NCBI RefSeq assembly: GCF_029945685.1
Contig: NZ_JAQSDA010000020.1
Span: forward strand, 364,044 to 428,043
DNA: 64,000 nucleotides
Origin: Polaromonas sp.
GTDB lineage: Bacteria > Pseudomonadota > Gammaproteobacteria > Burkholderiales > Burkholderiaceae_C
Direction of reading: 5' to 3'
In this document: piece by piece, positions 1 to 64,000 of the stretch
Numbering within the stretch: the stretch's first letter is position 1
How the letters are laid out: each line of letters starts with the position of its first letter
Notes under the pieces: generated by a model
Database searches by the model: none
What the model was told of the DNA's origin: nothing
What the model saw: the letters and a program-made list of their open reading frames with translations, nothing else
Program-made: the position numbers and the translations under genes

Positions 1-594
1 GGGCACCGGCGAGACCAGGCCGCCGTCCACATACTCGCGACCATTGATTTTGACCGGCACAAACACCGCCGGCACGGCGCTGGATGCCCGCACGGCCATG
101 CCGGTGTCGCCGCGCCGGAACAGCACCGGCTGGCCATTGCCCAGGTCCGTCGCCACGATGCCCAGCGGAATGGCCATGTTCTCCATCAGACGGCCGGCGA
201 CCAGATCATTCACATAACGACTCAGGGCCTCGCCGCGAAACATGCCGCGGCCGAAAATCGGCAGCATCCAGTCGGTGATCGCGACCTCTTCCATGGCCAG
301 GGCCGTCTGCTGCAGTTGCGCGCTGCTTTTGCCACTGGCGTAAAGGGCTGCGACCAGGCTGCCGGCCGAGGTGCCCACCACCACGGAGGGCCGGATGCCG
401 GCCTCTTCCAGCACCGCAATCACGCCTACATGGGCAAAACCGCGCGCAGCCCCGCCACCCAGCGCCAGGCCGATACGCAGCGGGCGCTGGGCCGCGCTCC
501 CGCTCACCGGCGCCCCCGGACCGGCAGGGCCGCTGGGCAGGCCGGCGCAACCGGCCAGCATGGCGAGCCCGGCCGCAACAGCAGACCGTGCCAC
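1..594 (-). CDS. Patatin-like phospholipase family protein, lipoprotein (partial, runs off left edge)
   Basis: Minus-strand reading gives ...LAMLAGCAGLPSG...LRIGLALGGGAARGFAHVGVIAVLEEAGIRPSVVVGTSAGSLVAALYASG...; GGGxxRG oxyanion motif, GTSAG nucleophile elbow, LAGC lipobox; GTG start proposed at 594. Confidence 0.85.
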   Translation of the reverse strand, partial: MARSAVAAGLAMLAGCAGLPSGPAGPGAPVSGSAAQRPLRIGLALGGGAARGFAHVGVIAVLEEAGIRPSVVVGTSAGSLVAALYASGKSSAQLQQTALAMEEVAITDWMLPIFGRGMFRGEALSRYVNDLVAGRLMENMAIPLGIVATDLGNGQPVLFRRGDTGMAVRASSAVPAVFVPVKINGREYVDGGLVSPVP

Positions 595-654
595 CCGGCG
601 ACGCAGCCAGGTCGCCGCCCGGCCCGCCAAAGCTTTCGCGATCTCAAAGCTATT

Positions 655-667
655 GCGAATAATTCGC
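655..667. promoter_or_regulatory. Fur-box-like palindrome upstream of iron ABC transporter binding protein
   Basis: GCGAAT-A-ATTCGC perfect 13 bp palindrome, 46 bp before the ATG of a Fe(III)-binding protein gene. Confidence 0.6.
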
Positions 668-712
668 GTTTGTATTACACTAATTTCCATTCCAACCTTC
701 ACAGCGAACACC

Positions 713-1768
713 ATGTTGAAAAAATCCCCGATTCTGGCCACCCTGGCTGTGGCTGCCACCCTGATGGGCGGCGCAGGCGGCGTCAGTGCGCAGGAACAGG
801 TGGTCAACCTGTATTCTGCCCGCCACTACCAGACCGATGAGGCGCTTTACAGCAATTTCACCAAAACCACCGGTATCAAGATCAACCGCGTGGACGCGGA
901 CGATGCCGGCATCCTCGCGCGCCTGAAGGCCGAGGGCGCAGCCTCCCCGGCCGACGTGATCCTGCTGGTGGACGCCGCGCGGCTGGCCAAAGGCGACAGC
1001 GAAGGCCTGTTCCAGCCGATCAAGTCGCCCCTGCTGGAAAAGGCGATTCCGGCACAGTTGCGTGCCCAGGCCACGCCTGAAGGCACGACCTGGTTCGGTT
1101 TTTCTACACGCGCCCGCCTCATCGTCTATGACAAGCTCAAGGTCAACAAGGCCGATGTCGACACCTACGAAGAACTCGCCGACCCGAAAAACAAGGGCCT
1201 GCTGTGCACCCGTTCGGGCTCGCATCCCTACAACCTGTCGCTGTTCGGCGCGGTGACCGAACACCTGGGCGCCGCCAGGGCCGAAGAGTGGCTCAAGGGC
1301 CTGGTGGCCAACATGGCCCGCCCGCCCAAGGGCGGCGACACCGACCAGATCAAGGGCGTGGCCAGCGGCGAATGCGGCATCGCGATCACCAACAGCTACT
1401 ACCTCGCGCGCATCCTGCGGTCTTCCGCGCCGGAAGACAAGGCGATTGCCGACAAGGTCGGCGTGGTGTTTCCCAACCAGCAGTCCTGGGGTACCCATGT
1501 GAACATCGCCGGAGCGGCCGTTGCCAAAAATGCCAAGAACAGCGCCAACGCGGTGAAATTCATGGAGTACCTGGCCAGCCCCGACGCGCAGAACTACTTT
1601 GCCAACGGCAACAACGAGTGGCCCGTCGTCGCGGGGGTGAAGGTCAGCAACCCGGCCCTGCAGGCCATGTCGGGCGGCAGCTTCAAGTCCGAGACCATCC
1701 CGATCAGCACCGTCGGCGCCAACCAGGTGAAGGTGCAGCAGATGCTGGACCGCGTCGGCTATAAATAA
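713..1768 (+). CDS. Fe(3+) ABC transporter substrate-binding protein (FbpA/FutA family)
   Basis: MLKKSPILATLAVAATLMGG...AQEQVVNLYSARHYQTDEALYSNFTKTTGIKINRV...; signal peptide and VVNLYSARHY...; ATG at 713 in frame with the 371-1768 ORF. Confidence 0.88.
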   Translation: MLKKSPILATLAVAATLMGGAGGVSAQEQVVNLYSARHYQTDEALYSNFTKTTGIKINRVDADDAGILARLKAEGAASPADVILLVDAARLAKGDSEGLFQPIKSPLLEKAIPAQLRAQATPEGTTWFGFSTRARLIVYDKLKVNKADVDTYEELADPKNKGLLCTRSGSHPYNLSLFGAVTEHLGAARAEEWLKGLVANMARPPKGGDTDQIKGVASGECGIAITNSYYLARILRSSAPEDKAIADKVGVVFPNQQSWGTHVNIAGAAVAKNAKNSANAVKFMEYLASPDAQNYFANGNNEWPVVAGVKVSNPALQAMSGGSFKSETIPISTVGANQVKVQQMLDRVGYK

Positions 1769-1884
1769 CGCTCCCACGTTCGCTCGCTTCGCGTAGCTTT
1801 CTGCCCCCCGAGGGGGCGCTGCGCCTGCAGGCCGGCAGAGCCGGACCCGCGGCCCCCGCTTGAAAAGAGAGCGCCCCGTTCATC

Positions 1885-1910
1885 AAAAAGCCCGGTCCGC
1901 CGGGCTTTTT
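1885..1910. terminator. Bidirectional rho-independent terminator
   Basis: AAAAAGCCCGG-TCCG-CCGGGCTTTTT. Confidence 0.85.
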
Positions 1911-1947
1911 GATGCGTGATTGTTATGCGTGATAATTGCCCCTTGAC

Positions 1948-1965
1948 GTTGACGTTAACGTCAAC
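1948..1965. promoter_or_regulatory. 18 bp perfect palindrome, candidate operator (LiuR/MerR-like)
   Basis: GTTGACGTTAACGTCAAC, 43 bp upstream of the SDR gene ATG. Confidence 0.5.
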
Positions 1966-2007
1966 TCCGCAACACCCTCCCCTCACTATTTCTCCAAGGA
2001 ACATCAC

Positions 2008-2766
2008 ATGGACATCGCAGGCAAAGTATTCATCGTCACCGGCGGGGCATCGGGTCTCGGGGAAGGCACGGCGCGCATGCTGGCGGCCAAAGGCGGCAAG
2101 GTGGTGATTGCCGACATGCAGGTTGAAAAAGGCGAGGCGATTGCCAAAGACATCGGTGGCGCCTTCGTCAAGTGCGATGTCAGCCAGGAGGCCGATGGCC
2201 AGGCTGTCGTCGCCAAGGCTGTGTCCATGGGCAAACTCATGGGCCTGGTCAACTGCGCCGGCATCGCACCCGCCGAAAAAACCGTCGGCAAAAACGGCGC
2301 CCACAACCTTGGCGTGTTCAGCAAGACCATCACGGTCAACCTGATCGGCAGCTTCAACATGATCCGCCTGGCCGCCGATGCGATGTGCAAGAACGAACCC
2401 GAAGCCACCGGCGAGCGCGGCGTGATGATCTCCACCGCTTCCGTCGCGGCCTACGACGGCCAGATCGGCCAGGCTGCCTACAGCGCGTCCAAGGGCGGCA
2501 TTGTCGGCATGACCTTGCCGATCGCGCGCGACCTGGCGCGCAACGGCATCCGCAACATGACGATCGCGCCCGGCATCTTCGGCACGCCCATGATGTTCGG
2601 CATGCCCCAGGAAGTGCAGGACTCGCTGGCCGCCTCCGTGCCCTTCCCCAGCCGGCTGGGCACGCCGCAGGACTACGCCAAACTCGCGCAGCACATTTTT
2701 GAGAACGACATGCTCAACGGGGAAGTGATCCGCCTTGACGGCGCGATTCGTCTGGCGCCGCGCTAA
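2008..2766 (+). CDS. SDR family 3-hydroxyacyl-CoA dehydrogenase (HSD17B10-like)
   Basis: [25 protein letters not shown]...; TGGxxGLG, YSASKGG catalytic motif; ATG at 2008. Confidence 0.85.
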
Positions 2767-2770
2767 GCTG

Positions 2771-2835
2771 CTCAAAAAAATGCTATCGTATTGATAGCTT
2801 CTTGCGCCCGCCCCGTCTGGGCTGAAGGCCGATCT
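2771..2835 (-). repeat. Copy a of ~60 bp intergenic repeat family
   Basis: tgctatcgtattgatagcttcttgcgcccgccccgtctgggctgaaggccgat. Confidence 0.75.
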
Positions 2836-2866
2836 GACTGTAAACCCCGTCAGCTCGGCCTTTTTT
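2827..2866 (+). terminator. Rho-independent terminator after the SDR gene
   Basis: GGCCGATCTGAC-N10-GTCAGCTCGGCC-TTTTTT (one mismatch). Confidence 0.85.
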
Positions 2867-2960
2867 CTGCTGCTTACAAAATCGGCCTCCCAGCGGGGCT
2901 GATCCGGCTCCGCCACACCGGGCTTGGGTTTACCATGACCCCTCCCCCACTGGAGAAGCC

Positions 2961-4841
2961 ATGAAAACCGTTGCCCCCGCGTTCATGACCAAGCACCCCG
3001 CTTTCCCGTCACCGCTTGCTGGCCTGGCCCTGGCCGCCGCCCTGCTGATGGCCGGTTGTGCCACGGCCCCGCCCTTCGCCTACAACGTGCCGGCGCAGCC
3101 CGAAGGCGCGTCGGGGTACACCGAAAAGCCCGGTTGGGCTGCCAGCAAATTCGCCGTCGCTGCGGCCAACCCGCTGGCCACCGATGCCGGCTATCAGGTG
3201 CTCAAGGCCGGCGGCTCGGCAATCGACGCGGCGATTGCCGTGCAGATGGTGCTCACGCTGGTCGAGCCGCAATCGAGCGGCATAGGTGGCGGCGCCTTTT
3301 TGCTGCACGCCAGCGGCGGCAAGGTCGAGGCTTTTGACGGCCGCGAAACCGCGCCGGCAGCCGCCGACGAAAAACTCTTTGTCGGCGGCGACGGCAAACC
3401 CCTGGCCTTCATCGACGGCGTGGTGGGCGGCCGTTCGGTCGGTGTGCCGGGCACGGTGCGCATGCTGGAGATGGCGCACCAGCAATACGGCAAGCTGCCC
3501 TGGGCGCAGCTCTTCGTGCCGGCCATCACACTGGCCGAGGGCGGATTCAAGGTCAGCGCACGGCTGGCCACCCTGCTGAAAACCGAGCCGCACCTGAAAA
3601 AAGACCCGGTGGCCGCCGCCTACTTTTACCAGCCCAACGGCGAGCCGCTGGCCGCCGGCAGCCTGCTGCGCAACCAGCCGCTGGCCGATGTCTTGAAAAA
3701 AATCGCCGCCGGTGGCTCCAGAGCCCTGCTTGAAGGCGACATTGCCCAGGCCATCGTGAGCAAGGTGCAAAGCCACCCGACCAACCCCGGCAAATTGAGC
3801 CTGGCCGACCTGGCCGGCTACCAGGCCAGAAAACGCGAGCCGATCTGCCACGACTACCGGGCGCAGGCACGCGACTACCGCATCTGCGGCATGCCGCCGC
3901 CCAGCTCGGGGGCGATTGCGGTCGGGCAGATCCTGGGCATCCTGAACAACACACCCGCTGCCACGCTGGGTCTGGTCACCGGCACCGGTGGCGACGGCGT
4001 CACACCCGCGCCCACACCGTCGGCCGACTGGCTGCACCTGTACACCGAAGCCGCGCGGCTGGCCTTTGCCGACCGCGCGCAGTACCTGGCTGACCCCGAC
4101 TTCGTGCAGCCGCCTGCAGGCAACTGGATGAGCCTGCTGGAGCCGGCCTACCTGGCCGAACGCGCCAGGCTGATCGCCGCGCAGCCCGGCGGACAAAGCA
4201 TGAAGGTCGCCAAACCCGGCCTGCCCGGCGGCATGAAAAGCGCCTACGCGCCCATGGCCGACCAGCCCGAATACGGCACCTCGCACATCAGCATCGTGGA
4301 TTCATTCGGCAATGCGATCGCCATGACCACCACCATCGAGGACGCTTTTGGCTCACGCCAGATGGTCAGGGGCTTCTTGCTGAACAACGAGCTGACCGAT
4401 TTCAGCTTTGCGCCCACCGATGCCGATGGCAAGCCCGTGGCCAACCGCGTGCAGCCGGGCAAACGCCCACGTTCGTCGATGGCGCCCACCCTGGTGTTTG
4501 ACAAGGCCACCGGCGAACTCGTGATGAGCGGCGGCAGCCCGGGCGGCGCGCTGATCATCCACTACACCGCCAAGACGCTTTACGGCGTGTTGAACTGGAG
4601 CCTGATGCCGCAGCAGGCCATCAACCTGCCCAACTTCGGCTCGCTCAACGGCCCGACCCTGCTGGAAGAAAAACGCTTTGCGCCGGCCACCGTCGACGCG
4701 CTCAAAGCCCGCGGCGCTGAAGTACGCGAAATGAACATGACCAGCGGCCTGCAGGCGATCACCCGCGGCCAGGCGCACGGCACGCCCTTGTGGCTGGGCG
4801 GCGCCGACCCGCGCCGCGAAGGCGTGGTGATGGGGGACTGA
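2961..4841 (+). CDS. ggt: Gamma-glutamyltransferase (with lipobox)
   Basis: GGT-family motifs: VEPQSSGIGGGAFLLH, GTSHISIVDSFGNAIAMTTTIEDAFGS, SGGSPGG; N-terminus ...LLMAGCATAP. Confidence 0.92.
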   Translation: MKTVAPAFMTKHPAFPSPLAGLALAAALLMAGCATAPPFAYNVPAQPEGASGYTEKPGWAASKFAVAAANPLATDAGYQVLKAGGSAIDAAIAVQMVLTLVEPQSSGIGGGAFLLHASGGKVEAFDGRETAPAAADEKLFVGGDGKPLAFIDGVVGGRSVGVPGTVRMLEMAHQQYGKLPWAQLFVPAITLAEGGFKVSARLATLLKTEPHLKKDPVAAAYFYQPNGEPLAAGSLLRNQPLADVLKKIAAGGSRALLEGDIAQAIVSKVQSHPTNPGKLSLADLAGYQARKREPICHDYRAQARDYRICGMPPPSSGAIAVGQILGILNNTPAATLGLVTGTGGDGVTPAPTPSADWLHLYTEAARLAFADRAQYLADPDFVQPPAGNWMSLLEPAYLAERARLIAAQPGGQSMKVAKPGLPGGMKSAYAPMADQPEYGTSHISIVDSFGNAIAMTTTIEDAFGSRQMVRGFLLNNELTDFSFAPTDADGKPVANRVQPGKRPRSSMAPTLVFDKATGELVMSGGSPGGALIIHYTAKTLYGVLNWSLMPQQAINLPNFGSLNGPTLLEEKRFAPATVDALKARGAEVREMNMTSGLQAITRGQAHGTPLWLGGADPRREGVVMGD

Positions 4842-4844
4842 ACA

Positions 4845-4903
4845 GAAAAAAAACGACTGCAGCCCTTGCAGGACGGGCGCAAAAAGCTATTGTTTTGGTA
4901 GCG
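4845..4903 (+). repeat. Copy b of ~60 bp repeat family
   Basis: actgcagcccttgcaggacgggcgcaaaaagctattgttttggtagcg. Confidence 0.75.
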
Positions 4904-5798
4904 CGCTGGTTCGCATCGGCTTGGCCGGTGCGTCCTGCTTGCCGGTGCCTAAACGTTCGTATTCCGAAATCACCTGCGCGCCCACCAGCAGCAGCGTCGC
5001 GGCCAGCTCCAGGCTCAGCAGGACAATGATGGCCGTGGTCAGCGAGCCGTACACCAGGCCAACCTGTGACAAGGTGCCAAAGTACCAGACCAGCAGATGG
5101 CGCGTCACTTCCCACAGCAGCGCCGCCGTGATGCCGCCAATCAGCGCATGGCGCAGCGAGAGCTTGCCGACCGGCATCACCAGGTAGACCGAGGTCAGCA
5201 CAAAAATCTCGCCGGCCAGGCCCAGCAGGTAAAGCAGCACGCCCGACATCCCGCTGAGCGACCAGCTGTAGCCCAGAAACTCCAGGCTCTGGTCGCCCAG
5301 GGCCTGGAAGCTGCCCGAGACCAGCGTCACCAGCAGCAAGCCCATACCCAGACACAGGATGTAGACGTAAGGCAGCAGCGCGGACACCAGGAAACGGCGG
5401 CGGCGTATCGCCACGCGGTGCAGGAAAATCACCGACATCGCGTTTTCCAGCACGGTGAAGGCCAGCGAGCTGAAAAACAGCATGGTGGCCAGCAGCACCC
5501 AGCCCATCAGTTCGCGGTGGGCGAGAAAGTTTTCCAGCTCGCTCACGATGAAGTCGGCCTGGCCCGGCGCCAGCCAGCCGATGTAGCGCCCCAGCGCCTC
5601 CAGCAGCGCCGACTGGTCAATCACATGCGACAGCGCAATCGCCATCAGGATCAGCAACGGAACAATCGACAGCAAGGCGTAATAAGCCACCGCCCCGGCC
5701 AGCAGCAAGCCCTGGTTGGCGCGAAAACCCCGCAACACGCGCAGCGCAAAGGCGCCGGGGTGCCGGATCACATAAGCGGCCTGGGGTCCGGGGGTCAT
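4887..5798 (-). CDS. YihY/virulence factor BrkB family inner-membrane protein
   Basis: GFRANQGLLLAGAVAYYALLSIVPLLILMAIALSHVIDQ..., multiple TM segments. Confidence 0.85.
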   Translation of the reverse strand: MTPGPQAAYVIRHPGAFALRVLRGFRANQGLLLAGAVAYYALLSIVPLLILMAIALSHVIDQSALLEALGRYIGWLAPGQADFIVSELENFLAHRELMGWVLLATMLFFSSLAFTVLENAMSVIFLHRVAIRRRRFLVSALLPYVYILCLGMGLLLVTLVSGSFQALGDQSLEFLGYSWSLSGMSGVLLYLLGLAGEIFVLTSVYLVMPVGKLSLRHALIGGITAALLWEVTRHLLVWYFGTLSQVGLVYGSLTTAIIVLLSLELAATLLLVGAQVISEYERLGTGKQDAPAKPMRTSALPKQ

Positions 5799-5817
5799 GG
5801 CAGCGGCCTGTTTAACA

Positions 5818-5878
5818 TCAAATATGCCTCAAGCCCCTACCGGACATGCGCAAGCAGCTATTGTTTTTATAGCGAACC
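5818..5878 (+). repeat. Copy c of ~60 bp repeat family
   Basis: atgcctcaagcccctaccggacatgcgcaagcagctattgtttttatagcg. Confidence 0.75.
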
Positions 5879-5887
5879 AGCCTGGTG

Positions 5888-7534
<1,647 letters not shown>

Positions 7535-7638
7535 CTAAATCTCCTCGGGGTTGGGCGGTCTGTGCAGCCATGGTAGCCGCAGCCTGGCGCCTGGCCCTTG
7601 ACCCGCCTCACGTCCGGCGCTGGAGGCACAATACAGCC

Positions 7639-9609
7639 GTGGCCATTCCCCAATCATTCATCCAGGAACTGCTGGCGCGCGCCGACGTGGTGGACATCGT
7701 CGGGCGTTATGTACAACTCAAAAAAGGCGGCGCCAATTTCATGGGGCTGTGCCCCTTCCACGGCGAAAAATCACCTTCCTTCAGCGTGAGCCCGTCCAAG
7801 CAGTTCTACCACTGCTTCGGCTGCGGAAAAAACGGCAACGCCATCAGTTTTCTGATGGAGCACGGCGGCATGACCTTCGTTGAGGCCGTGAAAGACCTGG
7901 CCCAGCAGTACGGCCTGCAGGTGCCCGAAGACGACGTCTCGCCGCAGGAGCGCGCCCGCGCCGCCCAGGCGCGCGAGCAGCAGGCCACGCTCACAAGCGT
8001 GCTGGAAAAAGCCGGCATCGCCTACATCAAGCACCTGCGGAGCGCACCGCGCGCCATTGATTACCTCAAGGGCCGCGGCCTGTCCGGTGAAATTGCAAAA
8101 ACCTTCGGCCTCGGTTACGCGCCCGAAGGCTGGCGCGCACTGGCCAGCGTCTTCCCCGACTACAACGACCCGTTGCTGGTCGAAAGCGGGCTGGTCATCA
8201 CCGGCGAGCCGGGTGAGGAAAATTCGCAGGGCGAAGCCAAGCGTTACGACCGCTTCCGCGACCGCATCATGTTTCCGATCCGCAACGTCAAGGGCGAATG
8301 CATAGGTTTCGGTGGGCGCGTGCTGGGCGACGAAAAGCCCAAGTACCTGAACTCGCCGGAAACCCCGGTGTTCAGCAAGGGCCGCGAGCTCTACGGCCTG
8401 TTCGAGGCGCGCACCGCCCTGCGTGAACACGGCTACGCGCTGGTCACCGAAGGCTACATGGACGTGGTGGCGCTGGCCCAGCTCGGTTTTGCCAACGCCG
8501 TGGCCACCCTGGGCACGGCCTGCACCGCCGACCATGTGCAAAAACTGTTCCGTTTTACCGATTCGGTGGTCTTCAGCTTCGACGGCGACAGTGCCGGCCG
8601 CCGCGCCGCGCGCAAGGCGCTGGACGCCGCCCTGCCCTTTGCCACCGACGTACGCACCGTCAAGTTCCTGTTTTTGCCGGCCGAACACGACCCCGACAGC
8701 TACATCCGCGAACACGGCCAGGAAGGGTTTGCCGCCTATGTCGCCAAGGCCGTGCCGCTGAGCAGATTCATGCTCGAAGCCGCCGGCGAAGGCTGCGACC
8801 TGGACACCGCCGAAGGCCGCGCCCACATGGCCAGCAATGCGCGCCCGCTGTGGAGCCTGCTGCCCGACGGCACGCTCAAGCACCAGTTGCTCGCCGAGAT
8901 CGCCGACACCGTGCTGATCGACAGCCGCGAACTGCTGCAAATCTGGCAGCCGGCCGCGCCGCACTATAAAAACAGTAGCAGCTCGCGCACACCGGGCAAG
9001 GGCCAACGGCCTAAAACACCTGAAATGTCGGGCGGTGCGCCGGATTTCGGGGAGTTTTCCGGCAACTTCGCCGACCTGCACGACGAAGGCGCTTACGCTG
9101 CCTCGCTGCCCATGGACACGTCGCCGGCAGGCGGGTCTGCCGGCCGCAGCTTCGGCGCCAAGCCCGGTGCCAGCCGCCCGCCGCGGCGCATCGCCGGGCG
9201 GGTGTTGCCGGCCGGCCGGGAGGACCGGGTGCTGCGGCTGATGCTGACCGAGCCACAAAGCTGGGACAAGCTCAGCGGGGAAGAACACGTGCTGCTGTCG
9301 GAGCTGCCGGCGCCGCACGGCCCGCTGTTTGTCTGGCTGGAGAGCCAGCTGCACGAACACGGGCCGCAGCCCTGGGCGGCGCTGCGCGAGGGCCTGCGCG
9401 AGCACCCGCACGAGAAACACGCGATTGACCAGATCGCCCAGCTTCTGGACGGCATCGAGTGCGACTGGAACGAGGTCCGCGCCATCCTGGACCAGCTCCT
9501 CAAGCTCAAGCGCCAGCAGGAAATGGTTGATTTGCTGCCCCGGGTGCTGACCGACCCGGCGGCCAGGCAGCGTTACGAAGCCTTGTCCGGCCTGCTGAAA
9601 AATAGCTGA
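7639..9609 (+). CDS. dnaG: DNA primase
   Basis: GTG start: MAIPQSFIQELLARADVVDIVGRYVQLKKGGANFMGLCPFHGEKSPSFSVSPSKQFYHCFGCGKNGNAISFLM (Zn finger); TOPRIM VTEGYMDVVALAQ; located just before rpoD. Confidence 0.97.
   Translation: MAIPQSFIQELLARADVVDIVGRYVQLKKGGANFMGLCPFHGEKSPSFSVSPSKQFYHCFGCGKNGNAISFLMEHGGMTFVEAVKDLAQQYGLQVPEDDVSPQERARAAQAREQQATLTSVLEKAGIAYIKHLRSAPRAIDYLKGRGLSGEIAKTFGLGYAPEGWRALASVFPDYNDPLLVESGLVITGEPGEENSQGEAKRYDRFRDRIMFPIRNVKGECIGFGGRVLGDEKPKYLNSPETPVFSKGRELYGLFEARTALREHGYALVTEGYMDVVALAQLGFANAVATLGTACTADHVQKLFRFTDSVVFSFDGDSAGRRAARKALDAALPFATDVRTVKFLFLPAEHDPDSYIREHGQEGFAAYVAKAVPLSRFMLEAAGEGCDLDTAEGRAHMASNARPLWSLLPDGTLKHQLLAEIADTVLIDSRELLQIWQPAAPHYKNSSSSRTPGKGQRPKTPEMSGGAPDFGEFSGNFADLHDEGAYAASLPMDTSPAGGSAGRSFGAKPGASRPPRRIAGRVLPAGREDRVLRLMLTEPQSWDKLSGEEHVLLSELPAPHGPLFVWLESQLHEHGPQPWAALREGLREHPHEKHAIDQIAQLLDGIECDWNEVRAILDQLLKLKRQQEMVDLLPRVLTDPAARQRYEALSGLLKNS
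8961..9018 (-). repeat. Copy of ~60 bp repeat family inside dnaG
   Basis: actataaaaacagtagcagctcgcgcacaccgggcaagggccaacggcct aligns without gaps to the reverse complement of copy k. Confidence 0.6.
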
Positions 9610-9625
9610 TCCAGGCCCATTTTTG

Positions 9626-9655
9626 TTGCCCAAAAATGAGGCAACAGGGTATAAT
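9626..9655 (+). promoter_or_regulatory. Candidate sigma70 promoter upstream of rpoD
   Basis: TTGCCC - 18 bp - TATAAT (9650-9655). Confidence 0.55.
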
Positions 9656-9790
9656 CCGATTTTCCGCTACGGCAAGCGCGACAGCAGCACCTCCGGTACC
9701 AGCCCCCCGCAAGAACGGGACCTCACAGGTTGAAGGGCCACCTCCCCGCAAGGACTGCACACCAAATGTTCGCCCAAACAACTTGCCTGC

Positions 9791-9822
9791 AAATGCCCAG
9801 CCGTCCGGCCCGGGCATTTTTT
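9791..9822 (+). terminator. Intrinsic terminator/attenuator-like hairpin in the rpoD leader
   Basis: AAATGCCC...GGGCATTT then T-run; an overlapping alternative hairpin is GGGCA-TTTTTTG-TGCCC. Confidence 0.5.
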
Positions 9823-9897
9823 GTGCCCGCGTGCTGACTTTCGTCAGGTGCCCGGGAACCCAGTCTGTTGAAGGAAGTTTTTCATCGGGAGTTCGCC

Positions 9898-12297
<2,400 letters not shown>

Positions 12298-12328
12298 TCC
12301 CCTGCCGGGGGCTTGTCCCGGGATGGAT

Positions 12329-12372
12329 AAAAAAAGCCTCAGGCCCGCGTCCAGCGGTCCTGAGGCTTTTTT
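12329..12372 (+). terminator. Rho-independent terminator of rpoD
   Basis: AAAAAAAGCCTCAGG-N15-CCTGAGGCTTTTTT. Confidence 0.9.
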
Positions 12373-12422
12373 ATGGGTAAACGATGCCCTGCAGGCGAGC
12401 TGGCCGTCATCTCAAAATCTTG

Positions 12423-12481
12423 ATCAAATCGGCCCCCGACCCTTTCTGGACGGGCGCTACCAGCTACTCAAACGATAGCAA
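12423..12481 (+). repeat. Copy d of ~60 bp repeat family
   Basis: aaatcggcccccgaccctttctggacgggcgctaccagctactcaaacgatagcaa. Confidence 0.75.
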
Positions 12482-12590
12482 CTGCCACTTGCTGGCCACA
12501 GCCTTTGGCGCAGGAGCCCGTGTCCTCGGGGCCAGCTCCCTACAATCCCATCACCAGCGCGGCAGGCGCCGTGACGAACCGGGAGTTCTT

Positions 12591-13640
12591 ATGCAAGCTG
12601 CTGTCCTTCACACCTTCGGCCACACCCTCAGCATCGAAGAGGTGCCGCGTCCGGTCCCGGGGCCGGACGATGTGCTGATCGCGGTCGAGGCCTGCGGCGT
12701 CTGTCACTCGGACCTGCACGTGGCCGAGGGCGACCAGCCCGCGCTCCAGGCCATCACCAAGCCTGACCTGATTCCCGGCCATGAGGTGGTCGGCCGTGTC
12801 GTCGAGCGCGGTGCCAACGTGACGCACCTGGCCCTGGGCGAACGCGTGGGCGTGGCCTGGAACCACAGCACCTGCGGCATCTGCGCGCCCTGCCTGGAGG
12901 GCCTGGAAAACCTGTGCCGCCGGGCCGTCATCACCGGCGTCATGGTGGACGGTGGCTACGCCGATTACATGGTGGCGCGTGCCAGCCACGCATTGCCGAT
13001 TCCCGCCACGCTGAGCTCCGAAGAAGCCGCGCCGCTGTTTTGCGCCGGGCTGACGGTGTACCGGGCGCTCAAGCGCGCCGGCGTGGCGGCCGGTCAGAAG
13101 GTCGCCGTGTTCGGCGTCGGCGGCCTGGGCCACCTGGCGGTGCAGATCGCGCGGGCCTGGGGCGCGGAGGTGATTGCGCTCGACCTGGATGCGGCAAAGC
13201 TGGTGCTGGCCAAGGAACTGGGCGCCGCGCAGGTGCTGAACGCCGGCAGCGCCGACGACATCAAGGCGCTGCGCAAGGCCGGCGGCGTGCACGTGGCCGT
13301 GGTCACCTCGGCCGCGCGGGCCGCCTACGACACGGCGCTCAAGTGCCTGCGGCCCAACGGCGTGTTGTCAGTAGTGGGCCTGCCCGCCGAGCCGCTGAGC
13401 TTTCCGGCACTGGCGCTGGTGGGGCTGGAAGCGCGCATTGTCGCCTCGTCGGTGGGCACGCGCGACGACATGCGCGCGGTGCTGCAGATGGCCGCCGACG
13501 GCCAGCTGCGCTGCATCATCGACACGCAGCCGCTGGCCGAGGTCAACGCGGTCTTCGAACGCATGCGCCGCGGCCAGATCAACGGCCGTGTGGTGCTGCG
13601 CTGTTGCGGCGACGCCCACGCAGACGGCCGCGCCGCTTGA
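12591..13640 (+). CDS. Zinc-dependent alcohol dehydrogenase
   Basis: MQAAVLHTFGHTLSIEEVPRP...ACGVCHSDLHVAEG...GHEVVGRV...CGICAPCLEGLENLC...GVGGLGHLAVQIARA. Confidence 0.9.
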   Translation: MQAAVLHTFGHTLSIEEVPRPVPGPDDVLIAVEACGVCHSDLHVAEGDQPALQAITKPDLIPGHEVVGRVVERGANVTHLALGERVGVAWNHSTCGICAPCLEGLENLCRRAVITGVMVDGGYADYMVARASHALPIPATLSSEEAAPLFCAGLTVYRALKRAGVAAGQKVAVFGVGGLGHLAVQIARAWGAEVIALDLDAAKLVLAKELGAAQVLNAGSADDIKALRKAGGVHVAVVTSAARAAYDTALKCLRPNGVLSVVGLPAEPLSFPALALVGLEARIVASSVGTRDDMRAVLQMAADGQLRCIIDTQPLAEVNAVFERMRRGQINGRVVLRCCGDAHADGRAA

Positions 13641-13645
13641 TTTAT

Positions 13646-13708
13646 AAGGAAGAGGCCTCCAACCCTTTCTGGACGGGTGCACCAAGCTCCTGTTTCAATA
13701 GCACTCAA
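13646..13708 (+). repeat. Copy e of ~60 bp repeat family
   Basis: gaggcctccaaccctttctggacgggtgcaccaagctcctgtttcaatagcac; shares ccctttctggacggg with copy d. Confidence 0.75.
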
Positions 13709-13713
13709 ACCTG

Positions 13714-13738
13714 AAGCGCCCGGCCCCGACTGGCGCTT
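13714..13738 (-). terminator. Hairpin at the 3' end of the aldo/keto reductase gene
   Basis: AAGCGCC-N11-GGCGCTT. Confidence 0.5.
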
Positions 13739-14742
13739 TAAAAGTCTTCAGTATCCACCTCGCTGCGGCTTTGGGTGCTGTAGCGATGACCGGTGACCGT
13801 GCCCTGGTTGATCAGCGCTTCCACCTTCGCGAAAACCTCGGTGCTGAGTTGCACCGCCGCCGAGCCCAGGTCCTCCTGCAGGTGCGCCACGCTGGTCGTG
13901 CCAGGAATCGGGATGATGTGCGGCGCCTTGTGCAGCAGCCAGGCCAGCGCGAGTTGTGCCGGCGTGCAGCCCGCCTCCTGGGCCAGCGCCTTGTAGGGCG
14001 GCAGCAGCTTCAAGTTGGCTGCGTAATTGTCGGGGGCAAAACGCGGCATGGCGCTGCGGATGTCCTTGGGCAGCAAGGTGCCGACATCGTGCAGCGCGTC
14101 ACACAGAAAGCCGCGCGCCACCGGGCTGAAGGCGACAAAGGCCGCGCCCAGTTGACGGCAGGTATCGAGCACGGCGATCTCGGGGTTGCGCGTCCACAGC
14201 GAATACTCGGTCTGCACGGCCGCAATCGGATGCACCGCATGGGCCTTGCGCAGCGTGCTGGCCGAGACTTCGGACAGGCCGATGGCCCGCACCTTGCCTG
14301 CGCGTACCAGTTCCGCCATGGCGCCCACGCTGTCTTCGATCGGCACCTTCTTGTCCCAGCGGTGCGGGTAGTAGAGGTCGATCACATCGGTCTGCAGGCG
14401 CTGCAGGCTGTCCTCGCAATTTTTGCGGATCGTCTCGGGCCGGCCGTCGATGACGCGTTTGATGCCATCGTCAAACTGCACGCCCGCCATGCCGCCTTTG
14501 CTGGCCAGCGTGAAGCGGCTGCGGTGTTTTGAGAGCACCCTGCCAATCAGGGTTTCATTGGCGCCAAAGCCGTACAGTGCAGCGGTATCGAACAGCGTGA
14601 CGCCGGCATCCAGCGCGGCCAGCAAGACGCGTTCGCCCTGCTCGGCCGACGGTGGCGTGCCGTAGGCGTGGCTCAGGTTCATGCAGCCCAGGCCGATGGC
14701 CGAGACGTCGAAGGGACCGATCTTGCGGACAGGAAGTGCCAT
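13738..14742 (-). CDS. Aldo/keto reductase
   Basis: IGLGCMNLSHAYG...LFDTAALYGFGANETLIGRVL...DVIDLYYPHRWDKKVPIEDSVGAM...IPIPGTTSVAHLQEDLG. Confidence 0.9.
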   Translation of the reverse strand: MALPVRKIGPFDVSAIGLGCMNLSHAYGTPPSAEQGERVLLAALDAGVTLFDTAALYGFGANETLIGRVLSKHRSRFTLASKGGMAGVQFDDGIKRVIDGRPETIRKNCEDSLQRLQTDVIDLYYPHRWDKKVPIEDSVGAMAELVRAGKVRAIGLSEVSASTLRKAHAVHPIAAVQTEYSLWTRNPEIAVLDTCRQLGAAFVAFSPVARGFLCDALHDVGTLLPKDIRSAMPRFAPDNYAANLKLLPPYKALAQEAGCTPAQLALAWLLHKAPHIIPIPGTTSVAHLQEDLGSAAVQLSTEVFAKVEALINQGTVTGHRYSTQSRSEVDTEDF

Positions 14743-14748
14743 GGTTTC

Positions 14749-14803
14749 TGTTCAGTTGTTGTTCAATGGCTGTTCAGTTGCTGTTCAGTTGCTGTTCCAG
14801 GTC
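14749..14803. repeat. 11 bp tandem repeat (x5, degenerate)
   Basis: ctgttcagttg / ttgttcaatgg / ctgttcagttg / ctgttcagttg / ctgttccaggt. Confidence 0.85.
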
Positions 14804-15733
14804 GTGCAGCACCTGGTAACACGGCAGCACTTTGGCGACGCTGGCATTGGGTTCGCGGCCTTCGCGGATGGCGGCAAAAAATTCGCGATCCTGCAGCTCG
14901 ATACCGTTCATGGACACGTCCACCTTGCTGACGTCGATCTTTTCTTCCTTGCCGTTGAAGAGGTCGTCGTAACGCGCCAGGTAGGTGGCGCTGTCGCCGA
15001 TGTAGCGGAAGAAGGTGCCCAGCGGCCCGTCGTTGTTGAAGGACAGGCTCAGGGTGCAGATGGCGCCGTTGGCCGCCTTGAGCTGGATGCTCATGTCCAT
15101 GGCAATGCCCAGTCCCGGGTGGATCGGCCCCTGGAGGGCATTGGCTTTCACGATGGGGCTGCCGCACTGATAAGCAAACAGGTCCACCGTGTGGGCCGCG
15201 TGGTGCCACAGCAGGTGGTCGGTCCAGCTGCGCGGCTGGCCCAGCGCATTCATGTTGCTGCGGCGGAAGAAATAGGTCTGCACATCCATCTGCTGGATGT
15301 TGAAGCGCCCTGCCGCAATTTCCTTGTGCACATACTGGTGGCTGGGGTTGAAGCGGCGCGTATGGCCGCACATGGCGACCAGCCCGGTCTGCTTCTGCAA
15401 GGCCACCACGTCCTGGGCGCCCTTGAGCGTGTCGGCCAGCGGGATCTCCACCTGCACGTGTTTGCCGGCCTTCATGCAGGCAATGCTCTGCTCGGCATGC
15501 ATCTGGGTCGGCGTGCACAGGATGACGGCATCCACTTCCTTGAGCGCCAGGCTGTCGGCAAGGTTGGTGGTGACATGGCCGATGCCGTATTTGGCAGCGA
15601 CTTCTTTCGTCTTCTCCAGATCGCGGCTGATCAGCGAAACAACTTCCACGCCTTCAATGTTCTTGATGCCGTCGAGGTGTTTGATGCCGAAGGCACCGGC
15701 GCCTGCGAGTGCAACTTTGATGGTTTTGCTCAT
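14774..15733 (-). CDS. pmdC: 4-carboxy-2-hydroxymuconate-6-semialdehyde dehydrogenase (Gfo/Idh/MocA fold)
   Basis: MSKTIKVALAGAGAFGIKHLDGIKNIEGVEVVSL... in an operon with the ligAB homologues. Confidence 0.88.
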   Translation of the reverse strand: MSKTIKVALAGAGAFGIKHLDGIKNIEGVEVVSLISRDLEKTKEVAAKYGIGHVTTNLADSLALKEVDAVILCTPTQMHAEQSIACMKAGKHVQVEIPLADTLKGAQDVVALQKQTGLVAMCGHTRRFNPSHQYVHKEIAAGRFNIQQMDVQTYFFRRSNMNALGQPRSWTDHLLWHHAAHTVDLFAYQCGSPIVKANALQGPIHPGLGIAMDMSIQLKAANGAICTLSLSFNNDGPLGTFFRYIGDSATYLARYDDLFNGKEEKIDVSKVDVSMNGIELQDREFFAAIREGREPNASVAKVLPCYQVLHDLEQQLNSN

Positions 15734-16597
<864 letters not shown>

Positions 16598-17032
16598 TCA
16601 TTTCTTACCGGCTTTGCCTTGGGGTTGGTGCTGGGCCTGGGCCGTGCCGTCTTCCCCGACCACGCGGTTGCCCTCGACGGAGCGGCCGCCGGCAATCATC
16701 ATGTCGCGGTATTCCTCTTCGGTCATGCCGGTCATGCTGCCGGCCATCTGCTGGAAGCTCTTGCCGTCGGTCGCGCCGATCTTGGCCAGGAAGTAGATGT
16801 TGCCACCGGCCTTGATGCAACGGTTCAGGTCGCGCGCCAGCACCGCCTGTTTCTGCTCCTCCGTCATCGGCCACTCGTCGAGGTAGGCGCGTTCGTTGGC
16901 CTTGAAGCGCGCACGGTTGTCGGCCTTCATCAGCGACATGCAGAACTGGTTCAGGTGGTAGCCCAGACGGGATTGTTCGGCGTCAAAAATGGTGGTACCG
17001 GGAACGTCGAGGTAGGGTTTTTCGAGGGACAT
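16598..17032 (-). CDS. pmdA: Protocatechuate 4,5-dioxygenase alpha subunit
   Basis: MSLEKPYLDVPGTTIFDAEQSRLGYHLNQFCMSLMKADNRARFKANERAYLDEWPMTEEQKQAVLARD... Confidence 0.93.
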   Translation of the reverse strand: MSLEKPYLDVPGTTIFDAEQSRLGYHLNQFCMSLMKADNRARFKANERAYLDEWPMTEEQKQAVLARDLNRCIKAGGNIYFLAKIGATDGKSFQQMAGSMTGMTEEEYRDMMIAGGRSVEGNRVVGEDGTAQAQHQPQGKAGKK

Positions 17033-17072
17033 GGTGGTTTCTCTTTGACCAGTGGTTACGCCTGGCGGCAGG

Positions 17073-18005
17073 TCAGCTCCAGTAAAGCCGGGTCGGGTTG
17101 TCCACCAGCAGCTTGTGCTGCAATGCGGGTGTGGTGGCGATATGGGGAATGTAGTCCACCAGCAGGCCATCGTCGGGCATGTGGTTTTTCAGGTTGGGGT
17201 GCGGCCAGTCGGTGCCCCACAGCACACGATCGGGGAAGCTCTCGACCAGGCGCCGGGCAAAAGGCACCACGTCGCGGTAGGCGTTCTGCTCGCCGTTCAG
17301 CGCCGGCGGGCCGGACACGCTGAGCCGTTCGGGGCAGCTGACCTTGCTCCAGATGTTGTCATGCTCGCGCATCATCTTCACAAACAGCCCGAACTCGGGG
17401 CCGTCCACCGGCTTGCTCACGTCTGGTCGGCCCATGTGGTCCACCACCACCGTGGTCGGCAGCGCGGTGAAAAAGTCGTACAGCTCGGGCAGGTCCTGGG
17501 CCTCGAAATACACCACCACATGCCAGCCCAGCGGCGCAATGCGCCTGGCAATTTCCAGCAAGACCTCGCGCGGCGTGAAGTCGGCCAGGCGCCTGACAAA
17601 GTTGAAGCGCGTGCCGCGCACGCCGGCGTCGTGCATGTCCCGGAGTTCGGCATCGGTGACGTTGCGGTTGACGGTGGCCACGCCGCGCGCCCTGTTGTTC
17701 GAGTGCCGCAGGGCATCGACCAGCGCACGGTTGTCGCTGCCGTGGCAGGTGGCCTGCACGATCACGTTTTTGTCAAAACCCAGGTGGTCGCGCAGTGCAA
17801 ACAGCTGGCCTTTGGAGGCGTCGCAGGGCGTGTACTTGCGCTCGGGCGCATAGGGAAACTGCGCGCCCGGGCCGAACACGTGGCAGTGCGCATCCACCGC
17901 GCCGGCAGGCAGCTTGAAGCGGGGTTGGGCGGGGCCGGCGTACCAGTCGAGCCAGCCCGGGGTTTTGGTGAAGTCGCCCGTCGCAGGTTTTTCCATCATC
18001 AGCAT
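17073..18005 (-). CDS. pmdD: 2-pyrone-4,6-dicarboxylate hydrolase (LigI)
   Basis: VDAHCHVFGPGAQFPYAPERKYTPCDA...WGTDWPHPN amidohydrolase; operon context. Confidence 0.92.
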   Translation of the reverse strand: MLMMEKPATGDFTKTPGWLDWYAGPAQPRFKLPAGAVDAHCHVFGPGAQFPYAPERKYTPCDASKGQLFALRDHLGFDKNVIVQATCHGSDNRALVDALRHSNNRARGVATVNRNVTDAELRDMHDAGVRGTRFNFVRRLADFTPREVLLEIARRIAPLGWHVVVYFEAQDLPELYDFFTALPTTVVVDHMGRPDVSKPVDGPEFGLFVKMMREHDNIWSKVSCPERLSVSGPPALNGEQNAYRDVVPFARRLVESFPDRVLWGTDWPHPNLKNHMPDDGLLVDYIPHIATTPALQHKLLVDNPTRLYWS

Positions 18006-18017
18006 TCAGTCGGTGTT

Positions 18018-18707
18018 TCAGTCGATGTACTTGAGGCCGGCCTTGGCCAGCGGTTCACGCATGTTGTACATGTCCAGACCCAGGATGCCGGAGCCCAGCC
18101 TGGCGCGTTTTTCACCTTCGTTGGCTTCACGCGCGGCGGCGGCATCGGCGGTCTTTGCCGCCAACGCGGCCGGCACCACCACCACGCCATCGTCATCGGC
18201 GACGATCACATCGCCGGGGTTGACGCTCATGCCCGCGCACACCACCGGGATGTTGACCGACCCCAGCGTCGCCTTGACCGTGCCCTTGGAACTGATGGCG
18301 CGGCTCCACACCGGAAAGCCCATCTCCTGCAGGGTTTTGACGTCGCGGCAGCCGCCGTCGATGATCAGGCCACGGGCGCCCCGCGCCATGAAGCTGGTGG
18401 CCAGCAGGTCACCGAAGAAGCCATCGGTGTTGTCGGTGGTGCAGGCCGCCACCACGATGTCGCCGGGCTGGATCTGCTCGGCCGCCACATGCATCATCCA
18501 GTTGTCGCCGGGCTGCAGAAGCACCGTGACCGCCGTGCCCGAGATCTGCGCTCCGGGGTAAATCGGCCGCATGTATGTTTTCATCAGGCCCACACGGCCC
18601 ATGGCTTCGTGCACGGTGGCCGAGCCGTATTTCGCCATGCGATCAGCCGCAGCGCGGTCGGCCCTTGTGATGTTGCGGTAAACAACGCCCAGTTCGTACA
18701 TGTTCAT
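18018..18707 (-). CDS. pmdF: 4-carboxy-4-hydroxy-2-oxoadipate aldolase (LigK, RraA-like)
   Basis: [25 protein letters not shown]...[21 protein letters not shown]...[12 protein letters not shown]. Confidence 0.92.
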
Positions 18708-19765
18708 TTCCCCTGTTTTTTGAGCAGCGCGTCGAGGCGCGGGAACACGCGGCGCGTGTTGGCTTCGTAAATCTGGTGCTTGTCCTCGGCGCTCAGGATA
18801 GGGGAAGCCTCGATGTAGCGCTTGGTGTCGTCGTAGTAGTTGCCGGTCTCCGGATCGATGCCCCGCACCGCGCCAATCATCTCCGAGGCAAACAGGACGT
18901 TTTTCACCGGGATCACGGTGTTGAGCAGGTTGATGCCCGGCTGGTGATACACGCAGGTATCGAAGAACACATTGTTGAGCAGGTGGTCCTTGAGCAGCGG
19001 ACGCTTCATTTCCTGTGCCAGACCGCGGAAGCGCCCCCAGTGGTAGGGCACCGCGCCGCCGCCGTGCGGAATCAGAAAACGCAGCGTCGGGAAGTCCTTA
19101 AACAGATCACCCTGAATCAGCTGCATGAAGGCCGTGGTGTCGGCATTCAGGTAGTGCGCGCCGGTGGTGTGGAAAGCCGGGTTGCACGAGGTCGAGACGT
19201 GGATCATGGCCGGCAGGTCGTACTCGACCATCTTTTCATAGATGGGGTACCAGAGCCTGTCGGTCAGCGGCGGGCTGGTCCAGTGCCCGCCGGAAGGATC
19301 GGGGTTGAGGTTGATGCCGACGTTGCCGTAATCCTTCACGCACTTTTCCAGCTCAGGGATGCAGGTGGCCGGATCGACACCGGGCGACTGCGGCAGCATC
19401 GCCACCGGCACGAAGTGGTCCGGGAACAGCTGGCTGACGCGGTAGCAGAGCTCGTTGCAGATGGCCGCCCAGGTGGACGAGACATTGAAGTCGCCGATGT
19501 GGTGGGCCATGAAGCTGGCGCGTGGCGAAAACAACGTGATGTCGCTGCCGCGCTCTTTCATCAGCCGCAGCTGGTTGGTCTCGATCGACTCGCGCAGCTC
19601 GTCGTCGCTGATCTTCAGCTCGGCCACCCTGGGCATCAGGGCCGGGTCCTGGATGCCGGCGATCTGCCGGTTGCGCCACGCTTCCAGCGCCTTGGGCGCC
19701 GTGGTGTAGTGGCCGTGGCAGTCGATGATCAATGATTTTTTCACAAGGGTCTCCTGGGGAAGCAA
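18704..19765 (-). CDS. pmdE: 4-oxalomesaconate hydratase (LigJ)
   Basis: [27 protein letters not shown]...[20 protein letters not shown]...; overlaps pmdF by 4 bp. Confidence 0.92.
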
Positions 19766-19780
19766 TGCAGGGGGTGTCTG

Positions 19781-20470
19781 TCAGGCCGGGTCCATGCCCT
19801 GGCGGCGCTTGGCCTCGGCGGCTTGCGGTGTGGTCATGAAGGCCAGCATGGCGCGCACCGCGTCGGCGTGGCGGGTGGCGCTGCACACGCCGGCAGAAAA
19901 AGTGGTGATGATCTGGATCGCCGGTGGCAAGGGCCCGAGCACGGTGATGCCTTCGAGGTGCATCAACTCACTCAGTTGCTGAAAGCCCAGCTCGACCTCG
20001 CCGCGCGCCACCAGCGAACCGACCGGAATGCCCGGCGGCGGTGTGATGATACGGCTCTTGATTTCGTCGGTCATGCCCCAGCGCTCGAACAAGCCGGCCA
20101 GCGCCACGCCGCTGGGCCCGGTCGAGTAACTGATGCTGCGCGCAGCCCGCACCGCCTCTCGCAGCGCGTCCTCCGTCGAGATGTCGGGTCTGGCCGCACC
20201 GGCGCGCACGGCAACGGCCACACCCGAACGGACCAGGTCCACCCTGCTGCCGGCCAGCACCTGGCCGGAGGCGATCAGCTTGTCGATCGCGTCGGACGCC
20301 AGGATCACCACATCCAAGGCCTCGCCGGCCTGCACGCGTTTGGCCGCATCGACCCCGCCGACCGACTCGACGGCCACGCGGCAGCCCGACTGCTGCTGGA
20401 AAGCCGCCACCAGATCGCCCAGTACCAGGCGGGTCGCCATGGAGGAAATGCCCTTGATGTCGGTTGTCAT
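19781..20470 (-). CDS. Periplasmic-binding-protein-fold (ModA-like) protein without recognisable signal peptide
   Basis: MTTDIKGISSMATRLVLGDLVAAFQQQSGCRVAVESVGGVDAAKRVQAGEALDVVILASDAIDKLIASGQ...; first gene of the pmd operon. Confidence 0.75.
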   Translation of the reverse strand: MTTDIKGISSMATRLVLGDLVAAFQQQSGCRVAVESVGGVDAAKRVQAGEALDVVILASDAIDKLIASGQVLAGSRVDLVRSGVAVAVRAGAARPDISTEDALREAVRAARSISYSTGPSGVALAGLFERWGMTDEIKSRIITPPPGIPVGSLVARGEVELGFQQLSELMHLEGITVLGPLPPAIQIITTFSAGVCSATRHADAVRAMLAFMTTPQAAEAKRRQGMDPA

Positions 20471-20561
20471 GGCAGTCAGTCAGCGTGAGTGAGCGTGGAG
20501 GGTCATGCCTTTGATTGTGACGACGGCACTGCCCCGCGCCAAGGCAGCGCGGTTTCTAGCT

Positions 20562-20599
20562 GATATAACATACCGGCATTGATCGCAGCCTGTTATATC
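20562..20599. promoter_or_regulatory. Inverted-repeat operator between the divergent LysR gene and pmd operon
   Basis: GATATAACA-N20-TGTTATATC, perfect 9 bp arms. Confidence 0.6.
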
Positions 20600-20661
20600 C
20601 ATTCAGGACAACTGCAGAACAATGCCAGGACAACGCCGCAGACGCACCACCCCTCCCCGTC

Positions 20662-21594
20662 ATGGACCTCAAGCAGCTTGAATATTTTGTACGCGTGGCC
20701 GAACTCGGCAGCTTCACGCGCGCCTCGATTGCGCTGGACATTGCCCAGCCCGCACTGAGCCGCCAGATCCGCCTGCTCGAAGTGGAGCTGCGGCAGAACC
20801 TGCTGACCCGCAACGGGCGCGGCGCCCTCCCGACGGAAGCCGGCAAGCTGCTGCTCAAGCACGGGCGCGGCATCCTGCACCAGGTGGAAGTGGCCCGCGA
20901 AGAACTGGGCGCCGCGCGTGGCGCGCTGGCCGGCCGGGTGTCCATCGGCCTGCCGCCCAGCCTGTCCAAACTGATCACGGTCCCGCTCACCCGGGCTTTC
21001 CGCCAGCAGTTGCCGCTCGCCCAGCTGACGCTCACCGAGGGCTTTTCGGTGCTCATGCACGAGGGCCTGCGTGTGGGCAACCTCGACATGGCCGTGCTCT
21101 ACAACTCCGAGCGTTCACCCGAGCTGGACATCACGACGCTGCACACCGAAGAGCTGGTGCTGATTTCCCCCCGGACCAGTCTCAAGGCCGGTGCGGCGAA
21201 AAAAGGCCGGGCAGGCAAGCGGCAGCCCATCAGCCTCGCCGAGGTGGCCGAGCTGCCCCTGATCCTGCCCAGCCGCCCCAACGCTTTCCGCATCCTGATC
21301 GAGAGCGAAATGATCACCATCGGCCGCAAGCCGCAGATCACGCTGGAAGTAGACGGCCTGAACGCCATCCTGAGCCTGGTCAAGGAGGGCATGGGCCATG
21401 CCGTGTTGCCAAGCTACACGCTGAGCAACGTCGATGATCCAGCGCCCTTCCTGCTGCGCAGCATCCACTCGCCGCGCATCATGAGCGAGCTGATGCTGGC
21501 GCGCTCCTCGCGCCGCGCCAGCACCGACACGCAGAAAATGGCGGTCGAGGTGGTCAAGTCGGTGGTGGTCGAGGCCATCAAGCCTTATGCCTGA
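20662..21594 (+). CDS. LysR family transcriptional regulator (divergent to pmd operon)
   Basis: MDLKQLEYFVRVAELGSFTRASIALDIAQPALSRQIRLLEVELRQNLLTRNGRG. Confidence 0.93.
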   Translation: MDLKQLEYFVRVAELGSFTRASIALDIAQPALSRQIRLLEVELRQNLLTRNGRGALPTEAGKLLLKHGRGILHQVEVAREELGAARGALAGRVSIGLPPSLSKLITVPLTRAFRQQLPLAQLTLTEGFSVLMHEGLRVGNLDMAVLYNSERSPELDITTLHTEELVLISPRTSLKAGAAKKGRAGKRQPISLAEVAELPLILPSRPNAFRILIESEMITIGRKPQITLEVDGLNAILSLVKEGMGHAVLPSYTLSNVDDPAPFLLRSIHSPRIMSELMLARSSRRASTDTQKMAVEVVKSVVVEAIKPYA

Positions 21595-22487
21595 CCCGGT
21601 GGTTGCAGCAAGCGGTCCGCATAGTCCTGCCAGCGGGCGTCCTTGCCAAGGCCGGCAAACACGCCGGCCCGGGCCTGGTCGGCCACCCACTGCTGCTTGC
21701 CGGCAATCGCCGCCGCCATGAAAGGCTCGAAGCCGCCGCCGGCCTCTCGCACGGTGTTGGCCGCCTCGCGCATTTCCTCGGCACGGCGCTGGCCGTGCTG
21801 CACCACACGGCTGAAAAAGTAGGCGCCCTGCTTGTCCCAGTCGATGCTGGGGAAGGTTTCGGCCAGCGTCGGCAGCACGTGGTCCTCGACGCCGTAGGCG
21901 CGGGCCGTGGTGTAACTCTCGATGACCAGCGCCTCCAGGCCCTTGATCATCACGCTGCGGCACATCTTGATGGCGCTGGCCACACCAATCTTCTCGCTGA
22001 CGACCTTCGCATCCATGCCCCAGCCCGCCAGCACGCCGGCCAGTTCGGCCGCACGCGCGCCGCCCAGCAGCATAGGCACCTGGATGCCGTAGGGCGGCAC
22101 CGAGGTCATCACACCGGCTTCGACATAGTGCCCCCCCGCAGCGTCTATCAGTGCCGCGGCCTGCTGCCTGGTGCCGGGTGACGCGGAATTGAGGTCCAGA
22201 AAAATCGTGCCGCGCCGCACATGGGCGGCGGCCGCCTGCGCCACGGCCAGCGTGCTGGACGCCGTGACCGCCGAGATGATGAGGTCGGCCCGCGCGCACA
22301 AGGCCGCCATGGATGCAGACCCCGCCACACCGGCCTGCGCCGCATGGGCGCGCTGCGCGTCGCTCAGGGCCGGCGCCTCGAAGCTGAGGTCCCAGGCGCT
22401 GATGCCCGCCACCCGGTCCTTGAGGCCGGCGGTGAAAATTTTGCCGACCTCGCCATAACCCACCATGCCGATATGTTCAAACTTCAC
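21585..22487 (-). CDS. NAD(P)-dependent beta-hydroxyacid dehydrogenase-like protein (DUF1932 type)
   Basis: MKFEHIGMVGYGEVGKIFTAGLKD...IFLDLNSASPGTRQQAAALID...GYGEVG Rossmann motif. Confidence 0.8.
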   Translation of the reverse strand: MKFEHIGMVGYGEVGKIFTAGLKDRVAGISAWDLSFEAPALSDAQRAHAAQAGVAGSASMAALCARADLIISAVTASSTLAVAQAAAAHVRRGTIFLDLNSASPGTRQQAAALIDAAGGHYVEAGVMTSVPPYGIQVPMLLGGARAAELAGVLAGWGMDAKVVSEKIGVASAIKMCRSVMIKGLEALVIESYTTARAYGVEDHVLPTLAETFPSIDWDKQGAYFFSRVVQHGQRRAEEMREAANTVREAGGGFEPFMAAAIAGKQQWVADQARAGVFAGLGKDARWQDYADRLLQPPGQA

Positions 22488-22550
22488 GGATGTTTCTCCT
22501 GTGCTTGATGGGTCCGCCTTGTCGCCGACCCGATCGCTTCATGCGCTTCG

Positions 22551-23516
22551 TTACTGGGTCGGAATCCTGGCGCGACGGATCACCTCGCCCCAGCGCCTGG
22601 TTTCACCGGCCAGCAGTTCGGCGGCCTGTTCGGGTGAACTGCCGCGCGCTTCGACGTTCAGCGCGGCCAGCTTCCTGCGCACCTCGGGCGCGTTGACGGC
22701 GGCCACCACTTCGCGGTTCAGCCGCGCAATCACACCGGGCGGCGTTTTGGCCGGTGCGGCCAGCGCGTTCCAGCTGGAGGCCACAAAGGTGGGCAGGCCG
22801 CTTTCTTTGGCCGTCGGCACCTCGGGCAGCACCGCGGCGCGCCTGTCGCCGGTGACAGCCAGCGCGCGCAGGGTGCCGGCCCGGATCTGCGGCAGGAGGG
22901 GGCCGAGGATCTCCACCGCCGCGTCGATCTGGCCGCCGCGCAGGGCCGTGACCACCGCCGGTGTGCCGTTGAACGGGACAATCTGCACGTCGGCCCCGGA
23001 GCTGATCTTGAACAGCTCGGCGGCCAGGTTCTGCGTGCTGCCGACGTTGATGCTGCCGAGGTTGAGTTTGCCGGGGTTGGCCCTGGCAAACGCCAGCAGG
23101 TCGCCAAGCGTGCGGAATTTCGAATCGGCGGGCGTCACCACGGCAATGTCGAAAAAGCCGAGCGTGGAGACCGGCGCGAAATCGCGCACCGCATCAAACG
23201 GCAGCGACTTGAACAGACCCGCACTGACCGCCGTGCCGTTGGACATCAGCAGCAGGGTGTGGCCGTCGGGCTCGGCCCGGGCCACCATCTCGCCGGCCAC
23301 CACCCCGCCGGCGCCGGGCTTGTTGTCGATCAGCACCGGCTGGCCCAGCGACTCGCCGAGTTTTTGCGCCACCGTGCGCGCGGTCAGGTCGGCCACGCCG
23401 CCTGCGCCAAAAGGCACCACGATGCGGATCGGTTTGCTGGGAAAGGTCTGGGCCGCGGCCGGCAAGGCCAGCATCAGGCAGGCCAGCAGGCTGGCGGCCA
23501 GGCGTTTAAAAATCAT
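22551..23516 (-). CDS. Tripartite tricarboxylate transporter substrate-binding protein (Bug family)
   Basis: MIFKRLAASLLACLMLALPAAAQTFPSKPIRIVVPFGAGGVADLTARTVAQKLGE. Confidence 0.92.
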   Translation of the reverse strand: MIFKRLAASLLACLMLALPAAAQTFPSKPIRIVVPFGAGGVADLTARTVAQKLGESLGQPVLIDNKPGAGGVVAGEMVARAEPDGHTLLLMSNGTAVSAGLFKSLPFDAVRDFAPVSTLGFFDIAVVTPADSKFRTLGDLLAFARANPGKLNLGSINVGSTQNLAAELFKISSGADVQIVPFNGTPAVVTALRGGQIDAAVEILGPLLPQIRAGTLRALAVTGDRRAAVLPEVPTAKESGLPTFVASSWNALAAPAKTPPGVIARLNREVVAAVNAPEVRRKLAALNVEARGSSPEQAAELLAGETRRWGEVIRRARIPTQ

Positions 23517-23604
23517 GGTGTCCTCGCGATCATTGGCACCGAGCCATTTTGGTCCATCCGGCGGCGCAGCCGGCACCAGCCAGGGGCTGCGCCGGCAGGA
23601 CCAT

Positions 23605-23670
23605 GAATCAAAAGTGGCTCCAGCCCTTATCTACCATGCGCAACCAGCTATCAATTCAGTAGCCAATCAA
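23605..23670 (+). repeat. Copy f of ~60 bp repeat family
   Basis: gtggctccagcccttatctaccatgcgcaaccagctatcaattcagtagcc. Confidence 0.75.
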
Positions 23671-23691
23671 TAGCCAATCAACAGCAAATCA
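23659..23691. repeat. 11 bp tandem repeat (x3, degenerate)
   Basis: gtagccaatca / atagccaatca / acagcaaatca. Confidence 0.75.
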
Positions 23692-23705
23692 ATGACAAAG
23701 CAGGG

Positions 23706-24402
23706 TCAGCGCGCCACACCCAGCAGTTGCTCAAGCAACTGCGGCTGATCAAGCAACTCGTCCGCCGTGCCGGCGTGCACCACCGTGCCGCGGTCCAGCA
23801 CCACCGCGCTGTCGGAGATTCTCAGGATCGCCTGCGGATGCTGCTCGACGATGATGGCCGACAGTCCTTCGTCCCGTGTCACGCGGCGAATCGCCAGCAG
23901 CAACTCCTCGACGATGATGGGCGCCAGGCCTTCGAGCGGCTCGTCGAGCAGCAGCAGGCGCGGGTTGAGCACCAGCGCGCGGCCGACTGCCAGCATCTGC
24001 TGCTCGCCGCCCGACAGCTGCGTGCCCAGGTTGGTCTTGCGTTCGCCCAGGCGCGGAAACATCTCGTAGACCCGGTCCGGTGTCCAGCGGCCCGGCCGCG
24101 CCACCGCGGTCAGGTTTTCATGCACCGTCAGCGACTTGAAGATGTTGCGCTCCTGCGGCACCCAGCCTATGCCGGCGGCGGCGCGTTCGTGCGGCGCCAT
24201 CTTGTGCAGCGCCTTGCCCGCCAGCAGGATACTGCCACCGTGCTGGCGCGTGGCGCCGGCCAGCGTGTTGATCAACGTGGTCTTGCCGGTGCCGTTGCGC
24301 CCCAGCAGCGCCAGCGTCTTGCCTTCATCCAGCGACAGCGACACACCCTGCAGCACCACCGCCTCGCCGTAACCGGCGCTCAGATTTTCAACCCGAAGCA
24401 GT

Positions 24403-24410
<8 letters not shown>
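23706..24410 (-). CDS. livF: Branched-chain amino acid-type ABC transporter ATP-binding protein (LivF-like)
   Basis: MAELLRVENLSAGYGEAVVLQGVSLSLDEGKTLALLGRNGTGKTTLINTLAG...LSGGEQQMLAVGRAL. Confidence 0.9.
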
Positions 24411-25205
<795 letters not shown>

Positions 25206-25209
<4 letters not shown>

Positions 25210-26171
25210 GCGCCGCCCCGCTTCCGGAACCAGGTCCAGGGCCGCAGCAGGCGCTCGCGCCCGACCAGCACCAGCACCACCAGGAACAGGCCGATCCAGA
25301 AGGTCCAGTATTGCGGCGTGATGTTCGACAGCGTGTCCTGCATCAGCTTGAACACCACCGCGCCGACGATGCCACCGTAGAGCCAGCCGACACCGCCGAC
25401 CACCAGCATCAGCATCACGTCCGCCGAACGGTGAAACTCGAACAGGTCCAGCGACGCAAAACCCGTGGTCTGGGTCAGCAAGGCTCCGGCCGCCCCGGCC
25501 ACACCGGCCGCCACGGTGTACGACAAGGCGAGCCGCGACGACACCGGAATGCCAATGGCCATGGCGCGCAGCCGGTTGTCGCGGATCGCCGTCAGCGTCG
25601 CGCCAAACGGGGAATGCACAACGCGGCGCATCAGCAGGAAGAAAACCAGCAGCACGCTCAAGGCGTAATAAGCCGCCGTGCGGCCGGTCAGGTCAAACTC
25701 AAAACGCCCCAGCACCGGACCCATGACCACACCCTGCAGGCCGTCGGCGCCGCCTGTGAGCCAGTCCAGCTTGTTGGCCAGCTCCATCAGGATCAGGCCC
25801 GCACCCAGGGTCACCATGAGGCGTGTCAGGTCACTGCCGCGCATGATGGTCAGCGAGAACAGCGCCCCCGTGAGCGTCGCCACCGCCATGCCGAAGGCCA
25901 GACCCACCAGCGGATCGGGCATGACCAGCTTGGCAAACAGGGCCGCGGCATAACCGCCCAGGCCAAAAAAGGCCGCATGGCCCAGCGAGACGATGCCGGT
26001 GTAGCCGAGGATCAGGTCCAGCGATATCGCAAACAGGGCAACGATGGCGATCTCGCTGATCAGCATGGCATGGCCGGGCAACACCACGGGCGCGGCAAAG
26101 GCCAGCAGCCACAGCAGCGGCTCCCAGGCTTTCCATCGGCTTTGCTTGAGCAAGGATTGTTGGGCAGTCAT
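25206..26171 (-). CDS. livM: ABC transporter permease (LivM-like)
   Basis: DLILGYTGIVSLGHAAFFGLGGYAAAL... hydrophobic; MTAQQSLL start at 26171. Confidence 0.9.
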
Positions 26172-26172
26172 G

Positions 26173-27045
26173 TCACTTGCCTCCCTGGCGCACAAACAGG
26201 CCCTGCGGGCGCCAGATCAAAATCAGGATCATCAGGCTGTAGACAATAAAGGCGCCCAGCTTGGGGATGTAGTACTTGCCCGCCACGTCGGCAATGCCCA
26301 GCAGCAGCGCCGCCAGCAAGGGGCCGGTGATGGAAGAGGTGCCGCCCACGGCCACCACGATCAAGAAGTAAATCATGAATTTCAGGGGAAAGGTCGGGTC
26401 CAGGCCCAGCACCTCGGCACCCAGCGCGCCACCCAGGCCGGCCAGGCCAGAGCCGAAGGCAAAGGTGGAGAGGAACACCAGGTTGACGTTGATGCCCAGC
26501 CCCGCGGCCACGCGCTGGTCGTCGACCGAAGCACGCAAACGGCTGCCGAAACGGGTGCGTGCCAGCACATACTGCAGCGCCACCGTCAGCGCGGCGCAAA
26601 CGGCGATGATGAACAGCCGGTAGTGGCCCATGCCCAACACCCAGTCGCTGCTGCCGATTTCGGTGCGGCCCTTGAGCCAGCTCGGCAACTGAATGATCTG
26701 CTGGGTCGAGCCTATGAAATAGTCCACGCTGGCCACCGCCATGAAAACCAGGCCAATGGAAAACAGCACCTGGTCCAGGTGCGGCTTGTTGTACAGCGGC
26801 CGGTACAGGGTGCGCTCCAGCACAGCGCCCAGCAACGCCGAACCGATGAAGGCTATCGGCAGGCACCAGAGAAAAGGCACATCCAGGCGCTGCATCAGCA
26901 GCACCGTGATGTAGCCCCCCACCATGGCGAAGGCGCCATGCGCCAGGTTGATGAAATTCATCAACCCCATGGTCACGGCCAGACCCACCGCAAGGATGAA
27001 CAGCAGCATGCCGTAGGCAATGCCGTCAAAAAGAATGGTCAACAT
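26173..27045 (-). CDS. livH: ABC transporter permease (LivH-like)
   Basis: DGIAYGMLLFILAVGLAVTMGLMNFINLAHGAFAMVGGYITVLL. Confidence 0.9.
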   Translation of the reverse strand: MLTILFDGIAYGMLLFILAVGLAVTMGLMNFINLAHGAFAMVGGYITVLLMQRLDVPFLWCLPIAFIGSALLGAVLERTLYRPLYNKPHLDQVLFSIGLVFMAVASVDYFIGSTQQIIQLPSWLKGRTEIGSSDWVLGMGHYRLFIIAVCAALTVALQYVLARTRFGSRLRASVDDQRVAAGLGINVNLVFLSTFAFGSGLAGLGGALGAEVLGLDPTFPLKFMIYFLIVVAVGGTSSITGPLLAALLLGIADVAGKYYIPKLGAFIVYSLMILILIWRPQGLFVRQGGK

Positions 27046-27110
27046 GTTTTGGCCAGATAGTCAGAAGCTGATTGAAGGAGCCATTCCAGGAACGCCGCGG
27101 AACCGGCCTC

Positions 27111-27141
27111 GGCCGGCCCTGGGCCTGCCGAAGGGCCGGCC
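27111..27141. repeat. Strong hairpin in livK-livH intergenic
   Basis: GGCCGGCCCT-N11-AGGGCCGGCC perfect 10 bp arms. Confidence 0.7.
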
Positions 27142-27213
27142 GCAGGCCTTGCCCCCCCCCCCTTGCAAGGGGGAAACAGGTTACACGCAGTGAGCCTGGG
27201 GGGGGGTGTTCAA

Positions 27214-28389
27214 TTACTTGGCCTTGCCGGGGTCCTTGACGTCCTTGATCACATCAAATTCCACGTTGTACAGCTGGCCATCTTTTTTCTCGACCTTGCG
27301 CAGGTACACGTCCTGCACAATGTCGCGCGTCTGCGCGTCGATGAAAATCTTGCCGCGCGGGCTCTCGAAGATCTGGCCCTTCATGGCCTCCAGCAAGGCG
27401 TCGCCGCCGCCCTGCCCTTTGCTGGTTCTGAGCGCTTCGTAAATCACCCGCATGCCGTCGTAACCCCCCACGGCCATGAAGTTCGGGCGCAAGCCCTTGT
27501 TCGCCTTCCCGAAGGCCTCGACAAACTTCTTGTTCATGGCCGAGGGATGGGCCGCCGAATAGTGGTGGGAGGTGACCACACCCAGCGCGCCGTCACCCAT
27601 GTCGTTCAACTGGTCGTCGTCGGTCACGTCGCCGGTAGCGATCAGCCTGATGCCGGCCTTGTCCAGGCCGCGTTCCAGAAACTGCTTCATCACCGCCGCA
27701 CCCGCGCCGGACGGCACAAACACAAACAGCGCATCGGGCTTGCCGTCACGCACTTTTTGCAGGAAAGGGGCGAAGTCGGGGTTGCGCAGGGGCACACGCA
27801 GCGCTTCCGTCACCTGGCCGCCGTTAAAGGTCAGGCGTTCCTTGAAGTATTTTTCGGCATCCAGGCCGGGGCCGTAATCGGACACCAGCGTGATGACTTT
27901 CCTGATGCCGTTCTTGGGCGCCCAGTCGGCCAGCGCGACCGACACCTGCGGCAGCGTGAAACTGCTGCGCACGATGTAAGGCGAAGCCTGGGTGATGCTG
28001 GAAGTGGCCGCGGCCATCACCACCATGGGGGTCTTGGACTGCGTCGCAATCGGGGCCGTGGCCATGGCCGAAGGCGTGATGCCGAAGCCGGCCAGCACGT
28101 TGACCTTTTCATTGACCACCAGTTCCTGCGCCAGCCGGCGCGTGACGTCAGGCAAGCTGGTGTCGTCCTTGACGATCAGCTGGATTTTCTTGCCGGCAAC
28201 CGTGTCGCCGTTTTGCGCCATGTACAGGCGGGCGGCCGCTTCGATCTGGCGGCCTGTGGTGGCTTGCTGCCCGGTCATGGGCAGGATCAGGCCAATCTTG
28301 AAGGTGTTGCTGGTCTGCGCCATCACGCCGCCTGCGGCCAGTGTGGCGACAGCGAGGGCGATGCTGCCGAGAAAGATTCGTTTTTGCAT
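27214..28389 (-). CDS. ABC transporter substrate-binding protein (LivK/Leu-Ile-Val-binding family)
   Basis: MQKRIFLGSIALAVATLAAGGVMAQTSNTFKIGLILPMTGQQATTGRQIEAAARLY. Confidence 0.9.
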   Translation of the reverse strand: MQKRIFLGSIALAVATLAAGGVMAQTSNTFKIGLILPMTGQQATTGRQIEAAARLYMAQNGDTVAGKKIQLIVKDDTSLPDVTRRLAQELVVNEKVNVLAGFGITPSAMATAPIATQSKTPMVVMAAATSSITQASPYIVRSSFTLPQVSVALADWAPKNGIRKVITLVSDYGPGLDAEKYFKERLTFNGGQVTEALRVPLRNPDFAPFLQKVRDGKPDALFVFVPSGAGAAVMKQFLERGLDKAGIRLIATGDVTDDDQLNDMGDGALGVVTSHHYSAAHPSAMNKKFVEAFGKANKGLRPNFMAVGGYDGMRVIYEALRTSKGQGGGDALLEAMKGQIFESPRGKIFIDAQTRDIVQDVYLRKVEKKDGQLYNVEFDVIKDVKDPGKAK

Positions 28390-28529
28390 GGTCTCTCCAG
28401 AGGGTTCAAAAAAGGGGCGTTCAACGGGTCACGGGGAACTATCCCTGCGCGCGGGCAGATGCGCAAGATGGATTTCAGCCTTGCAGATATAGCAAATATG
28501 CATATCGAGGCGTTGGGGGGTTGGAGTGC

Positions 28530-29300
28530 TCAGCCGCGCTTGCGGATCAGGCGCACGCCGGGCATGCGCTCCAGGTCCTGGCTTTGCATGGCCTCGAGCA
28601 GGTTGCGCTGGGCGATGCGCGAGTGCTCGCGCATGATGGCTTCGGCACGTGCGCCTTCGCGCCGCTCGATGGCGTCCAGCACCTGGCGGTGCTGGTCCTG
28701 CGCCACGATCAGCATGTCACGCGCCTGCGGCGAGTTGGCCTGCGCCACGACAAAGCCGGAAGGTGAGGCAAACGGCAGGTTCACGACGCGTTCGAGTTCA
28801 CGCGCAATCACCGTGCTGCCGGCCATCTCGCTGAGCAGGTTGTGAAAGCGCTGGTTCAGCGTGACGTAACGCAGAAAAGACTCGTCGTCGAGGGCCGGCT
28901 GGCTCAGCACGCCGTCGATCTGCCCAAGACAGGCGCGCGCCTCGGCCAGCAGCGCGCCAGCTACCCCGCGTTCGGCCGCCAGCCGGGCTGACAACCCTTC
29001 GAGCGTGCCGCGCAGTTCAATCGCCTCGGACACATCGCGTTCCGAAAATGTGCGGACCGCATAACCGCCATTGACCAGCCCCTCCAGCAGGCCCTCCTGC
29101 TCCAGCCGCATCAGCGCCGCGCGAATCGGCGTGCGCGACACCCCGAGCTTTTCAACAATGGCCAGTTCGGCAATACGTGCGCCGCCGGGCAGCTCGCCAG
29201 CCAGAATCATTTCGCGCAGGCGCAGCTGCGCCTTGACGGTCTGGGAAGCGGACGGCTCCTGCGCTTCGGCGGCGGCCAGGGAAGTGGTTTTGTCGTTCAT
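28530..29300 (-). CDS. GntR family (FCD) transcriptional regulator, probable VanR-type
   Basis: LRLREMILAGELPGGARIAELAIVEKLGVSRTPIRAALMRLEQEGLLE; divergent to vanAB. Confidence 0.85.
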   Translation of the reverse strand: MNDKTTSLAAAEAQEPSASQTVKAQLRLREMILAGELPGGARIAELAIVEKLGVSRTPIRAALMRLEQEGLLEGLVNGGYAVRTFSERDVSEAIELRGTLEGLSARLAAERGVAGALLAEARACLGQIDGVLSQPALDDESFLRYVTLNQRFHNLLSEMAGSTVIARELERVVNLPFASPSGFVVAQANSPQARDMLIVAQDQHRQVLDAIERREGARAEAIMREHSRIAQRNLLEAMQSQDLERMPGVRLIRKRG

Positions 29301-29310
29301 TCGGATCTCA

Positions 29311-29318
29311 ATGTATAC
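29311..29318. promoter_or_regulatory. GntR operator candidate 1
   Basis: caATGTATACagc. Confidence 0.5.
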
Positions 29319-29384
29319 AGCAATGACCTGTTCAGCATGAATTTTGCCCTATTCAACGCATATTTTGATAAATTAATGAAGTCA

Positions 29385-29394
29385 ATGTATACAT
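29385..29394. promoter_or_regulatory. GntR operator candidate 2
   Basis: tcaATGTATACATcaa, perfect 10 bp palindrome. Confidence 0.6.
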
Positions 29395-29503
29395 CAATCT
29401 TGTTTTTTTGCATAATCGCCGCCTGAGACGCCAGCCGTTCGAAGCGGCCTTTATCTCCCAAAACGTCCCACCACCTACCCTCACACCTCTACGGACAAGC
29501 GTC

Positions 29504-30565
29504 ATGTTTCCCAAAAACACCTGGTATGTTGCCTGCACCCCCACCGAAATCGACGACAAGCCGCTGGGCCGGCAGATTTGCGGCGAGAAAATTGTTTTTT
29601 ACCGCGGCCCAGAAGGCAAGGTCGTCGCGATGGACGACTTCTGCCCGCACCGCGGAGCGGCCCTGTCGCTGGGAACGGTCTGTGAAGGCAAGCTGGTCTG
29701 CGGCTACCACGGCCTGGTGATGGAATGCGACGGCAAGGTCGCCTCCATGCCCGGCCAGCGCGTGCAGGGTTTCCCGCGCAACCGCAGCTTCCCGGTGGTC
29801 GAGCGCCACGGCTTCATCTGGGTCTGGACCGGTGACGAAAAACTGGCCAACGAAAGCAAAATCCCGCACCTCGACTGGGCCAACAACCCCGAGTGGGCCT
29901 ATGGCGGCGGCCTGTACCACATCCACTGCGACTACCGCCTGATGATCGACAACCTGATGGACCTGACCCACGAGACCTACGTCCACACCACCAGCATCGG
30001 CCAGAAGGAAATCGACGAAACGCCCGTCAGCACCAAGACCGAGGGCGACAGCGTGGTCACCAGCCGTTTCATGGAAAACGTGATGGCACCACCCTTCTGG
30101 CGCGCCAACCTGCGCGCCAACAACCTGGCCGACGACGTGCTGGTGGACCGCTGGCAGGTCTGCCGCTTCACGCCGCCCAGCCACGTACTGATCGAGGTCG
30201 GCGTGGCCCACGCCGGCAAGGGCGGCTACCACGCCGACCCTAAAGACAAGGTCAGCAGCATCGTGGTGGACTTCATCACGCCCGAAACCGAAACCTCGAT
30301 GTGGTACTTCTGGGGCATGGCGCGCAACTTCAACCCGAAGGACAAGGCGCTGACCGCGCAGATCCGCGAGGGCCAGGGCAAGGTGTTTGCCGAAGACACC
30401 GCCGTGCTGGAAGCGCAGCAGCGCAACCTTACGCTGTTCCCGCAGCGCAAGCTGCTGATGCTCAACATCGACGCCGGCGGCGTGCAGTCGCGCCGCATCA
30501 TCGACCGCCTCATCGCGCAGGAACAGGCACCAGCGCAAGCCCCAGCTCAACAGCAGGCCGCCTGA
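29504..30565 (+). CDS. vanA: Vanillate O-demethylase oxygenase subunit (Rieske)
   Basis: MFPKNTWYVACTPTEIDDKPLGRQICGEKIVFYRG...DDFCPHRGAALSLG...CGYHGLVMECDGKVASMPGQ. Confidence 0.93.
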   Translation: MFPKNTWYVACTPTEIDDKPLGRQICGEKIVFYRGPEGKVVAMDDFCPHRGAALSLGTVCEGKLVCGYHGLVMECDGKVASMPGQRVQGFPRNRSFPVVERHGFIWVWTGDEKLANESKIPHLDWANNPEWAYGGGLYHIHCDYRLMIDNLMDLTHETYVHTTSIGQKEIDETPVSTKTEGDSVVTSRFMENVMAPPFWRANLRANNLADDVLVDRWQVCRFTPPSHVLIEVGVAHAGKGGYHADPKDKVSSIVVDFITPETETSMWYFWGMARNFNPKDKALTAQIREGQGKVFAEDTAVLEAQQRNLTLFPQRKLLMLNIDAGGVQSRRIIDRLIAQEQAPAQAPAQQQAA

Positions 30566-30567
30566 CC

Positions 30568-31524
30568 ATGGACAGTCTTGAAGTCAAGGTCATCCGGAAA
30601 ACCATGGAAGCCGAGGGCATCACCAGCTTCGAGCTGGCCCGCGCCGACGGCGCGCCGCTGCCGGCCTTCAGCGCGGGCTCCCATGTCGATGTGCAGATCC
30701 CCGGCGGGCTGACGCGCCAGTACTCGCTGTGCAACGACGCCACCGAGCAGCACCGCTACCGCATCGCCGTGCTGCGCGACCCGGCCTCGCGCGGCGGCTC
30801 CATCGCCATGCACGATGCCGTGAACGAGGGCGACGTGATCCGCATCAGCCCGCCGAAAAACCACTTTCCGCTGCAGCACGCGCCGCGCACGCTGCTGCTG
30901 GCCGGCGGCATCGGCGTGACACCGCTGCTGTGCATGGCGCAGCGGCTGGCGGCCATCAACGCGGACTTCACCCTGCACTACTGCACCCGCTCGGCCGAAC
31001 GCACGGCCTTCCGCCAGGAGATCAACAGCTCGGCCTTTGCCGACAAGGTACGTTTCCACTTCGACGCCGGCCCGGCCGAGCAGAAACTCGACCTGCCGAC
31101 CGTGCTGGCCGCTGCCACCCCCGAGCACCAGCTGTATGTCTGCGGCCCCGCCGGTTTCATCACCCACGTGGTGGACAGCGCCAAGGCCAGCGGCTGGGCG
31201 AGCGAGCAGATTCACCTCGAGTATTTCGGCGCCGCGCCGCAGGACACCGCGGGCGACACCGGCTTCGAGGTGAAGATCGCCAGCACCGGCAAAAGCTACA
31301 CCGTGAGCGCGGAGCAGAACATCATCCAGGTGCTGAAGGACAACGGCATCGAGATCCTCACCTCCTGCGAGCAGGGCGTCTGCGGCACCTGCATCACGCG
31401 TGTGCTCGAAGGCGAACCCGACCACCGCGACATGTATTTCACCGACGAGGAGAAGGCGAAGAACGACCAGTTCACGCCCTGCTGCTCGCGCGCCAAAAGC
31501 AAAACCCTGGTGCTGGACCTGTAG
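30568..31524 (+). CDS. vanB: Vanillate O-demethylase oxidoreductase subunit (FMN/2Fe-2S)
   Basis: FSAGSHVDVQIPGGLTRQYSLCNDATEQHRYRIAVLRDPASRGGS...CEQGVCGTCITRVLEGEPDHRD. Confidence 0.93.
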   Translation: MDSLEVKVIRKTMEAEGITSFELARADGAPLPAFSAGSHVDVQIPGGLTRQYSLCNDATEQHRYRIAVLRDPASRGGSIAMHDAVNEGDVIRISPPKNHFPLQHAPRTLLLAGGIGVTPLLCMAQRLAAINADFTLHYCTRSAERTAFRQEINSSAFADKVRFHFDAGPAEQKLDLPTVLAAATPEHQLYVCGPAGFITHVVDSAKASGWASEQIHLEYFGAAPQDTAGDTGFEVKIASTGKSYTVSAEQNIIQVLKDNGIEILTSCEQGVCGTCITRVLEGEPDHRDMYFTDEEKAKNDQFTPCCSRAKSKTLVLDL

Positions 31525-31585
31525 ACCCGCCATCGGTCGCTGTACCCTAGCAAGACATCCATAAATCGCGACTGGCAACTTGTTA

Positions 31586-31659
31586 CCGTTCGCCCTGAGC
31601 CTGTCGAAGGGCCCTTCGTCAAGCTCTGGACAGGCTTCGACAGGCTCAGCCCGAACGGT
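31586..31659. repeat. REP-like inverted repeat
   Basis: ccgttcgccctgagcctgtcgaag ... cttcgacaggctcagcccgaacgg. Confidence 0.8.
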
Positions 31660-31739
31660 GTGGTGTCACGACTGGTGGAAACATCATTAATATTCACATT
31701 GCCCTGCCCGATTTCAACGACCTCAAAGGAAAAAGAGAC

Positions 31740-32852
31740 ATGACCCAGCTCCCCGCCCGTTACGACCACGTTGGCAGTTTTCTGCGCCCCAAATATTTGC
31801 TGGAAGCCCGCGAGCAAAAGGCCAAGGGCGAGATCACGCCCGAGCAGCTGCGCAAGGTGGAAGACAAGGCCATCACCGAGATCGTCAAGTTCCAGGAAGA
31901 CGTGGGCCTGAAAAGCATCACCGACGGAGAGTTCCGCCGCACCTACTTCCACATTGACTTCCTCGAGCAGATCGGCGGCGTGAAAACCGACATCCCGGTC
32001 ACCATCGTGCGGCCCGACGGCACGCAGGAGCTGGCCCCGCCGGTGATGCGCGTGATCGACAAGGTGCGCCACGTCAAGGACATCCAGCTCGCCGACTTCC
32101 AGTACCTCAAGAGCCAGGTGAGCGCGGGCAACACGCCCAAGGTGACCATCCCCTCACCCACCATGCTGCACTTCCGCGGCGGCCGCGCCGGCATCAGCCG
32201 CGAAGCCTACCCCGAGCTCGACCCGCAGTTTTATGACGATGTGGCCAAGGCCTACGGCGACGAGCTGCGCAGCCTGGCCGCCGCCGGCTGCACCTACGTG
32301 CAGATGGACGACACCAACCTCGCCTACCTGTGCGACACCAAGATGCGCGAAGCCGCCCGCCAGCGCGGCGACGACCCCGACGAGCTGCCGCACCGTTACG
32401 CCGGCTTCATCAACAAGGTGGTGGCACAAAAGCCCGCCGGCATGCTGCTGGCCATGCACCTGTGCCGCGGCAACTTCAAGAGCACCCACGCCGCCGCCGG
32501 TAACTACGAACCGGTGGCCGAAGCGCTGCTCAAGGAGATGAACCTTGACGCCTACTTCATGGAGTACGACGACGACCGCTCCGGCGACTTCAAGCCCCTG
32601 CGTTTCCTGCCCAAAGGCAAAACCGTGGTGCTGGGCCTGGTAACCACCAAGTTCGGCACGCTGGAAAGCAAGGACGACCTGAAACGCCGCATCGAGGAAG
32701 CCGCCAAATACGCGCCGCTGGAGCAACTGGCCCTGTCACCGCAGTGCGGCTTTTCCAGCACCGTGCACGGCAACGACATCGCGGTGGAAGCACAGCGCGC
32801 CAAGCTGCGCCTGGTGATCGAGACGGCGCAGGAGGTGTGGGGTTCGGTCTGA
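31740..32852 (+). CDS. Cobalamin-independent methionine synthase C-terminal-like (YxjG/MetE-like) protein
   Basis: YDHVGSFLRPKYLLEAREQKAKGEITPEQLRKVEDKAITEIVKFQEDVGLKSITDGEFRRTYFHIDF. Confidence 0.85.
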   Translation: MTQLPARYDHVGSFLRPKYLLEAREQKAKGEITPEQLRKVEDKAITEIVKFQEDVGLKSITDGEFRRTYFHIDFLEQIGGVKTDIPVTIVRPDGTQELAPPVMRVIDKVRHVKDIQLADFQYLKSQVSAGNTPKVTIPSPTMLHFRGGRAGISREAYPELDPQFYDDVAKAYGDELRSLAAAGCTYVQMDDTNLAYLCDTKMREAARQRGDDPDELPHRYAGFINKVVAQKPAGMLLAMHLCRGNFKSTHAAAGNYEPVAEALLKEMNLDAYFMEYDDDRSGDFKPLRFLPKGKTVVLGLVTTKFGTLESKDDLKRRIEEAAKYAPLEQLALSPQCGFSSTVHGNDIAVEAQRAKLRLVIETAQEVWGSV

Positions 32853-32881
32853 TCACCTCGCCGACTGCTCAATAAAGAAAG

Positions 32882-32910
32882 GCCGCCGGCGACTGCCGGC
32901 GGCTTTTTTT
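32882..32910 (+). terminator. Rho-independent terminator
   Basis: GCCGCCGGC-GACT-GCCGGCGGC-TTTTTTT. Confidence 0.9.
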
Positions 32911-32916
32911 ATGCCT

Positions 32917-32978
32917 AAATCTGGCGCAAGCCCTCAACAAAAAAGCGCAAGCAGCTATATTTTTAGTAGCGTTGAGGC
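32917..32978 (+). repeat. Copy g of ~60 bp repeat family
   Basis: ctggcgcaagccctcaacaaaaaagcgcaagcagctatatttttagtagcg. Confidence 0.7.
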
Positions 32979-32984
32979 TTGACC

Positions 32985-33776
32985 CTATGGTTTATTCCGA
33001 GCCCACGCTACGGCATCTGCCACATCTGAATCCTTAAGGCCAAGTCCAGCCAGCTTGGTTCGTCCCCCAAATTGTTCGAGCCTGGCACGCACCAACGGCT
33101 CCCTGTCGGGTTGACTGAGCAAGCCGGCCAACGCGTTGTTGAAATCGGGGTTGGCAAGCAGTTCGGCCACGCACTCCACCACATGCTGGCGTACATCCGT
33201 TGAGGCCTTGGACAGCTCTTGCACCAGCTCTGCACGCCCTTCAACCACGATGAGTATGTCTTACAGGTCGTGGCTGGTGTACACATCATTGCGGCCCCTG
33301 TCATAAAACGCCTCAAATTTGGTTGCCAGTAAGTAAGGCGCAGACAAATGACGCAGCACCAGCCCCGGAGCCACCTCGGTTTGCACTGCAGCGTCAAACC
33401 CTGCGCGGTACCAGCGGTTGGCAAAGCCAAGCCCCTTTTCATCCAGCGGCACCAGATCCAACTGCATGCGCTGCCAGAACCAGCGAAATGGCGGCGTGTT
33501 GTCTTCCATCGTCTGCTTGAAGCCCCGCTGCAACAGTTCGTCGGCCAATGCGTGGTAACCCGCCAGCGTGGCCACTTCCACAATGCCATCGACATGTTCT
33601 GTAGGCCGCACGTCCAGCAGATTGGGGCCAGGCAGTAAAAGACCGGTGGCACATCCACCCACAAAAACCACCCGATCGCACAGCGGCCCCAGTGCTTGGG
33701 CCATGCCTATCAACAAGGCAAGGTTGGGATTAGCCACGCACAGGCCTTTCCAACGGCTTGGGCGCAGACGGGTCAA
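32985..33776 (-). pseudogene. Nucleotidyltransferase (AbiEii-like toxin family), interrupted by in-frame TAA at 33261-33263
   Basis: Two ORFs in the same frame: ...NDVYTSHDL*DILIVVEGRAELVQELSKAS...; N-term VFVGGCATGLLLPG...RPTEHVDGIVEVATLAGYHAL. Confidence 0.8.
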
Positions 33777-34383
33777 TCAGCGCCTGCAAACGCTCCATGG
33801 CCATGCCCCGCTCTCTCGCGCGCCCCACGCGCAGAGCGTCAAACAGAGCCAGCATTTCATACAGCCTGGCGTCTTGCATGGCCGCAAACGGCACGCTGGG
33901 GTGCAAGGGCTCTATGCCAATGCCACGCATGGTGCCATTGGGGTGCGGCCACACGTAATCCTCAGACCCCGGCGCGAACACACCCGCAAATGCCGGGGCG
34001 CTGTGGCTTGTGGGCACACCGATGGTGGAAGGCGTCTTGTCGGCTGCAAAAGCGTATTTGGCCCCATGCAGCGCAAACTCAGCCAGCTGGCGCGCGTGGG
34101 GGCGCACCGGGTTGTCGGCAGGAGCATCTTCGCCGCTGACCCGCTTGCGCCGGGCCACGCGGTAAATAGCGGCAGGCTCGTGCACCGCCAGCGCGGCCAC
34201 TTCTGGCGCAAGAGCTTCGTGGTTCTGCGCCAGCAGCCCCGCCTGCAAGCCACGCTTGATGCAGGCGTGCGCCTCAGAGGCACTCAACCCCAGCTCCTGG
34301 GCCAGCCGCGCATATGTCCAGCGCTGATCGCCCCAGGCCACCAGCTTCAGGGCCACCACAAAGTCTTGAGGTTTGAGTTGCAT
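33730..34383 (-). CDS. HTH-domain protein, putative antitoxin/regulator of the adjacent nucleotidyltransferase
   Basis: MQLKPQDFVVALKLVAWGDQRWTYARLAQELGLSASEAHACIKRGLQAGLL winged-HTH-like; overlaps NTase ORF. Confidence 0.7.
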   Translation of the reverse strand: MQLKPQDFVVALKLVAWGDQRWTYARLAQELGLSASEAHACIKRGLQAGLLAQNHEALAPEVAALAVHEPAAIYRVARRKRVSGEDAPADNPVRPHARQLAEFALHGAKYAFAADKTPSTIGVPTSHSAPAFAGVFAPGSEDYVWPHPNGTMRGIGIEPLHPSVPFAAMQDARLYEMLALFDALRVGRARERGMAMERLQALIDPSAPKPLERPVRG

Positions 34384-34422
34384 TAAATTCTATATTCCTG
34401 AATCCAGAATGCAGAATTTAAT
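34382..34422. promoter_or_regulatory. Inverted repeat overlapping the start codon of the HTH gene, candidate autoregulatory operator
   Basis: ATTAAATTCT-N21-AGAATTTAAT plus 7 bp-periodic GAAT steps in the spacer. Confidence 0.6.
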
Positions 34423-34449
34423 GGATTTACTTACCCTTGGCAAGCTCGC

Positions 34450-34511
34450 ATCGAAAAAGAGCTCCAGACCAATAACCACGGGCACAAGCAGCTATGTCTT
34501 TAATAGCAAAT
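34450..34511 (+). repeat. Copy h of ~60 bp repeat family
   Basis: gagctccagaccaataaccacgggcacaagcagctatgtctttaatagcaaa. Confidence 0.7.
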
Positions 34512-34621
34512 CACGCACCGCGCGCGTGCCCGCCGCCCTGCGGCCCCCCCCACCTTGCACCTACCGGGGCTTCCGGCAGTGGCGGCACGGCCCAACAAGG
34601 CCTAGACGATACTCATCCCCC

Positions 34622-35176
34622 ATGCCCACCACCCTGCTCCCCCGCTTCGCCGCGCACCTGCGCAACAACTGGAAAAACCATCTGCTGCAACTGGCCATGC
34701 TGGTGGCGATCGTGGCGGCGGTGCAGGCCTGGCAGACGCGGCATGTGCCGGCCGGGCCGGCACCCGATCTGGCCATCAGCGTCCTGCAGCCCGATGGCAC
34801 AACGATCCCCACCACGCTGGCCCAGTGGCGCCAGGCCCACCCCGGCCAGCCGGTCGCCCTGCACTTCTGGGCGGAATGGTGCCCCATCTGCCGCGCCGAA
34901 GAGAGCAGCATCACCCGGCTGGCGCAGGACTGGCCGGTATTGACGGTGGCCATGCAATCCGGCCCGGCGGCCAAAGTGATGCAGGTGCAGCAACAGCGCC
35001 AGCTGCCCTGGCAAACCGCCGTCGATACGCGCGGCGAGCTGACGCGTGCTTTCGGCTTCCAGTCGGTGCCCTCGTTTGTGGTGATTGACGGCCAAGGCCG
35101 GTTGCGCAGCGCCAGCGCCGGCTACACCACCGAGCTGGGCATGCGTTTTCGCCTGTGGTGGGTCAGGCTGTTCTGA
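34622..35176 (+). CDS. Thioredoxin-fold protein, TlpA/ScsD-like, membrane anchored
   Basis: N-terminal TM, HFWAEWCPICRAEESSI (CxxC), FQSVPSFVVID. Confidence 0.85.
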   Translation: MPTTLLPRFAAHLRNNWKNHLLQLAMLVAIVAAVQAWQTRHVPAGPAPDLAISVLQPDGTTIPTTLAQWRQAHPGQPVALHFWAEWCPICRAEESSITRLAQDWPVLTVAMQSGPAAKVMQVQQQRQLPWQTAVDTRGELTRAFGFQSVPSFVVIDGQGRLRSASAGYTTELGMRFRLWWVRLF

Positions 35177-35621
35177 GCCCGTCCTCGTCGCCGGCCTGGC
35201 GCCCAGCCTGTGTGATCTGAAGCTCAAGGTAGCCCGTCGCCGCATCCGGCTCGCGCGAGAACTCCCACCCTGGCAACAGCGCCAGCAACACCTCCGCCGT
35301 GGTGCGCACCGTGCAGCCCGGCGCCACATGGCCGCCCAACACTTCGCCACTCGCGGTGGACAGCGCCATGTGCAGGTGCGAGCTGCTGCGCGCGCCCTGC
35401 CCTGCGCCGTTGAACGCCACCGTGCCCGACAGGCTCAGGATTTCCATGTCGCCCGTCAGGCGGCGCGGCTGCTCCGCGCCCGCCAAACGCAGGCCCGCAC
35501 TCGACAGGCTGCCGATGCCCGACAGCACAAACGCCGCGCGGCAGTTGGCGCCGCGCACGGCCGCCTCGATGGCGCTGCGCAAGTCCTGGCCGGGGTTCAG
35601 TCGGATGGGAAGGGTTTGCAT
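35163..35621 (-). CDS. PPC/DUF296 domain protein
   Basis: MQTLPIRLNPGQDLRSAIEAAVRGANCRAAFVLSGIGSLSSAGLRLAG...SHLHMALSTASGEVLGGHVAPG. Confidence 0.85.
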   Translation of the reverse strand: MQTLPIRLNPGQDLRSAIEAAVRGANCRAAFVLSGIGSLSSAGLRLAGAEQPRRLTGDMEILSLSGTVAFNGAGQGARSSSHLHMALSTASGEVLGGHVAPGCTVRTTAEVLLALLPGWEFSREPDAATGYLELQITQAGRQAGDEDGLRTA

Positions 35622-35633
35622 GGTTTTCTCACA

Positions 35634-35695
35634 AGAAATTGGCCTCCAGCCCTGGCTGCCCTTGCGCAGACAGCTATCAAATCAAGAGCAAATCG
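35634..35695 (+). repeat. Copy i of ~60 bp repeat family
   Basis: aaattggcctccagccctggctgcccttgcgcagacagctatcaaatcaagagcaaa. Confidence 0.75.
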
Positions 35696-35701
35696 CTGAC
35701 G

Positions 35702-36073
35702 TCACCCGCCCTGCTCCGGGTCGGTGCGGTCCGTGTATTTCTGGCTGGAGCCGCGGGCCCGGTCCACCGGGTACTTCTCGGCATTGACGGCCAACTTCAG
35801 CCGCGCCGCTTCCAGCAGGTCAATCTGCAGCTTGTCGCACAGCTGCAGCAGGTAGAGCAACACATCGGCCGCCTCGGCGGCCACCTCGGCTTTTTTGGGC
35901 GCGGCCAGGTGGCGGCTTTGTTCTTCCGTCAGCCACTGGAAGTGCTCCAGCAGCTCCGCCGCTTCCACCGACAGGGCCGACGCCAGGTTCTTGGGCGAGT
36001 GAAACTGTTCCCAGTCGCGCGCCTGGGCGAAGTCGCGCAGGGACTGGGTCAGGGAAGGAAGGTCGTGGTTCAT
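35702..36073 (-). CDS. MazG-like nucleotide pyrophosphohydrolase
   Basis: FAQARDWEQFHSPKNLASALSVEAAELLEHFQWLTEEQS...EAADVLLYLLQLCDKLQID. Confidence 0.88.
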   Translation of the reverse strand: MNHDLPSLTQSLRDFAQARDWEQFHSPKNLASALSVEAAELLEHFQWLTEEQSRHLAAPKKAEVAAEAADVLLYLLQLCDKLQIDLLEAARLKLAVNAEKYPVDRARGSSQKYTDRTDPEQGG

Positions 36074-36098
36074 GTCTTGGTATTTCCGGGCCGCGGTA

Positions 36099-36428
36099 TC
36101 AGCCCCAGGAGCGGGTCAGCAGTTCGTCGAGGGCATCGGCAATGGCCTGGCCGTGACCGGACAACGAGCCGGCCTGTTCACCGAGCTGATCGACCGGAAC
36201 CGACACCATGTCGAGCGGATGCAACACCACCTCGACACCTTCCACCTCAAACACCGGGTTCATGCGCGAACCCACGGTGGCCGCCTGGCCGGGCAGCGCC
36301 GTGCGGCGAACCAGCGGCACCACCATGCGCCGGCGATAGCGGTCGAACAAGGAGGACTGAACCACCACCACGAAGGGGATGGCATCCTTGAGCGGGCCCT
36401 TGTTGCGGTGGACGTCGAACTGGGCCAT
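36099..36428 (-). CDS. ccdB: CcdB family toxin
   Basis: MAQFDVHRNKGPLKDAIPFVVVVQSSLFDRYRRRMVVPLVRR...LHPLDMVSVPVDQLGEQAGSLSGHGQAIADALDELL. Confidence 0.85.
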   Translation of the reverse strand: MAQFDVHRNKGPLKDAIPFVVVVQSSLFDRYRRRMVVPLVRRTALPGQAATVGSRMNPVFEVEGVEVVLHPLDMVSVPVDQLGEQAGSLSGHGQAIADALDELLTRSWG

Positions 36429-36688
36429 TACAGCGTGGAGTGTTCGTCGGCAAACGAACCGACGGTGGCATGCACCGCGTTCCAGTCGGCGACGCAGGCA
36501 TCGGCGTGCTGCTGGTGTGCCAGGCGGGCCTGCTGCTGTCGGGTCACATAGTCGGTGAGCAACTCTTCCATGGTGGCGGAAAGATTGCTGGTGTACGTCT
36601 TGGCCTGCGCGACCAGGCCTTCGGTCAAGGTCAGGTTGACCGCGCGTTTGCGGGAGCTCGCAAGGGTGGCGGGAGCTGTGATGGGCAT
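36428..36688 (-). CDS. ccdA: CcdA family antitoxin
   Basis: SSRKRAVNLTLTEGLVAQAKTYTSNLSATMEELLTDYV...ADWNAVHATVGSFADEHSTL; start/stop overlap with ccdB. Confidence 0.85.
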   Translation of the reverse strand: MPITAPATLASSRKRAVNLTLTEGLVAQAKTYTSNLSATMEELLTDYVTRQQQARLAHQQHADACVADWNAVHATVGSFADEHSTL

Positions 36689-36712
36689 GATGAAATCCTC
36701 TCAGCGGTGTTC

Positions 36713-36731
36713 ATGCGCATATTATGCGCAT
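36713..36731. promoter_or_regulatory. Two 8 bp palindromes (ATGCGCAT) 11 bp apart at the ccdA promoter
   Basis: ATGCGCAT 36713-36720 and ATGCGCAT 36724-36731. Confidence 0.55.
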
Positions 36732-36790
36732 AAAACCTTGCAGGACTATTCAATGCCTGGAAATGACCGCGCACGTAGAAACCATTTACA

Positions 36791-36852
36791 CAAAAAAGTG
36801 GTTGCAGCTCAATAAATGCGGGCGCAAGAAGCTATCAAAACAATAGCAATCA
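36791..36852 (+). repeat. Copy j of ~60 bp repeat family
   Basis: aaagtggttgcagctcaataaatgcgggcgcaagaagctatcaaaacaatagcaa. Confidence 0.75.
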
Positions 36853-37059
36853 ACCGACTCTCCAACAAGTCGGCAGTCAAACCAATCGGCCGCCGGGCTG
36901 GTTGACTGGTCGGCGTTCGCCGGACGCATCCTTTCATCCGCCCGAAACAGCATCTCGCGCCGCGGCCCGGCCGTTCCGTCGCAAGCCACTCCCGCGCCGG
37001 CCCTGGCGCTCCTAACATCGCGTCCAGTTTCAACCCCATCAACACCCACGGAGCTCACC

Positions 37060-38088
37060 ATGCACTTCTCACCGCACCGAATCACCCTCGCTTTCTGCGG
37101 CCTGCTGCTGACCACGGCCCAGGCCATGGCGGCGCAAGCCGGCTGGCGCCAGATCACCTTTCCAGCCACCACAGCCGACGCCGCGCCCATCGTAGCGGCC
37201 CTGTATTACCCCACGCAGGCGCCCGCCCGCACCATCGCCATGGGGCCGTTTTCGGTGAACGTGGCCATGCAGGCCGCGCCCGAGGCCAAAGTCAAGGGCC
37301 TGATCGTGCTGAGCCACGGCACCGGTGGCAGTGAACTCGCGCACAGCAGCCTGGCCGAGGCGCTGGCGCAGCAGGGCTACCTGGTGGCCGCCTTGCGCCA
37401 CCCCGGCGACAACTGGCAGGACCGCTCCTTGCGCCAGGGCAGCCTGGAGCGTTATGCCACCGAGCGGCCGCGGCAGGTTTCGCGCGTGATCGACGCCTTG
37501 CTGAACGACCCGTTATGGAAGGACCGCATCGCCAGCGACGCCAAGGGGCCACGCGTGGGCGCCATGGGGCATTCGGCCGGTGGTTACACCGTGCTGGCCC
37601 TGGCGGGCGGGCGGGCCGAGCCGGCACGCTTTGACGCGCATTGCAACACCGAGCGCGCCGAGGACCCGATTTTCTGCAACACCGGCAAAGAGCGCGCACC
37701 GGGAACGAGCAATGGCGCCGCAGCGCCGGCCATTCCGACCTTGACCGACACCCGCGTGCGCGCCGTGGTGGCCCTGGCGCCGATGGGGGCCTTGTTCACT
37801 GCCGCTTCGCTGGCGCAAGTCCGCATCCCGGTGGCGGTGTATGAGGCGCAGCAGGACCGTTTTCTGGTGCCGCGCTTCCATGCCGAATGGGTGGCCGCGA
37901 ACGTGCCCGGTGTTGCCATGCACCGCGTGCCCAATGCCTGGCACTTCGCGTTTCAGGACATGCCAACCATGCCCATCCCTTCTGAAGACGGCGACATCGG
38001 CGCCAACCCGCCCGGCTTTGACCGCGCTGCGTTTCTGGGCCAGTTGCAGCGTGAGCTTCCTGCGTTTTTTGACAAGGCCTTGAACTGA
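37060..38088 (+). CDS. Exported alpha/beta hydrolase (dienelactone hydrolase-like)
   Basis: Signal peptide; GLIVLSHGTGGSELAHSSLAEALAQQGYLVAALRHPGDNWQD; GAMGHSAGGYTVLALAGG. Confidence 0.85.
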   Translation: MHFSPHRITLAFCGLLLTTAQAMAAQAGWRQITFPATTADAAPIVAALYYPTQAPARTIAMGPFSVNVAMQAAPEAKVKGLIVLSHGTGGSELAHSSLAEALAQQGYLVAALRHPGDNWQDRSLRQGSLERYATERPRQVSRVIDALLNDPLWKDRIASDAKGPRVGAMGHSAGGYTVLALAGGRAEPARFDAHCNTERAEDPIFCNTGKERAPGTSNGAAAPAIPTLTDTRVRAVVALAPMGALFTAASLAQVRIPVAVYEAQQDRFLVPRFHAEWVAANVPGVAMHRVPNAWHFAFQDMPTMPIPSEDGDIGANPPGFDRAAFLGQLQRELPAFFDKALN

Positions 38089-38156
38089 CAGGTACCCTGC
38101 GGCGCCGCGTCCGCCTGTTTGATCTTTTCCAGAGACAGGGCAGTGAATGGGACTGT

Positions 38157-38198
38157 TCTCACCCTCGCCCTTCGGGAGAGGGCCGGGGTGAGGGCTTG
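38157..38198. repeat. REP-like palindromic intergenic repeat
   Basis: tctcaccctcgcccttcgggagagggccggggtgagggctt. Confidence 0.65.
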
Positions 38199-38229
38199 AG
38201 CGTTCCGACTGTCATGATTTTTGAAACGC

Positions 38230-38646
38230 TCAATCGCGTGCGGGCTTGGAGTTCAGCGCCGCGGCGGCGCGTATCAGCGCCTTGAAGGCAGCTTCGTCGA
38301 TGGCATCGCCCTCCCCCAGATCAATCGCGCGCCGGGTGTTGCCTTCCAGGCTGGCATTGAACAGCCTGGCAGGGTCCTGCAGCGAAGCGCCCTTGGGGAA
38401 AGTCAGCTTCACCTTGGCCTTGTAGGTCTCGCCGGTGCAGAGGATGCCGTCACGTGACCAGACCGGCAGGCTCCACTTCCACTCCTCGACCACCGCCGGG
38501 TCGGCCTGGTGGATGAGCGAGCGGACTTTAGCCAGCGTCTTGCCGCGCCAGTCGTCCAGGCTTTTGATTTTTGCGTCGATCAGTTGGGAAGGGGAATCGG
38601 CTGACGCGCCTTCCTTCGGTTTGCCTTGACTGCGTTGACTATTCAT
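38230..38646 (-). CDS. DUF1801 domain protein
   Basis: IDAKIKSLDDWRGKTLAKVRSLIHQADPAVVEEWKWSLPVWSRDGILCTGETYKAKVKLTFPKGA. Confidence 0.8.
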   Translation of the reverse strand: MNSQRSQGKPKEGASADSPSQLIDAKIKSLDDWRGKTLAKVRSLIHQADPAVVEEWKWSLPVWSRDGILCTGETYKAKVKLTFPKGASLQDPARLFNASLEGNTRRAIDLGEGDAIDEAAFKALIRAAAALNSKPARD

Positions 38647-38733
38647 GTTGGTGCCGCTTTACTCACGGTTGCAAGGTGCTGGCGGTGTGCGCCTTCCAGA
38701 GTTTCCGGACGAGCCCTTTAGTCGTTGTGGTCA

Positions 38734-39189
38734 CTACTTTTCAGCCAAAAATTCGGGGCGATGCGCTTGCAACCATGAAGTTGTTGTTGCAAGCAAATTA
38801 CTTGCCTGCTGAATGCATTCCGCCACCGACGCCGGCTCAATCAGGTTTCCACCGTAGTCGTTGAGGTTGCGCTTTCGACGCAGGGCATCCAGAACCCTCC
38901 ACACTTCAGGCGGCACGCCCATGGTGAGCTCCAATGACTGGATCATGGTCTGATGATGACCAGGGGTTGTCGTTGAAGGGCGATAGCCGTTTGCGCACAA
39001 CCCCACCATGGCACATTGCATGATGGCCTTGTAGGCTGCGTCAAACTGCGTTTCCGCGCTGATAGCTTTCACACCACTATCCGCCACATTTCTGCGGGCG
39101 GCAGCCAGCAAACGGCCAATTTCTGCGGCGCTGGAAACATGCGTGTTGAGCTGATTGACCTTCACCAAGTTGTCGAGACTCATATTCAA
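38734..39189 (-). CDS. HEPN-like domain protein (partner of HTH-MNT)
   Basis: AAEIGRLLAAARRNVADSGVKAISAETQFDAAYKAIMQCAMVGL...LDALRRKRNLNDYGGNLIEPASVAECIQQASNLL; 4 bp ATGA overlap with upstream MNT gene. Confidence 0.75.
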   Translation of the reverse strand: MNMSLDNLVKVNQLNTHVSSAAEIGRLLAAARRNVADSGVKAISAETQFDAAYKAIMQCAMVGLCANGYRPSTTTPGHHQTMIQSLELTMGVPPEVWRVLDALRRKRNLNDYGGNLIEPASVAECIQQASNLLATTTSWLQAHRPEFLAEK

Positions 39190-39782
39190 CTTACCTCAGA
39201 CATCGTTAAGTCGTCGCCTATCAACCATAATTTCGGGCCCCTCCAAACCTGCGCGACGAAGCCACCCGGGTCTTTCAGCTTGAGCTTGAACTCCGATAAA
39301 GAAAACACAGCCGGATTTACTTCCCGGCGCAATTGCTCTTGTACCGGAACCAGCGCTTGTACAGCCCGACCAAAACCTACCGCCCCCACAATCATGACGT
39401 CTACGTCGCTGTATGCGTGCTCTTCTCCGCTGGCCATCGATCCGTAGACGAACGCAAATTCAACTTCGTCGCGAATCGGACTAAGCGCAGCACGCAAAAC
39501 GTCGACCAAGCCAGCTGTTTTGCGCAACAAACCCGCAAGTTCAGTGAATACTGGCGACTCTTTGTTAGCTTGGTAGTGCACTTGTCGCCCAACCTCTTTT
39601 CGATGAAGCAGGCCCAACTCGGCCAGCGCCCGCAAATCCCGGTGCAGCGAACCCGGCGATGTGCCAGTAAGCCGCGCCAGTTCGCGAACATGCAGGGACG
39701 CCTCCGGGTGCAGCAATAAGGCACTCAGTACTGCGGACCGGTTTTGCCCGAGGAGAAACGTTGCAATCGACGTCATGCCCAA
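39186..39782 (-). CDS. HTH domain fused to MNT-type nucleotidyltransferase domain
   Basis: ALLLHPEASLHVRELARLTGTSPGSLHRDLRALAELGLLHRKEVGRQVHYQAN + FVYGSMASGEEHAYSDVDVMIVG (GS-x9-10-DVDVMIVG). Confidence 0.85.
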   Translation of the reverse strand: MGMTSIATFLLGQNRSAVLSALLLHPEASLHVRELARLTGTSPGSLHRDLRALAELGLLHRKEVGRQVHYQANKESPVFTELAGLLRKTAGLVDVLRAALSPIRDEVEFAFVYGSMASGEEHAYSDVDVMIVGAVGFGRAVQALVPVQEQLRREVNPAVFSLSEFKLKLKDPGGFVAQVWRGPKLWLIGDDLTMSEVS

Positions 39783-39811
39783 ATTCTAAGTCAATCGAAG
39801 CAAAAATGAGA

Positions 39812-39840
39812 ACATTTGAAGCAATTTTTGCTTCAAATGT
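39812..39840. promoter_or_regulatory. 29 bp perfect inverted repeat upstream of the HTH-MNT gene
   Basis: ACATTTGAAGCAA-TTT-TTGCTTCAAATGT. Confidence 0.7.
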
Positions 39841-40501
39841 CTTCGACAAACAACTGAGCAATCAGGTCCGTCACGATTTCAAAGGTCCCCAACACCGTGT
39901 TGTGCAGCGTGGCACTGCCATGGGCATAGTCGTTACGGATGCGAGGCAGGCTATCTTCAAAGATCTTTAGAAGATCGTGCGCATAGTCTTCTGGAACAGG
40001 CACTGGAGGCGCAGCGTCGCAAACCAGCTCGGTCAAACCATTGCTCTGCAAATAACGAATACGCTCAAGGGAGACGCGGTGTTCGGCCCGAAGGCGAGCC
40101 AGGCGCTCCGTGACTCTGAGGCCAATATTGGTCAACAGCTTCTCCTCGCGGGCTTTGGCAATCAAGGTACGCAATGTGGGGTGCCGCTTGGCCTGCGGAC
40201 CAAACTGTTCGGGGAACATGGGCGCAAGGCGCTCGCGCAAGGCAAACTCAAGTGTCGCAAGCACATGCTTTTCGGCCACCGGGTGAAACCGGTAAACAAA
40301 CCAGGCATACAGGTAGAGGTTTTTCGCGGTTTCGAAATGCACTCGAACCGGATAGGGAACAGAGTCCGACAGCAGGTACTCGCCTACGCGCTGCTGCCGT
40401 TGAGCGAGAGAATCGAACCGGTTCGTTCTTGGGTCCGGACCGAGCACCGCTTGCAGATCGCGAAGGCTGTCTGCAGAAACCACCGCCTCGAACGGTTTCA
40501 C
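39833..40501 (-). CDS. Uncharacterised protein with C-terminal HEPN-like RNxYAH motif
   Basis: GTG start at 40501 (MKPFEAVVSADSLRDLQ...); ...FEDSLPRIRNDYAHGSATLHNTVLGTFEIVTDLIAQLFVEDI; 4 bp GTGA overlap with upstream gene. Confidence 0.7.
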   Translation of the reverse strand: MKPFEAVVSADSLRDLQAVLGPDPRTNRFDSLAQRQQRVGEYLLSDSVPYPVRVHFETAKNLYLYAWFVYRFHPVAEKHVLATLEFALRERLAPMFPEQFGPQAKRHPTLRTLIAKAREEKLLTNIGLRVTERLARLRAEHRVSLERIRYLQSNGLTELVCDAAPPVPVPEDYAHDLLKIFEDSLPRIRNDYAHGSATLHNTVLGTFEIVTDLIAQLFVEDI

Positions 40502-41385
40502 AACCCGGCTTCCATGGCCTGTAGTTCTTTGAGTGTGCGGCCGAAAGCGTCTTTCCACTCAATGCGCCCATTGGCGCTGCGGCCCAGCAACACCGCCGCA
40601 GCCGTGCTGGGGGAGCTGAATACGTAGTCTTGTGTGAGTCTGTACGCGCTGCCGGGAGCCGCCGACTCCGGCACCAGCACGCCATTGGCAATCAATTCTT
40701 TTTGTCGCGTGTCGTACATGCCGCGCACATGTAGCTGCATGGACGGCACTGCTTCAGCAACGGCCTGCGACCCGGCTTTAACCACAAAACCTTGAGTGCC
40801 TTCGTAACCCGTGGCCACAATGCCTTTACCTTTGCACGTGAGTTGCGCCGTGGGCGTGGCCGCTTGCTTGGCAGGCAACTCAAACGCATGCACGCCCAGT
40901 ACCGGCAACATCCCCAGCATGTTGTCCAGAAACACCAGCATGTCGGCGCGATCGGCTTCGCTCAGCGTGGGTTCGGCAGGATGGTTGCCATTGTCCAGCG
41001 GCAGGCGCTTGGCTGTTTTGGCCAGGCGCACCAGATTGCTTTCCAGAAACTGCACATGCGCCTTGTTCAGTTGCCCCGGAGTAGCAACAAAGCAAACTGC
41101 CCGTGTCCAGAAGTCTTTCTGGGCGTAGTGGTTCTCAAGCCGTGGTTTGATGGGGTCGCCTTCGCCGATATAAAGCATGTCGCCTTCGCCATCTTCACGC
41201 GGACCAAGGAGCAAATAAACGCCGGTCTGGTTCAACTCCGGGCGCTGCTTCACCTGCGGCAACAAAGCGCGCGGAAACATCAATGCTTTGCCTACCCAAT
41301 TGGATCGCTCGACGAGGCGCAAGCCATCGGGGTCACCGTCAGCAACGAATATGCGAAGTGAAAACGGATTTCGACTTTCTGCCAT
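40498..41385 (-). CDS. GIY-YIG nuclease-like protein with DUF4357-like C-terminus
   Basis: TGVYLLLGPREDGEGDMLYIGEGDPIKPRLENHYAQKDFWTRAVCFV...C-term SPSTAAAVLLGRSANGRIEWKDAFGRTLKEL. Confidence 0.8.
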   Translation of the reverse strand: MAESRNPFSLRIFVADGDPDGLRLVERSNWVGKALMFPRALLPQVKQRPELNQTGVYLLLGPREDGEGDMLYIGEGDPIKPRLENHYAQKDFWTRAVCFVATPGQLNKAHVQFLESNLVRLAKTAKRLPLDNGNHPAEPTLSEADRADMLVFLDNMLGMLPVLGVHAFELPAKQAATPTAQLTCKGKGIVATGYEGTQGFVVKAGSQAVAEAVPSMQLHVRGMYDTRQKELIANGVLVPESAAPGSAYRLTQDYVFSSPSTAAAVLLGRSANGRIEWKDAFGRTLKELQAMEAGL

Positions 41386-41387
41386 AG

Positions 41388-42302
41388 CTAGCTCAACTCG
41401 CTGGTGGGAATTGAAACTTGTTCTATCAACTTGTCATTAGCTTCCTGAACCTTGACTTGAAGTATTGTTCTGAGTGATGCACGGCGACTGCTGTAATGCG
41501 CTTCTCTATGGTGATTGGGGCAGAGGGAAATTACGTTAGTGATGTTGTCTCTCCCCTTTTCGGACAAAGGCACTACATGATGCGTTTCCAGAAAAACTCG
41601 TCCGTCGTACTTCAAAAATCCGGGCACACCACAAAATTCACAAAATCCATCGGCACGCAGGAGTGCCGACTTCCGGACTTCAGCGCTGCGAACAAAAACT
41701 TTCCCGTTGGCGTCTCGTTGGTCGGGATAGCCTTCTCCAACGGACTCATCAAACTGATCGGTGAAGCGATCCGGCTCGGCGCCCCGCGTCACGACGCAGT
41801 CACCCGTAGTCTGGTCGTATGACGTTATGGCCCATGGCTCCGGGTCCAACGCTCTTCTGTAAACATGGGAAGGTTCCGAATCTGGATCTTCCGCAGTCCT
41901 CATGTCACCTTGGCAGACAATCACCCGAATTGGGATCTTGGTCCGAGCAGCTTGCTGGATGCATAGGTCCATTCTTGAGGCACGACGCTCCCAGGTCTTT
42001 CGCCCCGCTCTACCCATGCTAATACCGAACTGACGCGGATTGATTACCTGACGGACAGTCCCGCTCTGTTCCTCCATCGAGTCGAACCAAAGATTCAGCA
42101 CAACCACCTTTGCCGGTTCGACAAACGCCCATTCATAGCAATATTTTGGGTTACTGGCAGCGCGTAAAGGATTCGGGCCCTTGCGAAAATTCACCCAGTC
42201 ATTGACGCTAACACCCGCGTTACGAACAAGATCCATCACACGGGAGTGAGTCTTGGGATCAATTTCATCCAGAACGTTCTTTGATACAGAATCTTGAGTC
42301 AC
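41388..42302 (-). CDS. HNH endonuclease
   Basis: CEFCGVPGFLKYDGRVFLETHHVVPLSEKGRDNITNVISLCPNHHREAHY; GTG start with GGAG RBS proposed at 42302 (longer ORF to 42425 reads into a GST relic). Confidence 0.88.
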   Translation of the reverse strand: MTQDSVSKNVLDEIDPKTHSRVMDLVRNAGVSVNDWVNFRKGPNPLRAASNPKYCYEWAFVEPAKVVVLNLWFDSMEEQSGTVRQVINPRQFGISMGRAGRKTWERRASRMDLCIQQAARTKIPIRVIVCQGDMRTAEDPDSEPSHVYRRALDPEPWAITSYDQTTGDCVVTRGAEPDRFTDQFDESVGEGYPDQRDANGKVFVRSAEVRKSALLRADGFCEFCGVPGFLKYDGRVFLETHHVVPLSEKGRDNITNVISLCPNHHREAHYSSRRASLRTILQVKVQEANDKLIEQVSIPTSELS

Positions 42303-42344
42303 TTTCCAGTCTCCAGATAAGAGTCCACGCGCTGAGGTCCTCAG

Positions 42345-42485
42345 CCAGCCGACGATGGCGAAGTCGGCTATTGAGATTTCTTGGGCTGCGGAGAAAGCGT
42401 GGCCGACCAGGCGGCGGTCCATCACGCCGTAGGCGTTTGGTCGCGACCATGAAGCGCTCCAGGCCGTAGCGGCGATCGGCTTCGT
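42345..42485. repeat. Partial degraded duplicate of the GST gene, copy 1 (relic)
   Basis: Direct repeat of 43258-43400 with substitutions and net 2 bp length change (frameshift). Confidence 0.8.
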
Positions 42486-42503
42486 TTTTTGGGCGGTTCG
42501 CTG

Positions 42504-42716
42504 TCAGTCCCTCCAACTCGCGCACTTCCCATTTGACTTTCGGTAGCCCGGTCCGCCCTTGGAACCGCAACCTCCTCCGCCACTGCCACCACTACGGCCA
42601 CCGCTTCGGCCGCCGCCCCTTGACCCGCCTCGGGAGCCCCCCGAGCGGCCTTTTGCTTCCGCCTCCGCTCCCGCCAGAGCCGCAATCACCCACACAGCGA
42701 ATATCCGCCGTTTCAT
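42504..42716 (-). CDS. Small Gly/Ser-rich exported protein
   Basis: MKRRIFAVWVIAALAGAEAEAKGRSGGSRGGSRGGGRSGGRSGGSGGGGCGSKGGPGYRKSNGKCASWRD. Confidence 0.5.
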   Translation of the reverse strand: MKRRIFAVWVIAALAGAEAEAKGRSGGSRGGSRGGGRSGGRSGGSGGGGCGSKGGPGYRKSNGKCASWRD

Positions 42717-42994
42717 GGCTTCGTACCGTCTTTTCCCGTGTAAGGGTTCACATTGCCCTTCTGGTTGTAGTTGTCATGCGAACTGCCGTTCGGATTGGTA
42801 GCATGACTTGGCGCAACATAGGTGCCGTCCTTTTTGACATAGCCGTTTACCTGGTGATTTTGGCTATTCACATGGCCTGAGCCACTTTGATGAGAACTGC
42901 TGTTATGCCCGCCCCCGTGGGCGCCTCCACCACCTTTGGCGACGGCACTTAGGCTTATGCCGCACATAGCAACAAGAATAAAAATCTTCTTCAT
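42713..42994 (-). CDS. Small exported Gly/His-rich protein
   Basis: MKKIFILVAMCGISLSAVAKGGGGAHGGGHNSSSHQSGSGHVNSQNHQVNGYVKKDGTYVAPSHATNPNGSSHDNYNQKGNVNPYTGKDGTKP; ATGA overlap with next gene. Confidence 0.65.
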   Translation of the reverse strand: MKKIFILVAMCGISLSAVAKGGGGAHGGGHNSSSHQSGSGHVNSQNHQVNGYVKKDGTYVAPSHATNPNGSSHDNYNQKGNVNPYTGKDGTKP

Positions 42995-43128
42995 ATGTCT
43001 CCTCGACGCCCGAAATGGACAGCGACAGTGTGTGCTCTAAACCGCGCTCTGGCATCCCCTGATTAGAGGAGAGTCCTTGAGTTTCGCAACTGGGACTGTT
43101 GCTGCACATCCAAGCGACTGGTTCGGGC

Positions 43129-43767
43129 TCATGCTGAGCGCTTCAACGCCACCCCAAACCCTCGGGCCACTGCCGGCCGCGCCATCATCCCCCGGTACCA
43201 CCGCAACACATTTGGGAAATCCGCCAGATCGATCTTGTGCCGGTCATGCCGCCAGACCCAGCCGACGATGGCGAAGTCGGCGATTGAAATTTCCTCACCT
43301 GCAAAGAAGGCGTGGTCGGCCAGGCGGCGGTCCATCACGCCGTAGAGGCGTTTTGTCTCGGCCATGAAGCGCTCCAGGCCGTAGCGGCGGTCGGCTTCGT
43401 CTTTGAGTGCGATGAAGTGGTGCACCTGGCCGGGCATGGGGCCAAAGCCGGCCATCTGGAACATCAGCCACTCCATCACCGCCACGCGGGCGCGCGGGTC
43501 CTTGGGCAAAAAGGTGCCGGTCTTTTCGGCCAGGTAGATCAGGATGGCGCCGGACTCGAAGACGCTGATGGGCTCACCGCCCGGGCCGTCGGGGTCGATG
43601 ATGGCAGGGATCTTGTTGTTGGGACTGATCTTCAGGAACTCGGGCGCGGTCTGCTCGCCCTGGGTGATGTCCACCACATGCACCTCGTAGGGCAGGCCCA
43701 TTTCCTCGAGGGCGACGGTGATCTTGCGGCCGTTGGGGGTGTCGAAGGCGTAGAGCTGGATGGGCAT
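43129..43767 (-). CDS. Glutathione S-transferase family protein
   Basis: MPIQLYAFDTPNGRKITVALEEMGLPYEVHVVDITQGEQTAPEFLKISPNNKIPAIID... Confidence 0.9.
   Translation of the reverse strand: MPIQLYAFDTPNGRKITVALEEMGLPYEVHVVDITQGEQTAPEFLKISPNNKIPAIIDPDGPGGEPISVFESGAILIYLAEKTGTFLPKDPRARVAVMEWLMFQMAGFGPMPGQVHHFIALKDEADRRYGLERFMAETKRLYGVMDRRLADHAFFAGEEISIADFAIVGWVWRHDRHKIDLADFPNVLRWYRGMMARPAVARGFGVALKRSA
43258..43400. repeat. Copy 2 of the GST-derived direct repeat (inside the intact GST gene)
   Basis: Matches 42345-42485. Confidence 0.8.
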
Positions 43768-43897
43768 GGCGATTCCTTGTTGTGATGTATGCAGCCGGCA
43801 AGCCCGGGCCCACCGGCGAAAAACGCGAGTCTGACACAGGCGCGGCGGGCTTGCTGAGCGGCTGGCAACCACCGACGAGGACGGCGATACTAGGCCC

Positions 43898-45457
43898 ATG
43901 TCGCGCCGCCTCCCCGCTCTTTCCGCCTTCGCCGCTTGCTGTATCGCCCTGCTGCTGGCCACCGTCAGCAGCCTGGCCCTCGCCGCGCCGCCCGCCAACG
44001 ACACGCTGCGCATAGGCTCCAAACGCTTCACCGAGTCCTACATCCTCGCGCAGGTGCTGGCGCAGACGGCTGCGCCACACACGCCCACGCCGCCTTCGGT
44101 GCTGCAGGGCCTGGGCAACACGGCGATTGTTTATGAGGCGCTGCGCTCGGGCAGCATTGACCTGTACCCGGAGTACGTGGGCACCATCAGCCAGGAGATT
44201 CTCAAGGGTGAGGCGACCATGAGCACGCAGGCCATGAACACCGCGCTGGCGCCGCTGGGCCTGGGGGTGGCGGTGCCGCTGGGCTTCAACGACGGCTATG
44301 CGCTGGCCATGCGCGAAGACATGGCGCAGCGCCTGGGGATAACCTCGCTGAGCGACCTGGTGAAACACCCTGAACTCAAGCTGGGCCTGTCGAACGAGTT
44401 CATCGGCCGGGCCGACGGCTGGCGCGGGCTGGCGCAGCTTTACGGTGCGCCGCAAACACCGGTGGCGCTGGACCACGGGCTGGCCTATGACGCGATTTCG
44501 CAGAAGCAGGTGGATGTGATCGACATCTACACCACCGACGCCAAGATTGGCCACCTGGGCCTGCGCGTGCTGAAGGACGACAAGGCCTATTTTCCGCGGT
44601 ATGACGCGGTGCTGCTGTACCGGCTGGATGTGCCCACGCGTTTTCCGCAAGCCTGGGCGGCGCTGCAGAAGTTGGAGGGCAGCATCAATGAGACCGCGAT
44701 GATTGCCATGAACGCGCGGGCCGAACTCAAGGGTGTGGCGTTTGACGTCATTGCGCGGGACCATCTCACGGCCAAAGCGGGCGGCACGCCAGCCGCGGCG
44801 GCGGGCACAGGTACCGATGCCGGCCAGCGCGGCTTCTGGGCCAAACTTTTCGGCCCCGACCTGGCGCGGCTGACGCGCCAGCACCTGGCGCTGACATTCA
44901 TCTCGGTCGGGCTGGCGGCGCTGATGGGTATTCCGCTGGCGGTGTGGGTGTTTCCGCACCCGCGCCTGCGCGCCGTGGTGCTGGGCGCCACCGGGCTGAT
45001 GCAGACCGTGCCTTCGCTGGCGCTGCTGGCGATGCTGATCTCGCTGCTGGGCGTGATCGGCACCGCGCCGGCGCTGATTGCGCTGGCGCTGTATGCGCTG
45101 CTGCCCATCATGCGCAACACGGTGGCGGGCCTGGGCGAGGTGTCGGGCGGGCTGCGGCTGGCCGGGCAGGCGCTGGGCATGACGGCCGGCCAGCGCATGC
45201 GCCACATCGAGCTGCCGCTGGCGCTGCCGACGATTGTGGCCGGCGTGCGCACAGCCACCGCCATTGCGATTGGCACGGCGACGATTGCGGCCTTTATCGG
45301 CGCGGGCGGGTATGGCGAGCGCATCGTCACCGGCCTGGCGCTCAACGACGGCCAGTTGCTGCTGGCCGGCGCCCTGCCCGCCACCTTGCTGGCGCTGCTG
45401 AGTGAGGCGCTGTTCGAGGCGGTGGACTGGCTGATGCGGCGGCGCCGGGCCGGCTGA
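43898..45457 (+). CDS. Osmoprotectant/glycine betaine ABC transporter, fused substrate-binding + permease protein
   Basis: LRIGSKRFTESYILAQVLAQTA...LYPEYVGTISQEIL...(OpuBC-like) + ALTFISVGLAALMGIPLAVWV...AFIGAGGYGERIVTGLALND (OpuBB-like). Confidence 0.88.
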   Translation: MSRRLPALSAFAACCIALLLATVSSLALAAPPANDTLRIGSKRFTESYILAQVLAQTAAPHTPTPPSVLQGLGNTAIVYEALRSGSIDLYPEYVGTISQEILKGEATMSTQAMNTALAPLGLGVAVPLGFNDGYALAMREDMAQRLGITSLSDLVKHPELKLGLSNEFIGRADGWRGLAQLYGAPQTPVALDHGLAYDAISQKQVDVIDIYTTDAKIGHLGLRVLKDDKAYFPRYDAVLLYRLDVPTRFPQAWAALQKLEGSINETAMIAMNARAELKGVAFDVIARDHLTAKAGGTPAAAAGTGTDAGQRGFWAKLFGPDLARLTRQHLALTFISVGLAALMGIPLAVWVFPHPRLRAVVLGATGLMQTVPSLALLAMLISLLGVIGTAPALIALALYALLPIMRNTVAGLGEVSGGLRLAGQALGMTAGQRMRHIELPLALPTIVAGVRTATAIAIGTATIAAFIGAGGYGERIVTGLALNDGQLLLAGALPATLLALLSEALFEAVDWLMRRRRAG

Positions 45458-45480
45458 GCGCCCGAAAGGCTGCTGTTTGT

Positions 45481-45560
45481 GGCCCCCTCGCCCTCCGGGA
45501 GAGGGTTGGGGTGAGGGCCGCCGACCCTCACCCCTGCCCTCTCCCGGGGGGAGAGGGAGT
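45481..45560. repeat. REP-like pair of inverted repeats
   Basis: ccctcgccctccgggagagggttggggtgaggg...ccctcacccctgccctctcccggggggagaggg. Confidence 0.75.
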
Positions 45561-45602
45561 AAATCAGCCCGGGCTGCCTGAGCGCTTGTTTTTACTTTTC
45601 AC

Positions 45603-45664
45603 AAGCCAAATCGACCTCCAGCCCTTACCTGACGTGCGCCAGCAGCTACTAAATAAATAGCACT
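45603..45664 (+). repeat. Copy k of ~60 bp repeat family
   Basis: aaatcgacctccagcccttacctgacgtgcgccagcagctactaaataaatagcac. Confidence 0.75.
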
Positions 45665-45666
45665 TT

Positions 45667-46644
45667 TCAGTCCAGTTTGATGCCGGCAGCCGCCACCACG
45701 GCGGCCCAGCGCTTGCGTTCCTGGTTGAAGAAGGCGTCCTGCTCGGTGGGCGACATGGTGGCCACTTCGGCGCCCTGCCCGCTCAGGCGCGCGCGGATGT
45801 CGGGGCTGCGGATGATCTTGATGAGCTCGGTGTTCAGGCGGTTCACGATGGGCTGCGGCGTGCCGGCGGCCACCAGCACCCCTTGCCAGGTGCCGGACTC
45901 GAAGCCGGTGATGCCCTGCTCCTGCAAGGTTGGCACGTTGCCGATCAGCGGCATACGGGTAGCCTTGGACACGCCGAGGATCTTGAGCTGGCCGCTTTGC
46001 ACAAACGGCAAGGTGGCCAGCATGCCGTTCATCAGCACCTGGGTCTGGCCGGCAACGGTGTCGTTGACGGCCTGCGAGCCGCCCTTGTAGGGGATGTACT
46101 GCCACTTGGCGTTGCTGGCGCGCTCGACAGCCACGCCGGCCAGGTGCGGCGCGCTGCCCATGGCGGTGACGGCGAAGTTGAGCTGGGACTTTTGCGACAG
46201 CGCCACCAGCTCCTTGAGGTTGTTGGCCGGCACCGAAGGGTGCACCACCAGCAGGTGCGGCGAATAAGCCAGCATGGTCACGCCGCGCAAATCCTTGCTC
46301 GGGTCGAAGGGCAGCTTGGTGTACACCGAGGGGCTGATGGCCAGCGCGCCGGTGTCGCACAGCAGCAGCGTGTAGCCGTCGGGCGCCGACTTGGCAACCA
46401 GGTCGGCACCCAGGTTGCCATTGGCGCCGGCGCGGTTTTCCACAATCACGGGCTGCTTGAGGGCTTCCGACAGCGCCTGGCTGATGGAGCGGCCGATGAT
46501 GTCCGACGAGCCGCCCGGCGGGTAAGGCACGATCAGGCGGATGGGTTTGGACGGCCAGGCGGGGGCTTGCGCCTGCACGCCCGAAGCAGCGGCCAGGCCC
46601 AGGGCCACGGATGATGCGAGAACCTTGCGGCGATTGATGCTCAT
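45667..46644 (-). CDS. Tripartite tricarboxylate transporter substrate-binding protein (Bug family)
   Basis: WPSKPIRLIVPYPPGGSSDIIGRSISQALSEALKQPVIVENRAGANGNLGAD. Confidence 0.92.
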   Translation of the reverse strand: MSINRRKVLASSVALGLAAASGVQAQAPAWPSKPIRLIVPYPPGGSSDIIGRSISQALSEALKQPVIVENRAGANGNLGADLVAKSAPDGYTLLLCDTGALAISPSVYTKLPFDPSKDLRGVTMLAYSPHLLVVHPSVPANNLKELVALSQKSQLNFAVTAMGSAPHLAGVAVERASNAKWQYIPYKGGSQAVNDTVAGQTQVLMNGMLATLPFVQSGQLKILGVSKATRMPLIGNVPTLQEQGITGFESGTWQGVLVAAGTPQPIVNRLNTELIKIIRSPDIRARLSGQGAEVATMSPTEQDAFFNQERKRWAAVVAAAGIKLD

Positions 46645-46683
46645 GTCTGTCTCCTGTGTGATGAAAAGAGGGGTGCCGCCGGC

Positions 46684-47580
46684 TCAGGCCTTGGCGACTT
46701 CGTGCTTGGCCATCAGCTCCAGTGCGCGCACCAGGGCCGAGTGGTCCAGGTCCTGCATGCCGTTGGCGCTGCACACCTGCATCAATTGCGCGGCACCGGC
46801 GGTCTGCGGCAGCGCCAGGCCCAGCGTGCGGGCACCGCTGAGTGCCAGGCCCAGGTCTTTCTGGTGCAGGCCGATGCGGAAACCCGGGTTGAAGGTGCGC
46901 TTGATCATGCGTTCGCCGTGCACTTCCAGAATGCGCGACGACGCAAAGCCGCCCATCAGCGCCTGGCGCACCTTGGCCGGGTCGGCGCCGGCCTTGCTGG
47001 CAAACAGCAGGGCTTCGCCGACGGCGGCAATGTTGAGCGCCACGATGATCTGGTTGGCCACCTTGCAAGTCTGGCCGTCGCCGTTGCCGCCGACCAGCGT
47101 GATGTTTTTGCCCATCAGTTCGAACAGCGGCTTGACGCGCTCGAAGGCCGCATCGGGCCCGCCGACCATGATGGTCAGGCTGGCGGCCTTGGCGCCGACT
47201 TCACCACCGGACACCGGCGCGTCGACGTAGTCGGCGCCGAGTTCGTTTATTTTTGCCGCGAAGTCCTTGGTGTCCATGGGCGAGATCGAGCTCATGTCGA
47301 CGACGGTTTTGCCCTTCTCCTTGCTCTTCAGGCCAGCGGCCACGCCCTTGTCGCCGAACAGCACCTTCTGCACGTCGGGCGTGTCGGGCAGCATCATGAA
47401 AATGATGTCGGCCTTTTCGGCCACTTCCTGCGCCGAGGCACAGGCCACGGCCTGGCCGGTCAGCAGCTCGGCGGGCACCTTGCTGCGCGTGGCCAGGAAA
47501 ACCTCGTGACCGGCCTTGATGAGGTGGGCGGCCATGGGTGCGCCCATGATGCCCAGACCGATAAAACCCAGCTTGCTCAT
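46684..47580 (-). CDS. garR: 2-hydroxy-3-oxopropionate (tartronate semialdehyde) reductase
   Basis: MSKLGFIGLGIMGAPMAAHLIKAGHEVFLATRS...DAPVSGGEVGAKAASLTIMVGG. Confidence 0.88.
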   Translation of the reverse strand: MSKLGFIGLGIMGAPMAAHLIKAGHEVFLATRSKVPAELLTGQAVACASAQEVAEKADIIFMMLPDTPDVQKVLFGDKGVAAGLKSKEKGKTVVDMSSISPMDTKDFAAKINELGADYVDAPVSGGEVGAKAASLTIMVGGPDAAFERVKPLFELMGKNITLVGGNGDGQTCKVANQIIVALNIAAVGEALLFASKAGADPAKVRQALMGGFASSRILEVHGERMIKRTFNPGFRIGLHQKDLGLALSGARTLGLALPQTAGAAQLMQVCSANGMQDLDHSALVRALELMAKHEVAKA

Positions 47581-47650
47581 TTCAATCTCCAGTGATCGTT
47601 AAAAATAATCTGCGTGCCATGACCAGCGATGTCGGAACGCGGGCCATGGA

Positions 47651-47669
47651 TCCCGGCTCAAGGCCGGGA
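47651..47669. repeat. REP-like hairpin
   Basis: tcccggctcaaggccggga. Confidence 0.5.
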
Positions 47670-47694
47670 TGACACAGGGGAAAACGGAAAAAAC

Positions 47695-48477
47695 CTAGGC
47701 GGCGTACTTGTCGCGCAACGCCTGCGTGGCCGAGCGGAACACGCCCAGGTCGCTGCCGACGGCCACAAAGGTGGCGCCCATGGCCATGTAGCGCCGCGCG
47801 TCGGCCTCCACCGGCGCGAGGATGCCCGTGGGTTTGCCGCAGGCTTTCGCATCGGCAAACACCGCGGCAATGGCGGCCTGCACCTCGGGGTGGCCGGCGT
47901 TGCCCAGGTGGCCCAGGCCGGCGGCCAGGTCGGACGGGCCGACAAAAATGCAGTCCACGCCGTCGAGCGCCGCAATGTCGCGCGCCGCGGCCACGCCAGC
48001 GCGGCTTTCGATTTGCACCATTACGCAGATGTGTTCGTTGATCGACTTGAAGTAGTCGGGCACGGTGCCGTAGCGGTTGCTGCGCTGGGACACCGACACG
48101 CCGCGTATGCCCTGGGGCGGGTAACGGGTGGCCGACACCGCGCGTTTCGCTTCGTCCACACTTTCGACAAAGGGCACGAGGAAGTTGTAGAAGCCGGCAT
48201 CGAGCAGGCGCTTGATCTCGACCTCGTTGTTGGACGATGGCCGCACCACCGGCGCGCTGGGGCTGTCTTTCAGCGCCATCAGCTGCGGGATGAAGGTGGC
48301 CACATCGTTGGGCGAGTGTTCGCCGTCGAGCAGGATCCAGTCGAAACCGGCCACGCCCAGCACCTCGGTGGTGATGGCGTTGGACAGCGAGGACCAGCAG
48401 CCGATCAGCGTCTTGCCGGCCCGCAGGTCGCGCTTGAAGCTGTTGGGAAAGGGTTGGTAGGCAGTGGCTTGGGTCAT
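47695..48477 (-). CDS. garL: 2-dehydro-3-deoxyglucarate aldolase (HpcH/HpaI family)
   Basis: [53 protein letters not shown]. Confidence 0.9.
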
Positions 48478-48529
48478 GTTTTTCTCGGGTGGATTCTTTT
48501 GCAGGGTTGTCTTGAGGGGTGTTCTGGGT

Positions 48530-50128
48530 TCAGGTCACCGGTGCAGGGTTGAACAGCACCAGCGCGTTGTGCAGCTTCCAGTGTTCGGCCCAGGTTTTCT
48601 TGCGGCCGCTGGCGACGTCGAGCATCAGGTGAAACAGCTCCCAGCCCACGTCGGCGATGCTGGCGTCACCATCAGCGATGCGGCCGGCGTTGATGTCCAT
48701 CAGGTCGTGCCAGCGCCGGGCCAGGTCGCTGCGGGTGGCGACCTTGATCACCGGGCATTCGGCCAGGCCGTAAGGAGTGCCGCGGCCAGTCGTGAAGACG
48801 TGCAGGTTCATGCCGGCGGCCAGCTGCAGCGTGCCGCAGATGAAGTCGCTGGCCGGCGTGGCGGCGTAGATCAGGCCCTTTGTCAGGCCTTGCTGCCTGA
48901 GCTTTTCGCCGGGCGCGAGCACGCCGCTGATGGGCGCGCTCCCCGACTTGACGATGGAGCCCATGGCTTTTTCGACAATGTTGGACAGCCCGCCCTTCTT
49001 GTTGCCGGGTGTGGTGTTGGCACTGCGGTCCACCTGGCCTTTTTGCAGGTAGGCGTCGTACCAGGCCATCTCGCGGATCATCGCTTCGGCGACTTCGGGC
49101 GTGCTGGCGCGCGCGGTCAGCTGGGCGATGCCGTCGCGCACCTCGGTGGTTTCGGAAAACATCACCGTGGCGCCGGCGCGCACCAGCAGGTCGGTGCAAA
49201 AACCCACGGCGGGGTTGGCCGTCACACCCGAGAAGGCATCGCTGCCGCCGCACTGCACACCCACCACCAGCTCGCTGGCCGGCACGGTTTCACGGCGGCG
49301 CGCATTGAGCTTTTCCAGGTGCAGCACCGCCGCCTGCATGATGGAGTCGATCATGGACATGAAGCCCACGTGGTTCTCGGCCTGCAGGCAGACCACGTCC
49401 AGCGGCGCATCGGCAGAAATACCGACATCGGCCACGCTGCGTTCGTCGACGATCTGTATCGTGCCCGGCGGCAGCAGGCGCTCGGGCTGCAGCTTCTCGC
49501 AGCCCAGGCTGACCACCATCACCTCGCCGCCGAAGTTGGGGTTCAGGCTGATGTTGCGCAGCGTGCGGATGGGAATGATGGCGTCGGGCGCGTCGATGGC
49601 GACGCCGCAGCCGTAGGTGTGCTCCAGCCCCACCACGTCATCGACGTGGGGAAATTTCGGCAGCAGCTCGGCCTTGATGCGCTGGACGGCAAAGTCCACC
49701 ACGCCGGCGACACACTGCACGGTGGTGGTGATGGCCAGGATGTTGCGGGTGCCGACCGAACCGTCGGCATTGCGGTAACCCTCGAAGGTGTAGCCTTCCA
49801 GCGGCGCGGCTGCCGGCGGCTTCACCGTGGCGATGGGCAGGCTTTCGAGCCCGCGCGCGGCGGGCATCTCGAGCAGGCGCTCGTGCACCCAGCTGCCGGC
49901 CGGGATGTCTTTCAGCGCGTAACCGATGGGCACGTTGTAACGCAGCACCGCACTGCCCTGCGGCAGATCCACCAGGGCCACCTTGTGACCCTGCGGCACT
50001 TTGTCCCGCAGCACCAGGCCGTCGGGCAGCACGGCGCCCGGCGGCAGGCCACCGTCGTTGGCCACGATGGCGACATTGTCCGCATCGTGCATGCGGATGC
50101 AGAGGGGTTGGAGCGGGTCAGCGCGCAT
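48530..50128 (-). CDS. garD: Galactarate dehydratase
   Basis: [36 protein letters not shown]...[20 protein letters not shown]; UxaA family, ~532 aa. Confidence 0.9.
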
Positions 50129-51219
50129 CAGAAGTCAACAATTTCCACCCAGTTCGGGTTCTTGCCGACCGGCTGGCTCTTGCCCGCGCCGGGCAGGCCG
50201 GTGGCGCTGTCGATGGCATGCAGCGAAACGCTGTGCGAGTCCTGGCCGGCGGCAACCAGAAAGCGCCCTGTCGAATCGACGGCAAAGCCGCGCGGGGTTT
50301 TTTCGGTCGGCGTCTGGCCCACGACCTGCAGCAGTCCGGTGGCGGCATCGACCTTGAAGGTGGTCAGCGTGCTGGAGGTGCGCTCCGAGCCATAGAGGTA
50401 GTTGCCGCCAGGCGCGATCTGCAGGTCGGCCGCCCAGACCTTGCCGGCAAAGCCCGGCGGAACCACCGTGCTGCGCTGCAGGTGGCTCATGGCGCCTTTT
50501 GCCGCGTCGTAGGCGAACACGTCCACCCCGCCGTCGAGCTCGTTGATCAGGTAGGCGTGTTTTTGCGCCTTGTCCCACAGGAAATGGCGCGGCCCGGTTT
50601 TGGCCGGAGACACATTGACCAGGGGCGGATCATTGGCGCTCAGCGTGCCGCTGGCCGCATCAAAACGCCAGCTCGACAGGTTGTCGCCGCCCAGGCTGGT
50701 GGCAAACACATAACGGCCCGACGCGTCGGCGTGGATGGCATGCGCATTGGGCGCGGTGCGGACCAGCTGCTGCACCGCACCGACCAGGCCGTCATTGCCG
50801 ACACTGTTGACGGTAATCTTGTGGCCGCCGTAAGACGCCGCGAACAGCCACTTGCCGGTAGGGTCCAGGTCGATGTTGGCCATGCTGTCGGCCAGCGCCG
50901 CCTCACCCAGCTTTTTGAGCGCGCCCGTCGCCCCGTCGATCGCGAAGGTGATCACGCGAAACGGCTGCGAGCGGCTCGCCACGTAAAGGAATTTTCTGTC
51001 TTTGCTCACCACCATCGGCATGGCGACGCCGCCCACCGGCACCGTGGCCACCGGCTTGAGCTGGCCGGCCGCGTGGTCCAGCTGCAGCACCGAGATGTCC
51101 TGGCTGTCGGCGTTGGAGACGTACACCCAGGTGGCCGCGCTGCTGGCGCCCGTTGCCGCCGTGGCTGCCGCCAAGGCCGCGAGCGTCACGCCATGGCGAA
51201 TCGATGTTCCCTTGGTCAT
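50128..51219 (-). CDS. Exported lactonase, 7-bladed beta-propeller (6-phosphogluconolactonase-like)
   Basis: [54 protein letters not shown]. Confidence 0.85.
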
Positions 51220-51324
51220 GGAAGTCTCCTTGTTATTGCGGAAAACGCCTGCTTTGCCGACGGGCCAGGGCCGCCGGCAGCGCGGATGCTCTGGGGTACG
51301 CAGGCGGCAGCCATCTTGCCCACC

Positions 51325-52608
51325 TCAGACGCCCACCAGGCGCGGCAGCCACAGCGACAGTGCGGGCACGTAGGTCACGATGCCCAGCACCACCACCAGC
51401 AGCGCAAAAAACGGCATCAGCGCGCGCACGACTTTTTCGATGGGCAGCTTGCCCACGGCACTGCCGACAAACAGCACGGTGCCTACCGGCGGCGTGATCA
51501 GGCCGATGCCGAGGTTGACGATCATGATCATGCCAAAATGCACCGGGTCCACGCCGACAGCCGTCACCACCGGTAGCAGGATGGGCGTGAGGATCAGGAT
51601 CAGCGCCGCCATGTCCATCAGCGTGCCCAGCACCAGCAGCATGAAGTTGATGGCCAGCAGGATCAGGTAGCGGTTGTCGGTCATCGAGGTCAGCAAGGCG
51701 GTGACCTTCAGCGGGATCTGCATCAACGTCATGATGTAGCCGAAGGCCGCCGCAAAGCCGATCAGGATCATCACGATGGACACCGTTTTCACGGTGCGGT
51801 GCATCAGCCTGGGCAGGTCGTTCCACTTGTAGTCGCGGTAGATGAACATGGTCACGAAAAATGCCCAGAGCACGGCGATCGAGGCCGACTCGGTGGCCGT
51901 GAACACGCCCGACAGAATGCCGCCCAGAATGATGACCATGGTCATCAGGCCCCAGAGGGCGTCGGCGCAGATGCGCAGCGCCTGCTTCAGCGGAATCGCA
52001 TGCCCCTTGGGAAAGTTGCGCTTGCGCGCGATGTAAAGGCAATAGGTCGCCAGCGTCAGGCCCAGCAGCAGGCCCGGCAATACGCCAGCCATGAACAGCG
52101 CGGCCACCGAGATGGAGCCACCGGCGGCCATGGAGTAAATGACCGCGTTGTGGCTGGGCGGAATCAGCGTCGCCTGGATGGAGCCGCTGACCGTCAACGC
52201 GGTCGAGAAGTCGCGCGGATAGCCCTTTCGGACCATCTCGGGAATCATCACCGAGCCGATGGACGCCGTGTCGGCGACCGACGAGCCGGAGATGGCACCA
52301 AAAAAGGTGGACGCCAGGATGTTGACCAGCGACAGCCCGCCGCGCACAAACCCCACCAGCACGCTGGCAAAGGCCACCAGGCGGCGCGACATGCCGCCTT
52401 CGGCCATGATGGCGCCGGCCAGCACGAAGAAGGGGATGGCCAGCAGCGAGAACTTGTTGACGCCGCTGGCGATCTGGATCATGACCGCGTCCAGCGGCAG
52501 CTCTATCCACACCGCGCCGATCAGGGCGGCCAGGCCCAGGGAATAGGCGACCGGCATGCCGATCAGGATCAGCACGATGAAACTTCCGAGTAAAACGAGT
52601 GCGTCCAT
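51325..52608 (-). CDS. TRAP transporter large permease (DctM)
   Basis: GMPVAYSLGLAALIGAVWIELPLDAVMIQIASGVNKFSLLAIPFFVLAGAIMAEGGMSRRL. Confidence 0.92.
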   Translation of the reverse strand: MDALVLLGSFIVLILIGMPVAYSLGLAALIGAVWIELPLDAVMIQIASGVNKFSLLAIPFFVLAGAIMAEGGMSRRLVAFASVLVGFVRGGLSLVNILASTFFGAISGSSVADTASIGSVMIPEMVRKGYPRDFSTALTVSGSIQATLIPPSHNAVIYSMAAGGSISVAALFMAGVLPGLLLGLTLATYCLYIARKRNFPKGHAIPLKQALRICADALWGLMTMVIILGGILSGVFTATESASIAVLWAFFVTMFIYRDYKWNDLPRLMHRTVKTVSIVMILIGFAAAFGYIMTLMQIPLKVTALLTSMTDNRYLILLAINFMLLVLGTLMDMAALILILTPILLPVVTAVGVDPVHFGMIMIVNLGIGLITPPVGTVLFVGSAVGKLPIEKVVRALMPFFALLVVVLGIVTYVPALSLWLPRLVGV

Positions 52609-52610
52609 GG

Positions 52611-53141
52611 TCAGGCCTCCGCCGCAGAGTCATCCACCTGGTGGTCGAAACGCACCACGGCGCGCCCATGCTGGGCGCCGAGAAAGAGCTTCTCGAGCAC
52701 AAACACCAGCGTGCACAGGCCACCCAGCGGCAGCGGCGCGTAGGTCAGGCCCACCGGAATCGACGGAATCGCCGCCAGCGACTGGCTCATGGTTTCCATC
52801 GAGAGCTTGAAGCCCCAGATGATCATGAAGAGGCTGGCGAGGATCATCAGCAGATCGACCACCACCGAAAAAACCTTCTGCAGTTCCGGCGGCAGCCGGT
52901 CGGTGACCATGCCGACGGCAATGTGGGCGCCGGCACGGTAACCGGCGGCCGCACCGATGAAAGTGAACACCACCATCAGCAAAATGGCAATCGGCTCGGG
53001 CCACTGCGCGCCGTAACCGAGCACATAGCGGGCAAACACGCCCACCGGAATGATGAGGCTCATGGCCACGATGGACAGGCCGGCGACCCAGATGCAGGCC
53101 AGGTACAGCCCGTCGATGGCTCGTTGAAGGGTGTGGATCAT
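52611..53141 (-). CDS. TRAP transporter small permease (DctQ)
   Basis: VGVFARYVLGYGAQWPEPIAILLMVVFTFIGAAAGYRAGAHIAVGMV. Confidence 0.9.
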   Translation of the reverse strand: MIHTLQRAIDGLYLACIWVAGLSIVAMSLIIPVGVFARYVLGYGAQWPEPIAILLMVVFTFIGAAAGYRAGAHIAVGMVTDRLPPELQKVFSVVVDLLMILASLFMIIWGFKLSMETMSQSLAAIPSIPVGLTYAPLPLGGLCTLVFVLEKLFLGAQHGRAVVRFDHQVDDSAAEA

Positions 53142-53295
53142 GTTGGTTTTCTCATGCCCGCCGGCCGGCCCTCGGGTGGACCGGCTTGCGCGCCTTGTTC
53201 ATGACGCTGCCGCGGCAGCGCCGGGGGACGCAGAGAGCCGGCCCGCGCCGCTTCCTGCCTCCAGCTTCGTTCTTCTGCTTTTTACTCGCTGCTTC

Positions 53296-54279
53296 TTACT
53301 TGACGTCGGCGATACGCTTCATCAGGTCGGCGTACGGCGCGCCGTACTTGGCACGCACCGGTGCGGTGGCGTCAAAAAACAGCTTCTGGTCGACCTCGGT
53401 GAACTGCACGCCGGCGGCCTTGAGCTTGACCGTGTAGTCGGCCACGCTCTTGTCCCACAGCACGCGCTGCTCGAACTGCGCTTCGCGGCCAAACTTCTTG
53501 ACCAGCGCCTGCTCGTCCTTGCTCAGCTTGTCCCAGGTCACCCTGGACATCACCAGCATTTCGGGAATGATCAGGTGGTTGGTCTGGGCGTAGTACTTGG
53601 TGCCGGTGGTGTAGTGGTTGGAGGTGAACAGGCTGGGCGGGTTGTTCTCGGCACCGTCGATGACGCCGGTCTGCAGCGCGCTGAAGACCTCGCCGTAACC
53701 CATGGAGATGCCATTGCCGCCCATGGCGTTCATGGTGTCGACAAACAGCGGGTTGCCCATCATGCGGACTTTCACGCCCTTGAGGTCGGCCGGGGTCTTG
53801 ACCGGCTTCTTGGTGTACAGGTGGCGCGAGCCGCCGTCCATCCAGGCCAGCGCCACCATGCGGGTCGGGCCATTGGACACCTTGTCGAGGATTTCCTGGC
53901 CGATGGGGCCGTCGATCACGGCGCGCATGTGGGCTTCGTTGCGGAACACGAAGGGCATGTTGAAGACATTGACGTCGGGCACCACGGCACCGACAGGGCC
54001 CAGCGAGGTGCGCAGGATGTTGATGGCGCCGATCTGGGTCTGCTCGATCATGGTTTTTTCGTCACCCAGCACGCTGCCGGGGTACATCTGCATCCTGAAC
54101 TTGCCCTTGGTGGCCGCCTCAAGCTTTTTGCCCAGGTTTTCGGTGGCCACCACGGTCGGGTAGCCGGCCGGGTGCACGTCCGCGGCCTTGAGGACGGTTT
54201 GCGCCTGCGCGGCCAGCGGCAAGGCGAAAGTGGCAGCGGCCAATGCCGCCGAGGCGATGATTTGTCTGCGGAAAGTCAT
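53296..54279 (-). CDS. TRAP transporter substrate-binding protein (DctP)
   Basis: TVLKAADVHPAGYPTVVATENLGKKLEAATKGKFRMQMYPGSVLGDEKTMIEQTQIGAI. Confidence 0.92.
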   Translation of the reverse strand: MTFRRQIIASAALAAATFALPLAAQAQTVLKAADVHPAGYPTVVATENLGKKLEAATKGKFRMQMYPGSVLGDEKTMIEQTQIGAINILRTSLGPVGAVVPDVNVFNMPFVFRNEAHMRAVIDGPIGQEILDKVSNGPTRMVALAWMDGGSRHLYTKKPVKTPADLKGVKVRMMGNPLFVDTMNAMGGNGISMGYGEVFSALQTGVIDGAENNPPSLFTSNHYTTGTKYYAQTNHLIIPEMLVMSRVTWDKLSKDEQALVKKFGREAQFEQRVLWDKSVADYTVKLKAAGVQFTEVDQKLFFDATAPVRAKYGAPYADLMKRIADVK

Positions 54280-54404
54280 GGTTGTCTCCTTGTAGGAATG
54301 GTTATGAATGACGGAAGGGAACAGGAAAAAACGTCGGCCTGGCCGGGCGCTCGCTGCTTGCGTTGCGGCAGTCCACCGGGAGTACGGCGCCGGTGCTCAT
54401 GGCA

Positions 54405-55214
54405 TCAATCGGCAAACGGGCCGGCTTTGACAAAACCGCCGCCTTGGAACTGCACCGCCGGGTCGCCGAGGTCGGGGGCCGGGGTGCGGGCGTACACCGC
54501 CTCCCGGAAGATGTCCGAGCTGTCCCGCGGCGCGTAACCAATGTGACGCGCGCGGCTGTTGTCCCACCAGGTGACGGCGTTGTCGGACATGCCGAACACA
54601 ATGCTGTGCCCGAGCACCGGGGTGGTCAGGCAGGCGGTGATCAGGCGGTGCAGGTCGTCGAAACTCAGCCAGGTCGCCAGCATGCGCCGGTCTTTCGGCT
54701 CGGGAAAGGAGGAGCCGATGCGTACACAGGCCGTTTCGATGCCGTAGCGGTCAAAGTAGAAACGCGACAGGTCTTCGCCAAAAGCCTTGCTGACGCCATA
54801 CAGGCCGTCCGGTCTGGCCGGCGCATCGGCATCGATGGTTTCGCTCTGGCGATAAAAGCCAGTGACATGGTTGGAGCTGGCAAACACCACGCGCTTGACG
54901 CCGTGTTTGCGCGCCGCTTCATACAGGTTGTACAGGCCCAGGATGTTGGCCTGCAGGATGGGCCCGAACGGACCTTCGACCGACACGCCGCCCAGATGCA
55001 CGATGGCCTGCACGCCCTGGACCATGGCGTCGACGGCCGCGGCATCGGCCAGATCGGCCAGCACCACCTCTTCCTCCGCGCCGGCAGCGCCGAAGTCCAA
55101 ACGGTCCGACAGGCGCAACACACTGCAGTTGGCTTTCAGGCGGCCCCGCAAGGCCTGGCCCAGCCCGCCGGCGGCGCCGGTGAGCAGCAGTTTTTCGTGA
55201 GCCCGGATGGTCAT
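54405..55214 (-). CDS. udh: NAD-dependent epimerase/dehydratase, probable uronate dehydrogenase
   Basis: KLLLTGAAGGLGQALRGRL...IVHLGGVSVEGPFGPILQANILGLYNLYEAARKHGVKRVVFASSNHVTGFY...YGVSKAFGED. Confidence 0.85.
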   Translation of the reverse strand: MTIRAHEKLLLTGAAGGLGQALRGRLKANCSVLRLSDRLDFGAAGAEEEVVLADLADAAAVDAMVQGVQAIVHLGGVSVEGPFGPILQANILGLYNLYEAARKHGVKRVVFASSNHVTGFYRQSETIDADAPARPDGLYGVSKAFGEDLSRFYFDRYGIETACVRIGSSFPEPKDRRMLATWLSFDDLHRLITACLTTPVLGHSIVFGMSDNAVTWWDNSRARHIGYAPRDSSDIFREAVYARTPAPDLGDPAVQFQGGGFVKAGPFAD

Positions 55215-55330
55215 GCTTGTCTCTGGTTGAAAATGGAGGGTGACAAACGCTGGTCAAACGCTGATCAAACGCTGGACTTTTGCATCAGGTTTGCTAAAGT
55301 GGCTTCAATTCAATAAGATATCAGTTATAC

Positions 55331-55345
55331 GTTGTCTGATGACTA
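55331..55345. promoter_or_regulatory. Candidate GntR operator, copy 1 (udh / regulator intergenic)
   Basis: GTTGTCTGATGACTA; shared motif with 56266-56280; outer inverted arms GTTGTCT...AGACAAC to 55365. Confidence 0.5.
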
Positions 55346-55423
55346 AGAATTTTTAATGAGACAACATCCCCTGTCAAGTGTTTTCTGGTCCGATCAAGGC
55401 AAACCCCTACCCGAGCAAACCCG

Positions 55424-56197
55424 ATGGAATCGAACGTAACGGCCACCCCTCTTGACGACGCACCGCGTGTGCGCCGCCCGCGCGGCCTGGTCACCGAAAT
55501 TGTTGAAAGCCTGGCGGCCAGCATCCGTGCGGGGCAGCTCCTGCCCGGCGACAAACTGCCCACCGAGGCCGAAATCATGGCCCGTTTCGATGTGAGCCGG
55601 ACGGTGGTGCGTGAGTCGATTTCCAAACTGCAGGCCTCCGGCCTGGTGGAAACGCGCCACGGCATTGGTACCTTTGTGATCGAAAACCGCGACGCCGGCA
55701 ACTTCAAAATTGCCGCGGCCGACTTCGCCACGGTGGCCGATGTCATTTCTGTGCTGGAGTTGCGCATCAGCCTGGAAACCGAGGCGGCCGGCCTCGCTGC
55801 CCAGAGGAGAAGCACCGAAAACCTCGAGGCCATGGCCACGGCGCTGCGGGCCTTCCAGGACTCGATCCACGCGGATTCCGACGCCGTTCCGCCGGACTTC
55901 CAGTTCCACATGGAGGTGGCGCGCGCCACCGGCAACCGCCACTTTGCCGACCTCATGACCTACCTGGGCACCATGATCATTCCGCGCACCCGCGTGAACA
56001 CGCCGCAAAGCGCGCCCGAAGGCCGCTTGAGTTATTTGCAGCGCGTCAACGGCGAGCACGAAAGCATTTACAACGCCATTCGCAGCCAGGATGCCGACGC
56101 CGCCCGCGCCGCCATGCGCACCCACCTCTCGAACAGCCGGGAGCGGCTGCGCAAAGGCCAGGCCGCCGAGCCGGCCAGCCCTCCGGCGACGAGCTGA
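55424..56197 (+). CDS. GntR/FadR (FCD) family transcriptional regulator
   Basis: GLVTEIVESLAASIRAGQLLPGDKLPTEAEIMARFDVSRTVVRESISKLQASGLVETRHGIGTFV. Confidence 0.92.
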   Translation: MESNVTATPLDDAPRVRRPRGLVTEIVESLAASIRAGQLLPGDKLPTEAEIMARFDVSRTVVRESISKLQASGLVETRHGIGTFVIENRDAGNFKIAAADFATVADVISVLELRISLETEAAGLAAQRRSTENLEAMATALRAFQDSIHADSDAVPPDFQFHMEVARATGNRHFADLMTYLGTMIIPRTRVNTPQSAPEGRLSYLQRVNGEHESIYNAIRSQDADAARAAMRTHLSNSRERLRKGQAAEPASPPATS

Positions 56198-56265
56198 GCT
56201 GCGCTGAACGGGCGGGCTGGCGGCGGCCGAATCAGGGAATTCCCCGAGAGGAAGAAGTTTTCCGT

Positions 56266-56280
56266 GTTGTACGATGACTG
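56266..56280. promoter_or_regulatory. Candidate GntR operator, copy 2 (gudD promoter)
   Basis: GTTGTACGATGACTG. Confidence 0.5.
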
Positions 56281-56316
56281 ATCTTTAAATTGACTCATCG
56301 ACCCATTTCTGCCTCT

Positions 56317-57675
56317 ATGCCTGACGCCCGCTCCTTCTCCCCGGCAGCTTCGCAAACGCCGCGCATCACCCGCCTGCAAGTCATTCCGGTCGCCGGCCAT
56401 GACAGCATGCTGCTCAACCTGAGTGGCGCACACGGACCGTTTTTCACGCGCAACCTGCTGCTGCTGACCGACAGCGAAGGCCGCATGGGTGTCGGCGAGG
56501 TGCCGGGCGGCGAGAAAATCCGCAGCACGCTGGAGGATGCGCGTGCACTGGTCGAAGGCCAGTCCCTGGGCCACTGGAACCAGGTCCTGGACAGCCTGCG
56601 CACGCAATTTTCCGGGCGCGACAGCGGTGGCCGCGGCAACCAGACCTTTGACCTTCGCGTGGCCATCCACGCGGTGACCGCCGTGGAAAGCGCCCTGCTC
56701 GACCTGCTGGGCCAGTTTCTCGGCGTGCCGGTGGCAGCCCTGCTGGGCGAAGGCCAGCAACGCGATTCCGTCGCCATGCTGGGCTACCTGTTTTACATTG
56801 CCGACCGCCGGCAAACCAGGCTGGCCTACCGCAGCGAGCCGGACGCGGGCGACGACTGGCTACGGCTGCGCCATGAGCCCGCGATGGACGCCCGGGCCGT
56901 GGTGCGGCTGGCCGAAGCGGCGCACCAGCGTTACGGCTTCAAGGACTTCAAACTCAAGGGCGGCGTGCTGCGCGGCGAGGAAGAAATCGAGGCCATCATT
57001 GCGCTGTCGGAGCGCTTCCCCGACGCGCGTATCACGCTGGACCCGAATGGCGGCTGGCTGCTGGAAGACGCGGTGCGTCTGTGCCGCGACCGGCAGCGGG
57101 AACTGGCCTACGCCGAAGACCCCTGCGGCGCCGAAGGTGTTTTCTCCGGCCGTGAAGTGATGGCGGAGTTTCGCCGCGCCACCGGCCTGAAAACAGCGAC
57201 CAACATGATCGCAACGGACTGGCGCGAACTTGCGCACGCGGTCACCCTGCAGGCCGTCGACATTCCGCTGGCCGACCCGCACTTCTGGACCATGCAGGGC
57301 TCGGTGCGGGTGGCACAGATGTGCCAGACCTGGGCCCTGACCTGGGGCTCCCACTCCAACAACCATTTCGATGTGTCGCTGGCCATGTTCACCCACGTCG
57401 CGGCGGCTGCACCGGGCAAGGTCACCGCGATCGACACCCACTGGATCTGGCAGGACGGCCAGCGCCTGACAAAAAAATCTCTGCAGATCGTGGACGGCAG
57501 CGTGGCCGTACCCAAAACGCCCGGCCTGGGCGTGGAACTCGACATGGCGGAGGTTGAAAAGGCCCACCAGCTTTACCTGCAGCACGGCCTGGGCGCGCGC
57601 GACGATGCCATCGCCATGCAGTACCTGCTGCCCAACTGGACCTTCAACCCCAAGATGCCCTGCATGGTCCGGTAA
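56317..57675 (+). CDS. gudD: Glucarate dehydratase
   Basis: [59 protein letters not shown]; enolase-superfamily [17 protein letters not shown]. Confidence 0.93.
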
Positions 57676-57728
57676 TTTTCCGCTCTGAATTCCGCACTGA
57701 TTTTCATCACCATAAAAAGGAGACAAAC

Positions 57729-58715
57729 ATGAAACGCCGCTCATTGATTCAAACCGCCCTGGCCACGGCCGCACTTCTCCCCCTTTTTGGCTCCGCCGTC
57801 GGGTGGGCCCAGGACAAATGGCCGTCCAAGCCCATCAGCTACATCGTGCCCTTCCCGGCCGGTGGCACGACCGACATCCTCGGGCGGCTGATCGGCCAGA
57901 AGCTGGGCGCGGCGCTGGGGACGACCATCGTGATCGAGAACAAGGGCGGTGCCGGCGGCAGCGTCGGTTCGGAAATTGCCGCGCGCGCACCGGCCGACGG
58001 CTACACCATGCTGGGCGGCACCATCAGCTCGCATGCCATCAATGTGAGCCTGTACCCCAAGCTCGGCTACGACCCGATCAAGTCCTTTTCACCGGTGGTG
58101 CTGATCGGCTCGAACCCGGTGGTGCTGATCGTCAAGGCGGACAGTCCCTACAAGACCTTGCAGGACGTGTTGGCTGCGGCGAAAGCCAAACCGAAAACCA
58201 TTTCGTCGGCATCGGCCGGCAACGGCACCTCGCAGCACATGACGCTGGAGCTGCTGGGCTTCAAGTCGGGCACGCAGTTCGTCCATGTACCGTACAAGGG
58301 CAGCGGCCCGGCCATCCAGGACGTGATTGGCGGCCAGGTCGACATGATGTTTGACACCACGGTGGTTGCCGGCCCGCACATCCAGAGCGGCAAGGTACGC
58401 GCCATCGCCGTGAGTTCGGCCAAACGCCTGGAGTCGCTGCCCAACGTGCCAACCATTGCCGAGTCGGGCGTGCCCGGCTTCGAGGTGGTGTCCTGGCAAG
58501 GCATTTTTGTGCCGGCCGGCACCCCCAAACCCATCATCGAACGGTTGCACGCGGAGATCATGAAGATCCTGCAGATCCCTGAAATGCAGGACCGGCTCAA
58601 AAGCCTGGGCATGCAGCCTTCCAGCATGACACCCGATCAGGTGGCCGCCTTCCAGAAGGCCGAAGTCGAGAAGTGGGCGCAAGTCATCAAGGCCGCCGGC
58701 ATCAAGCTTGAGTAA
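57729..58715 (+). CDS. Tripartite tricarboxylate transporter substrate-binding protein (Bug family)
   Basis: WPSKPISYIVPFPAGGTTDILGRLIGQKLGAALGTTIVIENKGGAGGSVGSE. Confidence 0.92.
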   Translation: MKRRSLIQTALATAALLPLFGSAVGWAQDKWPSKPISYIVPFPAGGTTDILGRLIGQKLGAALGTTIVIENKGGAGGSVGSEIAARAPADGYTMLGGTISSHAINVSLYPKLGYDPIKSFSPVVLIGSNPVVLIVKADSPYKTLQDVLAAAKAKPKTISSASAGNGTSQHMTLELLGFKSGTQFVHVPYKGSGPAIQDVIGGQVDMMFDTTVVAGPHIQSGKVRAIAVSSAKRLESLPNVPTIAESGVPGFEVVSWQGIFVPAGTPKPIIERLHAEIMKILQIPEMQDRLKSLGMQPSSMTPDQVAAFQKAEVEKWAQVIKAAGIKLE

Positions 58716-59748
58716 CAGCGGCGCGTCCAGAATGCGTGTGGGTGTCGTGGGCGCAGGCCAGGCCTGCGCTCCCCACTTGCAAAGCCTGCAGGACCTGCAG
58801 GCCGAGCTGGAGCTGGCCTGGGTCATAGGCCGCGATGCGGAGCGCTTGGCTGCGCTGGAGCTGCCCGTCGGCACGCGCACCAGCACGCGGCTGGAAGACC
58901 TGCTGGAAGACAAAACCGTGCGGGCGGTGCTGGTGTTGACACCACCGAACACCCACCTGGACATCGTGCGGCGAGTGGCCGGGGCCGGCAAACATGTGCT
59001 AGTGGAAAAACCGCTGGAAGTCAGCCTGGACAAGGCGCAGCAACTGGTGGAAAGCTGCGAGCGCGAGGGCGTGAAGCTGGCCGTGATGCTGCAGCACAGG
59101 ATGCGCGAGGCCGCCCGTGCGCTGGCGCAACTGGTTGCCGGCGGCACGCTGGGAGAGCTGGTCAGCGCATCAGCCAGCGTGCGCTGGTGGCGCCCGCAGG
59201 CTTATTACGACGAACCCGGCCGCGGCACGCTGGCGCGCGACGGCGGCGGCGTGCTGATGACCCAGGCTATCCACACGCTGGACCTGCTGCTGTGCCTGAC
59301 CGGCATGCCCGACACGGTGAACGCCATGGCCAGCACCAGCGCCATGCACCGCATGGAATGTGAAGACACGGTTGCCGCCGTGCTGCACTACCCGAACGGC
59401 GCCATAGGCAGCATGGACGCGACCACCGCGGCTTACCCGGGGTTCCCCGAGCGGATCTCACTGAACTTCACCAAGGGCTCGGCCACGCTCGAAGCCGGGG
59501 AGTTTCACGCCGAATTGCTGGACGGCCGGACATTCCATGCCGGCACGCGGCAGGCGTCGGGTTCCGGCGCGAACATGATGGCCTTCGACCACCAGGCTCA
59601 CCGCGCGGTGCTGCAGGATTTTGTGGCAGCGATCCGCAACCACACCGAGCCCGCCGTCACCGGTCGCTCGGCCCTGCAGGTGCACCGGCTGATTGCGGCC
59701 ATGATGGCGTCGTCTGGCAGCGGCGCCACCGTATCGCCGACGGCCTGA
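58708..59748 (+). CDS. Gfo/Idh/MocA family oxidoreductase
   Basis: MRVGVVGAGQACAPHLQSLQDLQ...VLTPPNTHLDIVRRVAGAGKHVLVEKPLEVSLDKAQQLVE. Confidence 0.9.
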   Translation: MSNSGASRMRVGVVGAGQACAPHLQSLQDLQAELELAWVIGRDAERLAALELPVGTRTSTRLEDLLEDKTVRAVLVLTPPNTHLDIVRRVAGAGKHVLVEKPLEVSLDKAQQLVESCEREGVKLAVMLQHRMREAARALAQLVAGGTLGELVSASASVRWWRPQAYYDEPGRGTLARDGGGVLMTQAIHTLDLLLCLTGMPDTVNAMASTSAMHRMECEDTVAAVLHYPNGAIGSMDATTAAYPGFPERISLNFTKGSATLEAGEFHAELLDGRTFHAGTRQASGSGANMMAFDHQAHRAVLQDFVAAIRNHTEPAVTGRSALQVHRLIAAMMASSGSGATVSPTA

Positions 59749-59777
59749 AGCCGGCTCTTTCGGCTACGCTTGGGGCC

Positions 59778-60413
59778 ATGACCCCCACCCCCACGCCCTC
59801 CCCCCCGCCGGCACCGCTGCACTTCTACTTCGACTTCATCTCGCCCTTCGGCTACTTCGCATCACTGCGCATCGAGCCGCTGGCGGCGCGGCACGGCCGC
59901 AGCGTCGAATGGCGCGCCATGCTGCTGGGCGTGTCGGTGCTGAAGGTCATGGGATTGAAGTCGCTGCTCGACACGCCGCTCAAGGGCGACTACATCCGCC
60001 GCGACGCGAAACGCTACATGCGCCGCCACGGCCTGGAGGTGAAACGCGATCTGGACGATGCGGTGATGGACCCGCGCGCTGCGGGCCGCGCTTTCTACTG
60101 GGTCAAGCACCACCACCCGGCCCTGGCCGCGCCGCTGGCCCACGCGATTTACCACGCCTACTGGGCCGAAGGCCGGGACCTGTCCACCGCGGAGGCGGTG
60201 GCGGCCATAGCCCTGCCTGAGGGCCTGGACGCGCAGCGCCTGCGCGAAGGCATAGCGAGCGAGGAGGCCAGGCAGTGGCTGCGCAGTGCCGTCGAAGCCT
60301 CGCTGCAAGCCGGCATTTTCGGCTCGCCCACCGTGGTGGTGGATGGCGAGCCCTTCTGGGGTGTGGAAACCCTGGGGCTGGTGGAAGAGTGGCTGGACAG
60401 CGGCGGCTGGTAA
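59778..60413 (+). CDS. 2-hydroxychromene-2-carboxylate isomerase-like (DsbA-fold)
   Basis: PLHFYFDFISPFGYFASLRIEPLAARHGRSVEWRAMLLGVSVLKVMGLKSLLDTPLKGDYIRRDAKRY...FGSPTVVVDGEPFWGVETL. Confidence 0.9.
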   Translation: MTPTPTPSPPPAPLHFYFDFISPFGYFASLRIEPLAARHGRSVEWRAMLLGVSVLKVMGLKSLLDTPLKGDYIRRDAKRYMRRHGLEVKRDLDDAVMDPRAAGRAFYWVKHHHPALAAPLAHAIYHAYWAEGRDLSTAEAVAAIALPEGLDAQRLREGIASEEARQWLRSAVEASLQAGIFGSPTVVVDGEPFWGVETLGLVEEWLDSGGW

Positions 60414-62255
60414 TCAGGCTTCAGAAAAAACAAACGCCACCGGCACCGCAATCGCGGCCAGGCGTTCGCGCAGCCGGCGCTCCAGCGCATCATCACGCGC
60501 CGACGCAATCGTCACGACGGCAGACAGGGCGCCCCCGCGTTCTTCGCCCCGCACGCTGGCGCCCTGGACGTCTGCCAGCATCTCGGCCAGCTTGACCTCG
60601 ATGGCGCGCAGGCGCAGCGCCGGCTTGTAGATCTTGCCGATGGCCGTGACCGGCATCACGTCGATGATGGTCACGCGTTTGGGCGCCGCCGGCCGCTCGT
60701 ACACATGGGGCACCACCTCGGCCAGCAGCGTGGCCGGGTCGCAGCTCGCACCCGGTTTGAGCGTGACAAAGGCCACGGGCAACTCGCCGGCATAGGCGTC
60801 GGGCTCGCTGACCACGGCGCACAGGGCCACCGCCGGGTGTGCCAGGAAAGCGTCTTCGACGAGACCGGGGTCGATGTTGTGCGAGCCGCGGATGATCACG
60901 TCCTTGGCGCGGCCGGTCAGGTGGATGTAACCCTGCGCATCGATGTGGCCAAGATCACCGGAGACCAGCCACGGGCCCTCGAACATGCCGGTGTTGCGCG
61001 CAGCCTCGATGTAGCCCGGGCTCACATGCGGGCCGCGCAGCACGATGACGCCGGTGTCACCCACCGCACAGGTTTCGTCCAGCTGCGCCACGCCGCCCTG
61101 CCAGGGCACGGCACGCACCTCGGTGTAGGGCAGGCGCAGGCCGGTGGAGCCGGGCACACGCGGCGCCGCAAGCGGCTCGATGGACACCAGGCCGGCGCAC
61201 TCGGTCATGCCCAGGATGTTGCGCACCGCGATGCCCGGCTTGCGCTCGAACTGCGCGGCCAGCTCCGTGGGCAGCGGCGAGCCGCCGGTGTAGGCGACCT
61301 TGATGGACGAGATGTCCGCATCCACCGGCAGGTTGGCCAGCGTCGCGAGAATGGTGGGAACGCAGGCCAGCGCGGTCACGCGCTCGCGTTCGCAGAACTT
61401 CCAGTAGTTTCTGGTGAAGGCAGCGTTGCGCATGCCGCTCAGCGTGGGCAGGACCTGGGTCGCGCCTATGGCCAGCATGGACAGGCCGTACACAAAGGCG
61501 CCGGCCACATGAAACAGCGGAAAGCCGTTGAGCTCTACCGTGTGTTCGTCGAAGCCGTAAAACTGATGGGCAAACCAGCCGGTGTGCGCCTCGTTGCCGT
61601 GGGTGTGCTGCGCCAGTTTGGGCGAGCCGGTGGTGCCGCCTGTATGAAAGCAGGCGGCGATGCACTGCGGCGTGAGTTGGGGATCAAACGCCAGCACGTC
61701 GCCGTGTTGCGCCAGTCGGTCCTGGAACACCGGCACGCCCGGCGCCGCGCTGTTTCCGACGCGAATCTGCAGCACCGGCAGGCGCCGGATCGCCAGCACT
61801 TTCTCGACCATGGGCCAGAGCGAAAGCTCGTCATTGGGGCCGAGCGCAACCATCACTTTGGCGCCAGAGGCTTCCAGCAGGGCCGCAATGTGCTCGGGCT
61901 GCAGCAGGTAGTTGATCGGGCAGGCCTTGCCCGCCAGTTGCGCGCCCCAGAGTGCGAATTGCGTCTCGGGTATGTTCGGCGCCAGAATGGCCACCGTATC
62001 GCCAGGCCCGACGCCCATGGCGCGGAACAGGTTGGCCGCCCGGTGGATCTGCGCCAGCAGTTCGGCGTAACTCACGACGGTGGGCGGTTGCAGCAGGTCC
62101 CCGCTGGGCAGGTAGCGAAATGCATCACGGTGCGCAAAACGCTGCGCCGCCTGGGCGATCAGGCCGTAGGTGGTGCGCGCCGGGATCGCCTGTTCGTAGG
62201 GCGTGCGCTCCAGCGCCTCAATGTCGGCCAGCCCCAGGAAGGCGGTCGTGGTCAT
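60414..62255 (-). CDS. AMP-dependent acyl-CoA synthetase (aryl/hydroxycinnamoyl-CoA ligase candidate)
   Basis: FHTGGTTGSPKLAQHTHGNEAHTGW...GMTECAGLVSIEP...RAKDVIIRGSHNIDPGLVEDAFLAHP. Confidence 0.85.
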   Translation of the reverse strand: MTTTAFLGLADIEALERTPYEQAIPARTTYGLIAQAAQRFAHRDAFRYLPSGDLLQPPTVVSYAELLAQIHRAANLFRAMGVGPGDTVAILAPNIPETQFALWGAQLAGKACPINYLLQPEHIAALLEASGAKVMVALGPNDELSLWPMVEKVLAIRRLPVLQIRVGNSAAPGVPVFQDRLAQHGDVLAFDPQLTPQCIAACFHTGGTTGSPKLAQHTHGNEAHTGWFAHQFYGFDEHTVELNGFPLFHVAGAFVYGLSMLAIGATQVLPTLSGMRNAAFTRNYWKFCERERVTALACVPTILATLANLPVDADISSIKVAYTGGSPLPTELAAQFERKPGIAVRNILGMTECAGLVSIEPLAAPRVPGSTGLRLPYTEVRAVPWQGGVAQLDETCAVGDTGVIVLRGPHVSPGYIEAARNTGMFEGPWLVSGDLGHIDAQGYIHLTGRAKDVIIRGSHNIDPGLVEDAFLAHPAVALCAVVSEPDAYAGELPVAFVTLKPGASCDPATLLAEVVPHVYERPAAPKRVTIIDVMPVTAIGKIYKPALRLRAIEVKLAEMLADVQGASVRGEERGGALSAVVTIASARDDALERRLRERLAAIAVPVAFVFSEA

Positions 62256-63130
62256 GCGGCAGCAGCTTGCCCCAGGCCCAGCAGCCGCATCGCATTGCCT
62301 TTGAGGATGCCGGGCATCACTTCCGGCTTGAAGCCGGCGTCTTCAAAATCCTTCATCCAGCGGTCAGGTGTGATCAAGGGGTAGTCGCTGCCGAACAGGA
62401 TGCGGTCCTTGAGCAGTGTGTTGGCGTACTGCACCAGCTGCTTCGGGAAATATTTCGGACTCCAGCCCGACAGGTCGATCCAGACGTTGGGTTTGTGGGT
62501 CGCCACGCTGAGCGCCTCGTCCTGCCAGGGAAAGCTGGGGTGCGCCATGACGATCTGCATGTCGGGGAAATCAATCGCCACGTCGTCGAGGTGCATCGGG
62601 TTGGAGTATTCGAGCCGCAGGCCGCCGCCGCAGCGCATGCCGCTGCCGATGCCGCTGTGCCCGGTGTGGAAGATGGCAGGCATCTTGTACTCGTTGATGA
62701 CTTCGTAAATCGGCCAGGCCATCTTGTCGTAAGGGTGGTAACCCTGCACCGTAGGGTGGAACTTGAAACCCTTGATGCCGTGGCCCTCGATCAGCCGGCG
62801 TGCCTCGCGTGCGCCCATTTTTCCCTTGTGCGGGTCGATGCTGGCAAAGGCCATCATCATGTCGCTGTTTTTCTGCGCGGCTTCGGCGATTTCCTCGTTG
62901 GGAATGCGGCGCCGGCCCATCTGCGTCTCGGCATCGACCGTGAACATGATCAACCCGATCTTGCGTTCGCGGTAGTAGGCCACTGTTTCCTCAATCGTCG
63001 GCCGGCGGCTGTTCTTGAAGTACTTGTCGGCGGCGCGGTCGTATTCCTCGCCATAGTTGTCGAACGGGTTCCAGCAGCTGACCTCGGCGTGGGTGTGGAT
63101 GTCAATGGCAATGAGGTTTTCGTAGTCCAT
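62252..63130 (-). CDS. Amidohydrolase family protein (CouO-like candidate)
   Basis: IAIDIHTHAEVSCWNPFDNYGEEYDRAADKYFKN...FHTGHSGIGSG...LFGSDYPLITPDRWMKDFEDAGF; ATGA overlap with the synthetase. Confidence 0.8.
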   Translation of the reverse strand: MDYENLIAIDIHTHAEVSCWNPFDNYGEEYDRAADKYFKNSRRPTIEETVAYYRERKIGLIMFTVDAETQMGRRRIPNEEIAEAAQKNSDMMMAFASIDPHKGKMGAREARRLIEGHGIKGFKFHPTVQGYHPYDKMAWPIYEVINEYKMPAIFHTGHSGIGSGMRCGGGLRLEYSNPMHLDDVAIDFPDMQIVMAHPSFPWQDEALSVATHKPNVWIDLSGWSPKYFPKQLVQYANTLLKDRILFGSDYPLITPDRWMKDFEDAGFKPEVMPGILKGNAMRLLGLGQAAAA

Positions 63131-63212
63131 GCTGTCTCCTGGTGGTTCGACTTGTTGCACACCGCATGCGGGTTAACACCGAGAAATGAGGCGGCAAAGT
63201 CAATTGAATTGG

Positions 63213-63231
63213 TTATTGTTTATAACAATAA
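63213..63231. promoter_or_regulatory. Perfect inverted repeat in divergent promoter region (MarR-type operator candidate)
   Basis: TTATTGTT-TAT-AACAATAA. Confidence 0.6.
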
Positions 63232-63254
63232 TCGATGCAACTTGCAAACCTCCC

Positions 63255-64000
63255 ATGAGCACCCAAAAAACCTCCTCCGACCTCCAGCTTGAACTTCGCG
63301 GCGACCACCAGGAGATCGCCGTGATCCGCCTGAGCCGTCCCGCCAAACGCAACGCCCTCAACGACGGGCTGATTCTGGCGATGCGCGACATGTTTGACAA
63401 CCTGCCGGCCACCGTGCGCGCGGCCGTGATCCACGGTGAAGGCGCCCATTTCTGCGCCGGCCTGGACCTGGGCGAGCTGCAGGAACGCGACGCCGGCCAG
63501 GGCCTGCACCACTCCCGCATGTGGCACGCAGCGCTGGAGCGGGTCCAGTACGGCCCGGTGCCGGTGATTGCCGCGCTGCACGGCGCGGTGGTCGGCGGCG
63601 GGCTGGAACTGGCCAGCGCCTGCCACATCCGTGTGGCCGACGCATCCGCTTTTTTCGCCTTGCCGGAAGGTTCGCGCGGCATTTTTGTCGGTGGCGGCGG
63701 ATCGGTGCGCATCCCCAAGCTGGTGGGCGTCGCCCGCATGACCGACATGATGCTGACCGGCCGTGTCTACAACGCCGAAGAAGGCGAACGCGCCGGGTTC
63801 GCGCAGTACCTGGTGCCCGAGGGTCAGGCCTTCGACAAGGCGCTGGCGCTGGCGCAGCGGGTGGCCACCAATGCACCGCTGACCAACTACGCACTGATGC
63901 ACGCCCTGCCCCGCATCGCCGAGCAGTCCGCCGACCAGGGCTTCTTCACCGAGTCCCTGATGGCCGCCATCGCGCAGAGTGCGCCCGAGGCCAAGGCCCG
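63255..64000 (+). CDS. Crotonase/enoyl-CoA hydratase family protein (partial, runs off right edge)
   Basis: MSTQKTSSDLQLELRGDHQEIAVIRLSRPAKRNALNDGLILAM...GEGAHFCAGLDLGEL...ALHGAVVGGGLELASACHIRVAD; no stop before 64000. Confidence 0.88.
   Translation, partial: MSTQKTSSDLQLELRGDHQEIAVIRLSRPAKRNALNDGLILAMRDMFDNLPATVRAAVIHGEGAHFCAGLDLGELQERDAGQGLHHSRMWHAALERVQYGPVPVIAALHGAVVGGGLELASACHIRVADASAFFALPEGSRGIFVGGGGSVRIPKLVGVARMTDMMLTGRVYNAEEGERAGFAQYLVPEGQAFDKALALAQRVATNAPLTNYALMHALPRIAEQSADQGFFTESLMAAIAQSAPEAKA

Follow-up and report, generated by a model that had tools for sequence, protein, structure and literature searches.

The dnaG gene of a Polaromonas sp. was confirmed to carry, in frame within the linker of its DNA primase, a real and ancient copy of a short repeat, one of many copies of the same family. 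We put at about 0.7 the probability that this family consists of functional DNA sites, about 700 per genome, and that the dnaG segment is an old in-frame copy that has partly decayed.

Repeat copies in the window

The window, which is the whole stretch of 64,000 nucleotides analysed, contains eleven clear intergenic or gene-end copies and the dnaG segment, as recovered by a repeat search and a profile:

7639–9609, + strand, dnaG (DNA primase), from Pfam zinc ribbon, catalytic core and Toprim, the gene caller and orthologues; start codon uncertain
8964–9013, + strand, in-frame repeat copy in the DnaG linker, model positions 4–53, encoding YKNSSSSRTPGKGQRP in the dnaG frame
5820–5874, − strand, intergenic copy nearest to the dnaG copy, 35/50 identical (repeat search, profile and 50-mer comparison)
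4849–4903, − strand, copy at the end of a BrkB-family gene (repeat search and profile)
2777–2836, + strand, intergenic copy (profile)
12426–12482, − strand, copy (repeat search and profile)
13649–13706, − strand, copy (repeat search and profile)
23610–23667, − strand, copy (repeat search and profile)
32917–32973, − strand, copy (repeat search and profile)
34454–34511, − strand, copy (repeat search and profile)
35636–35694, − strand, copy (repeat search and profile)
36794–36851, − strand, copy (repeat search and profile)
45608–45665, − strand, copy (repeat search and profile)

Other features of the window include a TATAAT-like box in the dnaG-rpoD intergenic region (9620–9868), a terminator-like GC hairpin followed by a T run in the rpoD leader (near 9797–9830), and two adjacent blocks, 42345–42489 and 43258–43404, which are 88–92% identical and are probably tandem paralogous genes. 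Three arms of a GC-rich inverted repeat, CCCTCGCCC...GAGAGGG...GGGTGAGGG, were located at 38162–38195, 45485–45520 and 45522–45557; they belong to a different family from the dnaG repeat and, by composition, could be the published BRE.

The dnaG segment as a copy of the repeat

A preliminary description had placed a copy at 8961–9018; the place was right, with the matched element slightly narrower. It had also counted by hand about 33 of 50 identical positions in a gap-free alignment with the reverse complement of a window copy, and the best copy (5819) in fact gives 35 of 50, while random 50-mers of the window (n = 1888) reach at most 30 of 50. The repeat search of the window aligned the dnaG stretch to the reverse complement of 5833–5872 with 31 of 40 positions identical, and the core positions C4, T5, A17-G18-C19 and G40-G42 are all found in the dnaG copy. 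A profile built from the 11 window copies only gave the segment 10.9 bits (E = 0.026 per 64 kb), a score that is underpowered and would not survive at genome-wide significance. A profile trained iteratively on 191 other copies in 1.26 Mb, a sample comprising 27% of the assembly, with dnaG always left out of training, gave 27.2 bits (E = 3.9e-6 per 1.26 Mb), so that the in-frame copy is genuine and its score significant. The maximum score of the genome-trained profile was 10.7 bits in the reversed genome, 19.7 bits when the codons of all called genes were shuffled synonymously three times (none ≥ 20 bits) and 15.6 bits in 400 kb of an element-free relative.

Thirty dnaG genes of the Polaromonas group were recovered and codon-aligned together with the window's own, and most of them carry the element sequence at the same linker position and in the same frame. 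The dnaG of two other Polaromonas, L094 and L105, scored 37.6 and 33.2 bits, respectively (37.2 and 31.0 bits in an independent covariance-model search); the window copy lies further from the family consensus than these two. Beyond Polaromonas, dnaG of L024, L252, L256, L257 and the Variovorax locus L017 matched in the same frame with 18–26 bits, while Rhodoferax-like dnaG genes hold weaker remnants in which CTAT...ATAGC is read as YxxxS. All 24 linkers scoring ≥ 7 bits have the element in one reading frame, which argues for common descent of the dnaG copy. In the G064 dnaG (L258) the match contains two in-frame TGA codons, pointing to a pseudogene, a frameshift or an assembly error. On a tree built from the N-terminal 435 residues of DnaG, the carriers group together in the part of the family that holds Polaromonas, Rhodoferax and Variovorax; there are several losses, a few carriers fall outside (L256, L257, L036), and the element is absent from the sampled dnaG genes of Hydrogenophaga, Acidovorax/Comamonas, Burkholderia, Cupriavidus and Oxalobacteraceae.

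A lineage-specific insertion of about 19 aa among related DnaG proteins had been named as what would speak for insertion. This was not supported, because the linker is hypervariable, with 46–142 aa in related Comamonadaceae as against 35–41 aa in Burkholderia or Oxalobacter relatives, and several genera share the element or its remnant; a clean 19-aa insertion is therefore not demonstrable in dnaG. The original ends of the element are unreadable since the copy is old and shared across most Polaromonas and some other genera. The same linker at equal length is not present in distant relatives, and with a significant profile score neither of the two grounds named beforehand for refuting the copy applies. 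The linker is expected to be disordered, and the idea that the repeat had been domesticated found no evidence of use by the DnaG protein, four Polaromonas (L102, L110, L001 and L092) having dnaG without the element. Variable columns numbered 5 of 17 at conserved positions against 14 of 30 at other positions of the dnaG copy (p = 0.36, not significant), and this old, partly decayed copy may therefore be decaying now.

The possibility that a low-complexity linker resembles the repeat by chance or through its composition could draw on the E of 0.026 from the window copies and on the hypervariability of the linker. It is refuted by the 27.2 bits of the larger model, the 37.6 bits of an orthologue, the single frame in 24/24 linkers and the far lower nulls, so that its probability is close to nil.

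Sequence, number and placement of the family

The family consensus is nTGCTATnaAtTtnATAGCTGCTtGCGCccGtccngcaaGGGCTGgAGgCcgaTTTga followed by a weaker A-rich block. The elements are dispersed, about 58–66 bp long and about 50% GC, with a dyad, GCTAT-N7-ATAGC, within the element. Taken over all copies, conservation runs past the 58-position model into positions 59–66 (CTT and then an A-rich block), and the true element length is probably about 66 bp. The 191 copies in 1.26 Mb correspond to about one per 6.6 kb, or by extrapolation about 700 per genome; 116 are intergenic and 75 (about 40%) lie in genes called by a simple home-made hexamer caller, giving densities of 0.83 per kb between genes versus 0.067 per kb in genes. 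No published description of the family was found in the open-access literature by organism, element kind or literal sequence. Copies showed no strand bias with GC skew, and a polar signal of the KOPS or Chi kind was rejected on this ground.

An RNA-level 3′-end element, either a terminator or an mRNA stability hairpin, that drifted into dnaG might be expected from the many window copies directly after stop codons and from the smaller number of copies between divergent genes (11) than between convergent genes (38). The orientation of the copies contradicts such a reading, which we regard as very unlikely: between co-directional genes 30 copies are sense and 37 antisense, copies in genes occur on both strands (45 antisense and 30 sense), paired positions show no covariation among copies, and a search of the window against Rfam 15 returned no match at the gathering score. 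With 30 sense against 37 antisense copies between tandem genes genome-wide, it is also not meaningful to say, as had been suggested, that the dnaG copy shares its transcript-sense orientation with the gene-end copies.

Copies inside genes

The preliminary description treated dnaG as a notable exception, a standing that it loses with 75 of 191 copies inside called genes. The family does occur in coding DNA, as had been claimed. The in-frame copies listed number 71; per 1.26 Mb, about 70 unrelated genes carry such a copy. Antisense copies are in frame 0 in 33 of 42 cases, with peptides like ALxxRAQAAIKxIA, and sense copies in frame 1 in 21 of 29, with the peptide AIxxIAACAR; the preferred frames are the stop-free ones, and the dnaG copy is in the rare sense frame 2. 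Hosts identified by Pfam include truB, lpxB, lpxK, nadE, tilS, earP (two copies), a SpoU methylase, pcm, a heptosyltransferase and an RlmD/RumA-like methyltransferase. Six genes on C25, C27 and C20 of G000 (L141–L200) hold two copies each, such as earP at L158:6838-7974. The intragenic family match is at the DNA level, because synonymous shuffles abolish it.

The TilS orthologues compared came from 30 genomes in 18 genera. All 15 with a detectable element have a longer segment (38 aa, one with 46), all nine with a short segment (34–35 aa) are without the element, and six combine the longer segment with a decayed element. The element spans about 17–18 aa with a net gain of only 4 aa, suggesting that it replaced part of the old sequence. 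Relative to solved (PDB) homologues, TilS is longer by about 6 aa, EarP by about 4 and RlmD by 8. In a sparse relative, G042, with 8 elements in 400 kb, the DNA match is mostly lost and the length usually kept. A short, element-free tilS allele was observed in three element-rich Polaromonas (L301, L317 and L311 of G047, G014 and G024, respectively), suggesting allele replacement or precise loss. The intragenic pattern fits copies that arrived long ago by insertion, replacing part of the target, and whose DNA motif was afterwards either maintained or decayed.

Age and constraint of the copies

Against G026, a genome of the same genus with about 90% DNA identity, 51 of 51 testable copies were at the same site and none was new, and 23 of 24 intragenic copies showed no change in length. 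Copies within the genome share a mean pairwise identity of 57% (maximum 83%), and A17, G18 and C19 are invariant in 190 of 190 compared copies, both intergenic and intragenic.

Substitution rates were compared between G000 and G026, one species pair, over 49 orthologous copies. In intergenic copies, conserved positions differed at 20 of 524 (3.8%; core 3 of 249), against 200 of 916 at other element positions and 159 of 731 in the flanks (both about 21.8%), so that conserved positions change about six times slower than the other element positions. In coding copies, differences were found at 28 of 503 conserved, 133 of 887 other and 106 of 743 flanking positions. At third codon positions the corresponding counts were 8 of 154 (5.2%), 75 of 305 (24.6%) and 470 of 2329 (20.2%), while the non-conserved part of the element changed faster than the rest of the gene at first and second codon positions (58 of 582 versus 189 of 4663, p = 2e-8). 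Fast change at the latter positions together with slow change at the motif positions indicates that copies in genes keep the DNA motif and not the peptide. Because the elements were fitted to one genome, positions conserved in that genome could be favoured. The apparent rate is at most halved by picking copies that are intact in a single species, so half the neutral rate was taken as the bound; against it the intergenic deficit remains (p = 3e-9) and the deficit at third positions is modest (p = 0.02 or 0.003, depending on the choice of neutral rate). The conserved element positions are thus shown to be under current DNA-level constraint in the G000-G026 pair.

These results bear on a selfish palindromic element of the Rickettsia palindromic element (RPE) or MITE kind, which would have transposed into coding DNA, survived in frame and become inactive, its conservation reflecting past mobility needs. 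Such an element would account for the in-frame copies in so many unrelated genes with their strong frame preference, for the dyad and for a copy number that is patchy over genus and family. Its weakness lies in present constraint, which it does not explain: a dead element should decay evenly, yet conserved positions change about six times slower than the rest. The fixed sites in the comparison with G026, the absence of near-identical copy pairs (maximum 83%) and a Y1-transposase-like gene without flanking copies also speak against it, and we consider this explanation unlikely.

Distribution across genomes

The covariance model detected the element in 47 of 121 sampled genomes of the host's family. 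Within the genus the copy count ranges from 0 to at least 136, and several Polaromonas are almost without copies, so the element is dispensable. A single Y1-transposase-like gene and ComEC both occur in element-rich and element-poor genomes alike, with no correlation to copy number. The Y1 transposase was rejected as the mover because it does not track copy number and no copies flank its gene in L291, and ComEC was rejected as a marker of an uptake role for the missing correlation.

An analogue of DNA uptake sequences, maintained by molecular drive through biased uptake during natural transformation and evolving in place in genes, would agree with hundreds of copies, many in genes, on both strands, with frame bias and no strand polarity, which resemble known signals (PMC2346458, PMC1939737). 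Gain or loss within the genus and the scarcity of close pairs (3 within 500 bp versus 14.4 expected) would also agree. Nevertheless, the element is far longer than the known 9–12-bp signals, with information spread over about 58–66 bp, and at this length an origin by point mutation is implausible; one copy per about 6.6 kb contrasts with about one per kb, and the TilS length change and the presence of ComEC with or without the motif also count against uptake, which we hold to be improbable.

Proposed explanation

In the favoured reading, that of functional DNA sites, each site would be recognised as DNA by a chromosome-wide factor of the nucleoid, segregation/repair or DNA-uptake type. The sites may go back to ancient insertions in which part of the target was replaced, as the net gain of 4 aa in TilS suggests, and in genes they would have survived where the frame was stop-free and new residues could be accommodated by the protein, the variable DnaG linker being an example. 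The DnaG peptide would then be a tolerated by-product and not an adaptation. Against the DNA-site reading, the analysis found neither a binding protein nor a phenotype or associated gene, and the motif exceeds the length that a typical protein site needs. The near absence of copies from several Polaromonas, the non-significant constraint test in dnaG, the modest third-position deficit, the single species pair and the home-made gene caller also weigh against it.

A broader proposition, to which we give even odds, is that an undescribed chromosome-wide recognition sequence of Comamonadaceae, under DNA-level selection, overwrote codons in about 250–300 genes per genome, including dnaG, tilS and truB, and left short protein scars upon loss of the system. 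If so, hundreds of protein positions in Comamonadaceae would be set by a DNA signal instead of protein function, which would affect how alignments, indels and apparent insertions in this family are read, and the odd DnaG linker peptide would be explained without any primase adaptation. After Rickettsia, this would also be a second lineage of bacteria with in-frame repeats on a mass scale, here with measurable constraint, which makes the question of selfish DNA or function directly testable.

Comparison with known systems

The betaproteobacterial repeat element (BRE) is likewise an interspersed repeat of Polaromonas, mostly intergenic and sometimes within coding sequence. With about 90 bp, 64–79% GC (about 69%), often tandem arrangement and 29 copies in Polaromonas JS666 (PMC3110155), its description sets it apart, and it was rejected as the family on size, GC content, copy number and dispersion. 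REP elements with RAYT transposases are similarly small, palindromic, mostly intergenic and of high copy number. They measure 20–40 bp and carry GTAG/CGTC tags, and the REP/RAYT survey names no Comamonadaceae (PMC3733652); in contrast to REP elements, no copy of the present family flanks a Y1-like gene, and the Y1 gene is not limited to element-bearing genomes.

DNA uptake sequences of Pasteurellaceae and Neisseriaceae are 9–12 bp with flanks and arise by point mutation (PMC2346458, PMC1939737). They share with this family hundreds of copies, many of them intragenic, frame bias, lack of replication polarity and maintenance at the DNA level, whereas the known ones are shorter, denser and of point-mutation origin. 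The review PMC10969869, citing Ogata et al. (2000 and 2002), describes the RPE, about 150 bp long, as selfish DNA that codes for a conserved peptide. Compared by that description, it is alike in being a short repeat with a dyad that lies both between genes and in frame within many unrelated protein genes, whereas the present family, at about 58–66 bp, is read in several frames and has its DNA positions, rather than its peptide, under constraint.
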